NCBI GenBank assembly: GCA_018241725.1 | Contig: JAFEDI010000068.1 | Coordinates: forward strand, 84,561-148,560 | DNA: 64,000 bases | Source: Pseudomonadota bacterium | GTDB lineage: Bacteria; Pseudomonadota; Gammaproteobacteria; Burkholderiales; Rhodocyclaceae | Direction: 5' to 3' | The notes under the pieces: generated by a model | The model's database searches: none | Told to the model about the DNA's origin: nothing | What the model saw: the letters and a program-made list of their open reading frames with translations, nothing else | Program-made: the position numbers and the translations under genes | In this document: piece after piece, positions 1-64,000 of the stretch | Layout: each line of letters begins with the position of its first letter | How positions within the stretch are numbered: the first letter of the stretch is position 1

Positions 1-1
1 C

Positions 2-703
2 CAGGTCAAGCCCGAGAAGAACGACTCCTTCGAAATCGGCTTCAAGTCCGCGCTGCTCGACAAGACGCTGATCCTCAACGCCGACGTCTACGTCACCAAC
101 ATCCGCAACTACCAGCAGACCACGCGGGTGCTTGATGCCTACACGACCGCCCTGAAGTCCGACGGTACCGTCTACTACACCAACGCCACCGGCAACGTGC
201 CGAAGGTACAGTCCAAGGGCGTCGAGTTCGACGGCGTGTATGCAGGCATCAAGAACACCACGCTCCGCTTCTCCGGCGCCTACACGGATGCCCGTTACAA
301 GGACTTCACGAACTCGGCGCAGCCCAACGAGAACGGCTACGCCGGCGCAGCGCCCTACCAGGACGTCTCCGGCCAGACCCTGCCGGGCGCCTCGAAGTGG
401 ACCTTCAACGTCGGTGCCGATTACAACCGCCCGGTGTTTGGCGACAAGGTGTTCCACGCCAGCTTCAACACGGCCTACTACAGCCGCTTCAACTCCGACG
501 TTTCCCTGTCCAGCTATTCGTGGATTCCGGACTACAGCGTCACCGACCTGGCGGTGGGCATCGGCAAGGCCGACCGTTCTTACGACGTGAGCCTGCTGGT
601 GAAGAACGCCTTCAACGACAGCACCCCGCTGTCCGCCACCTGGAACAGCTACGTGCCCGCGGTGCCCCGCTGGGTCGGCGTGATGTTCACCGGCAAGCTG
701 TAA
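2..703 (+). CDS. TonB-dependent receptor, C-terminal part (5' end outside window)
   Basis: This reading frame is open from the left edge and encodes the last 233 residues of an outer-membrane beta-barrel. Alternating hydrophobic and polar strands rich in Tyr, Asn and Asp, phrases such as SFEIGFKSALLD and LVKNAFNDSTP, and the position of the barrel end are typical of the C-terminal barrel of TonB-dependent receptors for siderophores or other metal chelates. The final strand ends in FTGKL rather than in Phe or Trp. The plug domain and TonB box lie outside the window, so the substrate cannot be read. The PepSY membrane protein that follows is a common neighbour of iron receptors, which suggests iron chelate uptake (inference). 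Confidence 0.85.
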   Translation, partial: QVKPEKNDSFEIGFKSALLDKTLILNADVYVTNIRNYQQTTRVLDAYTTALKSDGTVYYTNATGNVPKVQSKGVEFDGVYAGIKNTTLRFSGAYTDARYKDFTNSAQPNENGYAGAAPYQDVSGQTLPGASKWTFNVGADYNRPVFGDKVFHASFNTAYYSRFNSDVSLSSYSWIPDYSVTDLAVGIGKADRSYDVSLLVKNAFNDSTPLSATWNSYVPAVPRWVGVMFTGKL

Positions 704-731
704 GCAGAAACCTCCTCGTCTCTCGAGATTT

Positions 732-758
732 CCCCCGGGGCCACCCGGGGGGCTTTTT
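732..758 (+). terminator. Rho-independent terminator after the TonB receptor
   Basis: An 8-bp GC stem (CCCCCGGG at 732-739 pairing with 744-751) with a four-base loop is followed by a T run at 754-758. It starts 28 bases after the receptor stop codon. Confidence 0.8.
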
Positions 759-773
759 CGCAACGAGTGCTTT

Positions 774-825
774 GAATTCAGCAGTGCCCTGCGCCGATTC
801 CAGCAGCCCTCCCACTGCTGAATTC
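774..825. repeat. Perfect 13-bp inverted repeat between receptor and PepSY gene
   Basis: GAATTCAGCAGTG at 774-786 is repeated exactly as its reverse complement at 813-825, separated by 26 bases. It lies after the receptor terminator and about 140 bases before the next gene, so it is not needed for termination of the receptor. It could be a cruciform or a regulator site controlling the PepSY gene. Function unknown. The rest of the 704-962 interval shows no gene. Confidence 0.6.
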
Positions 826-962
826 CAAGCCCTTGATAACAAAGACCCCTTCATCGAAAAGGGAATGGCATCAAGTTTGCCTATTCACCGGGATCGCCAC
901 TCCGGCGTCATTCCGGAACTCCGTTTCCGGCTCCTGTCGTCCGTCACAAGAAAGGCATCCCG

Positions 963-2543
963 GTGAAACGTCTCCTGTATCAGATCCACCGCTGGGCCGG
1001 CATCGGCCTGGCCCTGTTCATGTTCGTCTGGTTCCTGTCCGGCCTGGTCATCATGTACGCCGGCCCATCGGCGCTGGGCAAAGCCGAACAGCTGGCGCAC
1101 CGGGAGCGGCTCAACCCCGAATTCGGCTGGCTGAGCCTCGGCGAAGCATGGACACGCAGCGCCGCCGGACGTCCGCAAGGCAAGGCCGTCGTCACCGACG
1201 CCCGCCTGGTCCGCCAGGCCGGCCAGCCCCTGTGGCTGGTGGAAGACAGCCGCGGCGGCCGCTTCGCGCTATCCGCCACCGACGGCCGCGTGCACGAGAC
1301 CTCCGCCGACGAGGCCGCACAGATCGCCGCCCAGTGGCTGGCCGCCGACAGCGAACCCATCGCGGCCACCCCGACCTATCTGGACACCGGCATCCAGGAC
1401 AGCGCCGTGCGCAACCACGAAGCGCTGCGCCCCTTCCACCGCTTCGCCGTAGGCGACAGCGGGCGCGAGCTGCTGATCTCCGCACGCACCGGCGAAGTGG
1501 TGCGCGACTCCACCCGCTTCGAACGCGCGCTGTACTGGACCGGCAACTGGATCCACCTGCTGCGCCCCCTCGAAGCCGCCGGCCTCAGCGCCGATACCCG
1601 CCGCACGGTGCTGGCATGGCTCGGCTTCGTCGCCTTCGCCGCCTGCCTCACCGGCCTCATCATCGGCTGGCAGCGCTGGCGGCCGGGCTGGGGCGGCCGC
1701 CCCTCCTACAAGGAGGGCCGCACCCAGCCCTACCGGGAATTCTGGTCCAAGTACCACTTCTGGACCGGCCTGCTCGGCGGCAGCGCCGCGCTGCTGTGGG
1801 CCCTCAGCGGCTACCTGAGCAACAACCCGTTCCAGCTGTTCTCCGCCGCCGCCCCCAGCAAGGAGGAACTGGCCCGCTACCAGGGCGCCGAGCTGCCGGC
1901 CGCGATGCGCGACTGGCGCCCGTCGGCCTTCGTCACCGCCGACGAGAGCCGCCGCATCGTCGAACTGGCGTGGCGCCGTCTCGGCGACAAGGCCGTGCTG
2001 GTCGCCCAGGCCGCCGACGGCAGCCGCCAGCCGCACAACGTGGATGCCAGCGTGAGCCGCTTCGACGCTGCCGCGCTGGCCCAGGCCGCCGAGCGCCTGG
2101 CCCCCGGCACCAAGGTCGCCGCGCAGACCACCCTCGACACCTACGACAGCTACTACTACCCGCGCCACCACCAGGGCACCGTCGAGCGCCCGCTGCCGGT
2201 GGTGCGCATCGATCTGGACGACAAGGGCGCCACCCGGCTCTACATCGACCCTCAGGACGGCCGCCTGCTGCTGCGCCAGGACGACAGCCGCCGCGTCTAT
2301 CGCTGGCTGTACTCCGCGCTGCACCACTGGGACTTCGGCGTGCTCTACCAGCGCCCCCTGTGGGACGCCTGGATGCTCGTCTGGGTGCTGCTCGGCGTGG
2401 TGCTCGGCGCCAGCAGCGTGGTGATCGGCTGGAAACGCCTGCGCCGCACCTTCCAGACCGACAAACCGAAACCCAAGGCCAAGCCCGGCAAGCCTCAAGC
2501 CGCCGGCCAGCCACACCTGGCCACTGACAGCCCAGCGAGCTGA
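963..2543 (+). CDS. PepSY-associated membrane protein
   Basis: The product has 526 residues and starts at a GTG codon. Its opening KRLLYQIHRWAGIGLALFMF has the N-terminal helix and His typical of PepSY-associated TM proteins. Four hydrophobic segments are visible, near residues 10-33, 215-240, 265-290 and 465-492, with large periplasmic parts between them. Family members are encoded beside siderophore receptors and some act as inner-membrane ferric-siderophore reductases, with paired His residues binding haem (family knowledge). Several His residues near the membrane segments fit that picture, for example HLL near 188 and HHW near 455. Lying directly after a TonB receptor supports a role in iron uptake, but the reaction itself is not proven by sequence. 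The C-terminus ends in a Lys- and Pro-rich cytoplasmic tail. Confidence 0.75.
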   Translation: MKRLLYQIHRWAGIGLALFMFVWFLSGLVIMYAGPSALGKAEQLAHRERLNPEFGWLSLGEAWTRSAAGRPQGKAVVTDARLVRQAGQPLWLVEDSRGGRFALSATDGRVHETSADEAAQIAAQWLAADSEPIAATPTYLDTGIQDSAVRNHEALRPFHRFAVGDSGRELLISARTGEVVRDSTRFERALYWTGNWIHLLRPLEAAGLSADTRRTVLAWLGFVAFAACLTGLIIGWQRWRPGWGGRPSYKEGRTQPYREFWSKYHFWTGLLGGSAALLWALSGYLSNNPFQLFSAAAPSKEELARYQGAELPAAMRDWRPSAFVTADESRRIVELAWRRLGDKAVLVAQAADGSRQPHNVDASVSRFDAAALAQAAERLAPGTKVAAQTTLDTYDSYYYPRHHQGTVERPLPVVRIDLDDKGATRLYIDPQDGRLLLRQDDSRRVYRWLYSALHHWDFGVLYQRPLWDAWMLVWVLLGVVLGASSVVIGWKRLRRTFQTDKPKPKAKPGKPQAAGQPHLATDSPAS

Positions 2544-2580
2544 ACACCGTTTTTTACAACCGACCCAGGAAACACATCGC

Positions 2581-3267
2581 ATGAAGCGCACCCCCCTCAT
2601 CGCCGCCGCCCTCGTCCTCGCCGCCGGCGCCGCCATCGCCCAGCAGGCCGCCGAGGCGCCCAAGCTGCCCCTCGGCTTCTTCGTCACCAGCGTCGGTGTC
2701 GGCAAGGGTGCCGACCTGGGCGGCCTGGCCGGCGCCGATGCCCACTGCCAGAAACTGGCTGCCGCCGTCGGCGCCGGCAACCGGACCTGGCACGCCTACC
2801 TGAGCACCCAGGCCGCCGACGGCCATCCCGCCGTCAACGCCCGCGACCGCATCGGCAAGGGCCCGTGGGCCAACGCCAAGGGCGCCATCGTCGCCAACGA
2901 CGTGGCCCACCTGCACGGCGACACCGTCGAACTCGGCCAGCTCGGCAGCAACCTGCACCGCACCACCGCGCTGACCGAAAAGGGCGAGCCGATCAAGGGC
3001 GTCGGCGACACCCCCAACCAGCACGACATCCTCACCGGCTCCAAACCGGACGGCCGCGCTTACAGCGATGCTGCCGACCACACCTGCAAGAACTACACGA
3101 GCAGCGGCGAAGGCACGGTCCAGCTCGGCCACTCCGACCGTACCAACCGCGGCGCCACCGGCGGCAACGTGTCGTGGAACTCCACCCACGCCAGCCGCGG
3201 CTGCAGCCAGGACGCCCTGATCGCCACCGGCGGCGCTGGCTACTTCTACTGCTTCGCCACCAACTGA
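2581..3267 (+). CDS. Exported lectin-like protein of unknown function
   Basis: The product has 228 residues. Residues 1-21 form a clear signal peptide (hydrophobic Ala/Leu core, then AIA before QQAAE). The mature part opens with LPLGFFVTSVGVGKGADLGG and has the repeated Gly, Trp and Asn pattern (TWHAYLS, GPWANAKG, WNSTHAS) plus four Cys residues (AHCQ, HTCKN, RGCSQ, YFYCF) seen in small secreted domains with a C-type-lectin or endostatin-like fold. I recognise the architecture but not a named family. A usable ribosome site (AGGAAA) precedes the ATG, 37 bases after the PepSY gene, so the two are probably co-transcribed. It could bind a periplasmic ligand or a cell-wall component. Confidence 0.55.
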   Translation: MKRTPLIAAALVLAAGAAIAQQAAEAPKLPLGFFVTSVGVGKGADLGGLAGADAHCQKLAAAVGAGNRTWHAYLSTQAADGHPAVNARDRIGKGPWANAKGAIVANDVAHLHGDTVELGQLGSNLHRTTALTEKGEPIKGVGDTPNQHDILTGSKPDGRAYSDAADHTCKNYTSSGEGTVQLGHSDRTNRGATGGNVSWNSTHASRGCSQDALIATGGAGYFYCFATN

Positions 3268-3276
3268 TCCATCCCG

Positions 3277-3317
3277 CCCCGGCCTCGCCGGGGCTCCAGC
3301 GCGGGGCCAGGCCCCGC
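3277..3317 (+). other. Two tandem GC hairpins before the DsbD gene
   Basis: Hairpin one pairs CCCCGGC (3277-3283) with 3287-3293. Hairpin two pairs GCGGGGCC (3301-3308) with 3310-3317 around a single base. No T run follows, so a classical terminator is doubtful. The second hairpin occupies the place where a ribosome site for the gene starting at 3321 would lie. Confidence 0.5.
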
Positions 3318-3320
3318 CCG

Positions 3321-5510
3321 ATGACCGCCATGCGCCCCTTCCCGATCGCACGCTTCGCTTCCGGCCTCGCTGTACTGGCCCTGGGTCTTGTTGCCGACAC
3401 CGGCTTCGCCGCGTCGTCCCGCGCCAGCACGCCACAGGTCGAGGCCGAACTCGTCGCCTCCGCCACCGCCATCCGCCCCGGCGACGAGATCCAGCTCGGT
3501 GTGCGCCAGAAGATCATTCCCCACTGGCACACCTACTGGGTCAATCCCGGCGACTCCGGCCTCGCCACTCAGATCGCGTGGACGCTGCCCGACGGCGCCC
3601 GTGCCGGCGATATCCAGTGGCCGACGCCCGGCCGCTTCAAGCTCGGCCCGGTGGTCAACTACGGCTACGAGAACGAAGTCACCCTGCTCACCACTGTCAC
3701 GGCGCCGGCCGACCTGCAGGCCGGTGGACGCTTCCCGGTGAAGGCCACGGTGGACTGGCTGGTCTGCCAGGAAACCTGCATCCCGCAGCAGGTCGAGCTG
3801 GAACTGGCGCTCCCCGTCGTCGCGGCCGGCAGCGCCGTCGGTCCTGGCAGCCCGCTGATCGAACAGGCCCGCGCCAGCCTCCCCGTCGCCAGCCCGTGGC
3901 CCATCGACATCCGCGCGGGCAAGGACGCCCTCACGCTGCGCATCGCCGACGCGCGGCTGGCCGCCCGTTTCGCCGGCCAGGCACCCGGCGAACTGTGGTT
4001 TTACGCCGAGCAGTGGGGCAAGACCGCCCACGACGCGCCACAGCCGGTCACCATTGTCGGCGATGCCCTCGAAATCCATATCAAGCCCGGCGACGAGCCG
4101 CCCAAGGCCGGCGAGACCCTCGTCGGCGTGCTGAGCATCCGCGATGGCGACGGCAAGCTGCAGAGTTATCGCATTGCCGCGCCGGTGTCCGCGGCAGTGG
4201 GCGCCACCGCGACTGCGCCGCAAGCCACCGAAAGCGCCAACCTCGGCATCGGCATGGCCGTGCTGCTGGCCCTCGCTGGCGGGCTGGTCCTCAACCTGAT
4301 GCCCTGCGTCTTCCCGGTGCTATCCATCAAGGCCTTGTCCGTGCTGCGCCACGCCGGCCACGATCGCGCCCAGGTCCGCCTGCAGGGCCTCACCTATACC
4401 GCCGGTGTGCTGGCCAGCTTTGCCGCCCTCGGCGCCGTGCTGATCGCACTCAAGGCGGGCGGCGCCCAGGTCGGCTGGGGCTTCCAGTTCCAGTCGCCGC
4501 CCTTTGTACTGGCGGTGGCCTACCTGATGTTCGCGGTCGGTCTGAGCCTGTCCGGGGTGTTCACGCTGGGCGCGTCGGCGGCCGGCCTCGGCGCCTCACT
4601 GGCCGACAAACCGGGCTATGCTGGCAGCTTCTTCACCGGCGTGCTGGCCACGGTGGTCGCCACGCCGTGCACCGCCCCCTTCATGGGCGCCGCCCTCGGC
4701 TTCGCGCTGGGCCAGCCGGCGCCGGTGCTGCTGGCGGTGTTCCTCAGCCTCGGCCTGGGCCTCGCCCTGCCCTACCTGCTGCTGTGCTTCTGGCCTGCCC
4801 TGCAGCGCGCGCTGCCGCGCCCCGGCGTGTGGATGGAGCGGGTCAAGCAGGCGCTGGCCTTCCCGATGTACGGTGCCGCTGTATGGCTGGTGTGGGTACT
4901 GGCCCAGCAGGCTGGCCCCAACGCCATTGCCATCGCGCTGGGCGGCATGCTGGCCATCGCCTTCGCCGCCTGGCTCTACGACAGCAGCCGCCATGCCCAT
5001 GTTTTCGCCCGCCACGGCAGCACCGGCCTGGCTGTGCTGACGCTGCTCACGGCACTGCTCGGCGGCTACGCCGGCGTGCAGGCCAGCGTCGCCAACGCGG
5101 CCGCACCGGCCACGGCCGGCGCCGCCAAGCACGCTTTGGAGCCCTACAGCAAGACCCGCTTCGACGAACTGCGCGCCGCCGGCAAACCAGTATTTGTCAA
5201 TTTCACCGCTGCGTGGTGCATCACCTGCCTGGCCAACGAGAAGGTCGCCCTCAGCGATGCCGGCGTGACGGCCGCCTTCCGCCAGGCCGGCATCACCTAC
5301 CTGAAGGGCGACTGGACCAATCAGGACCCGCAGATCTCCGCCCACCTGGCGGAGTTCGGGCGCAGCGGCGTGCCGCTCTACCTGCTCTACCCGGCCGGCG
5401 GGGGCAACGCGCCGCAGGTGCTGCCCCAGCTGCTCACCCCCGCCACGGTCCTGTCCGCCATCGCCGCGGCCGGACCGGCCACCGCTTCCCCCAAACTCGC
5501 CAAGGAGTGA
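3321..5510 (+). CDS. dsbD: DsbD-family protein-disulfide reductase
   Basis: The product has 729 residues. Electrons from cytoplasmic thioredoxin are passed across the inner membrane to periplasmic thiols. Order of parts: signal peptide (about 1-33); an N-terminal periplasmic domain with two Cys (C149, C153) and the phrase PHWHTYWVNPGDSG typical of the DsbD/ScsB sensor domain; an eight-helix membrane core with its two redox Cys (C329 in LMPCVFP and C450 in ATPCTAP); and a C-terminal thioredoxin domain with WCITC (C633, C636). All three cysteine pairs are thus present. I chose ATG 3321, which gives a good signal peptide, although no clear Shine-Dalgarno precedes it; ATG 3330 is the alternative. 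The thioredoxin-fold gene starting 5 bases downstream is a likely redox partner. Confidence 0.9.
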   Translation: MTAMRPFPIARFASGLAVLALGLVADTGFAASSRASTPQVEAELVASATAIRPGDEIQLGVRQKIIPHWHTYWVNPGDSGLATQIAWTLPDGARAGDIQWPTPGRFKLGPVVNYGYENEVTLLTTVTAPADLQAGGRFPVKATVDWLVCQETCIPQQVELELALPVVAAGSAVGPGSPLIEQARASLPVASPWPIDIRAGKDALTLRIADARLAARFAGQAPGELWFYAEQWGKTAHDAPQPVTIVGDALEIHIKPGDEPPKAGETLVGVLSIRDGDGKLQSYRIAAPVSAAVGATATAPQATESANLGIGMAVLLALAGGLVLNLMPCVFPVLSIKALSVLRHAGHDRAQVRLQGLTYTAGVLASFAALGAVLIALKAGGAQVGWGFQFQSPPFVLAVAYLMFAVGLSLSGVFTLGASAAGLGASLADKPGYAGSFFTGVLATVVATPCTAPFMGAALGFALGQPAPVLLAVFLSLGLGLALPYLLLCFWPALQRALPRPGVWMERVKQALAFPMYGAAVWLVWVLAQQAGPNAIAIALGGMLAIAFAAWLYDSSRHAHVFARHGSTGLAVLTLLTALLGGYAGVQASVANAAAPATAGAAKHALEPYSKTRFDELRAAGKPVFVNFTAAWCITCLANEKVALSDAGVTAAFRQAGITYLKGDWTNQDPQISAHLAEFGRSGVPLYLLYPAGGGNAPQVLPQLLTPATVLSAIAAAGPATASPKLAKE

Positions 5511-5515
5511 TCACG

Positions 5516-6157
5516 ATGCCTTTCGCCTTCGCCCGCAGCCTTTCCCGCCGCAGCCTGTTCAAGCTCGCCGTCGCCACCTTGCCGCTGGCCGCTGTCGGCA
5601 GCGCCCACGCCAATGCCGAGATCGGCCAGCCGGCCCCGGCCTTCACCGCCCAGGGCGCCGACGGCAAGCCGATCAGCCTGGCTGCCTACAAGGGCAAGAC
5701 GGTGGTGCTCGAATGGACCAACCACGAGTGTCCCTTCGTCGTGAAGCACTACGAGAGCGGCAACATCCCGCAACTGCAGAAGGACGCCACCGCCAAGGGC
5801 GTGGTGTGGCTGCAGGTGATCTCCTCGGCTCCCGGCAAACAGGGTCACGTGGAAGGCACCTCGGCGATCAAGATCAACGGTTTCCGCAACGCGGCGCCGA
5901 GCGGCGTGGTGCTCGACCCGGACGGCAAGCTCGGCAAGCTCTACGGCGCCCAGACCACGCCGCACCTGTTCATCGTCGATCCGGCCGGCAAGCTGGTGTA
6001 CAAGGGCGGCATCGACAGCATCCCGTCTGCCCGCAAGGACGACATCGCCAAGGCCGACAACTACGTCAGGCTGGCCCTCGCCGACCTCGGCGCCGGCCGC
6101 CCGGTGGCCCACGCCAGCACCAAGCCCTACGGCTGCTCGGTGAAGTACGCGGACTGA
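5516..6157 (+). CDS. Exported thioredoxin-fold (AhpC/TSA-like) protein
   Basis: The product has 213 residues. The N-terminus carries SRRSLFK followed by a hydrophobic stretch and AHA, a twin-arginine-like signal peptide with cleavage near residue 31. The mature protein begins EIGQPAPAFTAQGADGK, as in thioredoxin-fold peroxiredoxins, and has a single Cys (C72 in NHECPFVVKHY) where CxxC would sit, then TPHLFIVDPAGKLVYKGGID, the cis-Pro half of the fold. A second Cys lies near the end (GCSVKY). It starts 5 bases after dsbD and is surely co-transcribed. A periplasmic one-Cys thiol peroxidase or a substrate of the DsbD protein is the likely role (inference). Confidence 0.8.
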   Translation: MPFAFARSLSRRSLFKLAVATLPLAAVGSAHANAEIGQPAPAFTAQGADGKPISLAAYKGKTVVLEWTNHECPFVVKHYESGNIPQLQKDATAKGVVWLQVISSAPGKQGHVEGTSAIKINGFRNAAPSGVVLDPDGKLGKLYGAQTTPHLFIVDPAGKLVYKGGIDSIPSARKDDIAKADNYVRLALADLGAGRPVAHASTKPYGCSVKYAD

Positions 6158-6174
6158 GCCGCATTCCAACGAAC

Positions 6175-6211
6175 GAGGGGCGGGCCGCCGACCTCACGGC
6201 GCCCGCCCCTC
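6175..6211. terminator. Hairpin downstream of the thioredoxin-fold gene
   Basis: GAGGGGCGGGC at 6175-6185 pairs exactly with 6201-6211, and flanking bases extend the stem. There is only a weak T-containing tail. It probably ends transcription of the dsbD operon and may also serve the convergent gene that ends at 6263. Confidence 0.55.
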
Positions 6212-6262
6212 TTCCGTTCAAGCTGTCATCCCACCCCGGCGGGCATCAGGCCATCGGGATGA

Positions 6263-6676
6263 TCAGTCGCCCCGCTCGCTGCGGCGTTCCAGGTCCTGCT
6301 CGAAGGCGGCGATGATGGCCTCTTCCCGCGTGTCGAACAGCGGCCCCGGCAAGCCGGCATAGCTGGCCAGCGTCGGCGCCTCGCTGTCTTCACTGGGGAA
6401 ATGGAACAGGAACTCCCCATCCGGCGTCGCATACACGCTGAACAGGCTGTTGGCATACACCACCGGCAGTTCCGCCGCCAGGCTGCCGACCTCCACGTCG
6501 TAGAGTTCGCAGGCCGCCTCCAGCGCAGCTTCGTAGCAGTCCTCGAAGGGACTGTCCTGGTAGGTGTCGTCATCGATCTCCACGCCGGCCGCTTCGTACA
6601 CATAGCCGCCCGCCTGGGGCACGTGCCAGATCGCGAAGTCGATATGCTGGAAAACCTTGCTCACCTGCTGGGCCAT
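6263..6676 (-). CDS. Hypothetical acidic protein
   Basis: The product has 137 residues and is strongly acidic, with many Glu and Asp residues, for example GVEIDDDTYQDSPFEDCYEAA. I see no signal peptide, membrane helix or known motif. The start is taken at MAQQVSKVFQHI because composition changes upstream of it. It stands alone between two convergent or unrelated units, about 100 bases from the flagellin terminator. I do not recognise the family. Confidence 0.6.
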   Translation of the reverse strand: MAQQVSKVFQHIDFAIWHVPQAGGYVYEAAGVEIDDDTYQDSPFEDCYEAALEAACELYDVEVGSLAAELPVVYANSLFSVYATPDGEFLFHFPSEDSEAPTLASYAGLPGPLFDTREEAIIAAFEQDLERRSERGD

Positions 6677-6770
6677 TTTTCGTCTCACTGATTGATGCGT
6701 ATTCGGGCCCGAACTATAGCAATGCCGGGCCGGCATGGCGCAGCGCGGCCGACTGACGAACATCACGCGC

Positions 6771-6804
6771 AAAAAACCCGATGGCGCGGGGAGCGGCATC
6801 GGGT
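6771..6804 (-). terminator. Rho-independent terminator of fliC
   Basis: Read on the minus strand, ACCCGATG (6804-6797) pairs with CATCGGGT (6783-6776) and is followed by a run of six T. It lies about 50 bases after the flagellin stop codon. Confidence 0.85.
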
Positions 6805-6854
6805 CGCACTTTGCCCCCGCCGGGCGGGGGCATCCGTCATCCTGTGGCGGATGA

Positions 6855-7715
6855 TTACTGCATCAGCGACATGACCATCTGGGACATGCTGTTGGACTGC
6901 TTCAGCATGGAGGTGCCGGCTTGCATCAGCATCTGCTTGGAGGTCATGTTGGCGGTTTCGGAAGCGTAATCCACGTCCATGATCCGGCCCTTGGCGGCAG
7001 CCGTGTTGGTGCTCATATTGGCCAGGTTGTTATAGACGTGGTCGAGGCGGTTGGCCGCGGCACCCAGGGCGGAACGCACGGTGCTGACGGCAGCAATGGC
7101 GGTTTCCAGCTTGGTGATCGTACCGTTTGCGCCTGCAACGCTGGTGATGTCGCTGCCGGGGGTGCCGGGGGTCGTGTAGGTTCCGGAAGCGGCACCCAGT
7201 GCGGTGTCCAGAGCGGTCATGTTGGTGGTCTGGTCGACGATCATCGTCTCACTGGCGCTGGCGCCGATCTGGAACGTCACCGAACCGGCGATGGTGCCGC
7301 CTTTCAGCAGCTTGGTACCGCCGAAAGTCGTGTTGTTCATGATGTTGGTCAGTTCGTCGCCCAGCGAATCGTATTCCGCCTGCATCGAAGTCTGGTCGGC
7401 CGAGGAAGAGGTTCCGTTGGCGGACTGGGTCGCCAGATCCTTCATGCGCTGCAGGATGTCGGTGACTTCCTTGAAGGAGCCTTCGGCGGTCTGCATCATC
7501 GAGATGCCGTTCTGCGCGTTGCGCTGGGCCACCGCCATGCCGCGGGTCTGGGAGTCCAGACGGGTGGCGATCTGCAGGCCGGCCGCATCGTCCATCGCGG
7601 AGTTTACGCGGAAGCCGGTGCCCAGACGGGCCATCGAGGTGGACAGATTCTTCTGGGTCGCAGCGAGAGAGTTCTGCGAGGTCAGGGAGGCGATGTTGGT
7701 ATTGAGGCTCAGCAT
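6855..7715 (-). CDS. fliC: Flagellin (lateral type)
   Basis: The filament subunit has 286 residues. The N-terminal D0/D1 region is classic (SLNTNIASLTSQNSL, then RLGTGFRVNSAMDDAAGLQIA), as is the C-terminal D1/D0 (RSALGAAANRLDHVYNNLAN, ending QMVMSLMQ). The surface-exposed middle is very short, as in lateral flagellins (LafA) of other Proteobacteria. The gene is monocistronic, with its own 5' leader and terminator, as expected for a late sigma28-controlled gene. In the Flag-2 and Laf gene order, lafA follows flgL and lafW, as here. Ribosome site TTAGGAG precedes the ATG. Confidence 0.95.
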   Translation of the reverse strand: MLSLNTNIASLTSQNSLAATQKNLSTSMARLGTGFRVNSAMDDAAGLQIATRLDSQTRGMAVAQRNAQNGISMMQTAEGSFKEVTDILQRMKDLATQSANGTSSSADQTSMQAEYDSLGDELTNIMNNTTFGGTKLLKGGTIAGSVTFQIGASASETMIVDQTTNMTALDTALGAASGTYTTPGTPGSDITSVAGANGTITKLETAIAAVSTVRSALGAAANRLDHVYNNLANMSTNTAAAKGRIMDVDYASETANMTSKQMLMQAGTSMLKQSNSMSQMVMSLMQ

Positions 7716-7775
7716 GGCAAGACTCCTAATCTAGGTTGTTCATTCAGGGCACCCGTTCCTGCGCCCTCACCAGTC

Positions 7776-7784
7776 AAAGGCGAC
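7776..7784 (-). repeat. Leader motif GTCGCCTTT upstream of fliC
   Basis: On the minus strand GTCGCCTTT lies 60 bases before the fliC start. The same 9-mer occurs in the leaders of flgK, fliD and the seven-codon ORF upstream of fliE. A weak sigma28-like pair (GAAATGAT, 12 bases, GCCGGGCA) lies just upstream at about 7785-7812. Confidence 0.45.
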
Positions 7785-7977
7785 TGCCCGGCGAAAATCC
7801 TTAAATCATTTCGAGAAAATTTCCCGACCGGGAGTAGTGAACCGTCATTCGCGCGGCCGGTCTGTCTGCCACCGGGCACAGCATGGAAAACGGACCGGAA
7901 ATGCGCGCCGTCCCCCGCGCATCGACGCTGGAACAGATCTAGGAAGAGCAGGACGCGGAGGGGCTGAAGCGGCGGGA

Positions 7978-9006
7978 CTAAGCCAGCCCCAGCAGGGCCG
8001 AAACCCGTTCGCGGGTAAGGCCGCGGGTGGCCGGCAGCACGTCGGCCAGCGCGGCGAAGGAGGCGGTACGGGCCTGGGTCTCGAATTGGGTCGCCAGGCC
8101 TTGGGCGCGCTGCGCCTCCCCGGTGTCCGGCGCCCCCACGTCGGCCGCCAGATGGGTCAGCGCGCTGTCGGTGGTGCTTTGCAGGGTTTCCAGCGCCTGC
8201 CCGGCGAGCACCACGGCACGCAGCGTCTGGCGCTGGGCCGCCGGGCTGTCGACCTTCCAGGTATCGGGACGGATTGCCGCCGCGTCGGCATCGATGCGTA
8301 CGCGGCTGAACTGGCCGGTCGGGTAGCGCCGGCCCTCCCCCTTGACCTGCAGGCTGTCGCGCACCGCCGGCCAGTCGGCTTCCGCGGCGCTGAACTGCAA
8401 CACGCCGTCGGCATCCGCCGCCACGCGCACGCCCAGGGGCGCCAGCGCAAGATCCAGGCGCCGGCCGACGACCCGCGGCGACAGACCGGGCTCGATGGAC
8501 ACCCGCGCGGACAGACGGCCGCGCACGGAAAACTGCAGCGTCTCCGCCCCCGCAGCCGCAACGCCGGACGTATCCAGCCCACGCACGCGGAAACCCTGGC
8601 GGGCCTCGCCGGCGCCGACCAGTCGCAGCGCGCCATCCACGCTGCCGTCCGTCGCGCTCGGGCGGGTCTGCCAGAAATCGGCAAAGCGCTGCAATTGCGG
8701 CTGCACGCCGCTGTCGGACATCTGCTGTCCGGCCAGCGCGTCCCCGACGCCTTTCTTCAGGTCGGCAAGCAGCGCTTGTGCGCGGCCGGTGAAGGCCTGG
8801 GTCAGCTGCAGCGCGGACGCCTGCCGGTTGAGTCCTTCCCGCTGGCCAAAACCGCGGTCACCCGTGAGGGAGAGGATCGGCGTTGACGACGCAGGCCCCG
8901 CCTCCCGCTCCGACGCAAGCGCGGCCGCCGAGCGCGGCGCGGCGGCCACACCGGCCGCCGTCGTGCCGCGGGCCTGGATGGCGGAGATCTGCATCGATGC
9001 CGCCAT
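7978..9006 (-). CDS. Flagellar locus protein, LafW-like putative hook-associated protein
   Basis: The product has 342 residues. It lies between flgL (upstream by 3 bases) and fliC, the place that lafW occupies in lateral flagellar loci. The N-terminus MQISAIQARGTTA resembles the starts of hook-filament junction proteins (FlgL begins MRISTTQYHSTM). A central stretch (SIEPGLSPRVVGRRLDLAL, VRVAADADGVLQFSA) looks like the flagellin-hook IN motif of filament-associated proteins, and the two ends are Ala/Gln-rich and helical. No signal peptide or membrane helix is seen. By position and style it is probably an exported structural or cap-related part of the filament. The homology is inferred, not established. 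The start is ATG 9006; ATG 8994 is possible. Confidence 0.55.
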   Translation of the reverse strand: MAASMQISAIQARGTTAAGVAAAPRSAAALASEREAGPASSTPILSLTGDRGFGQREGLNRQASALQLTQAFTGRAQALLADLKKGVGDALAGQQMSDSGVQPQLQRFADFWQTRPSATDGSVDGALRLVGAGEARQGFRVRGLDTSGVAAAGAETLQFSVRGRLSARVSIEPGLSPRVVGRRLDLALAPLGVRVAADADGVLQFSAAEADWPAVRDSLQVKGEGRRYPTGQFSRVRIDADAAAIRPDTWKVDSPAAQRQTLRAVVLAGQALETLQSTTDSALTHLAADVGAPDTGEAQRAQGLATQFETQARTASFAALADVLPATRGLTRERVSALLGLA

Positions 9007-9009
9007 CAA

Positions 9010-9921
9010 TCAGATCACGTCGAACAGGGACAGCTGGCTGACCCGCGCATAGGCCTTCTGCGTGGCCTGCGCCGCCTGGGTGTAGCCATTGAGCTTGATC
9101 ACCGCGTCGCCGTAGTCGAGCTGCCCGAGGTCGATCAAGGCCTGCTGGTTGGACAGGCTGACGTTGGCGAAATTGCCGTCCAGGGTTTCGAGAATGTTCT
9201 GCATGCCGCCCAGATGGGCGATCTTGCTGCTGAACTGGCCCATCGTCGTATCGATGGTGTCGAGGGTAGCGGTCAGTTGCGCCCGCGTCGCCGGCACATT
9301 GGCGCTCGCCCCCGGGGCGCTCAGTGCGCTGCCCGTCGCTTCCAGCTGGTTGAGCATCGCGGCCATCTCTTCGACGGTCACATTGGCGCTCTGCGTCACG
9401 CCGTTGCCGACGGCCACCTGCTGCTGCCCCAGATTGCCCTGGTAGCTGTAGCGCGAACCGACAGGCTGGGTCGCGTCATAAACGATGGGCTGCGTCGACG
9501 TCTTGGTGCCGGAGAAGAGGTAGCGCCCTTCCTGATCCCTGGCGTTGGCGCCGTAGAACAGGCTGTCGCCGATCGCCTTGAGGGACGACGTCATCGCGGC
9601 CACGTCTTCCGACGAGTTGCCCCCGTCAAGGGCCCACACCATCAGGTCGCGGGCGCTCATCATGTCCGAGTTCATGCTGTCCAGGCTCACCTCGTTCTGG
9701 CTCAGGCGGACCTTCAGCGCACCGATATTGTCGCGATACTGCTTCACTGCGGACTCCTCCCGGTTCAACCGGGAAAGGCGCACATCGGTGATCGGATCGT
9801 CGGACGGAAGCAGCAGTTTCTGCCCCGTGGACATCTGCTGCATGACCGTCTCGAGCCGGGATGAAGCCGTCTGCAGCGTGCTGCTCATCGTGCTGTGATA
9901 CTGGGTGGTGGATATGCGCAT
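9010..9921 (-). CDS. flgL: Flagellar hook-filament junction protein FlgL
   Basis: The product has 303 residues and is the second hook-filament junction protein, placed between FlgK and flagellin. The N-terminus MRISTTQYHSTMSSTLQ and the C-terminus (LDYGDAVIKLNGYTQAAQAT) show the paired helices of the flagellin/FlgL family. The start at MRIST matches family members and removes a four-residue extension. It lies 8 bases after the PilZ gene and 3 bases before the LafW-like gene, so flgK, PilZ, flgL and the LafW-like gene form one transcript. Confidence 0.92.
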   Translation of the reverse strand: MRISTTQYHSTMSSTLQTASSRLETVMQQMSTGQKLLLPSDDPITDVRLSRLNREESAVKQYRDNIGALKVRLSQNEVSLDSMNSDMMSARDLMVWALDGGNSSEDVAAMTSSLKAIGDSLFYGANARDQEGRYLFSGTKTSTQPIVYDATQPVGSRYSYQGNLGQQQVAVGNGVTQSANVTVEEMAAMLNQLEATGSALSAPGASANVPATRAQLTATLDTIDTTMGQFSSKIAHLGGMQNILETLDGNFANVSLSNQQALIDLGQLDYGDAVIKLNGYTQAAQATQKAYARVSQLSLFDVI

Positions 9922-9929
9922 CGCTGGCC

Positions 9930-10397
9930 TCACTGGTTTTCAAGGGACTGGGTCGGCGCCGCCGCCACGTTCTGGTGCCGTTCCAGCTCGGCCACGGCAT
10001 GTTCGACGATGGTCTCCGCCGACGCCGACAGACCCGTAAAGCGGCACCCGACCACGTACTGCTGACCGAGCAGGAAGGTGTGCAGAAGCCGCCGCGAGCG
10101 GACTTCGAGTTCGGTCAGGAAGCTGCGCCCCGAACCGAGCTCAACCCACACGCGCGGCAGACGCCGCCCGACGTAGAGCAGCGTGGCCTGCGTCGGCGAT
10201 GCGCGCAGTCCGATGCCGCCGCGGGCGAGATCATCCACGCCCAGCACGCGGAGCCGCCCCCCCAAGGTGAACTCAGCCATGAAGGGCAGGCCGACCGGCG
10301 CCTGCACCCGCGTGTAGCGCCGCCGCTGGACGAAGGCCGGCTCGACGCTCTCCGGGCTGCCATCCGGGTCGGCGGGCAAGGACGAAGGGCCGGACAT
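9930..10397 (-). CDS. PilZ-domain cyclic-di-GMP binding protein
   Basis: The product has 155 residues. A PilZ domain starts near residue 25 with the arginine motif RRRYTR (25-30) and continues with VDDLARGG (54-61), which matches the second c-di-GMP binding motif D/NxSxxG except that Ala replaces Ser. Beta-strand-rich sequence follows. There is no long N-terminal YcgR-type domain, so this is a nearly single-domain protein. It sits between flgK (4 bases) and flgL (8 bases). This is not a usual place for a PilZ gene and suggests that it acts on assembly or rotation of this flagellum. Confidence 0.8.
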   Translation of the reverse strand: MSGPSSLPADPDGSPESVEPAFVQRRRYTRVQAPVGLPFMAEFTLGGRLRVLGVDDLARGGIGLRASPTQATLLYVGRRLPRVWVELGSGRSFLTELEVRSRRLLHTFLLGQQYVVGCRFTGLSASAETIVEHAVAELERHQNVAAAPTQSLENQ

Positions 10398-10400
10398 TCG

Positions 10401-11777
10401 TCAGCCCAGCATCGACAGCGTGGCGTCGAACAGCTCGTTGGCCACCGCAATGACCTTCATGTTCGACTTGTACATCTGCTGGTACTGGACCAGGTTCATC
10501 GCCTCTTCGTCCTGGTTGACGCCGCTGGTGGACGCCCAGCTGTCCTCGCTCTGGCTGCGCACCGTCTGGGCCGTCTTGAGGGAAGTCTGGTTCTGCTGGC
10601 TGCTCATGCCCAGCTTGCCGACCAGCTGCGTCACCGCGTCGCCGAGGCTCACCGTCCCCAGCGATGCCAATGCCAGCGGCGCCTGCTGAATGGCGATCAC
10701 CTGCTTCAGGTTGGCGCTGTCGCCGGGCAGGCCGGGATCGGACGAAAAGCCGAGCGCCTGAGCGGAAATGGACGAATCGACCCGCAGCATGCCGGTCACG
10801 CTGCTCGCATCGAAGATGAACAAGGGTTTGCCGGGGCTGCCGTCCATGCCGTAGCCGGCTTGCAGCTGGGTGTTGATGGCCGACGACATCTGGCTCGCCA
10901 TGTCGGTGATCGACTGCATGGTCGGCACCAGCACGCCACGCTCCAGCTCGTCCAACCCGCCCAGCTGGCCGCCCAGACCGCTGACCGGCAGCTTGAAGCT
11001 CTCCTTCGCAAAATTCACGCTGAGAATCTGCGAGCCATCCACCTTGGTGCTCACCCCCAGCGTGGCGGCAATACCGCCGACGACCAGCGGCTGGCCGGAT
11101 CGCAGGGACACACTGCGCGTACCGTCGTTCTGGTCCCCCACCTGCACGCCGACCAGGCTGGCCAGCGAATCGACCTTCTGATCCCGCTCGTCGATCAGGC
11201 CCGAGGCGTTGACCCCGCTGGCCATGGCGGCGGAGATCTGCTTGTTCAGCGTCGCAATGTCCGTCGACAGCGTGTTGACCTGGCCGACCGCCGCGGTGCG
11301 CTGCTGCTGTACCGACGCGCGCTGGTTGGACAGCACCTGGTTGAGGCTGTTGAAGCGTTGGGCCATCGCCTCCCCGGTGGTGATCACCTGCTGGCGCAGC
11401 GGGCTCGACGTGGGGTCCACGCTGGCCGCATTGAGGGCGCTGAAGAAGGCATCCAGGCCGCTGTTGAGGCCGGCGGTCGAGTCGCCCATCACCTGCTCCA
11501 GCTGGGTCAGGTAGGGCTGGGTGACGGTGTACTGGCCGAGGCTGGTCGCGGCCCGCCACATCTGCTGGCTCTTGTAGCTGTCGGCAAAGCGGGTCAGCGC
11601 CGACACCTCGACGCCACTGCCGGCGGACAGGCCGCTGTTGGCCGGCTTGAGGGCGGTCAGCAGCACGCCCTGCCGGGTGTAGCCGGGCGTCATGATGTTG
11701 GCGGTGTTCTGGCTGGTCGCGTTGAGGGCGACCTGGGCGGCCAGGCTGCCGGACAGTGCGTTGTTGATGATGCTCAT
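10401..11777 (-). CDS. flgK: Flagellar hook-associated protein FlgK
   Basis: The product has 458 residues and is the first hook-filament junction protein. The N-terminus MSIINNALSGSLAAQVALN and the downstream GYTRQGVLL are the conserved rod/hook N-terminal signature. The C-terminus (NQDEEAMNLVQYQQMYKSNM, then FDATLSMLG) is diagnostic of FlgK. The start at 11777 is set by that signature. A longer open frame reaches upstream to 12014 but overlaps flgJ and is not credible. A 67-base leader separates it from flgJ and carries the shared GTCGCCTTT motif. FlgN, encoded at 19722-20180, is its expected export chaperone. Confidence 0.95.
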   Translation of the reverse strand: MSIINNALSGSLAAQVALNATSQNTANIMTPGYTRQGVLLTALKPANSGLSAGSGVEVSALTRFADSYKSQQMWRAATSLGQYTVTQPYLTQLEQVMGDSTAGLNSGLDAFFSALNAASVDPTSSPLRQQVITTGEAMAQRFNSLNQVLSNQRASVQQQRTAAVGQVNTLSTDIATLNKQISAAMASGVNASGLIDERDQKVDSLASLVGVQVGDQNDGTRSVSLRSGQPLVVGGIAATLGVSTKVDGSQILSVNFAKESFKLPVSGLGGQLGGLDELERGVLVPTMQSITDMASQMSSAINTQLQAGYGMDGSPGKPLFIFDASSVTGMLRVDSSISAQALGFSSDPGLPGDSANLKQVIAIQQAPLALASLGTVSLGDAVTQLVGKLGMSSQQNQTSLKTAQTVRSQSEDSWASTSGVNQDEEAMNLVQYQQMYKSNMKVIAVANELFDATLSMLG

Positions 11778-11832
11778 GGGCAGGCGGTTCCTGTGGCGGG
11801 GCGGCGCAGATGCGACAGCCCCTTTCTCACCG

Positions 11833-11841
11833 AAAGGCGAC
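11833..11841 (-). repeat. Leader motif GTCGCCTTT upstream of flgK
   Basis: The 9-mer lies 55 bases before the flgK start and only 3 bases after the flgJ stop codon. Directly following bases form a hairpin (CCTTTC, five-base loop, GAAAGG). Confidence 0.45.
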
Positions 11842-11844
11842 CAC

Positions 11845-12258
11845 TCAGGGCCGCGGCTTAAACGGGATGGCGGCCGGAGCCGAGCCGGCGGAGGCAGGCT
11901 GCGCGGCAGTACCGCCGGCCCCCGGGCTGCGCGCGTCGGGCAGCAGCTGGGCGAGGATCGCGTCGGCCACGCCGAAGGCGCGCTGCCCGGCGAGCACGTC
12001 GGCGAGCTTGCCATCGGCGATCTCCAGCATGTCCTGGTTGATGTGGCTCTGGAACATGCTGTCCTCGTCGGCCATCTCCCGCGTCACGCTGCGCATCTGC
12101 TTGAGCATGTCGGCGATGAAGAAGGATTCGAACTTCTCGGCGGCGGCCACCACGCGGGCGCGCCCGGCGTCTTCGCCGCCGGCGCCGCGCGGCAGGTCGA
12201 GGGTCTGCTCGGCCGCCGTCGGGGCCACCGATGAAGACAGGGCTGGATTCAGTTTCAC
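11845..12258 (-). CDS. flgJ: FlgJ rod-binding protein without muramidase domain
   Basis: The product has 137 residues and starts at GTG after AGGAGAGG. It matches only the N-terminal rod-scaffolding half of FlgJ (AAEKFESFFIADMLKQMRS, then MFQSHINQDMLEIADGKLAD). The C-terminal glucosaminidase that most beta- and gammaproteobacterial FlgJ proteins carry is missing. A separate gene at 18995-19741 encodes just such a domain, so the two functions appear split. It lies 9 bases after flgI. Confidence 0.88.
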   Translation of the reverse strand: MKLNPALSSSVAPTAAEQTLDLPRGAGGEDAGRARVVAAAEKFESFFIADMLKQMRSVTREMADEDSMFQSHINQDMLEIADGKLADVLAGQRAFGVADAILAQLLPDARSPGAGGTAAQPASAGSAPAAIPFKPRP

Positions 12259-12267
12259 GGGCCTCTC

Positions 12268-13374
12268 CTAGATGACGATCAGTTCGCCTTCGATGGCGCC
12301 GGCCTGGTCGAGGGCCTGCAGGATCGCCATCACGTCGTCGGGATTGGCGCCGATGCTGTTCACGGTGTCGATGATGGCCTGCAGGCTGACCCCGGACGGC
12401 CACTTGAACATGCGCCCGCCCCCCTGCTCCACCTTCACCTGGGACTGGGGCACCACCGTCGTCTGGCCGCGCCCGAAGGGCCCCGGCTGGCTGACCTGCG
12501 GCATCTCGGAGATGACGACCTTCAGCGAACCGTGGGAAATGGCGGCGGCACGCACGCGCACGCCCTCCGAGATCACCACGGTGCCGGTGCGCGAGTTGAA
12601 GATGACCTTCGGTCGGTTCTCGCCGATCTCCACCGACAGCATCTCCAGGTCGGCCACGAAGGCGACCCGGCGGGTCGGGTCGGGCGGTGCGATGACGTCC
12701 ACGCTGGTCGCGTCGCGGGTGCTGGCAAGCTGCCCGTAGCGGCGGTTGATGGCCTCGACGATATTGGTCGCGGTGCGGAAATGGGGGCGCTTGAGGCTCA
12801 GGCGGATCGTCGGCTGGGTGTCGAAATCGCTCTCGATCTCCCGCTCGACGGTGGCGCCGTTGGGAATGCGCCCCGAGGTCGGGCTGTTGACCGTCACGCT
12901 GGAGCCGCTGGCGCCCTGCGCGGCGACGCCGCCGACCACCAGCTGGCCCTGGGCCAGCGCGTAGATCTCGCCATCCGCGGCGCGCAGCGGCGTCAGCAGC
13001 AGCATGCCGCCGCGCAGGCTCTTGGCGTCGCCCATCGACGACACCGTGATGTCGAGCTGCTGGCCGCGCCGGTAGCCCGGCGGAAAGACCGCGCTGACCA
13101 TCACCGTCGCCACGTTCTTCAGCCGCGAGGCGTTGCCTTCCGGCGGCTTGATGCCGAACTGCTTGAGCATGTTGCTCACCGACTGGCTGGAAAACTTGAC
13201 CTGGGTGCTGTCGCCGCTGCCCTGCAGGCCGACGACCAGGCCGTAGCCGAGCAGCTGGTTCTCCCGCACGCCCTCGACGCTGACCAGCTGGCCGAGGGCC
13301 TGGGCGGCGTGGGCCGCGGGGACGGGAAGGAGCAGCGCGGCGGCAAGGCCGAGCAGGCGCAGACAGGCTTTCAT
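12268..13374 (-). CDS. flgI: Flagellar P-ring protein FlgI
   Basis: The product has 368 residues. A signal peptide (1-23, ending AHA) precedes the conserved P-ring core: VSVEGVRENQLLGYGLVVGL, GTGVVVSEG-like phrases (here TGTVVISEGVRV) and a C-terminal VNSIGANPDDVMAILQALDQ. It forms the periplasmic ring around the rod. It is part of the tightly packed flgB-to-flgJ operon, 10 bases after flgH. Confidence 0.96.
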   Translation of the reverse strand: MKACLRLLGLAAALLLPVPAAHAAQALGQLVSVEGVRENQLLGYGLVVGLQGSGDSTQVKFSSQSVSNMLKQFGIKPPEGNASRLKNVATVMVSAVFPPGYRRGQQLDITVSSMGDAKSLRGGMLLLTPLRAADGEIYALAQGQLVVGGVAAQGASGSSVTVNSPTSGRIPNGATVEREIESDFDTQPTIRLSLKRPHFRTATNIVEAINRRYGQLASTRDATSVDVIAPPDPTRRVAFVADLEMLSVEIGENRPKVIFNSRTGTVVISEGVRVRAAAISHGSLKVVISEMPQVSQPGPFGRGQTTVVPQSQVKVEQGGGRMFKWPSGVSLQAIIDTVNSIGANPDDVMAILQALDQAGAIEGELIVI

Positions 13375-13384
13375 GGGCGAACTC

Positions 13385-14074
13385 TCAGAAAGGACTCCAG
13401 GGGCTGTTGAAGAAGCGGCTCAACCAGCCCGGCTCGTTGGCGTCGGCCAGCGTGCCGCGCCCGGAATAGGCGATCCGTGCATTGGCGATGCGCAGGGACG
13501 AGACCCGGTTCTCGGTGTCGATGTCGGACGCGCGCACGTAGCCGGCCAGGCGCAGCAACTCCTCGCCCTGGTTCAGGTACAGGCTCTTCTCGCCACTGAC
13601 GCGCAACAGGCCGTTGGGCAGCACTTCCTGCACGATGACGGTGATCGCCCCCTGCAGGGTGTTCTGCTGACGGCTCGACGCGTTGCCAGCGAAATTGCGG
13701 TTGGCATCGAAGCCGAGGCCGGTGCTCTTCACCGCCTTGCCGAACAACGTGACCGGCGCCAGCGTCGCCCCGCTCTTCTTGTCGATGGCCGTATCCGCCG
13801 ACTTGCTGGCCTGGGTGGTCTCTTCCAGCTGCACGGTCAGCACATCACCAGGACGGAAGGCACGGCTGTCGGCGGTGCTGGCCCACGGCTGTTCGCCGGA
13901 GAAGACGCCGCCGGCCCTTGCCTTGCGCGGCGCCGGCACGGGGATGTTCGGACGGCTGCCGTCGTCGAGGGGCGGGATCTGGGCCGGCTGGATGGCCGCG
14001 CACGCGGCCAGCAGGCCTGCCGCGCAGGCGACGAGCCCGTTCCGGAGACGTGGCAGGGCGTGGGCGGCGGACAT
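13385..14074 (-). CDS. flgH: Flagellar L-ring lipoprotein FlgH
   Basis: The product has 229 residues. A lipoprotein signal ends at C25 (GLLAAC). The mature part has the FlgH signatures FRPGDVLTVQLEETTQASKS and TVIVQEVLPNGLLRVSGEK. It forms the outer-membrane ring. It follows flgG by one base. Confidence 0.96.
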   Translation of the reverse strand: MSAAHALPRLRNGLVACAAGLLAACAAIQPAQIPPLDDGSRPNIPVPAPRKARAGGVFSGEQPWASTADSRAFRPGDVLTVQLEETTQASKSADTAIDKKSGATLAPVTLFGKAVKSTGLGFDANRNFAGNASSRQQNTLQGAITVIVQEVLPNGLLRVSGEKSLYLNQGEELLRLAGYVRASDIDTENRVSSLRIANARIAYSGRGTLADANEPGWLSRFFNSPWSPF

Positions 14075-14075
14075 C

Positions 14076-14867
14076 TCAGCGGGTCGCCTGGGCGAGGTTC
14101 TGCATCATGTTGTCGGCGGCGGACAGCACCTTGGTGTTCATCTCGTAGGTCCGCTGGGCGGCGATCATGTCCACCATCTCCTCGACGACCTGCACGTTGG
14201 AGCCTTCCAGCGATCCCTGCTTGAGCTTGCCGAGGCCTTCCTCGCCGGGGTTGGCCTCGGTCGGCGCGCCGCTGGCGGTGGTCTCCTGGTAGAGGTTCTC
14301 GCCGAGGGCCAGCAGGCCGGCCGGGTTGACGAAGTTGGACAGGGTGATCTGCCCGACCTCCTTGGCCGTGGCGGAGCCGGACTGGGTGATCGACACGGCG
14401 CCGGTGTCGCTGATGGTCACCGAGGTGGCGTCGGCGGGGATGGTGATCTCCGGCTGCAGCGGGCGGCCCTGGGTGTTCACCAGCTGGCCTTCGGCACTGA
14501 CCTGCAGCTGGCCGGCGCGGGTGTAGCCGATCTCGCCGCTGGGCTGCAGCACGCGCAAGAAGCCCTTGCCGAGGATGGCCACGTCCAGCGGCTGGCTGGT
14601 GGTCTGCAGGCTACCGGTGGTGAACACCTTCTGGGTGCCGACCAGGCGCGTGCCGTTGCCCAGCTGCACGCCCACCGGCGAACTCGCGCCGGTGTTGTTG
14701 CCCTGGGTGCCGGGCTGGCGGTCCACCTGGTAGAACATGTCCTCCATGACCACCCGGTCGCGCTTGAAGCCGACGGTGTTCACGTTGGCGATGTTGTTGG
14801 CGATGGCCTGGAGCTTGGCATCCTGGGCCTGCACGCCGGTCTTGCTGATCCACATGGCGGGATTCAT
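14076..14867 (-). CDS. flgG: Flagellar distal rod protein FlgG
   Basis: The product has 263 residues. The N-terminus MNPAMWISKTGVQAQDAKL, then NNIANVNTVGFKRDRVVMED, and the C-terminus (EEMVDMIAAQRTYEMNTKVL) are highly conserved in FlgG. It is translated after flgF with a 12-base gap and forms the distal rod that the P and L rings surround. Confidence 0.97.
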   Translation of the reverse strand: MNPAMWISKTGVQAQDAKLQAIANNIANVNTVGFKRDRVVMEDMFYQVDRQPGTQGNNTGASSPVGVQLGNGTRLVGTQKVFTTGSLQTTSQPLDVAILGKGFLRVLQPSGEIGYTRAGQLQVSAEGQLVNTQGRPLQPEITIPADATSVTISDTGAVSITQSGSATAKEVGQITLSNFVNPAGLLALGENLYQETTASGAPTEANPGEEGLGKLKQGSLEGSNVQVVEEMVDMIAAQRTYEMNTKVLSAADNMMQNLAQATR

Positions 14868-14879
14868 GGTCTTTTTCCT

Positions 14880-15605
14880 TTATTCGGAGATCAGGTGATT
14901 GCCGCTGGCGGCCATCGAGTCGGCCGACTTGAGCAGGCGCATCTGGATTTCGAATTCCCGGTTGAGGCTCATGGTCGCGACCATTTCCTCCACCGCCGAG
15001 ACGTTGCTGCTTTCCAGGTGCTTGCTGCTGACCGTCACCGTTTCATCGGTTGGCAGGGCCGCACCGTTGCGGGCGACGATCAGGCCGGCTTCGTTCTTGG
15101 TGAGCTGGGCCGCATCGGCGCGCACCAGCTTCAGGCGATCCACCGGCTGCATGTCGCGCTGGCCGGGAGACAGCACGGAGATCGTGCCGTCGTTGGCGAT
15201 CTCCACCTGGCTGTGCGGCGGCAGCACGATGGGGCCGTCGTCGCCGAGCACCGGGTGGCCGTTGGCGGTCAGGGCCCCGTCGCCGTCGACGGCCAGGTTG
15301 CCGGCCCGGGTGTAGGCCTCGCCGCCCTGCCAGCGCACCGCCAGCATGCCCTCGCCGCTGATCGCCACATCCAGGTCGCGGCCGGTCTCGCGCACACCGC
15401 CGCCGCGCATGTTGAGGCTGTTGGCCTGCAACTGGCTGAAGTGGCGGCTGTCGTAGCCGTAGCCCGGCACCGCCTGGCTGGTGGCCAGCTCCATATCGGC
15501 CCGGAAGCCGCTGGTGTCGGCGTTGGCCAGGTTGTTGGCGCGCACCTGCTGGGCGTGCAGCGCGCGCTCGGCGCCGCTCATGATGGTGTAGATCAGCGCG
15601 TCCAT
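14880..15605 (-). CDS. flgF: Flagellar proximal rod protein FlgF
   Basis: The product has 241 residues. MDALIYTIMSGAERALHAQQ and NNLANADTSGFRADMELATS give the rod signature, and MVATMSLNREFEIQMRLLKS the matching C-terminus. The length is close to that of known FlgF. It lies 3 bases after flgE. Confidence 0.95.
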   Translation of the reverse strand: MDALIYTIMSGAERALHAQQVRANNLANADTSGFRADMELATSQAVPGYGYDSRHFSQLQANSLNMRGGGVRETGRDLDVAISGEGMLAVRWQGGEAYTRAGNLAVDGDGALTANGHPVLGDDGPIVLPPHSQVEIANDGTISVLSPGQRDMQPVDRLKLVRADAAQLTKNEAGLIVARNGAALPTDETVTVSSKHLESSNVSAVEEMVATMSLNREFEIQMRLLKSADSMAASGNHLISE

Positions 15606-15608
15606 GGC

Positions 15609-16799
15609 TTAGATGGCCTGCATCAGGTTCTGCATCATCTGGCTCTGCGCCGAGATCACCTTGGTGTTGGCCTGGTAGTTGCGTTGGGCCGTCATCAGGC
15701 TGACCAGCTCGCCGGTGAGTTCGACGTTGGACTGCTCCAGCGCACCGGCACTCAGCTTGCCGGCCAGGCCGCTGCCCGGTGTGAAGAACAGCGGCGTGCC
15801 GGACTCGCTGGACATGATCCAGCTGGTACCGCCGGCCGGCGTCAGCGAGCCTTCATCGGGAAAGGTCGCCAGCGCGATGGTGCCGGCGCGCTGCTTCTGG
15901 CCGTTGCTGTACTGGACCATGACACCACCGTCCTCGGCGATCTGGACGCTGCTCAGGGAACCGGACGCGTAGCCGTTGGCGGCGTTGGCGCTGGTGGTGG
16001 CCTCGCCGGCAAACTGGGTGGAGCCGGCGTAGTCGATGTTCACCGTCAGTGCGTCAGCGCCGGCGGGCGTACCGAGGGCCAATGCGACCGGCGCAGCCGG
16101 CGTGGAGAGCTGGCCATTGACATCAAAATGCAGCGTGGTCGTCGTGGCCGGCAGCACCGCCCCGTCGAAGCTGTAATGAACAGTCACTTCACTGGTAGCC
16201 GACTTGACGAAATACTGGGTCACGCTGTGCTGGGTACCGAGGGAGTCGTACACCATGGAAACCATCGAGCCGTTGAAGGTCTGCGGATCGGCTGCGTCGA
16301 AGGGCGTCACCGTCGGCGCGCTCCAGTCGGCCGACATGTTGGCGACGTACTGCAGTTTGTCGGTGGCATTGGCTGCCATCTGGCTGGCCGGCACCTTCAG
16401 ATCGCCCATCGCGCCGAGGCTGGTACTCCCCGGCAGTGCCGCATAACCCTGCACGTGGCGCCCGGAACCATCGACCACGTATCCGTCCTTATTGACCGAA
16501 AAAATCCCCACGCGGCTGTAGAGGGACTGGCTGGACATATCCTTGCTGACGAAGAAGCCACGCCCGAGGATCGCCGCGTCCATGCCGCGTCCGGTGCTCT
16601 GCACACCGCCACCGACAGCGATGCTCTGGGTCTGGGACGAAACGGTTGCCCCCGTGGCTTGGGAGCCGGCGTACTCCGACGCGAAATCGGCACGGCTCGA
16701 CTTGAAGCCGTAAGTACCCGAGTTTGCAATGTTGTTACTGATGGTATCCAGCTGGGTGTTGACTGCGTTGATGCCGGACAGGGCGATTTCGAAGCTCAT
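15609..16799 (-). CDS. flgE: Flagellar hook protein FlgE
   Basis: The product has 396 residues. The start MSFEIALSGINAVNTQLDTI with NNIANSGTYGFKSSRADFAS is the hook protein N-terminus. The C-terminus (ELVSLMTAQRNYQANTKVIS) matches too. The middle is the variable hook surface (D1/D2). An upstream in-frame extension to 16901 overlaps flgD and is rejected. There is a 46-base gap after flgD. Confidence 0.96.
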   Translation of the reverse strand: MSFEIALSGINAVNTQLDTISNNIANSGTYGFKSSRADFASEYAGSQATGATVSSQTQSIAVGGGVQSTGRGMDAAILGRGFFVSKDMSSQSLYSRVGIFSVNKDGYVVDGSGRHVQGYAALPGSTSLGAMGDLKVPASQMAANATDKLQYVANMSADWSAPTVTPFDAADPQTFNGSMVSMVYDSLGTQHSVTQYFVKSATSEVTVHYSFDGAVLPATTTTLHFDVNGQLSTPAAPVALALGTPAGADALTVNIDYAGSTQFAGEATTSANAANGYASGSLSSVQIAEDGGVMVQYSNGQKQRAGTIALATFPDEGSLTPAGGTSWIMSSESGTPLFFTPGSGLAGKLSAGALEQSNVELTGELVSLMTAQRNYQANTKVISAQSQMMQNLMQAI

Positions 16800-16845
16800 G
16801 ATGGATTCCTTATGACGGGCTATTCGTTGGGCACGGTCGGAAAAC

Positions 16846-17505
16846 TCAACCTGCGGGACTGTTGAAACCGGTGATCGCCGACGACGCGACCTCGCCGACA
16901 TTGGTGACCTTCAGGACCACCCCCGAACTGCCGGAGACACGGACGCTCTCCAGCTTGCCGGTGATGTCCACCGCCGGCGTCTCGCTGCCGTCGGTCTTGA
17001 CCGCAATGCTGTAACGGCCGGGCGCAAGGCCCAGGCTGGCCGGATCGAGGCTGAAGGTGTTCACGCCCACGCCGCGGCTGCCGAGAGCCACGCTATGGGC
17101 CTGGCCCAGCGCGTCGGTCAGCACGAGACTCGTCGCAGCGCTGCCGCTGGCCAGTTCGAAGCGGCCGTTGAGGGCCTGGCTGCCGAGTTCCACGCTGTCG
17201 CTGCGCACCGCCACGTCGCTGCCGATGCGCGCGCCGAGCAGCAGGGTCTGCAGGCCGTCCATCTGCGTCGCGGCGCTCTTGCCCTGGCTGACCAGGGACT
17301 GCAGCGCCGAGGTCTGGCTGAGCTGGCTCAGCTGGGTCACGAACTGGGAAGGGTCCTGGGGATTGAGCGGATCCTGATTCTTGATCTGGGCCACCAGCAG
17401 CGTCATGAACATGTCGTCGCTGACGCCGAGCCCGTTGCTCTTGACGGCCGCGCTGTCGCTGGCGGTGCTGGTCGCGCTGGTGGAGGAATTGAAGACGGCA
17501 CTCAT
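16846..17505 (-). CDS. flgD: Flagellar hook capping protein FlgD
   Basis: The product has 219 residues. Residues about 24-60 (LGVSDDMFMTLLVAQIKNQD, then PLNPQDPSQFVTQLSQLSQ) carry the FlgD signature. The C-terminal half has the FlgD Ig-like and tudor-like beta domains. It forms the scaffold cap for hook polymerisation and dissociates afterwards. It lies one base after flgC. Confidence 0.95.
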   Translation of the reverse strand: MSAVFNSSTSATSTASDSAAVKSNGLGVSDDMFMTLLVAQIKNQDPLNPQDPSQFVTQLSQLSQTSALQSLVSQGKSAATQMDGLQTLLLGARIGSDVAVRSDSVELGSQALNGRFELASGSAATSLVLTDALGQAHSVALGSRGVGVNTFSLDPASLGLAPGRYSIAVKTDGSETPAVDITGKLESVRVSGSSGVVLKVTNVGEVASSAITGFNSPAG

Positions 17506-17506
17506 C

Positions 17507-17926
17507 TCAGCTCTCCCCCATGCGCAGCAGGGCCTGCTGCATGCCCTTCACGCGGCCGAGCACTTCCACATTGGTCTCGAAGGCGCGGGAGGCCTCCATC
17601 ATGTCGGTCATCTCGGCCACCGAGTTGACGTTGGGATAGAACACCATGCCGTCCTCGTTGGCCTGGGGATTGCCGGGCTCGTACACCTTGCGCACCGGCT
17701 CGCTGCTCTGCACCACGTCGAGCACGCGCACGCCGGCCGCTGCCGGCTGGCCGTCGGCGCTGCCTTGGTAATAGGTCGCGAAAACCGGCTTGCGGGCGTG
17801 GTAGGTCTTGTCCTCGCTGGGCGCGGCGGTCTGGGCGTTGGCCAGGTTGCTGGCCACCGTGTTGAGACGCAGGCTCTGGGCGGTCATGGCCGCTCCGGCG
17901 ATCTGCGCGATGCTTCTGAACGACAT
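17507..17926 (-). CDS. flgC: Flagellar proximal rod protein FlgC
   Basis: The product has 139 residues. MSFRSIAQIAGAAMTAQSLR and TVASNLANAQTAAPSEDKTY form the rod N-terminus. The C-terminal MTDMMEASRAFETNVEVLGR is typical of FlgC. It lies 3 bases after flgB. Confidence 0.95.
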   Translation of the reverse strand: MSFRSIAQIAGAAMTAQSLRLNTVASNLANAQTAAPSEDKTYHARKPVFATYYQGSADGQPAAAGVRVLDVVQSSEPVRKVYEPGNPQANEDGMVFYPNVNSVAEMTDMMEASRAFETNVEVLGRVKGMQQALLRMGES

Positions 17927-17929
17927 GGC

Positions 17930-18289
17930 TTATTGCCCCTCGATGACTCGGGCCAGGCCCTTGAGTTTCATGTTGATAAAGCTCAGGCTGGTCTGGAAAT
18001 CCGACGCGTTCTGGGAGAACGCCGCCTGCTCGACGCCCAGCTCGACGGTGTTGCCGTCGGCGCTGGCCTGGTTGGGCACCCGGTAGCGCAGCTCGGCCGC
18101 GTCGCCGTCCGGCACGCCGCCCTGCCCCGCGACGGCCTCGCGGAGGCTGGCCGCGAAGTCCACGTCGCGCGCCTGGTAGCCCGGCGTGTTTTCATTGGCG
18201 ATGTTGGATGCCAGAATCTTCGTCCGCTCGGCACGCAGCTTCAGCGTGTCGGCGTGGACTCCGAGAGCCTTGTCGAAATCGATACTCAT
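17930..18289 (-). CDS. flgB: Flagellar proximal rod protein FlgB
   Basis: The product has 119 residues. MSIDFDKALGVHADTLKLRA and NIANENTPGYQARDVDFAAS match FlgB. The C-terminus (FQTSLSFINMKLKGLARVIE) is also typical. It is the first gene of the flgB-to-flgJ operon. The start codon overlaps the proposed ATG of flgA on the other strand, so the operon promoter must lie inside flgA. Confidence 0.94.
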   Translation of the reverse strand: MSIDFDKALGVHADTLKLRAERTKILASNIANENTPGYQARDVDFAASLREAVAGQGGVPDGDAAELRYRVPNQASADGNTVELGVEQAAFSQNASDFQTSLSFINMKLKGLARVIEGQ

Positions 18290-19010
18290 GCGTTTTCCCC
18301 CCACAACTAGATCCGTGATCAATTCCTTGCTGGCCGCCGCGCTGGCCACCGGCATGGCCGCAGCCCGGGCCGACACCACCGGCGACGTGGCGCGGGCAGC
18401 GCGCCAGTTCCTCAGCACCGAAGCGGCGCGCCTGGGGCTCGTCGAGCCGCAGTTCGCCGTCGAGGTGGTCGGCAGCCCGCCAAAGGCCCAGCCCTGCGCC
18501 AAAGCCGTCAGCGTCGAACCCGCCGACACCCAGTTCCCGTCGCGCATGCGCTTCGTCGCGAGCTGCGCGGCGGCGGGCTGGAGCGAGACATACACGGTGC
18601 GCGCCGAGGTCAGCGCCCAGGTCGTGGTGGCCGCCAGCCAGCTCAACAGCGGCCAGCCCATCGTCGCCGACGACCTGCGGCTGGAACGGCGCACATTGGT
18701 GAACCCGCAGGACGCGCTTTCCGACCCGGCCGCGCTCGTCGGCATGGCCAGCCGACGAGCGCTGCGGCCGGGGCAGCTGGTGGACCGCCGCGCGCTGGTC
18801 GCCGCGGTGCTGGTGCGCCGCGGCGCGAGCGTGACCATCGTGGCGCGCAACCAGGGCATCCTGGTCAGCTCGACCGGCGAAGCCACCGAGGCCGGGCGGC
18901 GCGACGACGTGATCGGCGTGCGCAACAGCGCCACCGGCCGGGTGATCCGGGCGCGGGTGACGGGCGCGAACGAAGTGGAACCGGTCGGCATCGTTCAGTC
19001 CCCCGACTGA
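18288..19010 (+). CDS. flgA: Flagellar P-ring assembly chaperone FlgA
   Basis: The product has 240 residues. From ATG 18288 the N-terminus MRFPPTTRSVINSLLAAALA forms a good signal peptide, cleaved near AARA. GTG 18315 is the alternative. The C-terminal SAF-like domain is clear (SQLNSGQPIVADDLRLERR, SRRALRPGQLVDRRALVA, then GASVTIVARNQGILVSSTGE). It is a periplasmic chaperone for P-ring assembly. It is divergent from flgB with no intergenic space and overlaps the end of the convergent glucosaminidase gene by 16 bases. Confidence 0.93.
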   Translation: MRFPPTTRSVINSLLAAALATGMAAARADTTGDVARAARQFLSTEAARLGLVEPQFAVEVVGSPPKAQPCAKAVSVEPADTQFPSRMRFVASCAAAGWSETYTVRAEVSAQVVVAASQLNSGQPIVADDLRLERRTLVNPQDALSDPAALVGMASRRALRPGQLVDRRALVAAVLVRRGASVTIVARNQGILVSSTGEATEAGRRDDVIGVRNSATGRVIRARVTGANEVEPVGIVQSPD

Positions 19011-19741
19011 AGCCGCGCAGCGATGCGCGCCAGCTTGGCCCCGTATTGGGGATCGGTGGCGTAGCCACCCTGGGTCAGGCCACGGGCGTAGGCGGCGACG
19101 TCGTTGCCGGTGTTGAGCGCCCCCTTGTATCTGGGGTTGTCGAGCAGCAGGCGGCCGAAATCCCGGAAGGCCTCGCCCGGATTGGTGTAGCTGCGGAAGC
19201 GCTCGGTCCGGCTCAGCTTGGCGCCGCCTTCGTATTCGGTGGTGGCGATGCTCGCGCTGCCGCCCTGCCAGGCCCCGCCGGCCTTGATGCCGAACAGGTT
19301 GTGGGTGTCGCGGCCGTCGGACTGGCGGATCGGCCGCTGGCCCCAGCCCGACTCCAGTGCGGCCTGGGCAGCGAGAATGTCCGGCGACACGCCGAGGCGG
19401 CGCCCGGTCTCGGCGGCCAGCGGCGCGATGGCATCGAGGAAGGCGCGGCTATCCGCCGGCAGCCCGTCCTGCTGGATGCCGGCGCTGGCCGGTTCGGGCT
19501 CAGCAGCCGGCGCCATGCCCTGGCGGGCCAGATAGGCACGCGCCGCCGCATCCAGGCCCATGACGGCGTCGCTGTCGCCGCCGCCGTTCTCGATGAAGTC
19601 CGTCACTTCCTGCTTCACGTCGCGCATCAGCGCGGCGAAGTCGCCCTTGCCGGCGCCGCCGGTGGGCAGCGCGATGTCGTCGGCAATGGCATCGAAGGCT
19701 GCGCCACTGCGGAAGGCGGCGTCAGGCCGGAGCATAGACAT
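18995..19741 (-). CDS. Flagellar peptidoglycan hydrolase (glucosaminidase domain, FlgJ C-terminal type)
   Basis: The product has 248 residues. An N-terminal helical part (about 1-90) is followed by a glucosaminidase domain of the FlgJ type: GVSPDILAAQAALESGWGQR with the catalytic Glu of ALESGWG, then THNLFGIKAGGAWQGG, TTEYEGG and FRSYTNPGEAFRDFGRLL. It would open the peptidoglycan for the growing rod. The separate rod-binding FlgJ at 11845-12258 lacks this domain, so the pair replaces the usual fused protein. No signal peptide is visible, as expected if it is exported through the flagellar apparatus. It overlaps flgN by 20 bases. Confidence 0.88.
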   Translation of the reverse strand: MSMLRPDAAFRSGAAFDAIADDIALPTGGAGKGDFAALMRDVKQEVTDFIENGGGDSDAVMGLDAAARAYLARQGMAPAAEPEPASAGIQQDGLPADSRAFLDAIAPLAAETGRRLGVSPDILAAQAALESGWGQRPIRQSDGRDTHNLFGIKAGGAWQGGSASIATTEYEGGAKLSRTERFRSYTNPGEAFRDFGRLLLDNPRYKGALNTGNDVAAYARGLTQGGYATDPQYGAKLARIAARLQSGD

Positions 19742-20180
19742 CGTCTCCGTCCTTGAGTACGCGCTGCATGATCTCGTGCTGATCCATCAGCAGCTGGCCG
19801 TTGCGCACATTGAGGGCCTTGCACTCGCGCACCAGCGCACCCAGCCTGCTCCAGCCGGCCTGGGCCGCGCTGCGCTGACTCTCGGGCAAGCGGGCCAGCA
19901 GTGCCGTGACGGCCTCGGCGGGCGGCATCCCCTTCAGCGCGGCGGCAAACACCCGCAACAAGCCGTTGCGCTCCTGGCGCCGCACGTCGAGGGTGTCGCA
20001 CAGCGCGAGGATCTCGTCGGCGAGCCCCGCCAGCCGGCCGCTGTCGTGGCGCAGGGCCGCGTCGAACTGCGCGTCGAGCCGTTCCTGCAGCCGCTCGTAG
20101 TCAGCCACGTCCGCGTGCACGCCGGTGGCGAGGCGGAGCAGCGCCTGGGCAGGCGTGGGGGGCTGCATCGGCTGGGTCAT
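19722..20180 (-). CDS. flgN: FlgN-type flagellar export chaperone
   Basis: The product has 152 residues and is all-helical. The order flgM-flgN and the phrases LQERLDAQFDAALRHDSGRL and LRVFAAALKGMP suggest FlgN, the chaperone for FlgK and FlgL. Sequence conservation is low in this family, so position is the main evidence. It overlaps flgM by 4 bases. Confidence 0.8.
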   Translation of the reverse strand: MTQPMQPPTPAQALLRLATGVHADVADYERLQERLDAQFDAALRHDSGRLAGLADEILALCDTLDVRRQERNGLLRVFAAALKGMPPAEAVTALLARLPESQRSAAQAGWSRLGALVRECKALNVRNGQLLMDQHEIMQRVLKDGDDVYAPA

Positions 20181-20461
20181 GAGCGGCTGCCGTGGTAGCG
20201 GTCGATCAGGCCGGCCAGCTTGCTGGCGTCGAAGGGCAGCTTGCCCTTGGCCAGGGCGTCGCGCAGGGCGTCCACCTTAGCCCGGTCGATCTCGGGCATG
20301 GCCTGCAGGGCTTCCTTGGCCTGCAGCAGCGCCGCTGACTGCAAGGGCGCCTGTTCGGCGGCGCTGGCGGCAGGAGCGACGGCGGGCACGTTGGCGACCG
20401 GCGCGACCTCGGAGGTCGCAGCGGCGGAAGTCATCGGGATGGAAGGGCCGGAAATCTTCAT
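20177..20461 (-). CDS. flgM: Anti-sigma28 factor FlgM
   Basis: The product has 94 residues. The start is set at MKISGPSIPMTSA. An Ala/Pro-rich unstructured N-terminal half is followed by the sigma-binding helices (QAMPEIDRAKVDALRDALAK, then PFDASKLAGLIDRYHG). It holds FliA inactive until the hook is complete, then is exported. It overlaps flgN by ATGA, and motB lies just upstream. Confidence 0.9.
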   Translation of the reverse strand: MKISGPSIPMTSAAATSEVAPVANVPAVAPAASAAEQAPLQSAALLQAKEALQAMPEIDRAKVDALRDALAKGKLPFDASKLAGLIDRYHGSRS

Positions 20462-20492
20462 TCGGGACTCTCTGGGTTTGGTTCGCATGGGC

Positions 20493-21488
20493 TTAGCGGG
20501 CAGCGCCCTCCAGCAGGCTGCGCACGTCGGCACCCTGACGGGCGGCGCCGGCTTCACCAGCACGGGGCAGGCCTACGTTCACACCGTCGATCAGCGGGGC
20601 CACCGCGGCGGGCATGCCGAAGGTGGCGGACAGGCTGCGGGCCTGTTCGCTGCTCAGGATCAGCAGTTCGATACGGCGGTTCACCGCCGCACGGGGGTTC
20701 TTCGGGTCGAGGGGCGCCCGGTCGGCCATGCCGACCACCTGCAGCACGCTGTCCGGACGCATGCCGCCGGCGAGCAGGTTGATGCGTGCGCGCATGGCCC
20801 GCTCGTTGGACAGGGTCCAGTTGGAATAGGCCGACGGCCCCACGTCGGCATACGGCATGGCGTCCGTGTGGCCGAGGATCAGCATCTGGTTCTCGATGCG
20901 CGCGAACAGCGGCCCCATCTTGCGCAGCAACGCACGGAAGGGCTCGCTGGGCAGCGCCGAGCCGCGGGCGAACATGCCGCGCTGGTCGGTGTCGTGGAGC
21001 ATCACGCGCAGGCCCTGGGCGCTCACCTCGGTGAGCAGGTTGCCGGCCAGGCCGGTCTCGGCGCTCAGGCGCTTCACCACGTCGGCCAGCTCCTGCATGT
21101 CGGACGCGGTCTCGAAGCGGGTCTTCGACAATTGCGGCTCGCGCCCGGCCTGGCCATCGCCATTGGAGCGCAACTTGCCGTTGGGATCGTCGCCGCGATC
21201 CGGCACCGGCAGGCGGTCGATCAGACTGCCGCGCGGCCCGCCCACCGCCTCCGGGCTGCGGCCGGCGCCGTCTTCCATGAACTCGCCGCTGGCCGTGCGG
21301 GTGATGTCGGCCAGTTGCTCGGCATTGCGGGCGGCCATCACCCACAGCACCAGGAACAAGCACATCAGCGCCAGGCAAAAGTCGGCAAAGGCGACTTTCC
21401 AGGCGCTGCCATGGGCTTCTTCGTCGTGCTTGCGGGAAACCCGCTTGACGACGGCCTCGCCGTGCTTCTTGTCGGCCAGGCTAGGCAT
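20493..21488 (-). CDS. motB: Flagellar stator protein MotB (LafU-like)
   Basis: The product has 331 residues. After a basic cytoplasmic N-terminus there is one membrane helix with the proton-carrying Asp (D36 in VAFADFCLALM). The C-terminal OmpA-like peptidoglycan-binding domain has ILGHTDAMPY, NWTLSNERAMRARINLLAG and KNPRAAVNRRIELLI. The start MPSLADKKHG overlaps the motA stop by 8 bases. This indicates coupled translation of the stator pair and sets the start against a longer frame. Confidence 0.94.
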   Translation of the reverse strand: MPSLADKKHGEAVVKRVSRKHDEEAHGSAWKVAFADFCLALMCLFLVLWVMAARNAEQLADITRTASGEFMEDGAGRSPEAVGGPRGSLIDRLPVPDRGDDPNGKLRSNGDGQAGREPQLSKTRFETASDMQELADVVKRLSAETGLAGNLLTEVSAQGLRVMLHDTDQRGMFARGSALPSEPFRALLRKMGPLFARIENQMLILGHTDAMPYADVGPSAYSNWTLSNERAMRARINLLAGGMRPDSVLQVVGMADRAPLDPKNPRAAVNRRIELLILSSEQARSLSATFGMPAAVAPLIDGVNVGLPRAGEAGAARQGADVRSLLEGAAR

Positions 21489-22389
21489 TCGCGCGTGCTC
21501 CGCCACGCCGCTGCATCACCGCGTCCGGATCGCCGCTGAGGGCGTTGATCCAGCTTTCCAGCTCGGCGAAGCTCGGCTTGATGTTGAGCTGCACCAGGCG
21601 CCGGCCGGCGTCGATGGCCAGCAGCGCCGGCTTGCCCGACACGTGGGTGACCAGCACCACCTTGACGCATTCGAGGGCCGACAGCTCCCGCGTGACGACC
21701 TGCTTCATCATGTTGGCGATGGGATCGAGCAGGCCGTAGCAGAAGAAGATGCCGATGAAGGTACCGACCATCGCCGCCGCCACGCGCTCGGCGATCTCGG
21801 CCGAGTTGGCGCCCTCGCCAACCGTGTTCATGGCCATCACGATGCCCAGCACCGCCGCCAGGATGCCGAAGCCCGGCATCGCCTCGGCCACCTTCGACAG
21901 GGACTTGGCCGGCTGGCCGAGTTCGTCGTGGATGGACTCCAGCTCCTGTTCCAGCACACCTTCCAGCTCATGGGCGTTGATCTTGCCCATCGCCATCAGG
22001 CGGAAGTTGTCCACGATGAAGGCCAGCAGCTTGGGCTCCTCGAGGATCAGCGGATAGTTGCTGAACAAGGGGCTGTTGTGGGGCTCTTCCACATGGGCGT
22101 CGAGGGCCTTCAGGCCACCGGCCGCCGTCTGCAGCAGCTCGTACATGAGCAGCAGCAGCTGTCGCTGGAATTCCCGCCCCTGCTTGCGGCTGGTGACGAT
22201 CTGGCGGATCTGCAGCCAGGTCTCGGCCAGCACGTGGCGCGGATTGCCGAGCACCAGCGCACCGACGGCCGCGCCACCGATGATCAGCAACTCGACCGGT
22301 TGCCAGATGACCTTCAGGATGCCGCCACCGAGCACGAAGCCGCCGAAGACGGTGCCGAGAACGATGGCGATGCCGATGAGTTGTTGCAT
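21481..22389 (-). CDS. motA: Flagellar stator protein MotA (LafT-like)
   Basis: The product has 302 residues with four membrane helices, two near the N-terminus (VLGTVFGGFVLGGG, ELLIIGGAAVGALVLG) and two central ones around AVLGIVMAMNTVGEG and VGTFIGIFFCYGLLDPIAN. The cytoplasmic loop with charged residues for FliG contact lies between. The long proton-type MotA form resembles LafT. With MotB it forms the ion channel that drives rotation. Confidence 0.95.
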   Translation of the reverse strand: MQQLIGIAIVLGTVFGGFVLGGGILKVIWQPVELLIIGGAAVGALVLGNPRHVLAETWLQIRQIVTSRKQGREFQRQLLLLMYELLQTAAGGLKALDAHVEEPHNSPLFSNYPLILEEPKLLAFIVDNFRLMAMGKINAHELEGVLEQELESIHDELGQPAKSLSKVAEAMPGFGILAAVLGIVMAMNTVGEGANSAEIAERVAAAMVGTFIGIFFCYGLLDPIANMMKQVVTRELSALECVKVVLVTHVSGKPALLAIDAGRRLVQLNIKPSFAELESWINALSGDPDAVMQRRGGARANA

Positions 22390-22414
22390 ATGCGTTGCTC
22401 CGTCGGACCGGCGT

Positions 22415-23110
22415 TCAGTGTTGCAGGCACGCCCGCATCTTGCGGAGCGCCCCCTTGTTGATCTGGCAGACCCGCGCTTCGGTGAGATCGAGCACCGCCG
22501 CGATCTCCTTCAGGCTCAGGTCGAATTCGTAATACAGCTGGATCACCCGCTGCTCGCGCTCGTCGAGGGCCCGCAAGGCCTGCTCGATGCTGCGCCGGCG
22601 CACCAGCTGGGCCTCCGGCGACGGGCCGTCGGCGGACAGGCTGCCCATCTCCTGCAGCACCTCGTCGAAGCTGACCAGCACTTCGGCGTTCTCGGCGAGC
22701 AGGAACTCCTGGTAGCCCTCCGGGCTCAGGCCGAGGGCCTGCATCACCTCCGCCTCGCTCGGCTCGCGGCCGATGCGGCGACTGAGGGCGCGGATGCCAT
22801 CGCGCAGACGGTGGCTTTCCTGGCGCACGCTGCGCGGCCGCCAGTCCTGGCGGCGCAGCTCATCGAGCACCGCGCCGCGCACGCGCATCGACGCATAGGC
22901 GCCGAACTTCTCGTCGGGCGTGCCGTAGCGGCGCAGGCAGTCGAGCAGGCCGAGCAGGCCGATCTGCTCCATGTCCTCGCGCTCCATCGCCGCGCCGACC
23001 TGGGAACGCAGCTGGCGCACGATGCGCTTCACCAGTGGCACGTACTGCAGCAGGTAGCGCTGTTCGACGGCGCCGCCCTGCAGTTCGGCGTAACCTGCAT
23101 ACATGTCCAT
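22415..23110 (-). CDS. fliA: Flagellar sigma factor sigma28 FliA (LafS-like)
   Basis: The product has 231 residues. Region 2 is seen as LLQYVPLVKRIVRQLRSQVG and DMEQIGLLGLLDCLRRYG, with GAYASMRVRGAVLDELRRQD. Region 4 is ALDEREQRVIQLYYEFDLSL, then KEIAAVLDLTEARVCQINKG. It should transcribe fliC and other late genes and be held by FlgM (20177-20461). Its place directly before motA and motB, after fliL, is the lateral-type order. Confidence 0.95.
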   Translation of the reverse strand: MDMYAGYAELQGGAVEQRYLLQYVPLVKRIVRQLRSQVGAAMEREDMEQIGLLGLLDCLRRYGTPDEKFGAYASMRVRGAVLDELRRQDWRPRSVRQESHRLRDGIRALSRRIGREPSEAEVMQALGLSPEGYQEFLLAENAEVLVSFDEVLQEMGSLSADGPSPEAQLVRRRSIEQALRALDEREQRVIQLYYEFDLSLKEIAAVLDLTEARVCQINKGALRKMRACLQH

Positions 23111-23116
23111 GGCCGC

Positions 23117-23581
23117 TTACTCGATGATCAGCTTGCTGACCATCGCCTCGACGAAGGGCTTTTCGCCGTGTTCGCGGGCATAGCGGTCGTTGAAGGCGCG
23201 GTTGATGTTGGCGGCGAACTCCTCGAGAGTCATCGCCGCAGCCTTTTCCTGGGAGTAACGGGACAACTCCATGACCGCCACGCTGCGCAGCAGCGGCAGG
23301 TGTTCCTTGGTGGTCTTCTCGCTCTTCAGTGGGGTCTTGAAGACCAGGTCCATCGCCAGGTAGTGGCTCATCGATTCGCCGGTACGCCCGCGCAGCATGA
23401 CGATCACCTTTTCCAGGTTGACGTAGCGGTACTCCTGCGGATCGATGGCCGGCGCAGCTTCCTTGGTGGCGCCGTCCTGCGGCCGCAGCAGCCACCAGGC
23501 CGCACCGGCGCCGACGCCTGCGGTCAGCACCAAGGCGCCCACCAGCAGGAGGGTTCGGTTCAGTTTGCTCATCTCTTTCAT
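23117..23581 (-). CDS. fliL: Flagellar basal body protein FliL
   Basis: The product has 154 residues. One N-terminal membrane helix (LLLVGALVLTAGVGAGAAWW) is followed by a periplasmic FliL domain (EYRYVNLEKVIVMLRGRTGE, then SHYLAMDLVFKTP). It surrounds the stator. The ATG overlaps the fliK stop by 4 bases, so translation is coupled. The protein is followed 6 bases later by fliA. Confidence 0.9.
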   Translation of the reverse strand: MKEMSKLNRTLLLVGALVLTAGVGAGAAWWLLRPQDGATKEAAPAIDPQEYRYVNLEKVIVMLRGRTGESMSHYLAMDLVFKTPLKSEKTTKEHLPLLRSVAVMELSRYSQEKAAAMTLEEFAANINRAFNDRYAREHGEKPFVEAMVSKLIIE

Positions 23582-25299
23582 TCCTCGTTGCGGGCCAGAC
23601 GGAAGGACTGACGTTCAGCCTCGGCCTCGGCATCGCCGAGGGCACGGCCCGGGTTCTGCTCGGCCTGGGCTTGACGCTGCCGCTGGCGTTCGCCGTCGCC
23701 CTGGCCCTGCCCCGGGCGGGAGGCGCTCGCGTCGGCCACTTGCACTGTCACGTCGCCGGAATGGCGCTGGCCGAGGTTGTGGCGCAGGTTGTCGCTGATG
23801 TCCTGCAACTGGCGCAGCACCTCGTTGTGGGTGGCGCTGAGATTGATCTGCAGCGCACCGTCCTGGTGGCGGATGGCGATCTCGATGCTGCCCATGCGCG
23901 GCGGCTCCAGGCGGATCACTGCGCTGTCGATGCCTCGCTCGGAGGCAAACTGCAGACGCTCACCGAGGGCCTGCATGAGGGGCTGGCGCCATTGGTTCGC
24001 GTCGCCGTTGGGCAGGCGCAGCGCTCCGTCCGGACTGCGTGCGGAGCCCGGATCGGCGCTGCCGATCGGCGGCATGGCCGTCGGCTGCGGTTGATCCACG
24101 CCGTCAACCAAGGCAGAACGCCCGGTCTCCGCGGCACTTCTCCCAGACATTGCAGCCGGCGCCGCGGCGCCGGCGGACACTCCCGCCACAGCCGCTGGCA
24201 TGGCGCGACTCGAGGACATCCAATCCGGTTGTTCATCCGTCCGCGACGGATGCCCGATCTCCTCCTGAACGGCGCCCGGCGCTACCACCTGCATGGCAAT
24301 GACACTGGGCCGCTCGGGCACGGGCGGCACGAAGGGGGATACGCCGGCCGCGGCGGCTGGCCGTGCGATCCCCGAGCGCAATCCATCCAGCCCGTCCGTC
24401 GATGCCGAACGCCGAATCGCCCCCGGAACGGCACCCGGCGTTGCATCCGAAGCCACATCGACATCCACCCCCACAGGCGCGGGCAGCCCCGCGCCGGATG
24501 CGCCGGGCACAAGTGCAGGCAGTGCGATGCTCATGAACGATCGTCCGTCCGGCGACGCCGAACGCGTGGGCTCTCCTGGGCCGGCATCCGGCCTGGCAAG
24601 CTGCTCCTGGGCGCCCCCCCGCTGCTCGGATATGGGCTGCCCGATACCGGACGTGCCAACCGCAACCACCGGCTGTGCGGTACTCGAAAGCAGTCCATCC
24701 AGCCCATCCGTCGGCGCCAGGCTCGCGCTCTTCTCCAGGACCGCCCCCGGCGCGGCAATTCGCGCAGTAGCGACATCGGGCCGTTCGGGCGCGGGCTGCA
24801 CAGTGGGCATAACGGCTTCCTCCGGCGCGGCGGCTTGCTCTGACGCGGTCCGGAACATCGGCGGGAGAGGACGCGGCGTCCCCTGCCCCGTCGCGAGCAC
24901 GAGCGCCAGCGGCTGGCCGGCGACGGTTGTCGTCGTGATCCCTGCCGGCTCAGATACAGCCACGTCCGCTGTCGCCAGGGACAGCGCCACCAGCGGCGCG
25001 GCCTGCGACGGCGACATGAGTGCCATCAGCACGACAGGCGCACCCTGGGCCACAGACGACCGGGTTTCATCCGCGGACTGCTCGGCGCTGGCGCCCTGTC
25101 CGTCCGCCCGGTCGTCGGCAAGCACGCCGACGGCATCCGGCAGCTCGGCCAGACAGGCCTGCAGTGCAGCGTCGAAGGGGGTGTCATTCCCGACGTCGCC
25201 GACGATTGCGGCAGTCGTCGGCAGCCCTGGATTGGCCGCCGCGACTGCCCCCATCGGTAGCAGGATGGACTGACCATCGGCTGACATGGCGATACTCAT
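23578..25299 (-). CDS. fliK: Flagellar hook-length control protein FliK
   Basis: The product has 573 residues. A long Ala/Pro/Ser/Gly-rich, probably disordered N-terminal region (about 1-420) contains loosely repeated phrases (SLAPTDGLDGLLSSTAQP, RRSASTDGLDGLRSGIARP). A compact C-terminal FliK domain follows (SAVIRLEPPRMGSIEIAIRH, QDGALQINLSATHNEVLRQL). The internal imperfect repeats may affect ruler length. The start ATG 25299 overlaps the fliT-like stop by 4 bases. Confidence 0.88.
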   Translation of the reverse strand: MSIAMSADGQSILLPMGAVAAANPGLPTTAAIVGDVGNDTPFDAALQACLAELPDAVGVLADDRADGQGASAEQSADETRSSVAQGAPVVLMALMSPSQAAPLVALSLATADVAVSEPAGITTTTVAGQPLALVLATGQGTPRPLPPMFRTASEQAAAPEEAVMPTVQPAPERPDVATARIAAPGAVLEKSASLAPTDGLDGLLSSTAQPVVAVGTSGIGQPISEQRGGAQEQLARPDAGPGEPTRSASPDGRSFMSIALPALVPGASGAGLPAPVGVDVDVASDATPGAVPGAIRRSASTDGLDGLRSGIARPAAAAGVSPFVPPVPERPSVIAMQVVAPGAVQEEIGHPSRTDEQPDWMSSSRAMPAAVAGVSAGAAAPAAMSGRSAAETGRSALVDGVDQPQPTAMPPIGSADPGSARSPDGALRLPNGDANQWRQPLMQALGERLQFASERGIDSAVIRLEPPRMGSIEIAIRHQDGALQINLSATHNEVLRQLQDISDNLRHNLGQRHSGDVTVQVADASASRPGQGQGDGERQRQRQAQAEQNPGRALGDAEAEAERQSFRLARNEE

Positions 25300-25613
25300 G
25301 CGCGCGGCTCCGGCAAGTCGTAGTCGGTCAATGCGTAAGCCATCCAGCCGTCCCGATGGGTGCACATCTCCGCCAGCCGCCGGCCGATGCGGGCTGCCTC
25401 ATCGGCGCAGACTTCGCGGGCCAGGCCATGCACGGCAGCCAGCGCATCCACGGCCTGCCGCTCGGCACTGCTGAGCGGAAAGCCGGTGCGGAAGCTCTCC
25501 AGCAGCGCGGCGATCTCGCCGTCGATGCGCCCGACCGCCGCCCACTGGCGGGCCGCCGTGGCTGCCCGCAAACGGGTGGCCAGCGCAGCCAGAAGGTCCA
25601 ACCGTTCAGCCAT
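25296..25613 (-). CDS. fliT: FliT-like flagellar protein (LafD position)
   Basis: The product has 105 residues and is helical. It is encoded between fliS (overlap of 8 bases) and fliK (overlap of 4 bases), exactly where FliT/LafD lies in lateral clusters. Sequence similarity to FliT is not strong enough to be certain by eye. The likely role is export chaperone for FliD. Confidence 0.7.
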   Translation of the reverse strand: MAERLDLLAALATRLRAATAARQWAAVGRIDGEIAALLESFRTGFPLSSAERQAVDALAAVHGLAREVCADEAARIGRRLAEMCTHRDGWMAYALTDYDLPEPRA

Positions 25614-25992
25614 GACGGGCCTGCATGCCTTCCCAGCCGCTGCGCAGCGTGTTCAGCAGCCCGACCACCTCGTCGATGATGCCGACATCCAGCGCCACGC
25701 CTGCCTGGTACAGGCGCTGCCCGCAGTAGGCGTAGAGCTGGTCCAGGCTGGCCACCACGTCGCTGCCCGAGTCGAGGTCGAGCGCGCTCGCCAGCCCGTT
25801 GAGCATGCCCAGGGCCCGGTCGAGGCTGTAGGCCTTCTGCTCGTAGCGCCCGCCCTCGATGTGGGCGCGGGCGCGGAACAGCTCCTCGATCAGGCCGTCC
25901 GTCAGGATCAGCACGAGTTGTACCGGCGAGGCCTGGGCGGTCTGCGCCGCCAGGTTGTCGCTGTGATAGCTCTGATAAGCGGAGTGATGCAC
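25606..25992 (-). CDS. fliS: Flagellin export chaperone FliS
   Basis: The product has 128 residues. SAYQSYHSDNLAAQTAQASP and VQLVLILTDGLIEELFRARA are typical, as is LDRALGMLNGLASALDLDSG. It binds the flagellin C-terminus before export. It follows fliD by 31 bases. Confidence 0.95.
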   Translation of the reverse strand: MHHSAYQSYHSDNLAAQTAQASPVQLVLILTDGLIEELFRARAHIEGGRYEQKAYSLDRALGMLNGLASALDLDSGSDVVASLDQLYAYCGQRLYQAGVALDVGIIDEVVGLLNTLRSGWEGMQARHG

Positions 25993-26023
25993 GGTGATGG
26001 TCCCGGTGGTTCGATGAAGTCGG

Positions 26024-27418
26024 TCAGTTGCCGCTGGTGCTCAGGCTGCTGAACATGTCGGAGGTCTGGCTCATCTGGTCCTGCAAGGTCTGCAGGGCCG
26101 TGAATTGCTGCAGGTAGCGCTCGTAGTACAGCTTGAAGGTGGCGTCGAGGCGGGTCTGCTTGTCGGTCAGTTCGGTCTGCGTCCGCTGCACCGAGTCCTG
26201 GCGGTTCTTGAGAAGGCCGTTGGCGCTGTTCAGCCACACCCCGGCGTAATCGTTCAATGCGCCGAGCAGGCCGCTGCCGCCGGTGGTGGCGGTGCTGCCG
26301 AAGACCTGCGACAAGCCATCCGGATGGGCCGCCAGGGCCTTGCTCAGCTTGCTGCTGTCGAGGCTCAACACGCCACTGCGGTCGCTCGCCACGCCCAGAT
26401 CGATCACGCTCAGGCCGCCGAAACTCTGGCGCAGGATGCTGCTCAGCTTGCCGCGCAGCGCGCGGATGCCGGCGTCGGATGCAAACGCACCGGCACTCGT
26501 CTTGCCGTCGGCGCTGCCGGCGGCGGTGAGGCTGTCGAGCGTCTTGTTCAACGCGTTGTAGGCATCGACGAAGGTCTGCACGTTGGCTGCGGTGCCGCTG
26601 GCATCGCTGGCCACCGTCAGCGTCACCGGCGTGGCACCGGCCGCCATGGCCTGGTTGAAGCCGATGCTGACGCCAGGGATCGACGTGAAGGTGTTGCTGG
26701 CCTGTTCCAGCTTGATGCCGGAGCCCTGCGCGCCCAGCCAGACCACCGCGTTCTGGGCTGCGGCCAGCACGTTCGGGGCGGCGCCCAGGGCGGTCTGCAG
26801 GGCGCCGGACGGCAGGCCGCTGGCGTCGATGGTGATGTTGGGGACGACGCCCGTCAGCGGATCGGCAGCGCCGCCGGTCTGGGCCGCCGTCAGCAGCAGC
26901 TGGGTCTTGCCGTTGGCGCTCACCGTGGTGGCCGTCACCTTGCCCTGGTTGGTCGGGGCCAGGTTGATGGCGCGCGCCACTTCCGCCTGGGAGATGGTGC
27001 CGTCGTTGTCGGCATCGGCCAGCGTGACGTTGATCGTCGTTCCGTCGGGCATCTGCACGACGATCGGGCCGCCCTCGGAAGCCGCCGCGGCAGGCAGGTC
27101 CTGGTAAGCGACCTGGCTACCGGTGGCCAGCTTTTCGACGAAGAAGGAGTAGGAGCCGGCCTGCGCGGTGGACGTGGCGCTCGCGCTGCCGATCGCCGGA
27201 TTGCTGAAGGTCGCGGTGTTCTGGCTCAGCCCCTTCTTGGCGCTGAGGCTCGTCACCGCGCTGTTGAACGTGTTGAGTGCGGAGCGCAGGGAGTTCAGCG
27301 CAGTGGATGTCGCCTGGGCCTTGCTGGTCTGGGTGGTCAGTTGGTCCTGGGCGGCCTGGGTGTAGGCCGTGGCCAGGGTATTGGCCATCGAGGTCGGATT
27401 GATGCTCGTGCTAGCCAT
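26024..27418 (-). CDS. fliD: Flagellar filament cap protein FliD
   Basis: The product has 464 residues. The N-terminal FliD_N helices (TQAAQDQLTTQTSKAQATST, ALNSLRSALNTFNSAVTSLS) and the C-terminal coiled coil (LDATFKLYYERYLQQFTALQ) match FliD/HAP2. The middle holds GVSIGFNQAMAAGATPVTLT, the flagellin-hook IN motif. A 96-base gap after fliJ carries a leader motif and an in-leader hairpin, so fliDSTK-L-A-motAB-flgMN may have its own promoter. Confidence 0.95.
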   Translation of the reverse strand: MASTSINPTSMANTLATAYTQAAQDQLTTQTSKAQATSTALNSLRSALNTFNSAVTSLSAKKGLSQNTATFSNPAIGSASATSTAQAGSYSFFVEKLATGSQVAYQDLPAAAASEGGPIVVQMPDGTTINVTLADADNDGTISQAEVARAINLAPTNQGKVTATTVSANGKTQLLLTAAQTGGAADPLTGVVPNITIDASGLPSGALQTALGAAPNVLAAAQNAVVWLGAQGSGIKLEQASNTFTSIPGVSIGFNQAMAAGATPVTLTVASDASGTAANVQTFVDAYNALNKTLDSLTAAGSADGKTSAGAFASDAGIRALRGKLSSILRQSFGGLSVIDLGVASDRSGVLSLDSSKLSKALAAHPDGLSQVFGSTATTGGSGLLGALNDYAGVWLNSANGLLKNRQDSVQRTQTELTDKQTRLDATFKLYYERYLQQFTALQTLQDQMSQTSDMFSSLSTSGN

Positions 27419-27464
27419 GGAGCTCTCCTACGGGGGAAGAAGTGAATCGGAATTCGCCTTCGTT

Positions 27465-27473
27465 AAAGGCGAC
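27465..27473 (-). repeat. Leader motif GTCGCCTTT upstream of fliD
   Basis: The 9-mer lies 46 bases before the fliD start and forms the left arm of a perfect stem (TCGCCTT, TAACG loop, AAGGCGA). Confidence 0.45.
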
Positions 27474-27514
27474 CGGATCCGCTCCCGTCTGAAATTCCGT
27501 GCTCATTCCGGCGT

Positions 27515-27964
27515 TCATGCCCGCCCCCGCCACCAACTTTGGGTGGCCAGTTCGTCCTGGCGCTTTTGCTCGCCCTGCAGCTGCTCCCGCTGCAGGGCCT
27601 GCAGCTTGCCGTCCAGCACCTGGCTCACGGCCTCGTGGCGCTGCACCGCACGGGTCAGTGCGAGCTGGGCCAGTTGCAGGTCGGCGTCATGGCGCTCGAC
27701 TTCATTTCGCTGGCTGTCGGCGAGGTTCAGCACCGCCTGCTTGTAGTCGCCGCAGTTCAGGGACAACGCGGCGACGTGGACCGCCGGTCGTTCGCCGCTG
27801 ACGGTGGCGCTGGCGCACAGCTGCTCCAGGCGCGCCAGCGTGGCGCGATGGCGCTCCAGCTGGGCACGGCGGCCGGCCAGCTCACCGACCAGGTTGTCCT
27901 TTTCGCGGCGGCGCTGGTCGACGACGGCGGCCAGGCCGCGCAGGGTCTTGGGATGGGTGCTCAT
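27515..27964 (-). CDS. fliJ: Flagellar export protein FliJ
   Basis: The product has 149 residues, mostly charged coiled coil (VDQRRREKDNLVGELAGRRA, then LARLEQLCASATVSG and KLQALQREQLQGEQKRQDEL). It couples the FliI ATPase to the export gate. The ATG overlaps the fliI stop by 4 bases. Confidence 0.9.
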   Translation of the reverse strand: MSTHPKTLRGLAAVVDQRRREKDNLVGELAGRRAQLERHRATLARLEQLCASATVSGERPAVHVAALSLNCGDYKQAVLNLADSQRNEVERHDADLQLAQLALTRAVQRHEAVSQVLDGKLQALQREQLQGEQKRQDELATQSWWRGRA

Positions 27965-29271
27965 GCCAGCAGGCTCTCCAGTCGGGCCAGGGTGTCGGCA
28001 AAGGGCGCGGCCTCCCGCGTACCCTGGTGCAGGAAGGCCTCGATCCGCGGGTACAAAGCCACCGCCCGATCGGTGGCCGGATCGGCGCCGGCCACGTAGG
28101 CACCCAGCGGCAACAGGTCGCGCACGCGGACGTAGCGGGAATACAAGGCCTTGATCTCCCGCGCCGCCGCCTGCTGGGCAGGGGTCGTCACCTGCGCCAT
28201 GCAACGGCTGATGGACTGGGCGATGTCGATGGCCGGGTAGTGGCCGCGGTCGGCCAGCTCGCGGGACAGCACGATGTGGCCGTCGAGGATGGCCCGGGCG
28301 GTGTCCACCACCGGGTCCTGCTGGTCGTCGCCTTCGGCCAGCACGGTGTAGATGGCGCTCATGCTGCCCGCCTCGTGCTCGCCGTTGCCAGCGCTCTCCA
28401 CCAGCTGCGGCAGCAGGCCGAACACCGACGGCGGGTAGCCGCGGGTGGCCGGCGGTTCGCCGAGGGCCAGCGCCACTTCGCGGCGGGCCATCGCGTAACG
28501 GGTGAGGGAATCCACCAACAGCAACACGTTCTGGCCCTGGTCCCGGTAATGGGCGGCGATGGCGTGGCACAGCTCGGTGGCGCGCAGGCGCATCAGCGGC
28601 GACTCGTCGGCCGGCGCGATGACGACCACCGCGCGGGCCAGCCCGGCCGGGCCGAGGGACATGTCGATGAACTCGCGCACCTCGCGGCCACGTTCGCCGA
28701 TCAGGCCGACCACCACCACGTCGGCGACGGTCTGGCGGGTGATCAGGCCGAGCAGCACGCTCTTGCCGACGCCGCTGCCGGCCATCAGGCCTACGCGCTG
28801 GCCGCGCCCGAGGGTCAGCAGGCCGTTGAGGGCGCGGACACCGACGTCGAGCACGCCTTCCACCGGCTTCCGGCGCAGCGGATGCACGTGCGGCGGCCGT
28901 GCCGCCAGCGGATGCTCGCCGCCGAGGCGGCCGCGGCCGTCCACCGGCTCGCCCAGGCCATTGACGATGCGCCCCAGCCAGGACGGCCCGATCATCAGCC
29001 CGCCCTGGTCGGCGGCCGGCAGCACGCGGGCGCCGGTGGCCAGGCCCTCCGGGCGCTTGAAGGGCATCAGGTAGGAAATCTCGTTGCGGAAGCCGACCAC
29101 CTGGGCGGCGATCCACTCGCCGCTGGCGGTCTCGATACGGCAGCACTGGCCGGTCTGGAAGGCGCAGCCGGTGCTCTCCAGCAGCAGGCCGGAGGCGCCC
29201 ACCAGACGGCCGGTGTGGGTCGCCACCGGGATGTCGGCGAATTCGAGCTGGCGCAGCGCGGCGGCGATCAC
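27961..29271 (-). CDS. fliI: Flagellar export ATPase FliI
   Basis: The product has 436 residues. P-loop AGSGVGKS (residues 164-171), Walker B phrase VLLLVDSLTRYA and the type III ATPase signature DGHIVLSRELADRGHYPAID are present. It overlaps fliH and fliJ by ATGA at both ends. It energises export of flagellar subunits together with FliH and FliJ. Confidence 0.97.
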   Translation of the reverse strand: MIAAALRQLEFADIPVATHTGRLVGASGLLLESTGCAFQTGQCCRIETASGEWIAAQVVGFRNEISYLMPFKRPEGLATGARVLPAADQGGLMIGPSWLGRIVNGLGEPVDGRGRLGGEHPLAARPPHVHPLRRKPVEGVLDVGVRALNGLLTLGRGQRVGLMAGSGVGKSVLLGLITRQTVADVVVVGLIGERGREVREFIDMSLGPAGLARAVVVIAPADESPLMRLRATELCHAIAAHYRDQGQNVLLLVDSLTRYAMARREVALALGEPPATRGYPPSVFGLLPQLVESAGNGEHEAGSMSAIYTVLAEGDDQQDPVVDTARAILDGHIVLSRELADRGHYPAIDIAQSISRCMAQVTTPAQQAAAREIKALYSRYVRVRDLLPLGAYVAGADPATDRAVALYPRIEAFLHQGTREAAPFADTLARLESLLA

Positions 29272-29942
29272 GGCGCCACCTCCTCACCGTCCTCGGCGAG
29301 ATGGGTTTCGAGTTGTTCGATACAGGCAGCCAGGCGCTGACGGCAGCCGGCGTCGGCCTCGCGCCCGTCGGCACGAACGCGGCACTCGCCGGGCTCCAGC
29401 CGCGGATCGGCGATCAGCGTCCAGCGCGACGCGCGATCCGGCGCCAGTTCGAGGATGCGCTGGCGCTCCTCGGGATTCAGGAAAACCTCGACCCCTTCGC
29501 GGGCCGGCGGCATCGTCGCCAGGGTTTCATCCACCAGCGCGAGCAGTTGCACCGGCTGCAGGACCAGTTCGCTACGGATGACCTGACGGGCCACCTTGGC
29601 GACCAGATCCACCACCTCCCGGCGCAGCGCCCCCTGGTAGTCGGCCTGCATCTGGCGCAGGCTGGCGATCAGCGCATCGATCGGCGCGGCGAGTGAATCG
29701 AACTGGGCCAGCACCTCCTGGCGAGCCTCGTCACGGCCCGTGCGCAGCCCTTCACGGCGGCCCTCCGCCAGTCCGTCCCCACGTCCCTGGGCCAGGCCCA
29801 GTTCATGCCCTTCCCGGTAGCCCCGCTCCATGCCCTGGTGGAAGCCATCGGCCAGGGAAGCCTGGGCCTCCGCCGCACTGGCGACCGACACGCCAGCCAC
29901 GAGGGACAAGGGGGGGAAACGGTAGGGCCGAAAGTTCTTCAT
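29268..29942 (-). CDS. fliH: Flagellar export regulator FliH
   Basis: The product has 224 residues. The start is MKNFRPYRFPPLS, overlapping the fliG stop by 4 bases. A Gly-repeat region (DGFHQGMERGYREGHELGLA, then GRGDGLAEGRREGLRTG) gives the GxxxG pattern typical of FliH. The C-terminal domain is like the stalk subunit of F-type ATPases. It binds FliI. Confidence 0.9.
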   Translation of the reverse strand: MKNFRPYRFPPLSLVAGVSVASAAEAQASLADGFHQGMERGYREGHELGLAQGRGDGLAEGRREGLRTGRDEARQEVLAQFDSLAAPIDALIASLRQMQADYQGALRREVVDLVAKVARQVIRSELVLQPVQLLALVDETLATMPPAREGVEVFLNPEERQRILELAPDRASRWTLIADPRLEPGECRVRADGREADAGCRQRLAACIEQLETHLAEDGEEVAP

Positions 29943-30970
29943 TCGACCGTCGCCTCGGCGAACAGCTGGATCTCGATCTCGCCCGCATCGACGAGTTCCT
30001 TGACCTGCCCCATGATCTCGGCGCGCACTTGTTCGACGCGGCTGCGCGGTACCGGGCCGCTGCGCCGCATCAGATCCTCGAAGCCCTGTGCCTGGCGGCG
30101 TGGCATGGCGCGCAGGATGGCGTCGCGCACCGCCGGCTCGGCGCCCTTGAGGGCAATCGCCCACTGGTCGAGGGCCACTTCCTCGATGAGGCGGGTGATG
30201 ACCTCGTCGTTCTGACGGGACAGGACGTAGAAGTCGTACATGCTGACCTCGATCTCCGACACCATCTCCGGATCGTGGGCACGCAGCATCTCGACCATCT
30301 GCTGGCGGTTGCCGGGCAAGCGGTTGAGAATCTCGGCGGCGTGGCGCACACCTTCCACACTGGCGCTCTGCAGGCCCAGGCTGTCGAGGCAGCGGAGGAC
30401 CATCTCCTCCAGCTCGATCAGCAGTTCGCGGTCGATCTCGGTGAGGCGCGCCACGTTGAGCAGCACCTGATCACGACTGTCGGTGGGCAAAGCATCGACG
30501 ATCTCGCTGGCCAGCGCGGCCGGCAGGAAGGCCAGGAACACCGCCTGCATGCGTACGTGTTCGTTGATCAGCTGCTCGGCCAGCCACTTCGGCGAGGCCC
30601 ACTGCAGGCGCGCCATCTTCGGGCGGATCTCGTCGCCGTAGATCTTGTTGAGCACGCTGCCGGCGATGTCGGCGCCAAGAGCAAGGTCGAGGGAGCGCCG
30701 CAGGTAGGTGCGCGACGCGCCATGCACGCCGCTCTGCTCCCGGTAGTCGTCGAAGAAGCGCTGCAGCGAGCTCTTCACCGCCTCCACCTTGATGCCGCTC
30801 ATCCGCGACATCACCTGGGTGACCTCCAGCAGCTCCTCGCGGGACAGGCAGCGCAGCACCGCGGCGGCGGGCTCCTCACCCATCGACAGCAGCACGATGG
30901 CAGCCTGCTCCACCGGCGTCGGCGTGGCACCGGGGACGATCATGTCGGGCAGATTATTCGCTTCGGCCAT
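29939..30970 (-). CDS. fliG: Flagellar motor switch protein FliG
   Basis: The product has 343 residues. The N-terminal FliF-binding region (EQAAIVLLSMGEEPAAAVLR), the middle armadillo region with EHPQ-like packing (ALPTDSRDQVLLNVARL), and the C-terminal torque helix with charged residues (SRVEQVRAEIMGQVKELVDA) are all seen. It overlaps fliF by 17 bases. It is the rotor part that meets the MotA stator. Confidence 0.95.
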   Translation of the reverse strand: MAEANNLPDMIVPGATPTPVEQAAIVLLSMGEEPAAAVLRCLSREELLEVTQVMSRMSGIKVEAVKSSLQRFFDDYREQSGVHGASRTYLRRSLDLALGADIAGSVLNKIYGDEIRPKMARLQWASPKWLAEQLINEHVRMQAVFLAFLPAALASEIVDALPTDSRDQVLLNVARLTEIDRELLIELEEMVLRCLDSLGLQSASVEGVRHAAEILNRLPGNRQQMVEMLRAHDPEMVSEIEVSMYDFYVLSRQNDEVITRLIEEVALDQWAIALKGAEPAVRDAILRAMPRRQAQGFEDLMRRSGPVPRSRVEQVRAEIMGQVKELVDAGEIEIQLFAEATVE

Positions 30971-32609
30971 TTTTCTGCATCCATTGGCGGACCACTTCGG
31001 CGACGCGCTCCGGCTCCTTCGCCGACAGCACCTTCAGGTGTTCGACCATCACGTCCACCGGCGAACCCGGGGCCGGCAGGTCGTAGTTTTCGAGCAGGCC
31101 GGCGACCGGCATGCGCTGGGTATCGGGGGCGGCCAGGGCGGCATGGGCGGCCGGCGCGGCGAGTTCCGGACTGGTGGGCTCCTGTGCTTCCGCCAGCTCT
31201 TCGACGGTCTCGGCTGCGGGCAACGCCAGACGCTGCTGGACCAGCTTCATCAGCGGACGGACGATGAACAGGAAGGCCAGCAGCAGGCTGATCGCGTAGG
31301 CCAGCCAGCTCGCCATCTCGATGATGTTGTCGCGTTGCTGCCACCAGGCCACGCTGTCATCCACCGGCTTGCGGAAGCCGCTGGCGGTGACGACCAGGCT
31401 GTCGCCACGCGCCGCGTCGATGCCGAGGCCGCTGCGCAGCACCTTGTCCACATTGGCCAGCGCTTCCGGCGTCCAGGTCTTGCCGTCGGGGGCCGCAGCG
31501 TTGTTCATCACCACCGCCACGGAGAGCTTCTTCAGGCGGCCGCGGCTGCGCTTCACCTGGGTCACGCTTCGGTCGTAGGCGTACTGGCGGGTGGTGGCGT
31601 TCTTCTTGGTGGTCGCCGCCTCCGGCTCCTCGTCGGCCTTCACCGCCACCGGGCGGTTGCTGAGGGAGCCCGGCACGCCGACCGCCAGCGGATCGCGGCC
31701 GTTCTCGGTACGCATCGCCTCATTGGTGATCTTCGGCGCCTCGCCGTAGCGTTCGGTGGTTTCCTGGATGCGGTCGTTGTCCACCTCGGCGGTGACGCTG
31801 ACCTTGAAGTTGCCCGTGCCAAGCATCGGCAGCAGGAGATCCTCGGCATTGCGCTGGGTCTCGTCGCGGAAACGGTGGGACGCGTCGTTGAGCTGGGCAC
31901 CCTCGAAGCCCTCGCTGAGATCGACGCGGGCGGACAGCAGGTTGCCGGCCTGATCGACCACGCTGACCCGCTGCGGATCAAGGCTGGCGACGCTGTTGGC
32001 GACCATGTTGATGATCGCCGCTATCTGCTCGGGGCTGAGGGAACGGCCGGCCTTGAGGGCCAGCACCACCGACGCGGTGCTCTTCTCGCCGTCATTGACG
32101 ACGAAGGACGAAGAGCGCGCGATGGACAGGTGCACCCGCGCCGAATCCACCGCGTCGAGGGTCATGATGCTCTGTACCAGCTCCCCTTCGAGGCCGCGGC
32201 GGAAGCGCACGTCCTGCACGAACTGGCTGACCCCCAGCGGATCGTTGCGGTCCATCAGCTCCAGCCCCTGCGGCAGCTTGGCAACTACGCCCTTGGCGGC
32301 CAGCAGCATGCGCACTTCGCCGAGGCGCTTGGCCGGCACCAGCACCTGACCGGAATCCGGATGGAGCCGGTAAGGGATGCCCTGGGCGTCGAGCAAGGCG
32401 ATCATCTCGGCCGACGCCACCTTCTCGCGGCTGCCGAACACCGGCTTGTAGCCCGCCTGGTCGTTCCACGCGAACATCAGCACCAGCGCGGTGATCGCCA
32501 GCGCCAGCAGCACGATGGGCAGCAGGCCCTTGACGAAACCCGGCGGCAGCTTCGGCAGGCCGCCGGGGGCGCGCAGGCGGGCCAGAGCGGGAGAGAGGGA
32601 GAGATTCAC
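30954..32609 (-). CDS. fliF: Flagellar MS-ring protein FliF
   Basis: The product has 551 residues. A first membrane helix is seen near residue 30-47 (LPIVLLALAITALVLMFAW). The ring-building domains include YRLHPDSGQVLVPAKRLGEV and VRFRRGLEGELVQSIMTLDA, the latter an IEGEL-like signature. A second membrane helix lies near residue 430-450. The cytoplasmic C-terminus binds FliG. It follows fliE by 21 bases. Confidence 0.96.
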   Translation of the reverse strand: MNLSLSPALARLRAPGGLPKLPPGFVKGLLPIVLLALAITALVLMFAWNDQAGYKPVFGSREKVASAEMIALLDAQGIPYRLHPDSGQVLVPAKRLGEVRMLLAAKGVVAKLPQGLELMDRNDPLGVSQFVQDVRFRRGLEGELVQSIMTLDAVDSARVHLSIARSSSFVVNDGEKSTASVVLALKAGRSLSPEQIAAIINMVANSVASLDPQRVSVVDQAGNLLSARVDLSEGFEGAQLNDASHRFRDETQRNAEDLLLPMLGTGNFKVSVTAEVDNDRIQETTERYGEAPKITNEAMRTENGRDPLAVGVPGSLSNRPVAVKADEEPEAATTKKNATTRQYAYDRSVTQVKRSRGRLKKLSVAVVMNNAAAPDGKTWTPEALANVDKVLRSGLGIDAARGDSLVVTASGFRKPVDDSVAWWQQRDNIIEMASWLAYAISLLLAFLFIVRPLMKLVQQRLALPAAETVEELAEAQEPTSPELAAPAAHAALAAPDTQRMPVAGLLENYDLPAPGSPVDVMVEHLKVLSAKEPERVAEVVRQWMQKNGRSE

Positions 32610-32630
32610 GAGTGGCGTCCCGGGGTGCGC

Positions 32631-32969
32631 TTAGAGCGGCAGCTTGATGAGGTCGTCCATCGCGCCGACCATCTTGTTGCGGACCTGCATCAGCATCGAG
32701 AAGGACAGGCTGGCTTCCTGACTGGACAACATCGCCCCCACCAGATCGTCGCTACGGCCGCTGTCCACGTCGGCCATGCGCTCGCCGGCGACTCGGTCCT
32801 TCTCGTTGACGCCCAGCACGGCCTGCTTGAGGTGCTCGCCGAAGCCGTCGGCTTCGGAGCTGGCCGCATCCAGCAGATTGGCTGCCGGCACGACCAGGTC
32901 GGCGGCCGGCAGGCTGCCCTGCAGCTTCATCAGGTCGGCGCCGATCGACGCCAGCATTTCAGTCACCAC
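32631..32969 (-). CDS. fliE: Flagellar hook-basal body adaptor FliE
   Basis: About 112 residues are encoded from the GTG at 32969, which has AGGAG six bases upstream. The first ATG (32957, 108 residues) has no site at a fitting distance. SFSMLMQVRNKMVGAMDDLI and EASLSFSML at the C-terminus are the conserved FliE signature. It links the MS ring to the rod. It is the first gene of fliEFGHIJ, transcribed from the long leader between 32970 and 33580. Three consecutive GTG codons make the exact start uncertain. Confidence 0.9.
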   Translation of the reverse strand: MVTEMLASIGADLMKLQGSLPAADLVVPAANLLDAASSEADGFGEHLKQAVLGVNEKDRVAGERMADVDSGRSDDLVGAMLSSQEASLSFSMLMQVRNKMVGAMDDLIKLPL

Positions 32970-33042
32970 CACACTCTCCTTCGGAAACGGGATGCGCCGG
33001 AATGGCGCCCCGCACGCACCAGCCGGTGGGGCGGGATTCAAT

Positions 33043-33054
33043 CGCCAATTGGCG
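33043..33054. promoter_or_regulatory. Perfect 12-bp palindrome in the fliE leader
   Basis: CGCCAATTGGCG is fully self-complementary and lies 73 bases upstream of the fliE start. It could be a regulator operator close to an internal promoter. No regulator is assigned. Confidence 0.35.
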
Positions 33055-33209
33055 TTGCGTTTTTTCGGGAAAAAGAAACCCCTCGCACGCTCAATGCGGC
33101 AATTGAAAAAACGAACGAATAAATCGACGAAAACGAATTGAACTGGCAATAAGGCCGGAATTAAAACCGGACGCAAATAGACCTCGCGCCAAATTGAATC
33201 GGGCGAAGG

Positions 33210-33232
33210 GGATCAGAAGAAAACCCTGATCC
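33210..33232 (-). other. Hairpin after the seven-codon ORF
   Basis: GGATCAG (33232-33226) pairs with CTGATCC (33216-33210) around a nine-base loop, 61 bases downstream of the short ORF stop. No T run follows. Confidence 0.35.
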
Positions 33233-33292
33233 GGATCCAGGCGTACGGAGAGCAGGCGAACGACACCATGCCAAGACGGCCCTGGTGCGTGT

Positions 33293-33316
33293 TCAGACGA
33301 GAATGTGATGGTTCAT
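33293..33316 (-). CDS. Possible seven-codon leader peptide ORF
   Basis: ATG AAC CAT CAC ATT CTC GTC TGA encodes MNHHILV. It is preceded by GAGGG seven bases before the ATG, a good ribosome site. It lies in the fliE leader, downstream of the riboswitch, and its distance to the GTCGCCTTT motif (62 bases) matches the distances at fliC, flgK and fliD (46-60). This supports real translation initiation here, but the ORF is too short for any coding statistics. A leader peptide or a non-functional remnant are both possible. Confidence 0.3.
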   Translation of the reverse strand: MNHHILV

Positions 33317-33378
33317 GCGCTTTCCCTCATTGATGTGCTCGGGACGCACACATAGGAAAGACGAGGCGCAGCCGCCAG

Positions 33379-33387
33379 AAAGGCGAC
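33379..33387 (-). repeat. Leader motif GTCGCCTTT in the fliE leader
   Basis: Fourth copy of the 9-mer, followed by a CGCC/GGCG mini-stem. It lies between the riboswitch and the seven-codon ORF. Confidence 0.45.
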
Positions 33388-33439
33388 AACACAGACCCGG
33401 CGCGGCGTACAGGCAAAGCCCACACGGACAACAACCGGC

Positions 33440-33459
33440 GGAACCGAGTCAGCGGTTCC
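33440..33459 (-). promoter_or_regulatory. Hairpin directly downstream of the riboswitch aptamer
   Basis: GGAACCG (33459-33453) pairs with CGGTTCC (33446-33440), six-base loop, starting five bases after the aptamer. The tail GCCGGTTGTTGTC has only scattered T, so it is a weak terminator at best. It is the natural candidate for the expression platform. Confidence 0.45.
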
Positions 33460-33464
33460 TGTCT

Positions 33465-33545
33465 GGCAACCCCGCTATCGTAGCCCGTAAGAGCTTTAGA
33501 CCGGAGGCTTTGCGACCCCGTCTTTCGAACGGGTGTGCCCAAATT
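33465..33545 (-). promoter_or_regulatory. Cyclic-di-GMP-I (GEMM-I) riboswitch upstream of fliE
   Basis: The minus strand from about 33540 to 33465 matches the GEMM-I aptamer almost base for base. GGGCACACC corresponds to the GGGCAAACC start. Then come a stem capped by the GAAA tetraloop (GTTCGAAAGAC), the invariant CGCAAAGCCTCCGG, CTAAAG, and the closing TAGCGGGGTTGCC. The first G of GGG aligns with the ligand-contacting G20 of the well-studied Vibrio Vc2 aptamer, which favours c-di-GMP rather than cyclic GMP-AMP. It lies 40 bases downstream of a sigma70-like promoter and about 500 bases upstream of fliE in the same orientation. It should therefore tune fliEFGHIJ expression to the c-di-GMP level. 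The direction of the effect cannot be read from sequence. Confidence 0.9.
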
Positions 33546-33579
33546 TAAGTTTTCGCGGTTTTGGTCGCGAGTTGGAGTG

Positions 33580-33608
33580 ATTATGCCCAGAAGCTTTCCG
33601 CCAGGCAA
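33580..33608 (-). promoter_or_regulatory. Sigma70-like promoter of the riboswitch-fliE transcript
   Basis: TTGCCT (33608-33603), exactly 17 bases, then CATAAT (33585-33580). Transcription would start near 33573, about 30 bases before the aptamer core. Confidence 0.6.
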
Positions 33609-33619
33609 TCATTTTTTTC

Positions 33620-33640
33620 AATTCAGCCCCAGGCTGAATT
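33620..33640. promoter_or_regulatory. 9-bp inverted repeat upstream of the fliE promoter
   Basis: AATTCAGCC, CCA, GGCTGAATT is a perfect dyad with a three-base centre, 12 bases upstream of the -35 box and 170 bases before fliM on the other strand. It is a likely site for a regulator of the divergent operons. The rest of 33641-33809 is AT-rich and holds the presumed fliM promoter, which I could not define. Confidence 0.5.
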
Positions 33641-33809
33641 AATCGATAAACGGCCCATCAATTCCTGTTGCGTTAAATCGAATTAATCCGCAAACTAAAA
33701 ATAATTAGATCCAAGTCTTTCCGGATTAAGAATTCAGGAAACGCCATTCGCGGGCGAAACGCGACCGGCATTCTGCTCGAATTGCCGGACAATCATTGGT
33801 AATACAGAC

Positions 33810-34664
33810 ATGCAGAAATCCGCAGCGCAGCGCGGTGGAATGACGCTCGACCCTCTCTCGCTGGGACGCCCGCTCCACTTGCTGGAGCGCTTCACCGCGC
33901 TCGCGCGGGACGATCTCGACGAGGCCTTGCGCGGCAGCCTGAACCGTCGCTATCGCGCGCAGTTCGAAGTCGCAGACGTCCGCCTCGTGCCCGTCGACCG
34001 CCTCCCTGAGCACCGCCGCTGGAACGGCTACACGCACGAACGGGGCCGTATCGATTTCGCGCTGGACCGCCAACTCCTGCTGTGCGCCCTCGACTACCGC
34101 TACGGTGCCCACCCGGTAAGCAAGGCCGGTCCGCGGGACGAGGCGCCGGTGACGGCAACGGAAGAACGCCTCGCCGCGTTGCTCGGGCGGCGCTTCACCG
34201 GAGTACTGGTGGATCGCCTGGAAGGACGTGCTCCGTCCCACGACGGCAGCGCCCACACCGGACGCCTGCTCGGTGACGCGACGACGGCACTGCGCCGCCA
34301 GGGCGCCTGGGCCCTGCGCGTCGGCATGCGCGAACGGAGCCACGGCATCGACGGCGGCATGTACTTCCTGCTCGAGGAGGCCTGGCAGCGCCATCTTCTG
34401 CAGCAACTGGCACCCACGCGCGATCGACCTGGCGAACCGGCCGCGGCCCAGCCTTTCCCGCACCGCCTGCGGCTCGCGCTGACGGCCCGCCTGCTGGAGA
34501 AGGACATCCCGCTGGGGCGCCTGCTCGACCTGCGGGTTGGCGACGTGATCCCGGTGCGCCTGGGGCCGTCCGACATCCTGGTCGACGATTCCCGGCTGTT
34601 CACGGCCCAGGTCGTGGAGCACAAGGGCAAGCTTTGTTTAACCGCTTTTGAAGATGTGGAGTGA
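33810..34664 (+). CDS. fliM: Flagellar motor switch protein FliM, short form without CheY-binding peptide
   Basis: The product has 284 residues, about 50 shorter than ordinary FliM. The conserved N-terminal CheY-P binding peptide (LSQAEIDALL type) is absent; the protein starts MQKSAAQRGGMTLDPLSLG. The middle domain phrases RIDFALDRQLLLCALDYRYG and TEERLAALLGRRFTGVLVD, and the C-terminal SpoA domain (LTARLLEKDIPLGRLLDLRV) are present. This is the form seen in lateral systems, whose motors do not take CheY input in the usual way. No Shine-Dalgarno is seen before ATG 33810; ATG 33840 is an alternative. It is the first gene of the fliMNPQR-flhBA operon. Confidence 0.85.
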   Translation: MQKSAAQRGGMTLDPLSLGRPLHLLERFTALARDDLDEALRGSLNRRYRAQFEVADVRLVPVDRLPEHRRWNGYTHERGRIDFALDRQLLLCALDYRYGAHPVSKAGPRDEAPVTATEERLAALLGRRFTGVLVDRLEGRAPSHDGSAHTGRLLGDATTALRRQGAWALRVGMRERSHGIDGGMYFLLEEAWQRHLLQQLAPTRDRPGEPAAAQPFPHRLRLALTARLLEKDIPLGRLLDLRVGDVIPVRLGPSDILVDDSRLFTAQVVEHKGKLCLTAFEDVE

Positions 34665-34669
34665 GTGGG

Positions 34670-35032
34670 ATGGACCCGATCAACGCAAGCCTCGACGACA
34701 TGCTGGGTGACTTCGACGGTGAAGCCAGCGCCTTCGGTGAAAGCACCGAACCCACCCCGGCCCCGCGCCCTGCCCGGCCGCTGGCCCAGATGCTGCGCAA
34801 GATCCCGGTGCGGCTGACGCTGGAAGTCGGCTCCACCAGCATCTCGCTGCAGGACCTGATGAACATCGACCGGGACAGCGTCATCGAGCTCGACACCCTG
34901 GCCGGCGAACCTTTGGTCATCAAGGTGAACGGCACGCCCATCGGCCGCGCCGAAGTCGTGCTGGCCGGCGAGAACTATGGACTGAAGGTCGTCGAGTTGT
35001 GCGACCTGGACCTGGGCACGCTGGCGTCATGA
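34670..35032 (+). CDS. fliN: Flagellar motor switch protein FliN
   Basis: The product has 120 residues from ATG 34670, which has GGAG eight bases before it; a GTG at 34661 overlaps the fliM stop. The SpoA domain is clear (RKIPVRLTLEVGSTSISLQD, then LMNIDRDSVIELD and GTPIGRAEVVLAGENYGLKV). It forms the C-ring with FliM and FliG. Confidence 0.94.
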   Translation: MDPINASLDDMLGDFDGEASAFGESTEPTPAPRPARPLAQMLRKIPVRLTLEVGSTSISLQDLMNIDRDSVIELDTLAGEPLVIKVNGTPIGRAEVVLAGENYGLKVVELCDLDLGTLAS

Positions 35033-35042
35033 GGCTGGCAGC

Positions 35043-35810
35043 ATGACACCGCCACACACGCGTCTATGGCCGTCCGCGGCCCTGGGCCTGCTGGCGCTCG
35101 CGCTACTGGCCCTGCCGGACCTGGCCTGTGCCGACCAGATCGGGCTGTTCACCAGCACCGCCCAGGGCGCCAAGACCGAGCTGACGGTCAAGACCCAGGT
35201 GCTGATCATCATGACCCTGCTCGGGCTGCTGCCCGTGCTGGTGCTGATGATGACCAGCTTCACCCGCTTCGTCATCGTGCTGTCCCTGCTGCGCCAGGCC
35301 CTCGGCCTGCAGCAGGGCCTGCCGAACCGCATCGTCACCGGCGTGGCGCTGATCCTCACGCTGCTGGTCATGCGCCCGGTCGGTGAGACCATCTGGGAGA
35401 AGGCGCTGCAGCCCTACGACCAGGAAAAGATCGGCCTGCAGGAAGCCCTGAGCATCGCCGAGCAGCCCCTCTCCCGTTTCATGCTCGCCCAAACCAGCAA
35501 GAGCGCGCTGGCCCAGGTCTCCCGGCTGGCCGGCGAGAAGACTGTCGACAAACCCGAACAGCACGCCTTCACCGTCAAGCTGGCGGCCTTCGTGCTCAGC
35601 GAGTTGAAGACCGCCTTCCAGATCGGCTGCATGCTGTTCATACCCTTCCTGGTCATCGACCTGGTGGTGTCGTCGGTGCTGATGGCCATGGGCATGATGA
35701 TGCTGTCGCCGCTGGTCATCTCGCTGCCCCTCAAGCTGCTGCTGTTCGTGCTGGTGGACGGCTGGACCCTGACCGTCGAGACGTTGGTGACCAGCGTGCG
35801 CGGCCTGTGA
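35043..35810 (+). CDS. fliP: Flagellar export gate protein FliP
   Basis: The product has 255 residues. A cleavable signal peptide (1-31, ending ACA) precedes the conserved LIIMTLLGLLPVLVLMMTSF and TRFVIVLSLLRQALGLQQ, and the C-terminal FKTAFQIG-like LKTAFQIGCMLFIPFLVIDL. It is a core of the export gate with FliQ and FliR. Confidence 0.97.
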   Translation: MTPPHTRLWPSAALGLLALALLALPDLACADQIGLFTSTAQGAKTELTVKTQVLIIMTLLGLLPVLVLMMTSFTRFVIVLSLLRQALGLQQGLPNRIVTGVALILTLLVMRPVGETIWEKALQPYDQEKIGLQEALSIAEQPLSRFMLAQTSKSALAQVSRLAGEKTVDKPEQHAFTVKLAAFVLSELKTAFQIGCMLFIPFLVIDLVVSSVLMAMGMMMLSPLVISLPLKLLLFVLVDGWTLTVETLVTSVRGL

Positions 35811-35823
35811 GAGAGGACACGCC

Positions 35824-36096
35824 ATGCTGACGCCCGAGATCGCCGCCGACCTGGTCGGCGAAGCCCTGCAGATGGTCATGGTGCTGGTCGCCGTACTGGT
35901 CGTGCCCGGCCTGGTGGTCGGCCTGCTGGTCGCCCTGTTCCAGGCCGCCACGCAGATCAACGAGCAGACCCTCAGCTTCCTGCCGCGCCTGGTCGTCACA
36001 CTGCTGGCGATCACCCTCGCCGGGCGCTGGATGACGTCCTACGTGATGGACTTCTGCGTCGCCGTGTTCCGGCGCGCCGCCACGCTGGTGGGCTGA
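35824..36096 (+). CDS. fliQ: Flagellar export gate protein FliQ
   Basis: The product has 90 residues with two membrane helices. AAEALQMVM-type opening (VGEALQMVMVLVAVLVVPGL) and VALFQAATQINEQTLSFLPR are diagnostic. It lies 13 bases after fliP with a ribosome site (GAGAGGA). Confidence 0.96.
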   Translation: MLTPEIAADLVGEALQMVMVLVAVLVVPGLVVGLLVALFQAATQINEQTLSFLPRLVVTLLAITLAGRWMTSYVMDFCVAVFRRAATLVG

Positions 36097-36114
36097 GCCC
36101 GCCCCCGCCGCATC

Positions 36115-36885
36115 ATGGAAGCGCTTTTCGGCCAGCTGCTCGCCCTGCTGCACACCCTGTGGTGGCCCTTCTGCCGCAGCCTGGCGCTGTTCAGCGCCGC
36201 CCCGGTGATCGGCGAGAACATGCTGCCGGTGCCGATCCGCGTGCTGCTGTCGCTGCTCGTCGCGGTAGTGATGCTGCCAGTCGTCGGCCCTTCCGCGCAC
36301 ATCGATCCCTTCTCGATGGCCGGCATACTGGCCACCGGCGAGCAAGTGCTGATCGGCTTCGTGATCGGTCTGGCCTTCCACCAGCTGATGGCCGTCCTGG
36401 CCATCCTCGGCTTCCTGGTGTCGTCCCAGATGGGCCTCAGCATGGCGGTCATGAACGACCCGATGAACGGTACGTCATCGGACGTGGTGTCCGGCCTGCT
36501 CTACATGCTCGGCGTCATCGTGTTCTTTTCCATCGACGGCCACCTGGTGCTGACCGGCGTGCTGGCCGAGAGCTTCCATGCCTGGCCGGTGGAGCGCGGT
36601 TTCGACTTCCTGGCCCTGCAGACCCTGGCCCTCAACATCGCCTGGGTGTTCGCCGCGGCCTTGCTGCTCGCCGTACCCATCATCTTCTCGACGCTGGTGG
36701 TGCAGGTCGGGCTCGGCTTCCTCAACCGCATGGCGCCAGCCCTCAACCTGTATGCCCTCGGCTTCTCGCTGATCACCCTGTTCGGCCTCTACATGCTGGT
36801 ACGCATCGTCGGCTTCGTGCCGGAACACTACGTGCGCATGACCAGCCAGGTGCTGCGCCTGCTCCACCACGACATGGGGCTGTGA
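36115..36885 (+). CDS. fliR: Flagellar export gate protein FliR
   Basis: The product has 256 residues and six hydrophobic segments. It contains FSAAPVIGENMLPVPIRVLL, EQVLIGFVIGLAFHQLMAVL and MGLSMAVMNDPMNGTSSDVV, all in the FliR pattern. It lies 18 bases after fliQ and 3 bases before flhB. Confidence 0.95.
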   Translation: MEALFGQLLALLHTLWWPFCRSLALFSAAPVIGENMLPVPIRVLLSLLVAVVMLPVVGPSAHIDPFSMAGILATGEQVLIGFVIGLAFHQLMAVLAILGFLVSSQMGLSMAVMNDPMNGTSSDVVSGLLYMLGVIVFFSIDGHLVLTGVLAESFHAWPVERGFDFLALQTLALNIAWVFAAALLLAVPIIFSTLVVQVGLGFLNRMAPALNLYALGFSLITLFGLYMLVRIVGFVPEHYVRMTSQVLRLLHHDMGL

Positions 36886-36888
36886 GCG

Positions 36889-38031
36889 ATGGCCGACACC
36901 TCGACCGAAGACAAGAGCGAAAAGGCCTCTGCGCAGAAGCTGCGCAAGGCCCGCGAACAGGGGCAGACAGCCCGCTCACGGGACTGGGCCACCGCCCTCG
37001 GCCTGCTCGTCAGCCTCAAGCTGCTGCTCCTGCTGATGCCGGGCTACCTGGCGGATTTCCGCGCCCTGTTCGGCGTCGGCTTTGCCGCGCTGGACGGCGA
37101 CGCCACGCTGGACAACCTGTGGTCCATCGCCTTCACGACCACCATGCTGCTGCTCGCCAAGATGCTCGCCCCGCTGTTCGCGGTGCCGCTGATCGTCTCC
37201 ATTGGCGCTCTGGTACCCGGCGGCTGGGTGTTCAGCGGCGAGAACCTGAAGCCCAAGCTGGACCGCCTCAACCCGCTCTCCTACGCCCAGCGCCTGACCC
37301 AGCCCAAGCACCTGTTCGAGCTGGCGACCACCGTCGTCAAGGCCACCGCACTGGGCCTGGTGCTGTGGCACGTGGTCAGCAGCGGCCGCGAAGCCTTCAT
37401 GCAACTGCAGGCCCAGCCCCTCGACCAGGCCCTGGCCGGCGGCGCCGGCCTGATGGTGGACGGCATCATGGCCTTGTGCGCGGTCTTCGTCGTCTTCGCG
37501 CTGATCGACGTGCCGGTGCAGCACTTCATCTACCTGCGCGGCCAGCGCATGGGCCGGCGCGAGATGAAGGAGGAACACAAATCCACCGAGGGGCGCCCGG
37601 AAGTGCGCCAGCGCATCCGCCAGATCCAGCAGCAGCTGGCCCGCCGCGGCGTGCGCAAGACGGTGCCCGGCGCCGACGTGGTGATCGTCAACCCGCAGCA
37701 CTACGCGGTCGCCCTCAAGTACGACGCGGCCCGCGCCGAGGCGCCCTTTGTGGTGGCCAAGGGCGTGGACGAGATGGCCTTGTACATCCGCGAGGTGGCC
37801 GCCGAGCACAAGGTCGAGATCGTGCCGATGCCGCCGCTGGCCCGCGCCATCTACAACACCAGCCAGGTCAACCAGCAGATCCCGGCCCCGCTGTACCGGG
37901 CGGTGGCCCAGGTGCTCGGCTACGTGCTGCAGCTGAAGGCCTTCCGCAACGGCCAGCGACCGCAGCGCCCGGACCTGCCGGACCCGCCGCCGGTGCCGCG
38001 GCAGTTCCTCGACACCGAAACCGACACCTGA
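36889..38031 (+). CDS. flhB: Flagellar export switch protein FlhB
   Basis: The product has 380 residues. The N-terminus DKSEKASAQKLRKAREQGQT is typical, with four membrane helices after it. The autocleavage site reads NPQH (N268-P269), one of the accepted forms of NPTH, followed by YAVALKYD. The C-terminal domain switches export from hook to filament proteins with FliK. Confidence 0.96.
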   Translation: MADTSTEDKSEKASAQKLRKAREQGQTARSRDWATALGLLVSLKLLLLLMPGYLADFRALFGVGFAALDGDATLDNLWSIAFTTTMLLLAKMLAPLFAVPLIVSIGALVPGGWVFSGENLKPKLDRLNPLSYAQRLTQPKHLFELATTVVKATALGLVLWHVVSSGREAFMQLQAQPLDQALAGGAGLMVDGIMALCAVFVVFALIDVPVQHFIYLRGQRMGRREMKEEHKSTEGRPEVRQRIRQIQQQLARRGVRKTVPGADVVIVNPQHYAVALKYDAARAEAPFVVAKGVDEMALYIREVAAEHKVEIVPMPPLARAIYNTSQVNQQIPAPLYRAVAQVLGYVLQLKAFRNGQRPQRPDLPDPPPVPRQFLDTETDT

Positions 38032-38085
38032 GCCACCGCCGGCCCCCATTTCAGCCCGCCTCCTGACGGACAACGAACCACCGCC

Positions 38086-40176
38086 ATGAACACCCTGCGC
38101 CAACTCCTCTCCGACCTCAGCCGCCACCGCGTCGCCGCGCCGCTGTTCGTGCTGACCATCCTTTCGATGGTCATCCTGCCGCTGCCGCCGGTGGTGCTGG
38201 ACGTGTTGTTCACCTTCAACATCGTGCTGGCGCTGATCGTCATCCTGGTCAGCGTGAATGCGCGGCGGCCGCTGGATTTCTCGATCTTCCCGACCATCAT
38301 CCTGGCCACCACGCTGCTGCGCCTGACCCTCAACGTGGCGTCCACGCGGGTCGTACTGCTGCGTGGCCACGAGGGCACCGGAGCCGCCGGTCAGGTCATC
38401 GAGGCCTTCGGCCACGTGGTCATCGGCGGCAACTTCGTGGTCGGTCTGGTGGTGTTCGTGATCCTGATGATCATCAACTTCATCGTGGTCACCAAGGGCG
38501 CCGAGCGGATCTCCGAGGTTTCCGCCCGCTTCACGCTGGACGCCCTGCCCGGCAAGCAGATGGCCATCGACGCCGACCTCAACGCCGGCCTGATCAACCA
38601 GGAGAAGGCCCAGCAGCGGCGCCGCGAAGTGGCCGCCGAGTCGGACTTCTACGGGGCGATGGACGGTGCCTCCAAGTTCGTGCGCGGCGACGCCATCGCC
38701 GGCATCCTGATCCTGCTCATCAACATGCTCGGCGGCGTCGCCATCGGCGCGCTGATGCACGACCTGAGCCTCGCCGACGCCTTCCGCCTGTACGCGCTGC
38801 TGACCATCGGCGACGGCCTGGTGGCGCAGATCCCGGCGCTGCTGCTGTCCTCCGCAGCGGCCATCGTGGTGACCCGCGTCGGCAACGACGGCAAGGACTT
38901 CGAGCAGCAGGTGGCGGCACAGATGCTGGCCTCCCCGGCCGTGCTGTACGGCGCCGCCGGGCTGATGCTGACGCTGGCGGCGATCCCCGGCATGCCGTGG
39001 CTGGTCTTTCTTGCCTTTGGCGGGGTGCTCGGCTTCGTCGCCTGGCGCCTGGGCCGCCGCCCCGCGGTGCCGGCCGAAGCGGACAGCGCCGCCATCGAGG
39101 CCGCGCTGCTCACCGAGAGCGCCCCCGAGCTGGACTGGACCGGTCTGCCCTTCGTCGAGCCGCTCGGCATCGCCGTCGGCTACAAGCTGGTCGGCCTCAT
39201 CGACAACGCGCAGGGCGCACCACTCACCAAGCGCCTGGCCGGCATGCGCCAGGGGCTCAGCGAGAGCCTGGGCCTGCTGCTGCCGAAGATCCGCGTGCGC
39301 GACGACCTGACGCTGAAGCCGGCTCAGTACTCGGTGCTCCTCAACGGCACGCCGATCGCCCAGGTGCTGACCTACCCGGACCAGCTGATGGCCATCCCGT
39401 CGCCGCAAATCTATGGCGAGCTGGACGGCACACCGGGCGTCGAGCCGGCCTATGGCATGCCGGTCATCTGGATCGCCGCGGAACAGAAAGCCCACGCGCT
39501 GGGCCTCGGCTACCAGGTCGTGGACGTGGCCAGCATGATCGCCACCCACGTCGCCAAGCTGATGCGCGACCACCTGCCCGAACTGATCGCCCACGAGGAC
39601 GTGTCGGCCCTGCTGGAGCGCCTGACCGCGGTGGCGCCGAAGCTTGCCGCGGCCCTCGAAAAGGCCTACAGCCACAGCCTGCTGCTGAAGATCTTCCGCG
39701 TATTGCTGGCCGAGAACGTGTCCCTGAAGGACATCGTGCCGATCGCCACCACGCTGCTCGAAAACGCCGAAGCCACCCGCGACCCGATCCTGCTCGCCGC
39801 CGAAGTGCGCTGCACCCTGCGCCGCCAGCTCGTCGCCACGCTGGCCGGGCCCAGCGGCGAGATGAAGGTCTTCAACCTGGGCGGCGAGCTGGAGAACATG
39901 CTGCTCGGCTCCCTCAACCAGACCCGCCAGGGCGGCAAGGCCGCCCTCGACAACTACCCTATCGACCCCAACCTGCTGGCCCAGCTGCAGTCCAACATGC
40001 CCCAGGTGCGCGAGCAGATGAAGCAGCAGAACGTGCCGCCGATCCTGCTGGTGATGCCGCAGATCCGCCCTCTGCTGGCCCGCTACGCGCGCCTGTTCGC
40101 GCCCGGCCTGTCCGTGCTGTCCTACAACGAAATCCCGGAGCAGCGGGAGGTTAGCATCGTCGGCTCGCTGGGCTGA
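38086..40176 (+). CDS. flhA: Flagellar export gate protein FlhA
   Basis: The product has 696 residues. The membrane half carries VVLDVLFTFNIVLALIVILV, LRLTLNVASTRVVLL, and the FHIPEP-region phrase RFTLDALPGKQMAIDADLNA. The cytoplasmic half (about 330-696) contains VDVASMIATHVAKLMRDHLP and ALLAKYARLF-like ending (LARYARLFAPGLSVLSYNEI). It docks chaperone-substrate complexes. Last core gene of the plus-strand flagellar operon. Confidence 0.97.
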   Translation: MNTLRQLLSDLSRHRVAAPLFVLTILSMVILPLPPVVLDVLFTFNIVLALIVILVSVNARRPLDFSIFPTIILATTLLRLTLNVASTRVVLLRGHEGTGAAGQVIEAFGHVVIGGNFVVGLVVFVILMIINFIVVTKGAERISEVSARFTLDALPGKQMAIDADLNAGLINQEKAQQRRREVAAESDFYGAMDGASKFVRGDAIAGILILLINMLGGVAIGALMHDLSLADAFRLYALLTIGDGLVAQIPALLLSSAAAIVVTRVGNDGKDFEQQVAAQMLASPAVLYGAAGLMLTLAAIPGMPWLVFLAFGGVLGFVAWRLGRRPAVPAEADSAAIEAALLTESAPELDWTGLPFVEPLGIAVGYKLVGLIDNAQGAPLTKRLAGMRQGLSESLGLLLPKIRVRDDLTLKPAQYSVLLNGTPIAQVLTYPDQLMAIPSPQIYGELDGTPGVEPAYGMPVIWIAAEQKAHALGLGYQVVDVASMIATHVAKLMRDHLPELIAHEDVSALLERLTAVAPKLAAALEKAYSHSLLLKIFRVLLAENVSLKDIVPIATTLLENAEATRDPILLAAEVRCTLRRQLVATLAGPSGEMKVFNLGGELENMLLGSLNQTRQGGKAALDNYPIDPNLLAQLQSNMPQVREQMKQQNVPPILLVMPQIRPLLARYARLFAPGLSVLSYNEIPEQREVSIVGSLG

Positions 40177-40319
40177 GCCCCGTCCAGCCGCGGGCAGCCC
40201 TGCCGGGTGCCGCATATGTTTTGCAGAATTTCTTGGTTCCGCCCGCGGCCGGGTGGAAATAGATTTGGCAGCCGGACCGCGACCGCGCGGCCGTACCCGA
40301 TCCACCAAGGAGTCTCCCC

Positions 40320-41141
40320 ATGGCCGCCGCGACCGCATCCCACCTCAACCCGCTGGCGCGGGACTTTCTCGCCCGCCTGCCGCAGGAGCCCGTCCCCGGC
40401 AAGCAGCTGCACCGCACGGAGAACGGTGCGGTGGTGGGCGACTGGTTCGGCTTCGAGCTGTCGAGCGCCTTCCAGTCCATCGTCGATGCGACCAGCGGCG
40501 CCGTCGTAGGCCGCGAGGCCTTCCTGCGCAGCCACGGCCCGGACGATGACGGGCTGTCGCCATGGACGCTGTTCTCCGCCGCCGCCGAAGATGCCCGCCT
40601 GATCGCCCTCGACCGCCTGGCGCGCACCCTGCACCTGCTCAACGCGCTGGCCGCCGGCAACGATGTGCCGCTCTTCCTCAACGTACATGGCCGCCTGCTG
40701 GCCGCCGTCGGCGACGACCACGGCCGCGCCTTCCGCCGGGTGGTGGACGCCCTTGGCGTGGCGCCGGACAGCATCGTCATCGAAACGCCGCCGGAAGCCA
40801 GCGCCCAGCCCGACCTGCTGGCCTTCGTGCTGCGCAACTACCGCAACAACGGCTTCCGCGTGGCGGTCAATGTGGAGTCCGCGGCCCAGTGGCAGGCCAT
40901 CGCCAACACCGTGTGGCCGCAGTTCGTGAAGGTGGACCGGCGCAAGCTCGGCAGCGGCGTCGAAGCCCACGAGCGCCTCAAGTGGCTGGCCGCCCTGCGC
41001 GAAGACGCCCGCATCATCGTCACGCATGTGGAGGAGCCGGCACCGGAACTGGCCGCCGACCACGTGCTGCTGCAGGGCTACGCCTATGGGCTCCCGGTCG
41101 GTGCCAGCGCCTTCGCGCAGGAACTGCGCTCCGGGGATTAA
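40320..41141 (+). CDS. Degenerate EAL-domain protein
   Basis: The product has 273 residues. The EAL fold is recognisable: EAFLR (66-70) for EALLR, the metal Asn in LFLNVHG (N121), Glu in IVIETPP (E155), Lys in FVKVDRRK (K204) and LQGYAYGLP near the end. The DDFG motif needed for metal and catalysis is replaced by NVES around residues 184-187, so c-di-GMP hydrolysis is doubtful. Such proteins often act as c-di-GMP receptors or, like YdiV, as protein-binding regulators of flagellar genes. It starts 143 bases after flhA behind a GGAGTC ribosome site. The interval contains a TTGGCAG box that could be half of a sigma54 promoter but has no clear partner. Confidence 0.8.
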   Translation: MAAATASHLNPLARDFLARLPQEPVPGKQLHRTENGAVVGDWFGFELSSAFQSIVDATSGAVVGREAFLRSHGPDDDGLSPWTLFSAAAEDARLIALDRLARTLHLLNALAAGNDVPLFLNVHGRLLAAVGDDHGRAFRRVVDALGVAPDSIVIETPPEASAQPDLLAFVLRNYRNNGFRVAVNVESAAQWQAIANTVWPQFVKVDRRKLGSGVEAHERLKWLAALREDARIIVTHVEEPAPELAADHVLLQGYAYGLPVGASAFAQELRSGD

Positions 41142-41151
41142 AGGCTTAAAC

Positions 41152-41172
41152 GGGGGCGACCACCGCGCCCCC
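41152..41172. terminator. GC hairpin between convergent EAL and permease genes
   Basis: GGGGGCG (41152-41158) pairs with CGCCCCC (41166-41172). It lies between two convergent genes. No T run, so a weak or factor-assisted terminator. Confidence 0.45.
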
Positions 41173-41191
41173 AACTGTCGCCGCCCAACGC

Positions 41192-41938
41192 TCAGGCGTG
41201 CAGCCAGCGCCGGTGCAGGCTGCGGGCGGCGTGGTCGAGCAGGTAGCCGAGGAAGCCGATCACCAGGATCGCCGCCATCAGGTCCGAGTAGGCCAGGCGG
41301 TCGCGGGAATCGAGGATGAAATAACCCAGCCCGGCCGACACGCCGAGCATCTCCGCCGGCACCAGTACGATCCAGATGATGCCGATGGCCAGCCGCACGC
41401 CGGTCAGGATGTGGGCGGTGATGCCCGGCAGGATCACCCGCAGGATGGTCTCGCTTCGCGTTGCCGACAGGCTGCGCGCCAGCAGCAGCCAGTTGGGGTC
41501 GAGCTGGGCCACGCCGGACGCGGTATTGAGCAGGATCGGCCACACCGCCGCAAAAGCCAGCAGGAAGTACACCGGCGCATCGCCGACGCCCAGCACCATC
41601 ACCGCCAGCGGCATCCACGACAGCGGCGAGATCATCCGCGCGAACTGGAACAGCGGCGTGGTGGTGCGGGAGAACCACTTGGAGAGCCCGGTCAGCACGC
41701 CGAGCGGGATGCCCAGCACCAGCGCGATGGCCAAGCCGATGCCGACCCGCTGCAGGCTGATGCCCACGTGGGTCCACAGGTCACGTCCCTGCAGCAGTTG
41801 CAGCAGCGCCTCGAAGGCCGGCGCCGGCGCGAAGCTGGCCGCCACCGGCGTGTGGGACGCCAGCCAGCCGGCACCGACGGCCCACAACAGGGCAGCCGCC
41901 AGCAGGCCGGCGAGCGGAAGCAGGAAATTCGCTACCAT
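41192..41938 (-). CDS. ABC transporter permease (nitrate/sulfonate/taurine type)
   Basis: The product has 248 residues with about six membrane helices. The cytoplasmic EAA loop region is seen around LLLARSLSATRSETILRVIL and PGITAHILTGVRLAIGIIW, typical of SsuC/TauC permeases. The ATG overlaps the TGA of the binding-protein gene by one base. It works with the binding protein and the ATPase upstream. Substrate not readable. Confidence 0.88.
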   Translation of the reverse strand: MVANFLLPLAGLLAAALLWAVGAGWLASHTPVAASFAPAPAFEALLQLLQGRDLWTHVGISLQRVGIGLAIALVLGIPLGVLTGLSKWFSRTTTPLFQFARMISPLSWMPLAVMVLGVGDAPVYFLLAFAAVWPILLNTASGVAQLDPNWLLLARSLSATRSETILRVILPGITAHILTGVRLAIGIIWIVLVPAEMLGVSAGLGYFILDSRDRLAYSDLMAAILVIGFLGYLLDHAARSLHRRWLHA

Positions 41939-43176
41939 CACACCGCCAACACTTCCTTGCGCAGCAGGTCGGCCGGCAGCCCGAAGGCGGACGGTCCGCC
42001 GACGGCGGCGATGGCCTTGCGCACGAAGCGGTCGTCCACCAGGTCGCGGGCGGCGAAGCGCGGGTCGAGCTTGGCCAGGAAGGCGTTGTCGCCCTCCACC
42101 TTGGTCTTCTGCAGCACGCGCACCAGCTCTTCCGTGTAGGACGGGAAGGGATAGGGCTGGAAGTCGATACGCCGCTGGTACCAGCCCTTGTTGCGCGCCG
42201 CGCCGCTGGCCTCGTAGCTGGCGTAGTCGGTGGTCGCCAGCACCTTGGCGAGCACCTGCGGGCTGTGCGGCGTGTAGCGGTTGTCATCGCTGCTCGACAG
42301 CAGCTTGGCGGCGTCGAGCTGGTTCGTGCGGGTCCACAGTTGGGCCTTGACGATGGCGTTGGTGACTCGCTGCGCCCACTCCGGGCGCTCTGCGATGTCC
42401 CGTTCGGCGAGGAAGGTCACGCAGCAGGCGTGGTTCTTCCACACGTCGCCGGACAGGCGCAGCACCTTGCCAACGCCGGCGGTCTCGGCCAATGCGTTGA
42501 AGGGATCGGCGACGATGAAGCCGGCGATGGACTTACCAGCCAGCGCCGACACCATCTCGGCAGGCGGCAGCACGATCAGGTTCACCTCGTTGCGGGCGAG
42601 GCCGGCATCGCGTGCCTTGGTTACCGGCACCAGGCCGTTGGCCTGCAGGATCTGCTGCAGCAGCACGTTGTGAATCGAGTACCAGAACGGGATCGCCACC
42701 GTCTTGCCGCCCAGCTCGGCCACGCTGTTGATGCCCGGCGCCACCGTCAGCGCGGAGCCGTTCACGTGGTTCCAGGCCACCACCTTGGCCGGGAAGCGGG
42801 TGCCGTAGCGCACCCACAGGGTCGCCGGTGACAGCAGGTGGATGACGTTCACCTGGCCGGCGACGAAGGCCTCGACGATCTGTGCCCAGCTGCGGAACAG
42901 GCGCGGCTTTTCGACGCGCAGGCCTTCCGCCTCGAACAGCTTGCGGCCGTGGGCGACGAGCAGGGGCGTGGCGTCGGTGATCGGCAGGTAGCCGATCTTC
43001 ACCGGCAGGTCGCTACCAGCGCCCTGGGCCAGCGCATCGCCGGCGGACAGCAGCGGCGCCGCGACGCTGGCTGCGGTGAGCGCCGAGAGGCGCAGGAAAT
43101 CGCGGCGAGTCAGGCCGCAGCCGCAATCCGGCGACTGGCAGATATGGATGGAACGGGAGTCGGGTCGGTAATCCAT
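41938..43176 (-). CDS. ABC transporter substrate-binding protein (SsuA/TauA/NrtA type)
   Basis: The product has 412 residues. The N-terminus has a twin-arginine signal (TRRDFLRLSALTAASV) after a Cys-containing leader (CQSPDCGCG). The mature part PVKIGYLPITDATPLLVAHG, FEAEGLRVEKPRLFRSWAQI and FVAGQVNVIHLLSPATLWVR is the NMT1/SsuA-like fold. The Tat signal and the CQSPDCGCG leader are unusual for this family and may mean it folds before export. The chemistry of the two enzyme genes upstream and the sulfur genes nearby suggest an organosulfur or other organic substrate (inference). Confidence 0.85.
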   Translation of the reverse strand: MDYRPDSRSIHICQSPDCGCGLTRRDFLRLSALTAASVAAPLLSAGDALAQGAGSDLPVKIGYLPITDATPLLVAHGRKLFEAEGLRVEKPRLFRSWAQIVEAFVAGQVNVIHLLSPATLWVRYGTRFPAKVVAWNHVNGSALTVAPGINSVAELGGKTVAIPFWYSIHNVLLQQILQANGLVPVTKARDAGLARNEVNLIVLPPAEMVSALAGKSIAGFIVADPFNALAETAGVGKVLRLSGDVWKNHACCVTFLAERDIAERPEWAQRVTNAIVKAQLWTRTNQLDAAKLLSSSDDNRYTPHSPQVLAKVLATTDYASYEASGAARNKGWYQRRIDFQPYPFPSYTEELVRVLQKTKVEGDNAFLAKLDPRFAARDLVDDRFVRKAIAAVGGPSAFGLPADLLRKEVLAV

Positions 43177-43237
43177 GAAGTCGGTCTCCGGTGGGAGTTC
43201 GATTGAATGCGGTTGAATGCGGTCTTGCGCTGCGGTT

Positions 43238-44038
43238 TTACTGGCTGCTGTGGCGTAGCGCCGCGAGGATGGCCAGGCGCAGCGCGGAGACGGCCTCGGG
43301 GAAATCCTCCCGCGGGCGCGGGATGTCCACCGTCCATTCCTGCACCAGCCGGCCCGGCCGGCCGCCCATCAGCACGATGCGGTCGGCCACCAGGATGGCT
43401 TCGTCGATGTCGTGGGTGACCAGCAGCACCGCCGAATGCCAGCGGTGCACCACGTCCACCAGCAGCGCCTGCATCTCGGCACGGGTGATCGCGTCCAGCG
43501 CCGAGAAGGGTTCGTCGGCGAACAGCAGCTCTGGCTGCCGCGCCAGCGCACGTGCGAGCGCGGCGCGCTGGGCCATGCCGCCGGACAGCTGGGACGGATA
43601 GGCCGCCTCGCGCCCGACCAGCCCCACCACCTCGATGGCGGCGGCCACGCGCCCGGCCAGCTCGGCCTTGGCGGCTTTCGGCTGGTGCGCGAAGTCGAGG
43701 CCGAAGCCGACATTGCCGGCCAGGTTCAGCCACGGCAGCAGGCTCGGCTGCTGAAACACCAGCGCGCTGCGCGGATGAGGTTCGGCCAGCGCGTCGCCAA
43801 GGAAGCGCACCTCCCCCGCCGCCGGCTTTTCGAGGCCGGCCAGCACGCGCAGCAGCGTGGACTTGCCGCAGCCGCTGCTGCCCAGCAGCGCGACGATCTC
43901 GCGCCGCCGCACCGTCAGGGACACGCCATCGTAGATTGGGCCGACACCGGCGTGGGCGTAGGAAAGGCCACGCCCCTCCAGCACCGCCGGCGCGCGGCCG
44001 GCTTCGGCAATTTCAGCTTCCGCCAGCGGGCTGTTCAT
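43238..44038 (-). CDS. ABC transporter ATP-binding protein (SsuB/TauB type)
   Basis: The product has 266 residues. Walker A (GSSGCGKST), signature LSGGMAQRAALARAL, and Walker B (LLFADEPFSALD) with the switch His in LLVTHDIDEA are intact. The ATG overlaps the upstream acyl-CoA-dehydrogenase-like stop by 4 bases. It drives the importer formed with the two genes downstream. Confidence 0.92.
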   Translation of the reverse strand: MNSPLAEAEIAEAGRAPAVLEGRGLSYAHAGVGPIYDGVSLTVRRREIVALLGSSGCGKSTLLRVLAGLEKPAAGEVRFLGDALAEPHPRSALVFQQPSLLPWLNLAGNVGFGLDFAHQPKAAKAELAGRVAAAIEVVGLVGREAAYPSQLSGGMAQRAALARALARQPELLFADEPFSALDAITRAEMQALLVDVVHRWHSAVLLVTHDIDEAILVADRIVLMGGRPGRLVQEWTVDIPRPREDFPEAVSALRLAILAALRHSSQ

Positions 44039-45120
44039 GCGGCCCTCAGGGCGGCGTGGCGTTCCAGCTCGCCGTGTAGCTGAGTCAGGCTCGGCGTGAC
44101 GACCGGCACGAAGGCGGCCTCCAGCCAACGCCGCGCGAAAGCGCCGGTGGTCGCCAGCAGGTAGGCGCGGCCGCCGGTGGCGTCCAGCTCCAGGTCGGCC
44201 GCCTCGCGGACGATGCCGGCCAGGCGGATACGGATGCGGAACAGCGGCGCCGCCTGGATTGCGAAACTTCCGTCGGCAAGTCCGCTGCGCAATGCAGAAA
44301 TTGCGTCCGCCAGATCGGCTTCGATGCGGTCGATGCGTGCCTGCAGCCCTGCCCGGGCCGCACTAGCGCTGGCCTTCGAGGCCGCCAGGCTGGCCCGCGC
44401 CAAACCAATGGACATGCCGCACTGCAAGCTCAGGAAGGCCGGCCGCACCTGCGGCAGGAAAGCGCGCGCATCCGCGGCGATCAGCTCGCCGGCCCCGGAC
44501 GCCACGCCACGGATGTCGATGGCCGCGGTGTTGCTGCCGCGCAGGGCCAGCAGTTCGAGGTCGTCGCTGCGCACCGCGCCGGGCGTGTCGTGGAACAGAG
44601 CCACAACCGCCGGCGGCTGGCCGTCGGTCCGCTCCACCGCCGCGGCCACCACGTAGCCGCTGCGGCGCAGGTTGGTAACCCACGGCAGGCGGCCGTCGAG
44701 CTGCCAGCCGTCAGCCGCTGGCGTCGCCGCGACGGACAGGCTCTCGATGCCCGACAGGTATTTCATGGCATTCGACAGGCCGGTCGCGCCGGCCAGCTCG
44801 CCGCTCAACAGCGCCGGCAGAACGCGCTCGCGCAGCGCCGTGTTATCGCTGTCGAGCAGATAGCCGATGAAGCAGCGCTGCCCCCAGAAGACGAAGGCGG
44901 CGGTCAGCGAATGTTGGGCGACGCGGGCGATGGCCTCGACAGCGTCCCAGGTGGCGCCACCGCTGCCACCGAGCGCTGCCGGCACACCGATGCGGAAGAA
45001 GCCGGCGGCGCCGAGCACCGGCACCACTTGGTCGGCGTGGCTGGCGTCCCGGTCGAGGGATGCCGCATGGGCGGCCACCCAGGCCAGCGCGTCGTCCTGA
45101 CTACGGATCGTCTGCGTCAT
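44035..45120 (-). CDS. Acyl-CoA-dehydrogenase-like flavoprotein
   Basis: The product has 361 residues, shorter than typical acyl-CoA dehydrogenases. Family features: AAGFFRIGVPAALGGSGGAT near the N-terminus, GATGLSNAMKYLSGIESLSV in the central beta domain, WVTNLRRSGYVVAAAV, and a helical C-terminal part. The usual catalytic Glu region is not obvious, as in DszC/SfnB-type monooxygenases that share this fold. Its place in a transporter operon with an AhpD-like gene (4-base overlap) suggests a flavin-dependent oxidation of the imported compound (inference). Confidence 0.7.
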   Translation of the reverse strand: MTQTIRSQDDALAWVAAHAASLDRDASHADQVVPVLGAAGFFRIGVPAALGGSGGATWDAVEAIARVAQHSLTAAFVFWGQRCFIGYLLDSDNTALRERVLPALLSGELAGATGLSNAMKYLSGIESLSVAATPAADGWQLDGRLPWVTNLRRSGYVVAAAVERTDGQPPAVVALFHDTPGAVRSDDLELLALRGSNTAAIDIRGVASGAGELIAADARAFLPQVRPAFLSLQCGMSIGLARASLAASKASASAARAGLQARIDRIEADLADAISALRSGLADGSFAIQAAPLFRIRIRLAGIVREAADLELDATGGRAYLLATTGAFARRWLEAAFVPVVTPSLTQLHGELERHAALRAA

Positions 45121-45677
45121 GCTTCCAGCGCTCCCGGTCGGTAGGCTTGCAGTTCGGGGTTGATGCCGGTGCCGGCCAGATTGTTGGCGAAGTTGCACAG
45201 GGTCGCCAGGCTGACGCCGAGGATCACCTCCAGCACCTGCTGCTCGCCGAAGCCGGCTGCCAGGAAGTCGGCAAGCTCGCCCTTGCCCACGTTGCCGCGG
45301 GTCAGGATCACCGCGCGGGTGAAGGCCACCAGCGCGTCGAAGCGGGCATTGCCGGTACTCGCCCGCTCCTGCAGCGCACGCACCAGATCCCGTTCGAGGC
45401 CGGCCTTCTTGAGGGCGAGAGCGGTATGCCCGGCGACGCAGAAGTCGCAGCCATGCACGCTGGCGGCGGTGATCTGTACCACTTCCCGCTCGGCCAGGCT
45501 GAGGCTGGCGCGGGCGTTGATGCCGGACACCGTGAGGTAGGTTTCGAGGGCCGCCGGCGCATTGGCCAGCACGCCGATCAGGTTGGGCAGGAAGCCATTG
45601 TTGGTGATCACCGTGTCGATGAAGGCACGGCTGCCCTCGGGCGCGGTGGCGGGGGTATGGACGGTCAGGCGGGTCAT
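45117..45677 (-). CDS. AhpD/carboxymuconolactone decarboxylase-family protein
   Basis: The product has 186 residues. The redox motif CDFC (C77, C80) with VAGH (H84) is the AhpD signature, in the context EREVVQITAASVHGCDFCVA. Start at MTRLTVHT after GGAGATTTTC. Such proteins reduce peroxides or organic substrates with a CxxC pair. First enzyme gene of the operon, 94 bases after the AraC gene. Confidence 0.85.
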   Translation of the reverse strand: MTRLTVHTPATAPEGSRAFIDTVITNNGFLPNLIGVLANAPAALETYLTVSGINARASLSLAEREVVQITAASVHGCDFCVAGHTALALKKAGLERDLVRALQERASTGNARFDALVAFTRAVILTRGNVGKGELADFLAAGFGEQQVLEVILGVSLATLCNFANNLAGTGINPELQAYRPGALEA

Positions 45678-45771
45678 GAAAATCTCCACAGCAGCGTTCG
45701 TGATGGGGCCATTCTCCCCATCGGGCGGGCCGCCCTCTATGCACGAACGTCGCGGCTTTTTGCTCTTTCGT

Positions 45772-46695
45772 CTAACGGTGGGTGTGCGGCAGCGGATTGC
45801 GGCGTGCGCGCTGGAAGGCCCCCGGCTGCTCGCCGATCACTTTCTTGAAGGCGCGGGTGAAGGCGGCCTGGGAGTAGTAGCCGACGTGCTCGGCGGCACG
45901 CAGCACGCTGTCTCCGCCCTGCAGCCGGCGGGCGGCGATCTTCATGCGTACCTGCAACAGGAACTGGGCCGGCGGCTGGCCGCTGGCCTCGACGAAATGG
46001 CGGCAGAAACTGGCCCGCGACATGCACGCCACGCGGGCCATGTCCTCGACGGACCAGGGCTTGCCGGGCTCGCGCAGCAGGTCGTCGAGCAGCGGCGCGA
46101 ACTCCGGTCGCCGCGCCACCGCCAGCAAGCCGGCGGCCACGTCGTCACGGCGCGCCACCTCGCGGATCACGTAGAAGAACAACAGCTCGGTGAGCCGTTC
46201 GATCAGGGGCGACGGCGCGCCATCGCCCCGCTCCGCCTCGGCGAGGATCAGGTCGAACAGCGGCGCCACCGCCTTCAGCGCGGCGGAATCGGTGCGGATC
46301 AGCACGTAGTCGGGAAAGGCGCCGCGGAACAGCTCGCCAAGCAGGCCGCGGAACTGGAAGAAGCCGCAGGCCAGCCCGCAGGCGCCGTCGAGCGCCGGCA
46401 CCATCGGCTGCATGTCGCAGGCCTGGAAGGCCGGCCCGGCGTCGGGCTCGGGGGTCAGGCAATGGGGTATGTCGCGCAGCAGGAATACCCCTTCCCGCTC
46501 GCCGAGGGCGATCGGTGGCTGACCGTCGAGGTGCAGATAGGACTGGCCGCGCAGCACCAGATGGAAGCTGGCCTTGTCCCGGCCGGCGGTGGACGCCCTC
46601 CATGGCCCGCAATACTGACCCACGTGGAAGATCGTGGCGTCGAGTTCGAGCCCGCTGACCAGCCAGTGGGCGAGACGATCGGTTTCGGTACTCAT
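45772..46695 (-). CDS. AraC-family transcriptional regulator
   Basis: The product has 307 residues. An N-terminal cupin-like sensor domain (ASFHLVLRGQSYLHLDGQPP, then FLLRDIPHCLTPEPD) is followed by the two AraC helix-turn-helix motifs (SVEDMARVACMSRASFCRHF and VLRAAEHVGYYSQAAFTRAF). It is encoded in the same direction immediately before the AhpD/ABC operon, which it probably controls in response to the substrate. Confidence 0.9.
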   Translation of the reverse strand: MSTETDRLAHWLVSGLELDATIFHVGQYCGPWRASTAGRDKASFHLVLRGQSYLHLDGQPPIALGEREGVFLLRDIPHCLTPEPDAGPAFQACDMQPMVPALDGACGLACGFFQFRGLLGELFRGAFPDYVLIRTDSAALKAVAPLFDLILAEAERGDGAPSPLIERLTELLFFYVIREVARRDDVAAGLLAVARRPEFAPLLDDLLREPGKPWSVEDMARVACMSRASFCRHFVEASGQPPAQFLLQVRMKIAARRLQGGDSVLRAAEHVGYYSQAAFTRAFKKVIGEQPGAFQRARRNPLPHTHR

Positions 46696-46838
46696 GACTG
46701 CGTTGTCCGGCTTGAAGTGGCCCCCAGTGTTGCCAAGCACCGCCGGAAAACGAACCAATAAATAGTGCTTTGCTTATCGGCCGCCGCCGCAGCGGGGCAC
46801 ACACCGCAAATCCGCCGGCATCCGGCCAGCCCCAGGCG

Positions 46839-47075
46839 TCAGGGGCGGCGGACCTCGGCCTTTTCGGAATGCTCGATCAGCGTCGAGGCGCTGATGCCGA
46901 AGGCGAAAGCCACCTTGAGTACTGTCGCCAAGGACGGTACTGCGTTGCCCCGCTCGACTTCGCCGGCGTAGGAACGGCTGAGGCCGGCCCGGTCGGCAAA
47001 GACCTCCTGGGACCAGCCCCGTGCCTCCCGCAACTGGCGGACGGCCAATCCGAAGCGGCGGTTCAGCGCGGCCAT
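46839..47075 (-). CDS. Small XRE-family transcriptional regulator
   Basis: The product has 78 residues and is almost only a helix-turn-helix domain: RQLREARGWSQEVFADRAGL, SRSYAGEVERGNAVPSLATV, LKVAFAFGIS. The start [10 protein letters not shown] overlaps the cysE stop by 13 bases. Being translated with cysK-cysE, it may be a feedback regulator of cysteine synthesis. No cofactor domain is present. Confidence 0.8.
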   Translation of the reverse strand: MAALNRRFGLAVRQLREARGWSQEVFADRAGLSRSYAGEVERGNAVPSLATVLKVAFAFGISASTLIEHSEKAEVRRP

Positions 47076-48036
47076 GGGGAGGGCCGCTCCTGGCCGGCGA
47101 GCGCATGCTGCAGGCCGGCCTGGGTGATATGACTGCCCGGCGGCACGCTGTGGGTCAGCCATACGTTGCCGCCGATGCTGGAGCCCTCACCGAGGGTGAT
47201 GCGGCCGAGGATCGTCGCTCCGGCGTAGATCACCACATCGTCCTCGATGACCGGATGGCGCGGCATCCCCTTCTCGAGGCTACCGTCGGCCCCCACCGGA
47301 AAACGCTTGGCGCCGAGGGTCACGGCCTGGTACAGGCGGACGCGGTTGCCGATCACCGCCGTCTCGCCGATCACCACGCCGGTGCCGTGATCGATGAAGA
47401 AGCTGTGGCCGATCGCGGCGCCCGGGTGGATGTCGATGCCGGTGGCCGAGTGAGCCAGCTCGGCAACGATGCGCGCGATCAGCGGCACGCCGAGGCGGTA
47501 CAGGCGATGGGCGATGCGGTGATGGATGACTGCCAGGATGCCCGGGTAGCACAACACCACTTCGTCCACGCTGCGGGCCGCCGGATCGCCGAGGAAGGCG
47601 GCCTCCACGTCGGTGTCGAGCAGGGCCCGGGTGGACGGCAGCGTCGCTGCGAACTCGCGGACCACCTGGATGGCCTGGCGGCGGATCGTCTGCTCGTCCA
47701 CATCCCCATGGCGGGCCTGGTAGGCCAGTTCGAGACGAACCTGTTCGAGCAGCCCGTTCAGCGCCGCGTCCAGCGTATGGCCGACGTAGAAATCCTCGCT
47801 TTCCTGGCGCAGGTCGGCCGGGCCGAGGCGCATCGGAAAGAGCGCCCCGCACAGCTGCCCGACCACCACGGCCAGCGCATCCCGCGACGGGAACTCGCGG
47901 CCGCCCGCCTCGCGGCTGCGCCCCTGGGCCTCGCGCCAGCGGTCGCGCACGGCCCGCAGGCCACCGACCACCGCGCCCAGGTCCCAGTGTTCGGCCGCCA
48001 CGGATTCGTCGTAAGTGCTCACGGGCTCGCGCAAAT

Positions 48037-48040
<4 letters not shown>
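47063..48040 (-). CDS. cysE: Serine O-acetyltransferase, EpsC type
   Basis: The product has 325 residues. An N-terminal helical region (1-150) precedes a left-handed beta-helix: [51 protein letters not shown] and [20 protein letters not shown]. The His-Asp pair (FIDHGTG) belongs to the active site. It makes O-acetylserine for CysK. The ATG overlaps the cysK stop by 4 bases. Confidence 0.93.
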
Positions 48041-49014
<974 letters not shown>

Positions 49015-49170
49015 GGGAAATCTCCTTGGATCAATCGGTTTGAATAGGTGGATGTCTCTTCTGCACTGCGGAGCACACTACGCCCACCGACTTGGGCAGC
49101 GAACCAACAATAATTCAGTAGGTTTGCAACCCAAATCGAATAAGCATTTCATTCTTGTGACTATATGTAT

Positions 49171-49857
49171 TTAGTGGGACAACTCTGTGAACACGTCCCA
49201 GTTGAAGCGCGTGCGATGGCGCAGACGAGCCAGCGCACCACGCTTGCCACGGTTGGTGACCTTTCCATCGTCGATGCTGCCGAGCGGCAGGCCGGTGTAG
49301 GAGTCGCGCAGCGCATTGAGCAGCACTAGGCCCTGCGGCCATGGGCCATGCCCCGATTCGATGTTGATGTGCCCGGCCAGGCCCACATCGATGAACAGGC
49401 TGCCCCAGCTGTCCGCCCAGTGGGCCGTCTGCTCGATACTGGCCCAGGGGTCGTTGCTACTCGCCACGACCATGCTCGGTACGCCGATCGGCGAAGCCGG
49501 GATCCATTCGGCCAGCCCGCTCTTACAGGTGATGTCGCGCGGGTCGCGCAGGCCGAAGGCGGTGAAGCGGTCGGGCTCGGGCGGCGCCACCAGCAGCAGG
49601 CCGGCGACCCGTTCCGGACGATCCGCCGCCGCCACGACCGCAGCAAGGCAGCCGTAGCTGTGGGCAACCAGCCACACCACGCCGGCGGCCTCGTCGATTT
49701 CGCGCCGTACTTCGGTGGCCCAGCGGGCCAGCACGGGGACATCCCAGTCGATGTGGCGCACCCGGCGCACGTCGGGCAGTTGTTCTTCCAGCCAGGTCTG
49801 CCAATGGCCGGGGCCGCTGTTGTTGAGCCCGGGAACGATCAGGGTGGTTTGCAGCAC
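49171..49857 (-). CDS. RBBP9/YdeN-type alpha/beta hydrolase
   Basis: The product has 228 residues. The nucleophile is in VAHSYGCLA. Oxyanion and acid regions: LIVPGLNNSGPGHWQTWLEE, SSNDPWASIEQT, and the catalytic His in GHINIESGHGPWP. Members are small serine hydrolases of unclear substrate. It lies downstream of the sulfate-binding protein gene, separated by a terminator. Confidence 0.85.
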   Translation of the reverse strand: MLQTTLIVPGLNNSGPGHWQTWLEEQLPDVRRVRHIDWDVPVLARWATEVRREIDEAAGVVWLVAHSYGCLAAVVAAADRPERVAGLLLVAPPEPDRFTAFGLRDPRDITCKSGLAEWIPASPIGVPSMVVASSNDPWASIEQTAHWADSWGSLFIDVGLAGHINIESGHGPWPQGLVLLNALRDSYTGLPLGSIDDGKVTNRGKRGALARLRHRTRFNWDVFTELSH

Positions 49858-49898
49858 GCGAACGCTCCTGCAAAAGGCGGCCTTGCGGCGCCTTGATG

Positions 49899-49929
49899 AA
49901 AAAAACGCCAGGCTTTGGGGGCCTGGCGT
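49899..49929 (-). terminator. Rho-independent terminator of the sulfate-binding protein gene
   Basis: On the minus strand ACGCCAGGC (49929-49921) pairs with GCCTGGCGT (49913-49905), followed by seven T. Confidence 0.9.
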
Positions 49930-49973
49930 GGTTCCGGTATCGTCCGGCCCGAGGGCCGGAACGCCCTCGCCTC

Positions 49974-50981
49974 TTACTTGACGCTAATCTGGTCGAACAC
50001 ACCGCCGTCGGCGAAGTGGGTCTTCTGGGCCTTGGTCCAGCCACCAAAGACTTCGTCGATCTTGAACAGCTTGACCGGGGCGAACTGCTTGGCGTACTTC
50101 GCAGCCACCTTGGCATCGGTCGGGCGGTAGTAGTTCTTGCCGGCGATGTCCTGGCCTTCCGGCGAGTACAGGTACTTCAGGTACTCCTCGGCGACCTTGC
50201 GGGTGCCGCGCTTGTCGACGACCTTGTCGACCACGGAGACCGGGGGTTCAGCCAGGATGGAGATGGACGGGGTAACGATGTCGAACTTGTCCGGACCGAG
50301 CTCCTTGACGGCCAGGTAGGCTTCGTTTTCCCAGGCGATCAGCACGTCGCCGATACCGCGCTCGGCAAAGGTGGTGGTCGCGCCACGGGCACCGGAGTCC
50401 AGCACCTTCACGTTGCCGTAGATCTTCTTCACGAAGTCCTTGGCGGTAGCGTCGGTGCCGCCCGGCTGCTTGAGGGCGTAGCCCCACGCGGCCAAGTAGT
50501 TCCAGCGGGCGCCGCCGGAGGTCTTCGGGTTCGGGGTGATCACCTCGATGCCGGGCTTGGCGAGATCGTTCCAGTCCTTGATCTTCTTCGGGTTGCCCTT
50601 GCGGACCAGGAAGACGATGGTGGAGGTGTAGGGCGACGCGTTGTGCGGCAGGCGCTTCTGCCAGTCGGCCGGCACCAGCTTGCCGTTGTCGTGGAGGGCG
50701 TCGATGTCGGCGGCCAGGGCCAGAGTCACCACGTCGGCTTCGAGGCCGTCGATCACCGACCGTGCCTGCTTGCCGGAACCGCCGTGGGATGCCTTGACGG
50801 TCACATCTTCCTTCGTCTTGGCCTTCCAGTACTTGGCAAAGGCGGCGTTGTAATCCTGATAGAGCTCGCGGGTCGGGTCATAGGACACGTTCAGCAGCGT
50901 GACGTCGGCGTGAGCCAGGCTGGAAAGGCCGAGAACGAGGGCGAGAGACAACAGGGAACGGCGGGCAAAGCGCGTTTTCAT
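49974..50981 (-). CDS. sbp: Periplasmic sulfate-binding protein
   Basis: The product has 335 residues. Signal peptide 1-25 (ending AHA). The mature part [40 protein letters not shown] and [15 protein letters not shown] are the Sbp/CysP signature. C-terminal [20 protein letters not shown] is also typical. It delivers sulfate to a CysTWA importer that is not in this window. Own terminator; monocistronic here. Confidence 0.95.
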
Positions 50982-51126
50982 TGGTATTCCTATTAACTGA
51001 CGATGAATGAAACCGAGTCTAGAGACGAAGATTCGAATGACGAACCAAGAAAAATTCGTTTGCTTATTCCTGCCGCAGTGAATTCCTATCCAGGGATTTG
51101 CCGCAGCAGGAAATGCGGTAGATGGG

Positions 51127-52596
51127 CTAGCGGGACGCGCTGGCCTGGCCGATGGCGGTGCGCAGGTCGTTCAGCGTGACGACACGCGGGCCGTGCAGCG
51201 CGGCGATCTGCTCCACATCCAGGCCGAGTTTGCGGATGTTGTCGTAGAGGTTCACCGAGTACGGGTTCGGGCTGGTCGGCGGCGGCACGTTGGCGGCGGT
51301 CGGCGTATAGGCGTCGGCCTCGATGAGGATCTTCTCGGCAGGCAGGTAGATCAGCGAGAAGGCGTCGCTATGGCCGCTGCCGGCGATGCTGTGGATCTCG
51401 ATGCGGCGCTTGCCGTCGGTCAGCACGCGCTTGCCCTCCACGGCAGCAAACTGGGCGTTCTTATGGGACTTGGCCAGGCTGTCCGGGTTGATGCTGCGCT
51501 GCGCCCCCCAGATCTTGCGGTAATAGGCCACGTTGGCGGCCGGAGTGACGATAGTGGCGCCCTCATTGACGAAGGTGCGCAGGCCGCCGGAATGGTCGAA
51601 GTGGGCATGGGTATTAACCAGGAACTTGATCGGCTTGCCTGGGATGGCCTCCTTGACCTTGGCGATCACCGCCAGGGAGCGCTCCTCGTTCAGCGGAGCC
51701 TCGACCACTACCACGTGATCCTTCTGCTCGATGGCCACGCTGTGGTGAGTACCGCCGGTCAGGTACAGCACGCCTTCGGCGACCTTGGTCACCGTCACCG
51801 TCGGCGTGGCGGGCTTGGCGCTTGCCACCTCGGCCGGCACCGGCAAGTCGACGGCCGGGTTGGCCTTCACGTCACTGATCTGCAGGTCGAGCACCGGATA
51901 GCCGCCCTGCACACGCTCGATCTGGGACGGGAAGTACAGGTTGCCGAAGTTGCGGTAGCCGAAGAAACGGGTCTCGACGAGGGTGTCGCCGAGCACTGGA
52001 TTGTCGATCCAGGTGCGCACCTTCACGACCTGGTTGGCGGCGTTGATGATACCGACGAAGCGGTAATGGCCGTCGACGGTGAAGCTCACCTCGGCCTCAC
52101 CGGCCTTGACCACGCTTCTGGCGTTGTTGGCCTGCGCCGCGCGCAGGAAACCCTGCGGCGTGGACCAGATCTCGGCCAGCCGCTCGGCAAGCGCGGTCGG
52201 CAGTGGCGTCGGCGCCGGATTGGCGGCGTTGCCGGTAGGCAGGTTCCAGGCATGGGCGCCGCTGACGTACTGGTCGACCTTCTGCTCGACGGGGGCCGGG
52301 CGCAGGCGGCCCGGCTCGATGGTCTGGCTGCGGGTGATCTGCACCCGCGCGCTGGCGCTGTCGTAGTTGAAATCGGCGGCGTAGCGGCTGACATCGAAAC
52401 GCGGCCAGGCCAGCGTGGGGTTCGGCGCCTGGCCAAACTGGAACCACTGGCCCGTTCCGGTCAGGGACAGGGAATGGGTGTCCGCCGCACTCAGGGCCTT
52501 GACAGCCCCTTCCAGGCTTTGTGCCGCCGCCGGCATGCTGGCGGCGAGAGACAGGGCGGCGATGACACCGATGACGGGAAGTACAACCTTGCGCAT
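51127..52596 (-). CDS. Exported metallo-beta-lactamase-fold hydrolase
   Basis: The product has 489 residues. Signal peptide 1-26 (ending AQS). Residues about 30-260 form an N-terminal domain I do not recognise. The metallo-beta-lactamase domain follows, with the metal motif HAHFDH (330-335), further ligands in GSGHSDAF and IEADAYTP, and a C-terminal LHGPRV His. Periplasmic hydrolase with unknown substrate. Stands alone between sbp and the methionine genes. Confidence 0.85.
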
Positions 52597-52770
52597 GAAA
52601 CCCCCTGAACATGGGCCCGCGGACGGGCCTTATCGAGTGAATGATGTTCAGGCTTCGGCAAGAAGCATACCCAGGCCCGTCACGCGCCCGGGTACGGCAC
52701 AGCTAAGGTTTGTTTTCTAAGGGAATTTCGGAGATTCCTGCAAGTTTCGCGCAAGCATTTGGCGAAAAGA

Positions 52771-52809
52771 CCACGGGCTGCCGGATGTTTCGCATTCAGC
52801 AGCCCGTGG
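52771..52809 (-). terminator. Terminator downstream of the methionine operon
   Basis: CCACGGGCTGC (minus strand 52809-52799) pairs with 52781-52771, followed by CTTTT. The remaining bases 52597-52770 hold the promoter of the metallo-beta-lactamase-fold gene. Confidence 0.65.
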
Positions 52810-52863
52810 TGGAATCACAGCAGGCGATGGGGAATTCCGGGCAGCCGCACCGGCCCCCGCCAA

Positions 52864-53274
52864 TCAGATCTCGAACCAGCCCGGCAAGGCGCGGCGGTAG
52901 CGGCGGACCTCGACGAGGGTCGTCGGCACCAGGTCGGTGACGATCTGCCACAGGTGTTCGCGGCCCTGTCGCGGCGAACCGACTGCAGCGATGTTGAGGG
53001 TCTCCCAGGCATGCCAATCGACGCGCTCCATCTCATCTTTATCTACTTCCGGCATGTCACGGGCGCTGACGCGCATCACCTCCAGGCACTCGACGATCTT
53101 CTCGTGCAGGGACGGCGAGGCAAACAGGGACTCCCGGTCCCGCCCGGCGGCGCAGCGGATGATCGCCACGCCGGCATCATGCAGGTTTCCGAGCAGCGCG
53201 CTACGCAACACGGCATTGCCAACCTGGAGGGGCGTTGCCGCGCTGGCGCGGCGGGGAACGGGAGAATTGCTCAT
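52864..53274 (-). CDS. Hypothetical protein downstream of metX
   Basis: The product has 136 residues. Conserved-looking phrases: VGNAVLRSALLGNLHDAGVA, KIVECLEVMRVSARDMPEVD and HLWQIVTDLVPTTLVEVRRY. No signal peptide, membrane helix or known motif. It lies 51 bases after metX in the same direction and before a terminator, so it may belong to the met operon. Family not recognised. Confidence 0.55.
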   Translation of the reverse strand: MSNSPVPRRASAATPLQVGNAVLRSALLGNLHDAGVAIIRCAAGRDRESLFASPSLHEKIVECLEVMRVSARDMPEVDKDEMERVDWHAWETLNIAAVGSPRQGREHLWQIVTDLVPTTLVEVRRYRRALPGWFEI

Positions 53275-53325
53275 GTCGATCTTTCCAGTGATACAGCCGG
53301 ACCAGCCGGGGCCCGCATTTTCGTC

Positions 53326-55799
<2,474 letters not shown>

Positions 55800-55841
55800 T
55801 CAGTCTGTATCGGTCTGTTGTTGTTTCGCATGCTGGCCCGC

Positions 55842-57191
55842 TCAGGCCCACACCCCGCTGCGGCGGTCCTCGACGCGCTTGGCCTTGTGGGTGGCACGGG
55901 GCAAGGTATCGGGCGGCAGGATATTCACCACCGCGCTGACACCTGTGATCGACTTGAGCTGGCGCGCGAAGTGATGGGCCAGGTCCTCGTTGCTGCCAGT
56001 GAATGCGGCACTGCGCTCCAGTTCCACGGTGAGCCGGTCCAGGTGGTTCTCCCGCTCGACGATCAGCCGGTATTCGCCAGTCAGGTTGTGATCGCGGCGG
56101 GCGATGGCCTCCACGTCGCTGGGGAAAAGATTGGCGCCCTTGATGATCAGCATGTCGTCCAGGCGCCCATGCACGCCCTGCAGACGGATCGACGTACGGC
56201 CGCAGTCGCAGGGCTCGGACGTGAAGGACACAATGTCGCCGGTGCGGAAGCGCACCATCGGGCGGGCGCTCTTCTTCAGCGTGGTCAGCACCAGTTCGCC
56301 GCGGCCGCCCTCTTCCACCGGCTCGTTGGTCTCCGGGTGCAGCACCTCGACGAGGATGTGGTCCTCCGCCCAGTGCAGGCCATCCTTCTCCTCGCACATG
56401 CCGGCGCAGGAGCCGAAGATGTCCGACAGCCCGTAGTAGTCATAGACCGAGGCCCCCCACAGGTCCTCGATGCGCTGGCGGGTTTCAGGGATCGAGCCGC
56501 CGGGCTCGCCGGCCACGAAGATGCGCCGCACGGCGAGGTCCTTGCGCAGGTCGATGCCTTCCTTGATCGCCGTCTCGCCCAGGTACCAGGCGTAGGACGG
56601 CGTGGTCCAGATGGCCGTCACCTGGAACTGGCGCAGGATGGCCAGCAGGCGCTCGGACGGCACGGTGCCGGCGTGGATCGACAGGGCGCCGAGCTTCTGC
56701 GCGCCGAGCACGCAGGGACCGCCGACAAACAGGGAGAAGTTCAGGGAGTGGGCGTAGCGGTCTTCAGGACGCAGCCCGGATGACCAGAACTGGCGCGCCT
56801 CGTAGTCGATCCACGCGTCGAAGTCGGTGGCGCTGAAGGGCGACGCCGTCGGTACACCGGTCGAACCGCTCGACGCGGAGATGTAGACGATGTCCCGCTC
56901 CGGCACCGCCACCAGGTCACCGAAGGGCGGCAGCGCCAGCTGGCGTTCCCGCAGGGTCTGCTTGTTGATGAAGGGAAAGCGGCGGATGTCATCGAGGCTG
57001 CGCACCTCTTCCGGGTGTACGCCGACCGCGTCGAAGCTGGCCCGGTAGAACGGGGAGTTGTAATAGGCGTGGTGCAGGTGCTTCTGCAGCAGCTGCAGCT
57101 TCAGGGCATCCCAGTCGGCGCGGGACTGGGTTTCAAGGGCTTCGTCCCAGTAGGGGCGATGGTTTTGGGCGAGCGCGGAGAGCCGGGACAT
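55842..57191 (-). CDS. Phenylacetate-CoA ligase-like AMP-forming enzyme
   Basis: The product has 449 residues. The start MSRLSALAQNHRPYW matches the family start. AMP-binding motif SASSGSTGVPTASPFSATDF, then DYYGLSDIFGSCAGMCEEKD, and the C-terminal hinge VHGRLDDMLIIKGANLFPSD are of the PaaK type. No phenylacetate degradation genes lie near. The real substrate could be another arylacetate or benzoate. It follows the peptide synthetase gene by 71 bases in the same direction. Confidence 0.85.
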   Translation of the reverse strand: MSRLSALAQNHRPYWDEALETQSRADWDALKLQLLQKHLHHAYYNSPFYRASFDAVGVHPEEVRSLDDIRRFPFINKQTLRERQLALPPFGDLVAVPERDIVYISASSGSTGVPTASPFSATDFDAWIDYEARQFWSSGLRPEDRYAHSLNFSLFVGGPCVLGAQKLGALSIHAGTVPSERLLAILRQFQVTAIWTTPSYAWYLGETAIKEGIDLRKDLAVRRIFVAGEPGGSIPETRQRIEDLWGASVYDYYGLSDIFGSCAGMCEEKDGLHWAEDHILVEVLHPETNEPVEEGGRGELVLTTLKKSARPMVRFRTGDIVSFTSEPCDCGRTSIRLQGVHGRLDDMLIIKGANLFPSDVEAIARRDHNLTGEYRLIVERENHLDRLTVELERSAAFTGSNEDLAHHFARQLKSITGVSAVVNILPPDTLPRATHKAKRVEDRRSGVWA

Positions 57192-57262
57192 GATACGGAC
57201 CAACGAAATACGCGAAGGCCCGACTCTAGTCCCACCCCTCCGGGAGCCCAACCAAGCAATTC

Positions 57263-60200
57263 TTATGAGCTTTGCAGCTTCATGCCGAATAGCTTTTCAG
57301 ACGCAGTACCGAAATCGCCCGGTTTTCGGCCCTGCCAGGGCTGGGCCGGCGAACCACTCCAGGCCGTCTGGGCCGGCAGGCTCTCGCCCTTCATGACCAG
57401 GGTCAGCGGCCCCAGCCGGACACCGTCGCCGATCCGCGTGTCGTAGAGCACAGTGCCACGTACTCCAACCGTGACCTGCGCACCGATATCGATGCGGCCG
57501 ATCTTCATGATGCGATCTTCGAACAGGTGGGTCTGCGGCCCGGACCAGGCGTTCAGCTCGGCCTGATCGCCGATGGTCACGCAGTCGAACTCGGTGATGT
57601 CGGTGGTATCCATATAGACGCCGTGCCCGGTGCGCACACCAAGCAGGCGCAGGACCACCGGCAGCATCGGCGTGCCGCGCAAGTATTCGAGGAAATTGGG
57701 CACGGCGATGGATTCATAGACGCTGGTGACCGCCTCGCTGACCCACACGAAGGGCGTCCACATGGGTATCGCCCGCGGCCGGTAACGGCCGATCAGCAGC
57801 CACTTGAGCACCACCACCAGCAGGAATCCGCCGATGCCGTAGCAGATGCCCGCCAGCGTCAGCTGCCAGGACAGCTTGAACCAGTTCTCGTCGGCGGCGG
57901 CCGGCATGGCGGCCAGCACGATCACGTAGCCGACGCCGATGATCAGGGACAGCGGAATCAGGATGCGCGCCGCCTCGACGATGCCGCGCCCGATGCGGCG
58001 CCAGATGGACGGACGGAAGGTCAGCGAATCCGGAAAGCCCATCACCTCCTCGCGGGACGGCAGCTCCAGCGCCGGCGAGCCAAGCCAGGTCTGGCCGGAG
58101 GCCATCCTCTCGGTGGAGGGCGCCTTCGACTGTACGCCGAGCAGCACGCCGGGCGGCAACGTGGTGCCGTCGGGCACGTAGGCGCCATTGCCGACGAAGC
58201 TGCGCTGGCCGATCACCGTGTTGTCCACCGACATCCAGCCGGCGTCGATCTTCTCGTCGCCAAGCATCACCGCATCGGCGATAAAGGCTTCGTCGCCAAG
58301 GGTCAGCATGTCCGGCACGATGCCCATCGCGGTGGAAATCTCCGCATCGCGGCCGATCTTGGCGCCGAGCAGGCGATACCACACTGGTGCGTAAATCGTC
58401 GCATAGACCCCGTGCAGCACGTTGAGGCTGGCCACCTGGATCTGGTTGGCCAGCCATTTACGGCAATACACGTTGCTGTGCACCGGCCAGGTGCCCGGTA
58501 GCAGGCGCGGCAGCACCAACCAGCGGATGGCGGCGGCGATCAATGCGGTGCCGATGACCAGCACACTGCTGGCCGGCAGCGCCAGCACCGCATACCGCAT
58601 GACCGCCCACAGATAGCTGTGGGCACCGGCGGCCGACGGATCGAAGGCGCCATCATCGAGCGCATCTATCAGCACGAAAGTCGGGAAGATCGGCAGGAAG
58701 AACAGCAAAGCGGTCAGCGCAGCCCCCAGGCCGAAGAAAACCGCCTCCAGCTTCCGGCGCAAGGCACTGACCGGGGGCCGAACCAGCCTTTCCTTATCCG
58801 TCAGGTGGCGCACGTAACGGGCCGGCGAACCGTCCCAGACTTCCCGCTCGCCGATCCGCCCCCCCCGCGGCAAGGCCGCCAGGCCTTCGATGCGGCCATG
58901 GGGCGCGATCGCCGTATCGTCCTCCAGCACCACGTAGGAACCAACGTTGCTCTCGGCCCCGATGTCGATGGCGCCGACGATCAGCTCCCCACCCTCAACG
59001 CGCACGTTCTCCAGGTTGACCTGCGAGCCGATGCTGGCACCGTCGCCGACGGACAGCAGCCACGGCTGGCGAATCGTCACCGAGCCGATCACCACGTCCT
59101 CGCCGATACGCGCGCCCAGGGCCCGCAGATAGCCGCAATACAGGGAAGAGCCGGACAGCAGATAGGCTGGCGCGGTCTGTTGCAGACGGTCGGCCAGCCA
59201 CCAGCGGAAATAGGTCGCACCCCACAGCGGATAGCGCCCCGGACGGATGCCGACCAGCAGGATCCGGCTACCGATCACCGCCACACCGAAGGTGACGAGA
59301 TAAGTACCGAGGAACACCAGCATCGACGCCCCCATCGCACGCCACACGCTGTCCCCCGGATCACCGGTGAAAAAGTGGTAGGTGAAGAACGGCGCCAGCC
59401 AGTTGAGGATGTGCAAGCCGATCATGAACGGCAGCGTCACCGCCTGTGCGAGACCGCAGAGGAAGCGCCGCAGCGGCGGCACCTGTACGAAGGGGCGCGA
59501 GGTGACCGCCGAGTGGCGGCGGGCGCCCTCCTCCATCGCCGCCGCGATATCCTCGACACGGCGCTGGCAATACACGTCGCGCACCGTCATGCCAGCGAAA
59601 CGTGGATCCGCGCGCAGCGCCGATACCAGGCGTGCAGCAAGCAGCGAGTGGCCACCAAGGTCGTTGAAGAAGTCGCTGTCCCGGCGGATCGAGAGCCCCG
59701 GGAAGAAACGGGCCAGACCCGCGAACAGCGCAACTTCCGCCTCGGTGACCGGCTCGTCCGACTCGGCAGCCGTAGTTGGCGCACTCATCGGCATCGCGCG
59801 CAGGGCCTTGCGGTCGATCTTGCCCGAGGTCAGGCGCGGGATCGTCTCGATCAGCTCGAAGTGGCTCGGCACCATGTAGGACGGCAGGGTCTCGCGCAGA
59901 TGAGCGCGCAAGCCGGCCACGTCCAGCCGCCCGCTTTCCGCCGCCATGATGTAGGCGACCAGCTGTTCGAGCTCGCCGACCGGCTTGAGCACCACCGCCG
60001 CCGTCGCATTGACGAGCCGACGGGTCAGCGCCGCCTCGATCTCGCCCAGCTCGACGCGGAAACCACGCACCTTGACCTGGTCGTCGGCCCGCCCCAGGCA
60101 CTCGACCCGGCCCTCCCCGTCGATTCGGGCCAGGTCACCGGTGCGGTACAGGCTCGCCTCATGGGGATGTTCCGCCCACGGATTGGTGCGGAATTTCTCG

Positions 60201-61282
60201 CTGGTCAGCTCGGGCCTGCCCAGATAGCCGGCGGCAACCCCCGGTCCGAAGATGCACAGCTCGCCGGTTTCCCCGGCGGGCAGCAGCTTCATGTCGGCAT
60301 CGACGACGAGCAGGCCGTAGTTGGGCAGCGGGCGACCGATGGTCACCGCCTCGCCCGGCGTCAGCGCAGTGATGCTGGCCGAGACTGTGGCCTCCGTCGG
60401 GCCATAGGTGTTGAAAACCTGCCGCGACGGCGTCGCCCAGCGGTCGGCCACAGACTGCGGGCAGGCCTCACCACCCAGGTTGATGAGCCGCAGGCCGGGC
60501 ACATCGGTCGCGAAAAGCGCCAGCAGCGTCGGCACCGCGTGCAGCACGGTGATGCCGTGCTCCTGCAGCGCCTTGGGCAAGGCATCCGGATCGGCAGTGA
60601 TCTCCTGCGGCGCGATCCACAGGCTGGCGCCGACCAGATAGGCGATCCAGATCTCTTCGAAGGACATGTCGAAGGCAACCGAGAAACCCTGGTAGATCCG
60701 GTCGTCACCACGAATGCCGAGCACCTCGTTCTCGCTGCGCAGGAAATGGCAGATCGCCCGCTGGCTGATCGGCACGCCCTTCGGGACGCCCGTCGAACCC
60801 GAGGTGTAGATCACGTAGGCTGGATCGTCCGGGCTCGCACCGCTTCGGCGACGCAGGGGCGGCACGGCATCGCGCAACAGTTCCGTCGGCGACCACGCCG
60901 GACATTCGATCGCGGGGCGCTCCCGCTGCGTGATCAGCCCTGCACCCTGCGCATCCTTCAGGCACACCGCAACGCGTTCAGCCGGCGCATCCGCGTCGAA
61001 GGGCAGCCAGGCGGCGCCGGTCTTGGCGATGGCCAGCTGGGCCACCAGCAAGTCAATGCCTCTGGGTAGCCACAGGCCAACGATGTCGCCGGGCTTCACG
61101 CCGGCCTCGATGAGGTGATGCGCCATCAGGTCCGCACGCGCGTCGAGCACACGGTAGGACAGGCACTCCGCCCCCCAGATCAGGGCCGGATGTTCGGGAT
61201 AGCGACGCGCGGTCGCCTCGAAAAGGTCCGCCAGGGTTTCTTCAGCGAGGAAATCCGGTCGGAGGGGGCCTTTGACAATCAT
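57263..61282 (-). CDS. Single-module nonribosomal peptide synthetase with membrane/hexapeptide C-terminus
   Basis: The product has 1339 residues. Adenylation domain about 20-500: TSGSTGVPKG (160-169), FDMSFEEIW, NTYGPTEATV, YRTGDLARI and the A10 Lys (LTSGKIDRKAL, K488). Carrier domain 515-575 with the phosphopantetheine Ser in DLGGHSLLA (S546). Then, instead of a condensation or thioesterase domain, hydrophobic segments alternate with three left-handed beta-helix (hexapeptide acyltransferase-like) regions (around 730-820, 980-1080 and 1230-1310). This is the layout of the Pls-type terminal domain known from the epsilon-poly-lysine synthetase group. My reading of the pocket residues is D-M-E-H-N-G-T-V-S-K; the acidic third position hints at a basic amino acid (tentative). 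Confidence 0.85.
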   Translation of the reverse strand: MIVKGPLRPDFLAEETLADLFEATARRYPEHPALIWGAECLSYRVLDARADLMAHHLIEAGVKPGDIVGLWLPRGIDLLVAQLAIAKTGAAWLPFDADAPAERVAVCLKDAQGAGLITQRERPAIECPAWSPTELLRDAVPPLRRRSGASPDDPAYVIYTSGSTGVPKGVPISQRAICHFLRSENEVLGIRGDDRIYQGFSVAFDMSFEEIWIAYLVGASLWIAPQEITADPDALPKALQEHGITVLHAVPTLLALFATDVPGLRLINLGGEACPQSVADRWATPSRQVFNTYGPTEATVSASITALTPGEAVTIGRPLPNYGLLVVDADMKLLPAGETGELCIFGPGVAAGYLGRPELTSEKFRTNPWAEHPHEASLYRTGDLARIDGEGRVECLGRADDQVKVRGFRVELGEIEAALTRRLVNATAAVVLKPVGELEQLVAYIMAAESGRLDVAGLRAHLRETLPSYMVPSHFELIETIPRLTSGKIDRKALRAMPMSAPTTAAESDEPVTEAEVALFAGLARFFPGLSIRRDSDFFNDLGGHSLLAARLVSALRADPRFAGMTVRDVYCQRRVEDIAAAMEEGARRHSAVTSRPFVQVPPLRRFLCGLAQAVTLPFMIGLHILNWLAPFFTYHFFTGDPGDSVWRAMGASMLVFLGTYLVTFGVAVIGSRILLVGIRPGRYPLWGATYFRWWLADRLQQTAPAYLLSGSSLYCGYLRALGARIGEDVVIGSVTIRQPWLLSVGDGASIGSQVNLENVRVEGGELIVGAIDIGAESNVGSYVVLEDDTAIAPHGRIEGLAALPRGGRIGEREVWDGSPARYVRHLTDKERLVRPPVSALRRKLEAVFFGLGAALTALLFFLPIFPTFVLIDALDDGAFDPSAAGAHSYLWAVMRYAVLALPASSVLVIGTALIAAAIRWLVLPRLLPGTWPVHSNVYCRKWLANQIQVASLNVLHGVYATIYAPVWYRLLGAKIGRDAEISTAMGIVPDMLTLGDEAFIADAVMLGDEKIDAGWMSVDNTVIGQRSFVGNGAYVPDGTTLPPGVLLGVQSKAPSTERMASGQTWLGSPALELPSREEVMGFPDSLTFRPSIWRRIGRGIVEAARILIPLSLIIGVGYVIVLAAMPAAADENWFKLSWQLTLAGICYGIGGFLLVVVLKWLLIGRYRPRAIPMWTPFVWVSEAVTSVYESIAVPNFLEYLRGTPMLPVVLRLLGVRTGHGVYMDTTDITEFDCVTIGDQAELNAWSGPQTHLFEDRIMKIGRIDIGAQVTVGVRGTVLYDTRIGDGVRLGPLTLVMKGESLPAQTAWSGSPAQPWQGRKPGDFGTASEKLFGMKLQSS

Positions 61283-61454
61283 CGGAGATCAGCAGAGTCG
61301 GTCATCCCCTGCCCACATTCCGCAAGACGGGCGTGGCGACACGCAGTGGAAGCACCCAGGCTCCGACTGCGGCAGGGAATCACGGGATGTGGATACGGCG
61401 GGCGACGTGCCGGAAAAATCGACAGGAGCTTATAGCAGAGCCCCCTTGCAGCTG

Positions 61455-61471
61455 ACTGACCGGAGGTCAGT
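61455..61471. promoter_or_regulatory. 7-bp inverted repeat upstream of the peptide synthetase
   Basis: ACTGACC, GGA, GGTCAGT is a perfect dyad about 170 bases before the synthetase start. Its form fits a dimeric regulator site. Other than this and the hairpins below, 61283-61553 shows no gene. Confidence 0.4.
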
Positions 61472-61553
61472 GCAGACAGTAACAGGAGCGAACAGCGGGA
61501 AGCAGGCATCGATACCATCGCCGGTAAGCCGTATTTGCCGATTTCGGCAGTGA

Positions 61554-61629
61554 AAATGAAAATGGAGCAAAGTCGATTTTGACTTTGCTCCATTTTCATT
61601 TGAGTGCAAACAAACTTTCTATTTGCACT
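61554..61629 (-). terminator. Two tandem hairpins after tRNA-Pro
   Basis: Read on the minus strand after the tRNA, AGTGCAAA pairs with TTTGCACT (61629-61622 and 61610-61603). Then comes a perfect 21-bp stem (61601-61581 with 61574-61554) with a six-base loop, ending in an ATTTTCATTT tail. It probably ends the tRNA transcript. The perfect 21-bp dyad is longer than a terminator needs. Confidence 0.7.
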
Positions 61630-61637
61630 TGAATTGG

Positions 61638-61714
61638 TGGTCGGGGAAAGAGGATTCGAACCTCCGGCCCCTGCGTCCCGAACGCAGTGCTCTACCAGGC
61701 TGAGCTATTCCCCG
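61638..61714 (-). tRNA. tRNA-Pro (anticodon CGG)
   Basis: The transcript is 77 nt with encoded CCA (61640-61638). Acceptor stem CGGGGAA pairs with TTCCCCG. Anticodon stem CTGCG/CGCAG encloses loop TTCGGGA, giving anticodon CGG for proline codon CCG. The TTCGAAT T-loop and the AGCTCAGCCTGG D-arm are standard. The 5' end faces the integrase gene 85 bases away. Confidence 0.95.
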
Positions 61715-61799
61715 ACTTCTTGACATTCAATGGCTTACAAGGCTTTCAACTCGTCCTTGCAAGGAGCTTGTCCATCTTCTGTCCAGAAGGGGGCGGATT

Positions 61800-62789
61800 A
61801 TGGCATCAATTCGACAAAGAGGCCAGCGCTGGCAGGCCAGAATCACAAGGAACGGTGAAGCGCCTGTAGCCCGGTCGTTCAGTACCAAGGGCGACGCTGA
61901 ACGCTGGGCTCGCATGGTAGAGCGTGAAATGGACGTAGGCGCCTGGAAGCCAAAGGACCAGTCATCGACAACGACACTCGGCAACCTACTTGCCCGATAC
62001 AGGGAGCACATCACCCCGTTGCACAAGGGCTCCGCCGTTGAGGCTATCCGGCTCCAAGCGATGGAACGGAGCCCGCTGGCATCACTCACCCTACAGGCCT
62101 GCACGCCCGCCAAGGTTGCCGAGTACCGGGACCTGCGCCTGCAAGCCGTGTCAGGGCCTTCCGTCCTGCGAGAGTTGCAAATCCTGTCCGCCGTGTGGAA
62201 CCACGCCGTCCGTGAATGGAGCGTGCAGGCGCCCAATCCAGTGGCTGCCATACGCAAGCCCGCCCCAAGTCGCGGGCGGACTCGGGTCCTGGACCAGGGC
62301 GAGACAGACCGCCTGTTCGAAGCCCTGAGCGAAACCCGAAATCCTTGGATCTCCCCGCTGGTGAGACTTGCCCTTGCTACGGCGATGCGGCGCAGTGAGC
62401 TATTAGCACTGACCTGGCCCCAAGTCGATTTGCAGCGGCGTACTGCTTTCGTGGCCGAAGCCAAGAACGGCCACTCCCGTCATGTGCCGTTGAGCCCTGC
62501 CGCACTGGAGGTGCTGGCGGCCCTGCCCCGCTCCCCCGATGCTCGGGTATTTCCAACTACAACACTCGCTTTACGCAGGTGCTTCGAGCGGGCGCGGGAG
62601 CGGGCCGGTCTGCGTGACCTGCATTTTCATGATTTGCGGCACTGCGCCACGACCCGCTTGGCGCAGTCCTTGTCGAACACCCTCGAGCTTGGCGCAGTCA
62701 CGGGCCACCGTGATCAGCGAATGCTTGCCCGGTACTACCACGCTTCCCCCGAAGCCCTCGCCGCCAAGTTGGCCGGGCAGTCCGCCTAA
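61800..62789 (+). CDS. Tyrosine recombinase / integrase
   Basis: The product has 329 residues. N-terminal arm-binding start MASIRQRGQRWQARITRNGE, SAM-like core-binding domain (about 55-145), catalytic domain with R197 (ATAMRRSELL), K222, H277-x-x-R280 (HFHDLRH), H303 (TGHRDQ) and Tyr312 (ARYYHA). All catalytic residues are present, so it should be active. Position beside tRNA-Pro marks the left end of an integrated element. Confidence 0.93.
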   Translation: MASIRQRGQRWQARITRNGEAPVARSFSTKGDAERWARMVEREMDVGAWKPKDQSSTTTLGNLLARYREHITPLHKGSAVEAIRLQAMERSPLASLTLQACTPAKVAEYRDLRLQAVSGPSVLRELQILSAVWNHAVREWSVQAPNPVAAIRKPAPSRGRTRVLDQGETDRLFEALSETRNPWISPLVRLALATAMRRSELLALTWPQVDLQRRTAFVAEAKNGHSRHVPLSPAALEVLAALPRSPDARVFPTTTLALRRCFERARERAGLRDLHFHDLRHCATTRLAQSLSNTLELGAVTGHRDQRMLARYYHASPEALAAKLAGQSA

Positions 62790-62819
62790 CTCATCACATA
62801 ACAACCTGGAAAATTGAAC

Positions 62820-63320
62820 ATGACACATGCAATCCTCACCCTTGCCCACGCCCTCGCCCTGTCTGCTGGCCTTACCCCGCAGGAAGCGGAACAGGTAGCC
62901 CGCTGGCAAGAACATCACGAACTGATCGAACCGCTTGGCATCGACGCGGACGCCTTCCAGCGCGCTCTTGAGTTCGGGGACGAAATCCTGCCCGAGGACG
63001 TCCGCACGATCCTTATCGCGGGCCTGGTCGAAGCCTTGCACGTGGTCTGGTCTGAGGGCGCCCTGCCCCAGCGTGGGCGAGCCGACTGGCTACTGCGTCG
63101 TATCGGTGTGGAGGGGTCGCCCTTTCGGACCGTCTCCCGGCTGTTCGGCGTGAGCCGGGCAACGATGGCTAAGGCCCTGGACGTGACGGAGTGGCAGGTT
63201 AGAAAACTCTGCCGCCCAGACTGGGTTGATGTTGTGCAAGACGACCACGACGAGGCGCTGGAGCGGCTAGGCATGCTGCTGGCTCAGCGGCTTGAGGACG
63301 TCGAGCGCAAGGCGGCGTAG
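62820..63320 (+). CDS. Hypothetical element protein
   Basis: The product has 166 residues from the ATG at 62820, 30 bases after the integrase. Helical and acidic, with a possible helix-turn-helix segment (RTVSRLFGVSRATMAKALDV, then TEWQVRKLCRP). It may be a DNA-binding control protein of the element. Family not recognised. Confidence 0.65.
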   Translation: MTHAILTLAHALALSAGLTPQEAEQVARWQEHHELIEPLGIDADAFQRALEFGDEILPEDVRTILIAGLVEALHVVWSEGALPQRGRADWLLRRIGVEGSPFRTVSRLFGVSRATMAKALDVTEWQVRKLCRPDWVDVVQDDHDEALERLGMLLAQRLEDVERKAA

Positions 63321-63337
63321 CGCTGCCGGCGCATCAG

Positions 63338-63362
63338 GGGCAGGCGTCGAGCCTGCCCTTTT
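63338..63362 (+). terminator. Rho-independent terminator
   Basis: GGGCAGGC (63338-63345), five-base loop, GCCTGCCC (63351-63358), then TTTT and a T-rich tail. It ends the integrase-hypothetical unit. Confidence 0.85.
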
Positions 63363-63437
63363 CATTTTCTGGAGCCAATTCGTTGCCACCTCGGCTAACG
63401 GCCATTAGGCTTGGTCCATCGAAACCAGGAAGCCCAA

Positions 63438-63623
63438 ATGAATAATGACGAAGTCACATATCAGGAATTGTCGGCGCTGACAGGCCGATCTATCGGTGCG
63501 CTCAGGGTTGCTCTACACAAACAACGGCTTCCCTTGAAAGCTGAATGGCGCGAAGGGCGCCGCGTCTTTGATCGAAAGGAGGTTGAAGCCTGGATTGCCC
63601 AAGAACGCAGCAAGACGAACTGA
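63438..63623 (+). CDS. Small excisionase-like helix-turn-helix protein
   Basis: The product has 61 residues. TYQELSALTGRSIGALRVAL, then HKQRLPLKAEWREGRRVFDR and KEVEAWIAQE give the winged MerR/Xis-like fold used by AlpA and excisionases. Ribosome site AGGAAG. Encoded near the integrase, it may direct excision or regulate the element. Confidence 0.75.
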   Translation: MNNDEVTYQELSALTGRSIGALRVALHKQRLPLKAEWREGRRVFDRKEVEAWIAQERSKTN

Positions 63624-63652
63624 CCTAAACCATCACCGCAGGAGTGCCAACC

Positions 63653-63793
63653 ATGAACACGTCGTCCCCGCTTCCCCGCCCTACCCCTTTAGAAAGGCAG
63701 CTATGCAATACCGCAAGACCGCCCGTGCTCGATTTGACATCGACACCGACCAACGCCAAGACCTTTCCCTCATACGGAGCCGCGCAGAACTGA
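63653..63793 (+). CDS. Possible 46-codon ORF overlapping the next gene
   Basis: ATG 63653 has a strong site (AGGAG, eight bases upstream) and opens 46 codons (start MNTSSPLPRPTPL) in another frame over the following gene. Pro/Thr-rich and unlike a folded protein. It may only serve to couple translation to the gene at 63703. Confidence 0.3.
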   Translation: MNTSSPLPRPTPLERQLCNTARPPVLDLTSTPTNAKTFPSYGAAQN

Positions 63794-63945
63794 TACGCGA
63801 CCATATAGCCGCATTAAACCGGCTGGAGGTGAAGCAAGCAGCAGAAGGGAACGCAGAAGTGATACGCCCCTTGGATGAGGCGCTGAAAGAACTTGAAGAC
63901 TTTTTAAGCAGCATTAGCGGCGAGGCGGCCAGGCCAAACCACTAA
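63703..63945 (+). CDS. Hypothetical small helical protein
   Basis: The product has 80 residues: FDIDTDQRQDLSLIRSRAEL, then EALKELEDFLSSISG. Mostly charged helix. AAAGG lies before the ATG. It follows the excisionase-like gene and probably belongs to the element. Family not recognised. Confidence 0.6.
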   Translation: MQYRKTARARFDIDTDQRQDLSLIRSRAELIRDHIAALNRLEVKQAAEGNAEVIRPLDEALKELEDFLSSISGEAARPNH

Positions 63946-63955
63946 ATAACAAGAT

Positions 63956-63973
63956 GCCCGGCCAAGGCCGGGC
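63956..63973. terminator. GC hairpin after the last gene
   Basis: GCCCGGCC, AA, GGCCGGGC, 11 bases after the stop codon. No T run follows. Confidence 0.45.
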
Positions 63974-64000
63974 GACAACTGACACAGGTAGGTTAACCGT

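Follow-up and report, generated by a model that had tools for sequence, protein, structure and literature searches.

A c-di-GMP-I riboswitch in the leader of a lateral-type fliE operon of a Zoogloea relative, with a candidate translational gate downstream of the aptamer

Sequence comparison identifies a c-di-GMP-I riboswitch ahead of fliE, in what appears to be the 5′ leader of a lateral-type fliEFGHIJ operon, in a relative of Zoogloea (a genus that the NCBI taxonomy assigns to Zoogloeaceae, Rhodocyclales), and the aptamer is predicted to bind its ligand. Modelling predicts that a strand downstream of the aptamer can form a duplex with the aptamer 5′ half that excludes the aptamer fold. The proposal that this leader is a translational OFF switch controlled by c-di-GMP, with translation of a short open reading frame (ORF) deciding fliE expression, has in our judgement about an even chance of being correct. 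The window, by which we mean the entire 64,000-nucleotide stretch of DNA analysed, contains the following features around the aptamer.

33810 to 34664, plus strand: fliM, head of the divergent operon (NCBIfam; FliM scores under its curated cut-off)
33580 to 33608, minus strand: sigma-70-like promoter TTGCCT-17-CATAAT (consensus scan)
33462 to 33549, minus strand: c-di-GMP-I aptamer, RF01051 (covariance model; own-genome search; 89% column identity across four genus members)
32631 to 32972, minus strand: fliE (NCBIfam TIGR00205), GTG start at 32972, 32969 or 32966
30954 to 32609, minus strand: fliF, lateral-type (TIGR00206)

A search of the whole window with Rfam cmscan returned a single c-di-GMP-I match, at 33549-33462 on the minus strand, which scores 75.4 bits against a gathering score of 35 (E 5.5e-13) and covers model positions 1-87 of 87, the full length. 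This covariance-model check confirms the GEMM-I core that a preliminary description had placed on the minus strand between fliE and fliM; the span given there, 33465-33545, identifies the right aptamer but is 3 to 4 nt short at each end. A chance match was set aside given the 75 bits and the conservation of position. Judged by eye in the alignments, the bases at the ligand contacts are kept (G in GGGCA, A in CGCAAA, and C in UUGCC), where we take the contacts and their numbering to be G20, A47, and C92 of Vc2. At two further alignment positions, presumably A24 and A43 of Vc2, a C is present in 10 of the 12 fliE- or fliM-linked copies and a U in all 12, respectively. These unusual bases lie next to P2 (GGCACAC in 10/12, GUCGCAAA in 12/12) and both also occur in L026 and in the G564 copy (L154), neither of which precedes flagellar genes as far as could be seen. 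A search of the organism's own genome found two more c-di-GMP-I aptamers, at 74.6 and 58.7 bits. By eye, the second aptamer of the genome (L002 1501-1589; G000 contig C76) precedes a lipoprotein-like gene, with the ribosome site of its leader in a hairpin abutting the ATG, while the third, at 58.7 bits (L003 1501-1588; G000 contig C31), precedes a gene for a small hydrophobic protein. Another genus member carries two c-di-GMP-I aptamers (L021/L030; G005 contig C41) about 240 nt apart on opposite strands.

The aptamer is on the fliE strand, upstream of fliE and preceded by a promoter-like site, and so appears to occupy the leader position of a motility gene. Two further elements of the preliminary description were recovered. 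The TTGCCT-17-CATAAT promoter just upstream of the aptamer was located at 33608-33580 (minus) as the sole site in a consensus scan of 32900-33830, with 9/12 matches, where shuffles gave a mean of 0.4. The aptamer is also in line with fliEFGHIJ: fliE to fliI were identified by NCBIfam, with FliG scoring below its curated cut-off, and fliJ by Pfam, all on the same strand. In four genus members the promoter region has 75% identical columns compared with 53% for the rest of the intergenic region, a value that is somewhat low because one alignment row is incomplete. A small stem, UCGCG..CGCGA at 33553-33570 (minus), lies between the presumed start site and the aptamer and is kept in four genus members; it is perhaps a 5′-end stabiliser. 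From the aptamer end to the first possible fliE start (GTG 32972) is 489 nt. In the other direction, fliM, fliN, fliP, fliR, flhB, and flhA run divergently from 33810, with the FliM, FlhB, and FlhA matches all below curated cut-offs. A second aptamer for fliM was considered and rejected, as the Rfam scan of the whole window found none before fliM at gathering score, although one related genome (G025) has one.

The FliI and FliH proteins of the cluster match NF005535 (PRK07196) and NF009925 (PRK13386) above cut-off. We take these to be lateral-type models, and by the models the window's flagellar set would be lateral-type. Of 23 genus genomes, 20 have some FliF, and four, the window's own among them, have one that matches the window's FliF at 96-100%; the genus relatives G006, G013, and G014 are Zoogloea sp. 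LCSB751 and the metagenome assemblies SZAS-78 and SZAS-77. All four genomes that carry the window's FliF encode a second FliF that is 35-36% identical to it. In the window's genome this second FliF (35% identical) lies on another contig, where the search covered FliF alone, and because of its presence the window's flagellar set is considered an extra one. Directly downstream of flhA, at 40320-41141 (plus), Pfam identifies an EAL-domain protein that by eye keeps an EAL-like motif and K-V-D, without the DD of active phosphodiesterases. It thereby resembles LafV of Vibrio parahaemolyticus, a degenerate EAL protein at the end of the lateral flagellar operon (PMC9303241), being itself degenerate and beside lateral-type flagellar genes. 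Homologues in genus members without the window's FliF speak against a lateral-only role. The gene was rejected as part of a conserved circuit, given that these homologues reach 75% identity and that a search of two flagellar stretches from G025 and G180 did not find it.

Conservation in related genomes, which the preliminary description had named as a check, was found within the genus: among the 23 genomes searched, the aptamer is upstream of fliE in 4/4 that have the window's FliF. More widely, FliF at E 1e-75 or better was present in 15 of 297 sampled family genomes and in 5 of 300 order genomes, 4 of them new, and the 19 family and order loci were examined with ~1.5 kb beyond each FliF match. 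Eight of these 19 carry an aptamer upstream of fliE at gathering score; in the other 11 (five g6 genomes, G198, G245, and four order genomes) none was found there. One of the eight, G025, has a second aptamer copy facing fliM. Its near-identical cassettes (L064) face apart, at 4329-4416 (+) and 3889-3976 (-), before fliE and the fliM operon, and both carry an ORF beginning MIEPAVSSKP. Named genomes were scanned with an alignment of eight FliE proteins, and the best 80 of 399 stretches encoding relatives were used. A model built from 26 aptamers finds an aptamer in 7 of these best 80 loci, and Rfam, run on 16 of the 80, gave 4 matches, all within the seven. The seven comprise three genus relatives, Ca. 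Dactylopiibacterium carminicum (identical with G175), and three new carriers: a Steroidobacteraceae MAG (L090), an Aquabacterium MAG (L114), and Aquincola tertiaricarbonis (L143). The total found is 11 genomes with 12 aptamers linked to fliE or fliM.

In a FliF tree of 95 loci, in which L067 and L066 are on very long branches, a single supported group of 16 rows takes in 10 of the 11 rows with a riboswitch, its other six members being five Steroidobacteraceae and one unassigned row. The riboswitch label requires 4 changes on this tree compared with 10.6 in shuffles, a difference to which near-copies contribute. One old acquisition with losses is likely from these sequences, with the place of Aquabacterium unsure. 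The riboswitch-less g6 relatives share another element before fliE: TAAAGTTY-N11-GTCGATA, which we take to be sigma-28-like, is present in 5/5 (L058, L060, L061, L063, L065). A looser form of this motif is absent from all seven riboswitch leaders tested and from the 600 nt before the FliE match in 79/79 named loci (the L075 slice missed fliE). The lateral-type aptamer core was tried as a marker of fliE leaders and rejected; apart from the window's own genome, only one of 399 order genomes had a match, and that match precedes an unrelated small gene.

Downstream of the promoter, the leader can be divided into the following elements.

33511 to 33540, minus strand: aptamer 5′ half, which can pair with the anti-aptamer strand instead of adopting the aptamer fold (pairing prediction)
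33440 to 33459, minus strand: platform hairpin A, GGAACC..GGUUCC, or AGAACC..GGUUCU in G013 (folding)
33397 to 33438, minus strand: platform hairpin A2 (folding)
33371 to 33387, minus strand: platform hairpin B, GUCGCC-UUUCU-GGCGGC (folding)
33342 to 33370, minus strand: anti-aptamer strand (longest inverted repeat; duplex energy)
33320 to 33360, minus strand: possible ribosome-site hairpin CUUUCC..GGGAAAG, overlapping the anti-aptamer strand (folding)
33323 to 33328, minus strand: likely Shine-Dalgarno sequence GAGGGA of the short ORF (by eye)
33293 to 33316, minus strand: 7-codon ORF, MNHHILV and stop (start and length kept, 79% identical columns, four genus members)
32990 to 33292, minus strand: unconserved tail of the leader (in four genus members 37% of columns are identical, and 50 of 345 contain gaps)

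Across the four Zoogloea-type genomes, identical columns make up 89% of the aptamer, 72% between the aptamer end and the start codon at 33316, 79% of the 7-codon ORF, and 37% of the tail up to the fliE ribosome site, after which fliE has 80%. The encoded peptides are MNHHILV, MNRYLLV, and, twice, MNCHILV. In 11 of the 12 sites a start codon, chosen by eye and preceded by a purine-rich stretch, lies 145-165 nt past the aptamer (that of Aquincola was not placed). The ORF that begins at this putatively gated start has 7-8 codons in Zoogloea, Dactylopiibacterium, and g27, 61 codons in G025, where it overlaps the fliE start, at least 37 on the fliM side of G025, where the locus ends, and 124 in Aquabacterium; in the Steroidobacteraceae MAG (L090) the start is fliE's own. 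Because the peptides differ across lineages, the recurring feature is the start site and its distance rather than the peptide. This arrangement qualifies the earlier view that c-di-GMP sensing would stand at the head of the fliE operon: the aptamer does head a lateral-type fliE operon, but control of fliE would be indirect in the window, because the expression platform, the 7-codon ORF, and a gap of about 320 nt from that ORF to fliE lie between.

The longest inverted repeat reported in the 931-nt region 32900-33830, with arms allowed up to 400 nt apart, joins aptamer positions 33516-33540 to platform positions 33342-33366, and for the window the duplex of aptamer 5′ half and platform has a predicted energy of -36.8 kcal/mol. 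We rejected an invertible switch like that of Clostridioides difficile, as the longest inverted repeat is this one and the others are 17 nt or less. The same search shows that UCUGGC of platform hairpin B can also pair with the aptamer 3′ end. When aptamers and downstream strands were permuted among seven lineage representatives, 12 of 5040 permutations, the real one counted, were as good as the real pairing or better; for Aquincola an arbitrary downstream end of 160 nt was used. Only the whole set stands out, since several aptamers find a better partner in the strand of another lineage. The best pairing site has another layout in L057, L114, and L143. Compared with shuffles, the anti-aptamer duplex has a mean z of -1.71 in 10 fliE leaders and -0.52 in 18 other c-di-GMP-I leaders (Mann-Whitney p 0.019, with four of the ten fliE leaders near-copies). 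The former are 10 of the 12 copies, L062 and the fliM-side copy of L064 being excluded, and the latter are 18 of 26 non-fliE genus aptamer loci, from which eight near-copies were excluded by eye. The duplex reaches p<0.05 in 5/10 fliE leaders and also in 5/18 control leaders (L028, L026, L013, L010, L022), and fails against shuffles in L034 (0.33), L064 (0.45-0.48; fliM side 0.195), L114 (0.12-0.135), L035 (0.12), and L057 (0.06-0.08).

Folding predictions for the Zoogloea-type leaders place the aptamer 5′ half in pairs with downstream sequence when no constraint is applied. With the aptamer enforced, the ribosome site is in a hairpin in 4/4 of these leaders, at a cost of 6.9, 4.4, 9.8, and 14.8 kcal/mol above the unconstrained fold, before any ligand energy. 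The platform folded without the aptamer gives the ribosome site an unpaired probability of at most 0.27 in 9/10 sites and 0.44 in L059. In the unconstrained fold this probability is predicted to rise clearly in only 3/10 sites (L035, L036, L059). It rises slightly in the window, from 0.27 to 0.32, and in L034, from 0.24 to 0.31, and hardly changes in L057, both copies of L064, L090, and L114. The strands of the ribosome-site hairpin differ yet match: CUUUCC/GGGAAAG, GCAGCCCC/GGGGCUGC, CCUUCC/GGAAGG, and CUCUCC/GGAGAG. Single-site significance of this hairpin was set aside as mostly not reached: against shuffles, the hairpin alone is better only in L057 (65 nt) and L090 and not in the window, the ribosome-site duplex is better only in L057, and L059 and L062 have no clear hairpin. 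Of 46 consensus pairs in the Zoogloea platform, 15 vary, with some kept by changes on both sides (e.g. columns 91-110, 97-104, and 126-142) and three broken in one sequence each (124-144, 129-139, and 182-232). In Zoogloea the anti-aptamer fold allows AUGAGG, at the ribosome site, to pair with the last part of the short ORF, and this predicted pairing speaks against a clean picture there.

In the proposed mechanism, the anti-aptamer duplex would form at low c-di-GMP, so that ribosomes could reach their site at 33323-33328 and use the start codon behind it. At high c-di-GMP the aptamer would fold and release the strand, which would pair with and block the ribosome site, so that c-di-GMP would turn the leader OFF at translation. 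We infer this direction, which folding of the window's own leader weakly supports. In L090, where the start codon is that of fliE, gating would be direct. In the window, translation of the short ORF would decide whether the transcript survives or continues into fliE, perhaps through Rho-type termination or decay, which is a guess. This coupling of short ORF to fliE is the weakest step of the proposal, and a 7-codon ORF would not shield the tail of about 320 nt. The longer ORF of G025 overlaps the fliE start, which suggests translational coupling there. A broader reading, possible but on the doubtful side, treats the conserved cassette of aptamer, anti-aptamer strand, and start codon 145-165 nt on as a two-step RNA gate specific to the lateral flagellum; it would gate fliE or a short leader ORF on whose translation expression of the basal-body operon depends, and would have been copied to both divergent operons in one lineage.

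The same aptamer could instead control termination of transcription within the leader, the C. difficile mechanism, with the short ORF incidental. There, Cdi1_3 has a long 5′UTR, with a promoter 496 bp before flgB and a terminated transcript of ~160 nt (PMC3649979), and in 32900-33830 we found five terminator-like sites where 1.7 were expected, four of them downstream of the promoter. By eye, however, none of these four combines a strong stem with a long run of U immediately after it, and the gated start and its spacing recur while the peptides differ, with the codon in L090 being fliE's own; we consider termination rather unlikely. An ON switch, in which c-di-GMP raises expression of the short ORF and fliE, would agree with the existence of class I switches of either direction (PMC6366702), and the pairing that the anti-aptamer fold allows between AUGAGG and the ORF end could occlude the ribosome site when ligand is absent. 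The hairpin that holds the ribosome site in all four aptamer-enforced Zoogloea-type folds argues the other way. Motility genes are usually turned down by c-di-GMP, which also speaks against an ON switch; we judge it improbable.

Least probable of all is an aptamer that still folds but has lost control of fliE, with fliE driven by an internal promoter in the tail. Bc1 of Bacillus thuringiensis offers a precedent, binding c-di-GMP while downstream expression is unchanged (PMC11218506), and the tail is long and unconserved. Nonetheless, scans of the tail, which covered a sigma-70-like consensus and the sigma-28-like motif of the five riboswitch-less relatives only, found no site of either kind, and conservation is much higher in the aptamer and platform than in the tail.

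The closest known system to the proposed OFF switch is in C. difficile, where a class I OFF switch with early termination is found in the long leader of the flgB operon (PMC3649979, PMC6366702), Rho also acts in that leader (PMC7446863), and c-di-GMP shuts flagella off; motility genes are among those for which class I switches are named (PMC6366702). Cd1, or Cdi1_3, shares with the window a class I aptamer, a leader of ~500 nt, and an early-stage flagellar operon, and the OFF direction proposed here fits the lowering of flagella by c-di-GMP in C. difficile. What is reported for C. difficile also differs: it is a Firmicute with peritrichous flagella, its termination near 160 nt is thought to be Rho-independent, and the same flgB leader contains an invertible switch. 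In the window, by contrast, the set is lateral-type and stands beside another FliF in the genome; the short ORF is conserved, we saw no strong terminator, and the control proposed is translational. The class I switches of V. cholerae are likewise Proteobacterial aptamers described as not acting by termination (PMC6366702). B. thuringiensis Bc1 also has a class I aptamer, a long platform, and possible dual control, although with dual intrinsic terminators and, as far as its abstract states, no flagellar target (PMC11218506). Eleven riboswitches and lateral flagella are reported in Aeromonas salmonicida, not linked to each other in the text available (PMC2556355).

No characterised riboswitch before a lateral-type fliE was found in the literature, of which mostly papers outside subscription were within reach. 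To our knowledge, the V. cholerae class I riboswitches, Vc1 and Vc2, are not on a flagellar structural operon. The preliminary description knew of no characterised lateral-type example, which agrees with our search, but it did not mention the early flagellar operon case of C. difficile flgB; since that riboswitch is already characterised, the kind is known and the novelty lower. What is new, as far as the literature searched shows, is the lateral-type target, the presence of a copy at both operons, and the proposed gating of a short ORF. The earlier reading of a riboswitch at a lateral fliE operon is thus partly supported, with transcript continuity and the direction of control predicted.

The relatives form a natural comparison set for this proposal, with the aptamer before fliE, in two copies, or gating fliE directly, and with others that have the sigma-28-like motif and no aptamer. 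If the proposal is true, a surface-commitment signal would stop one flagellum early in its assembly in a cell that has two, and the block would act directly via RNA, without a protein regulator at that step.
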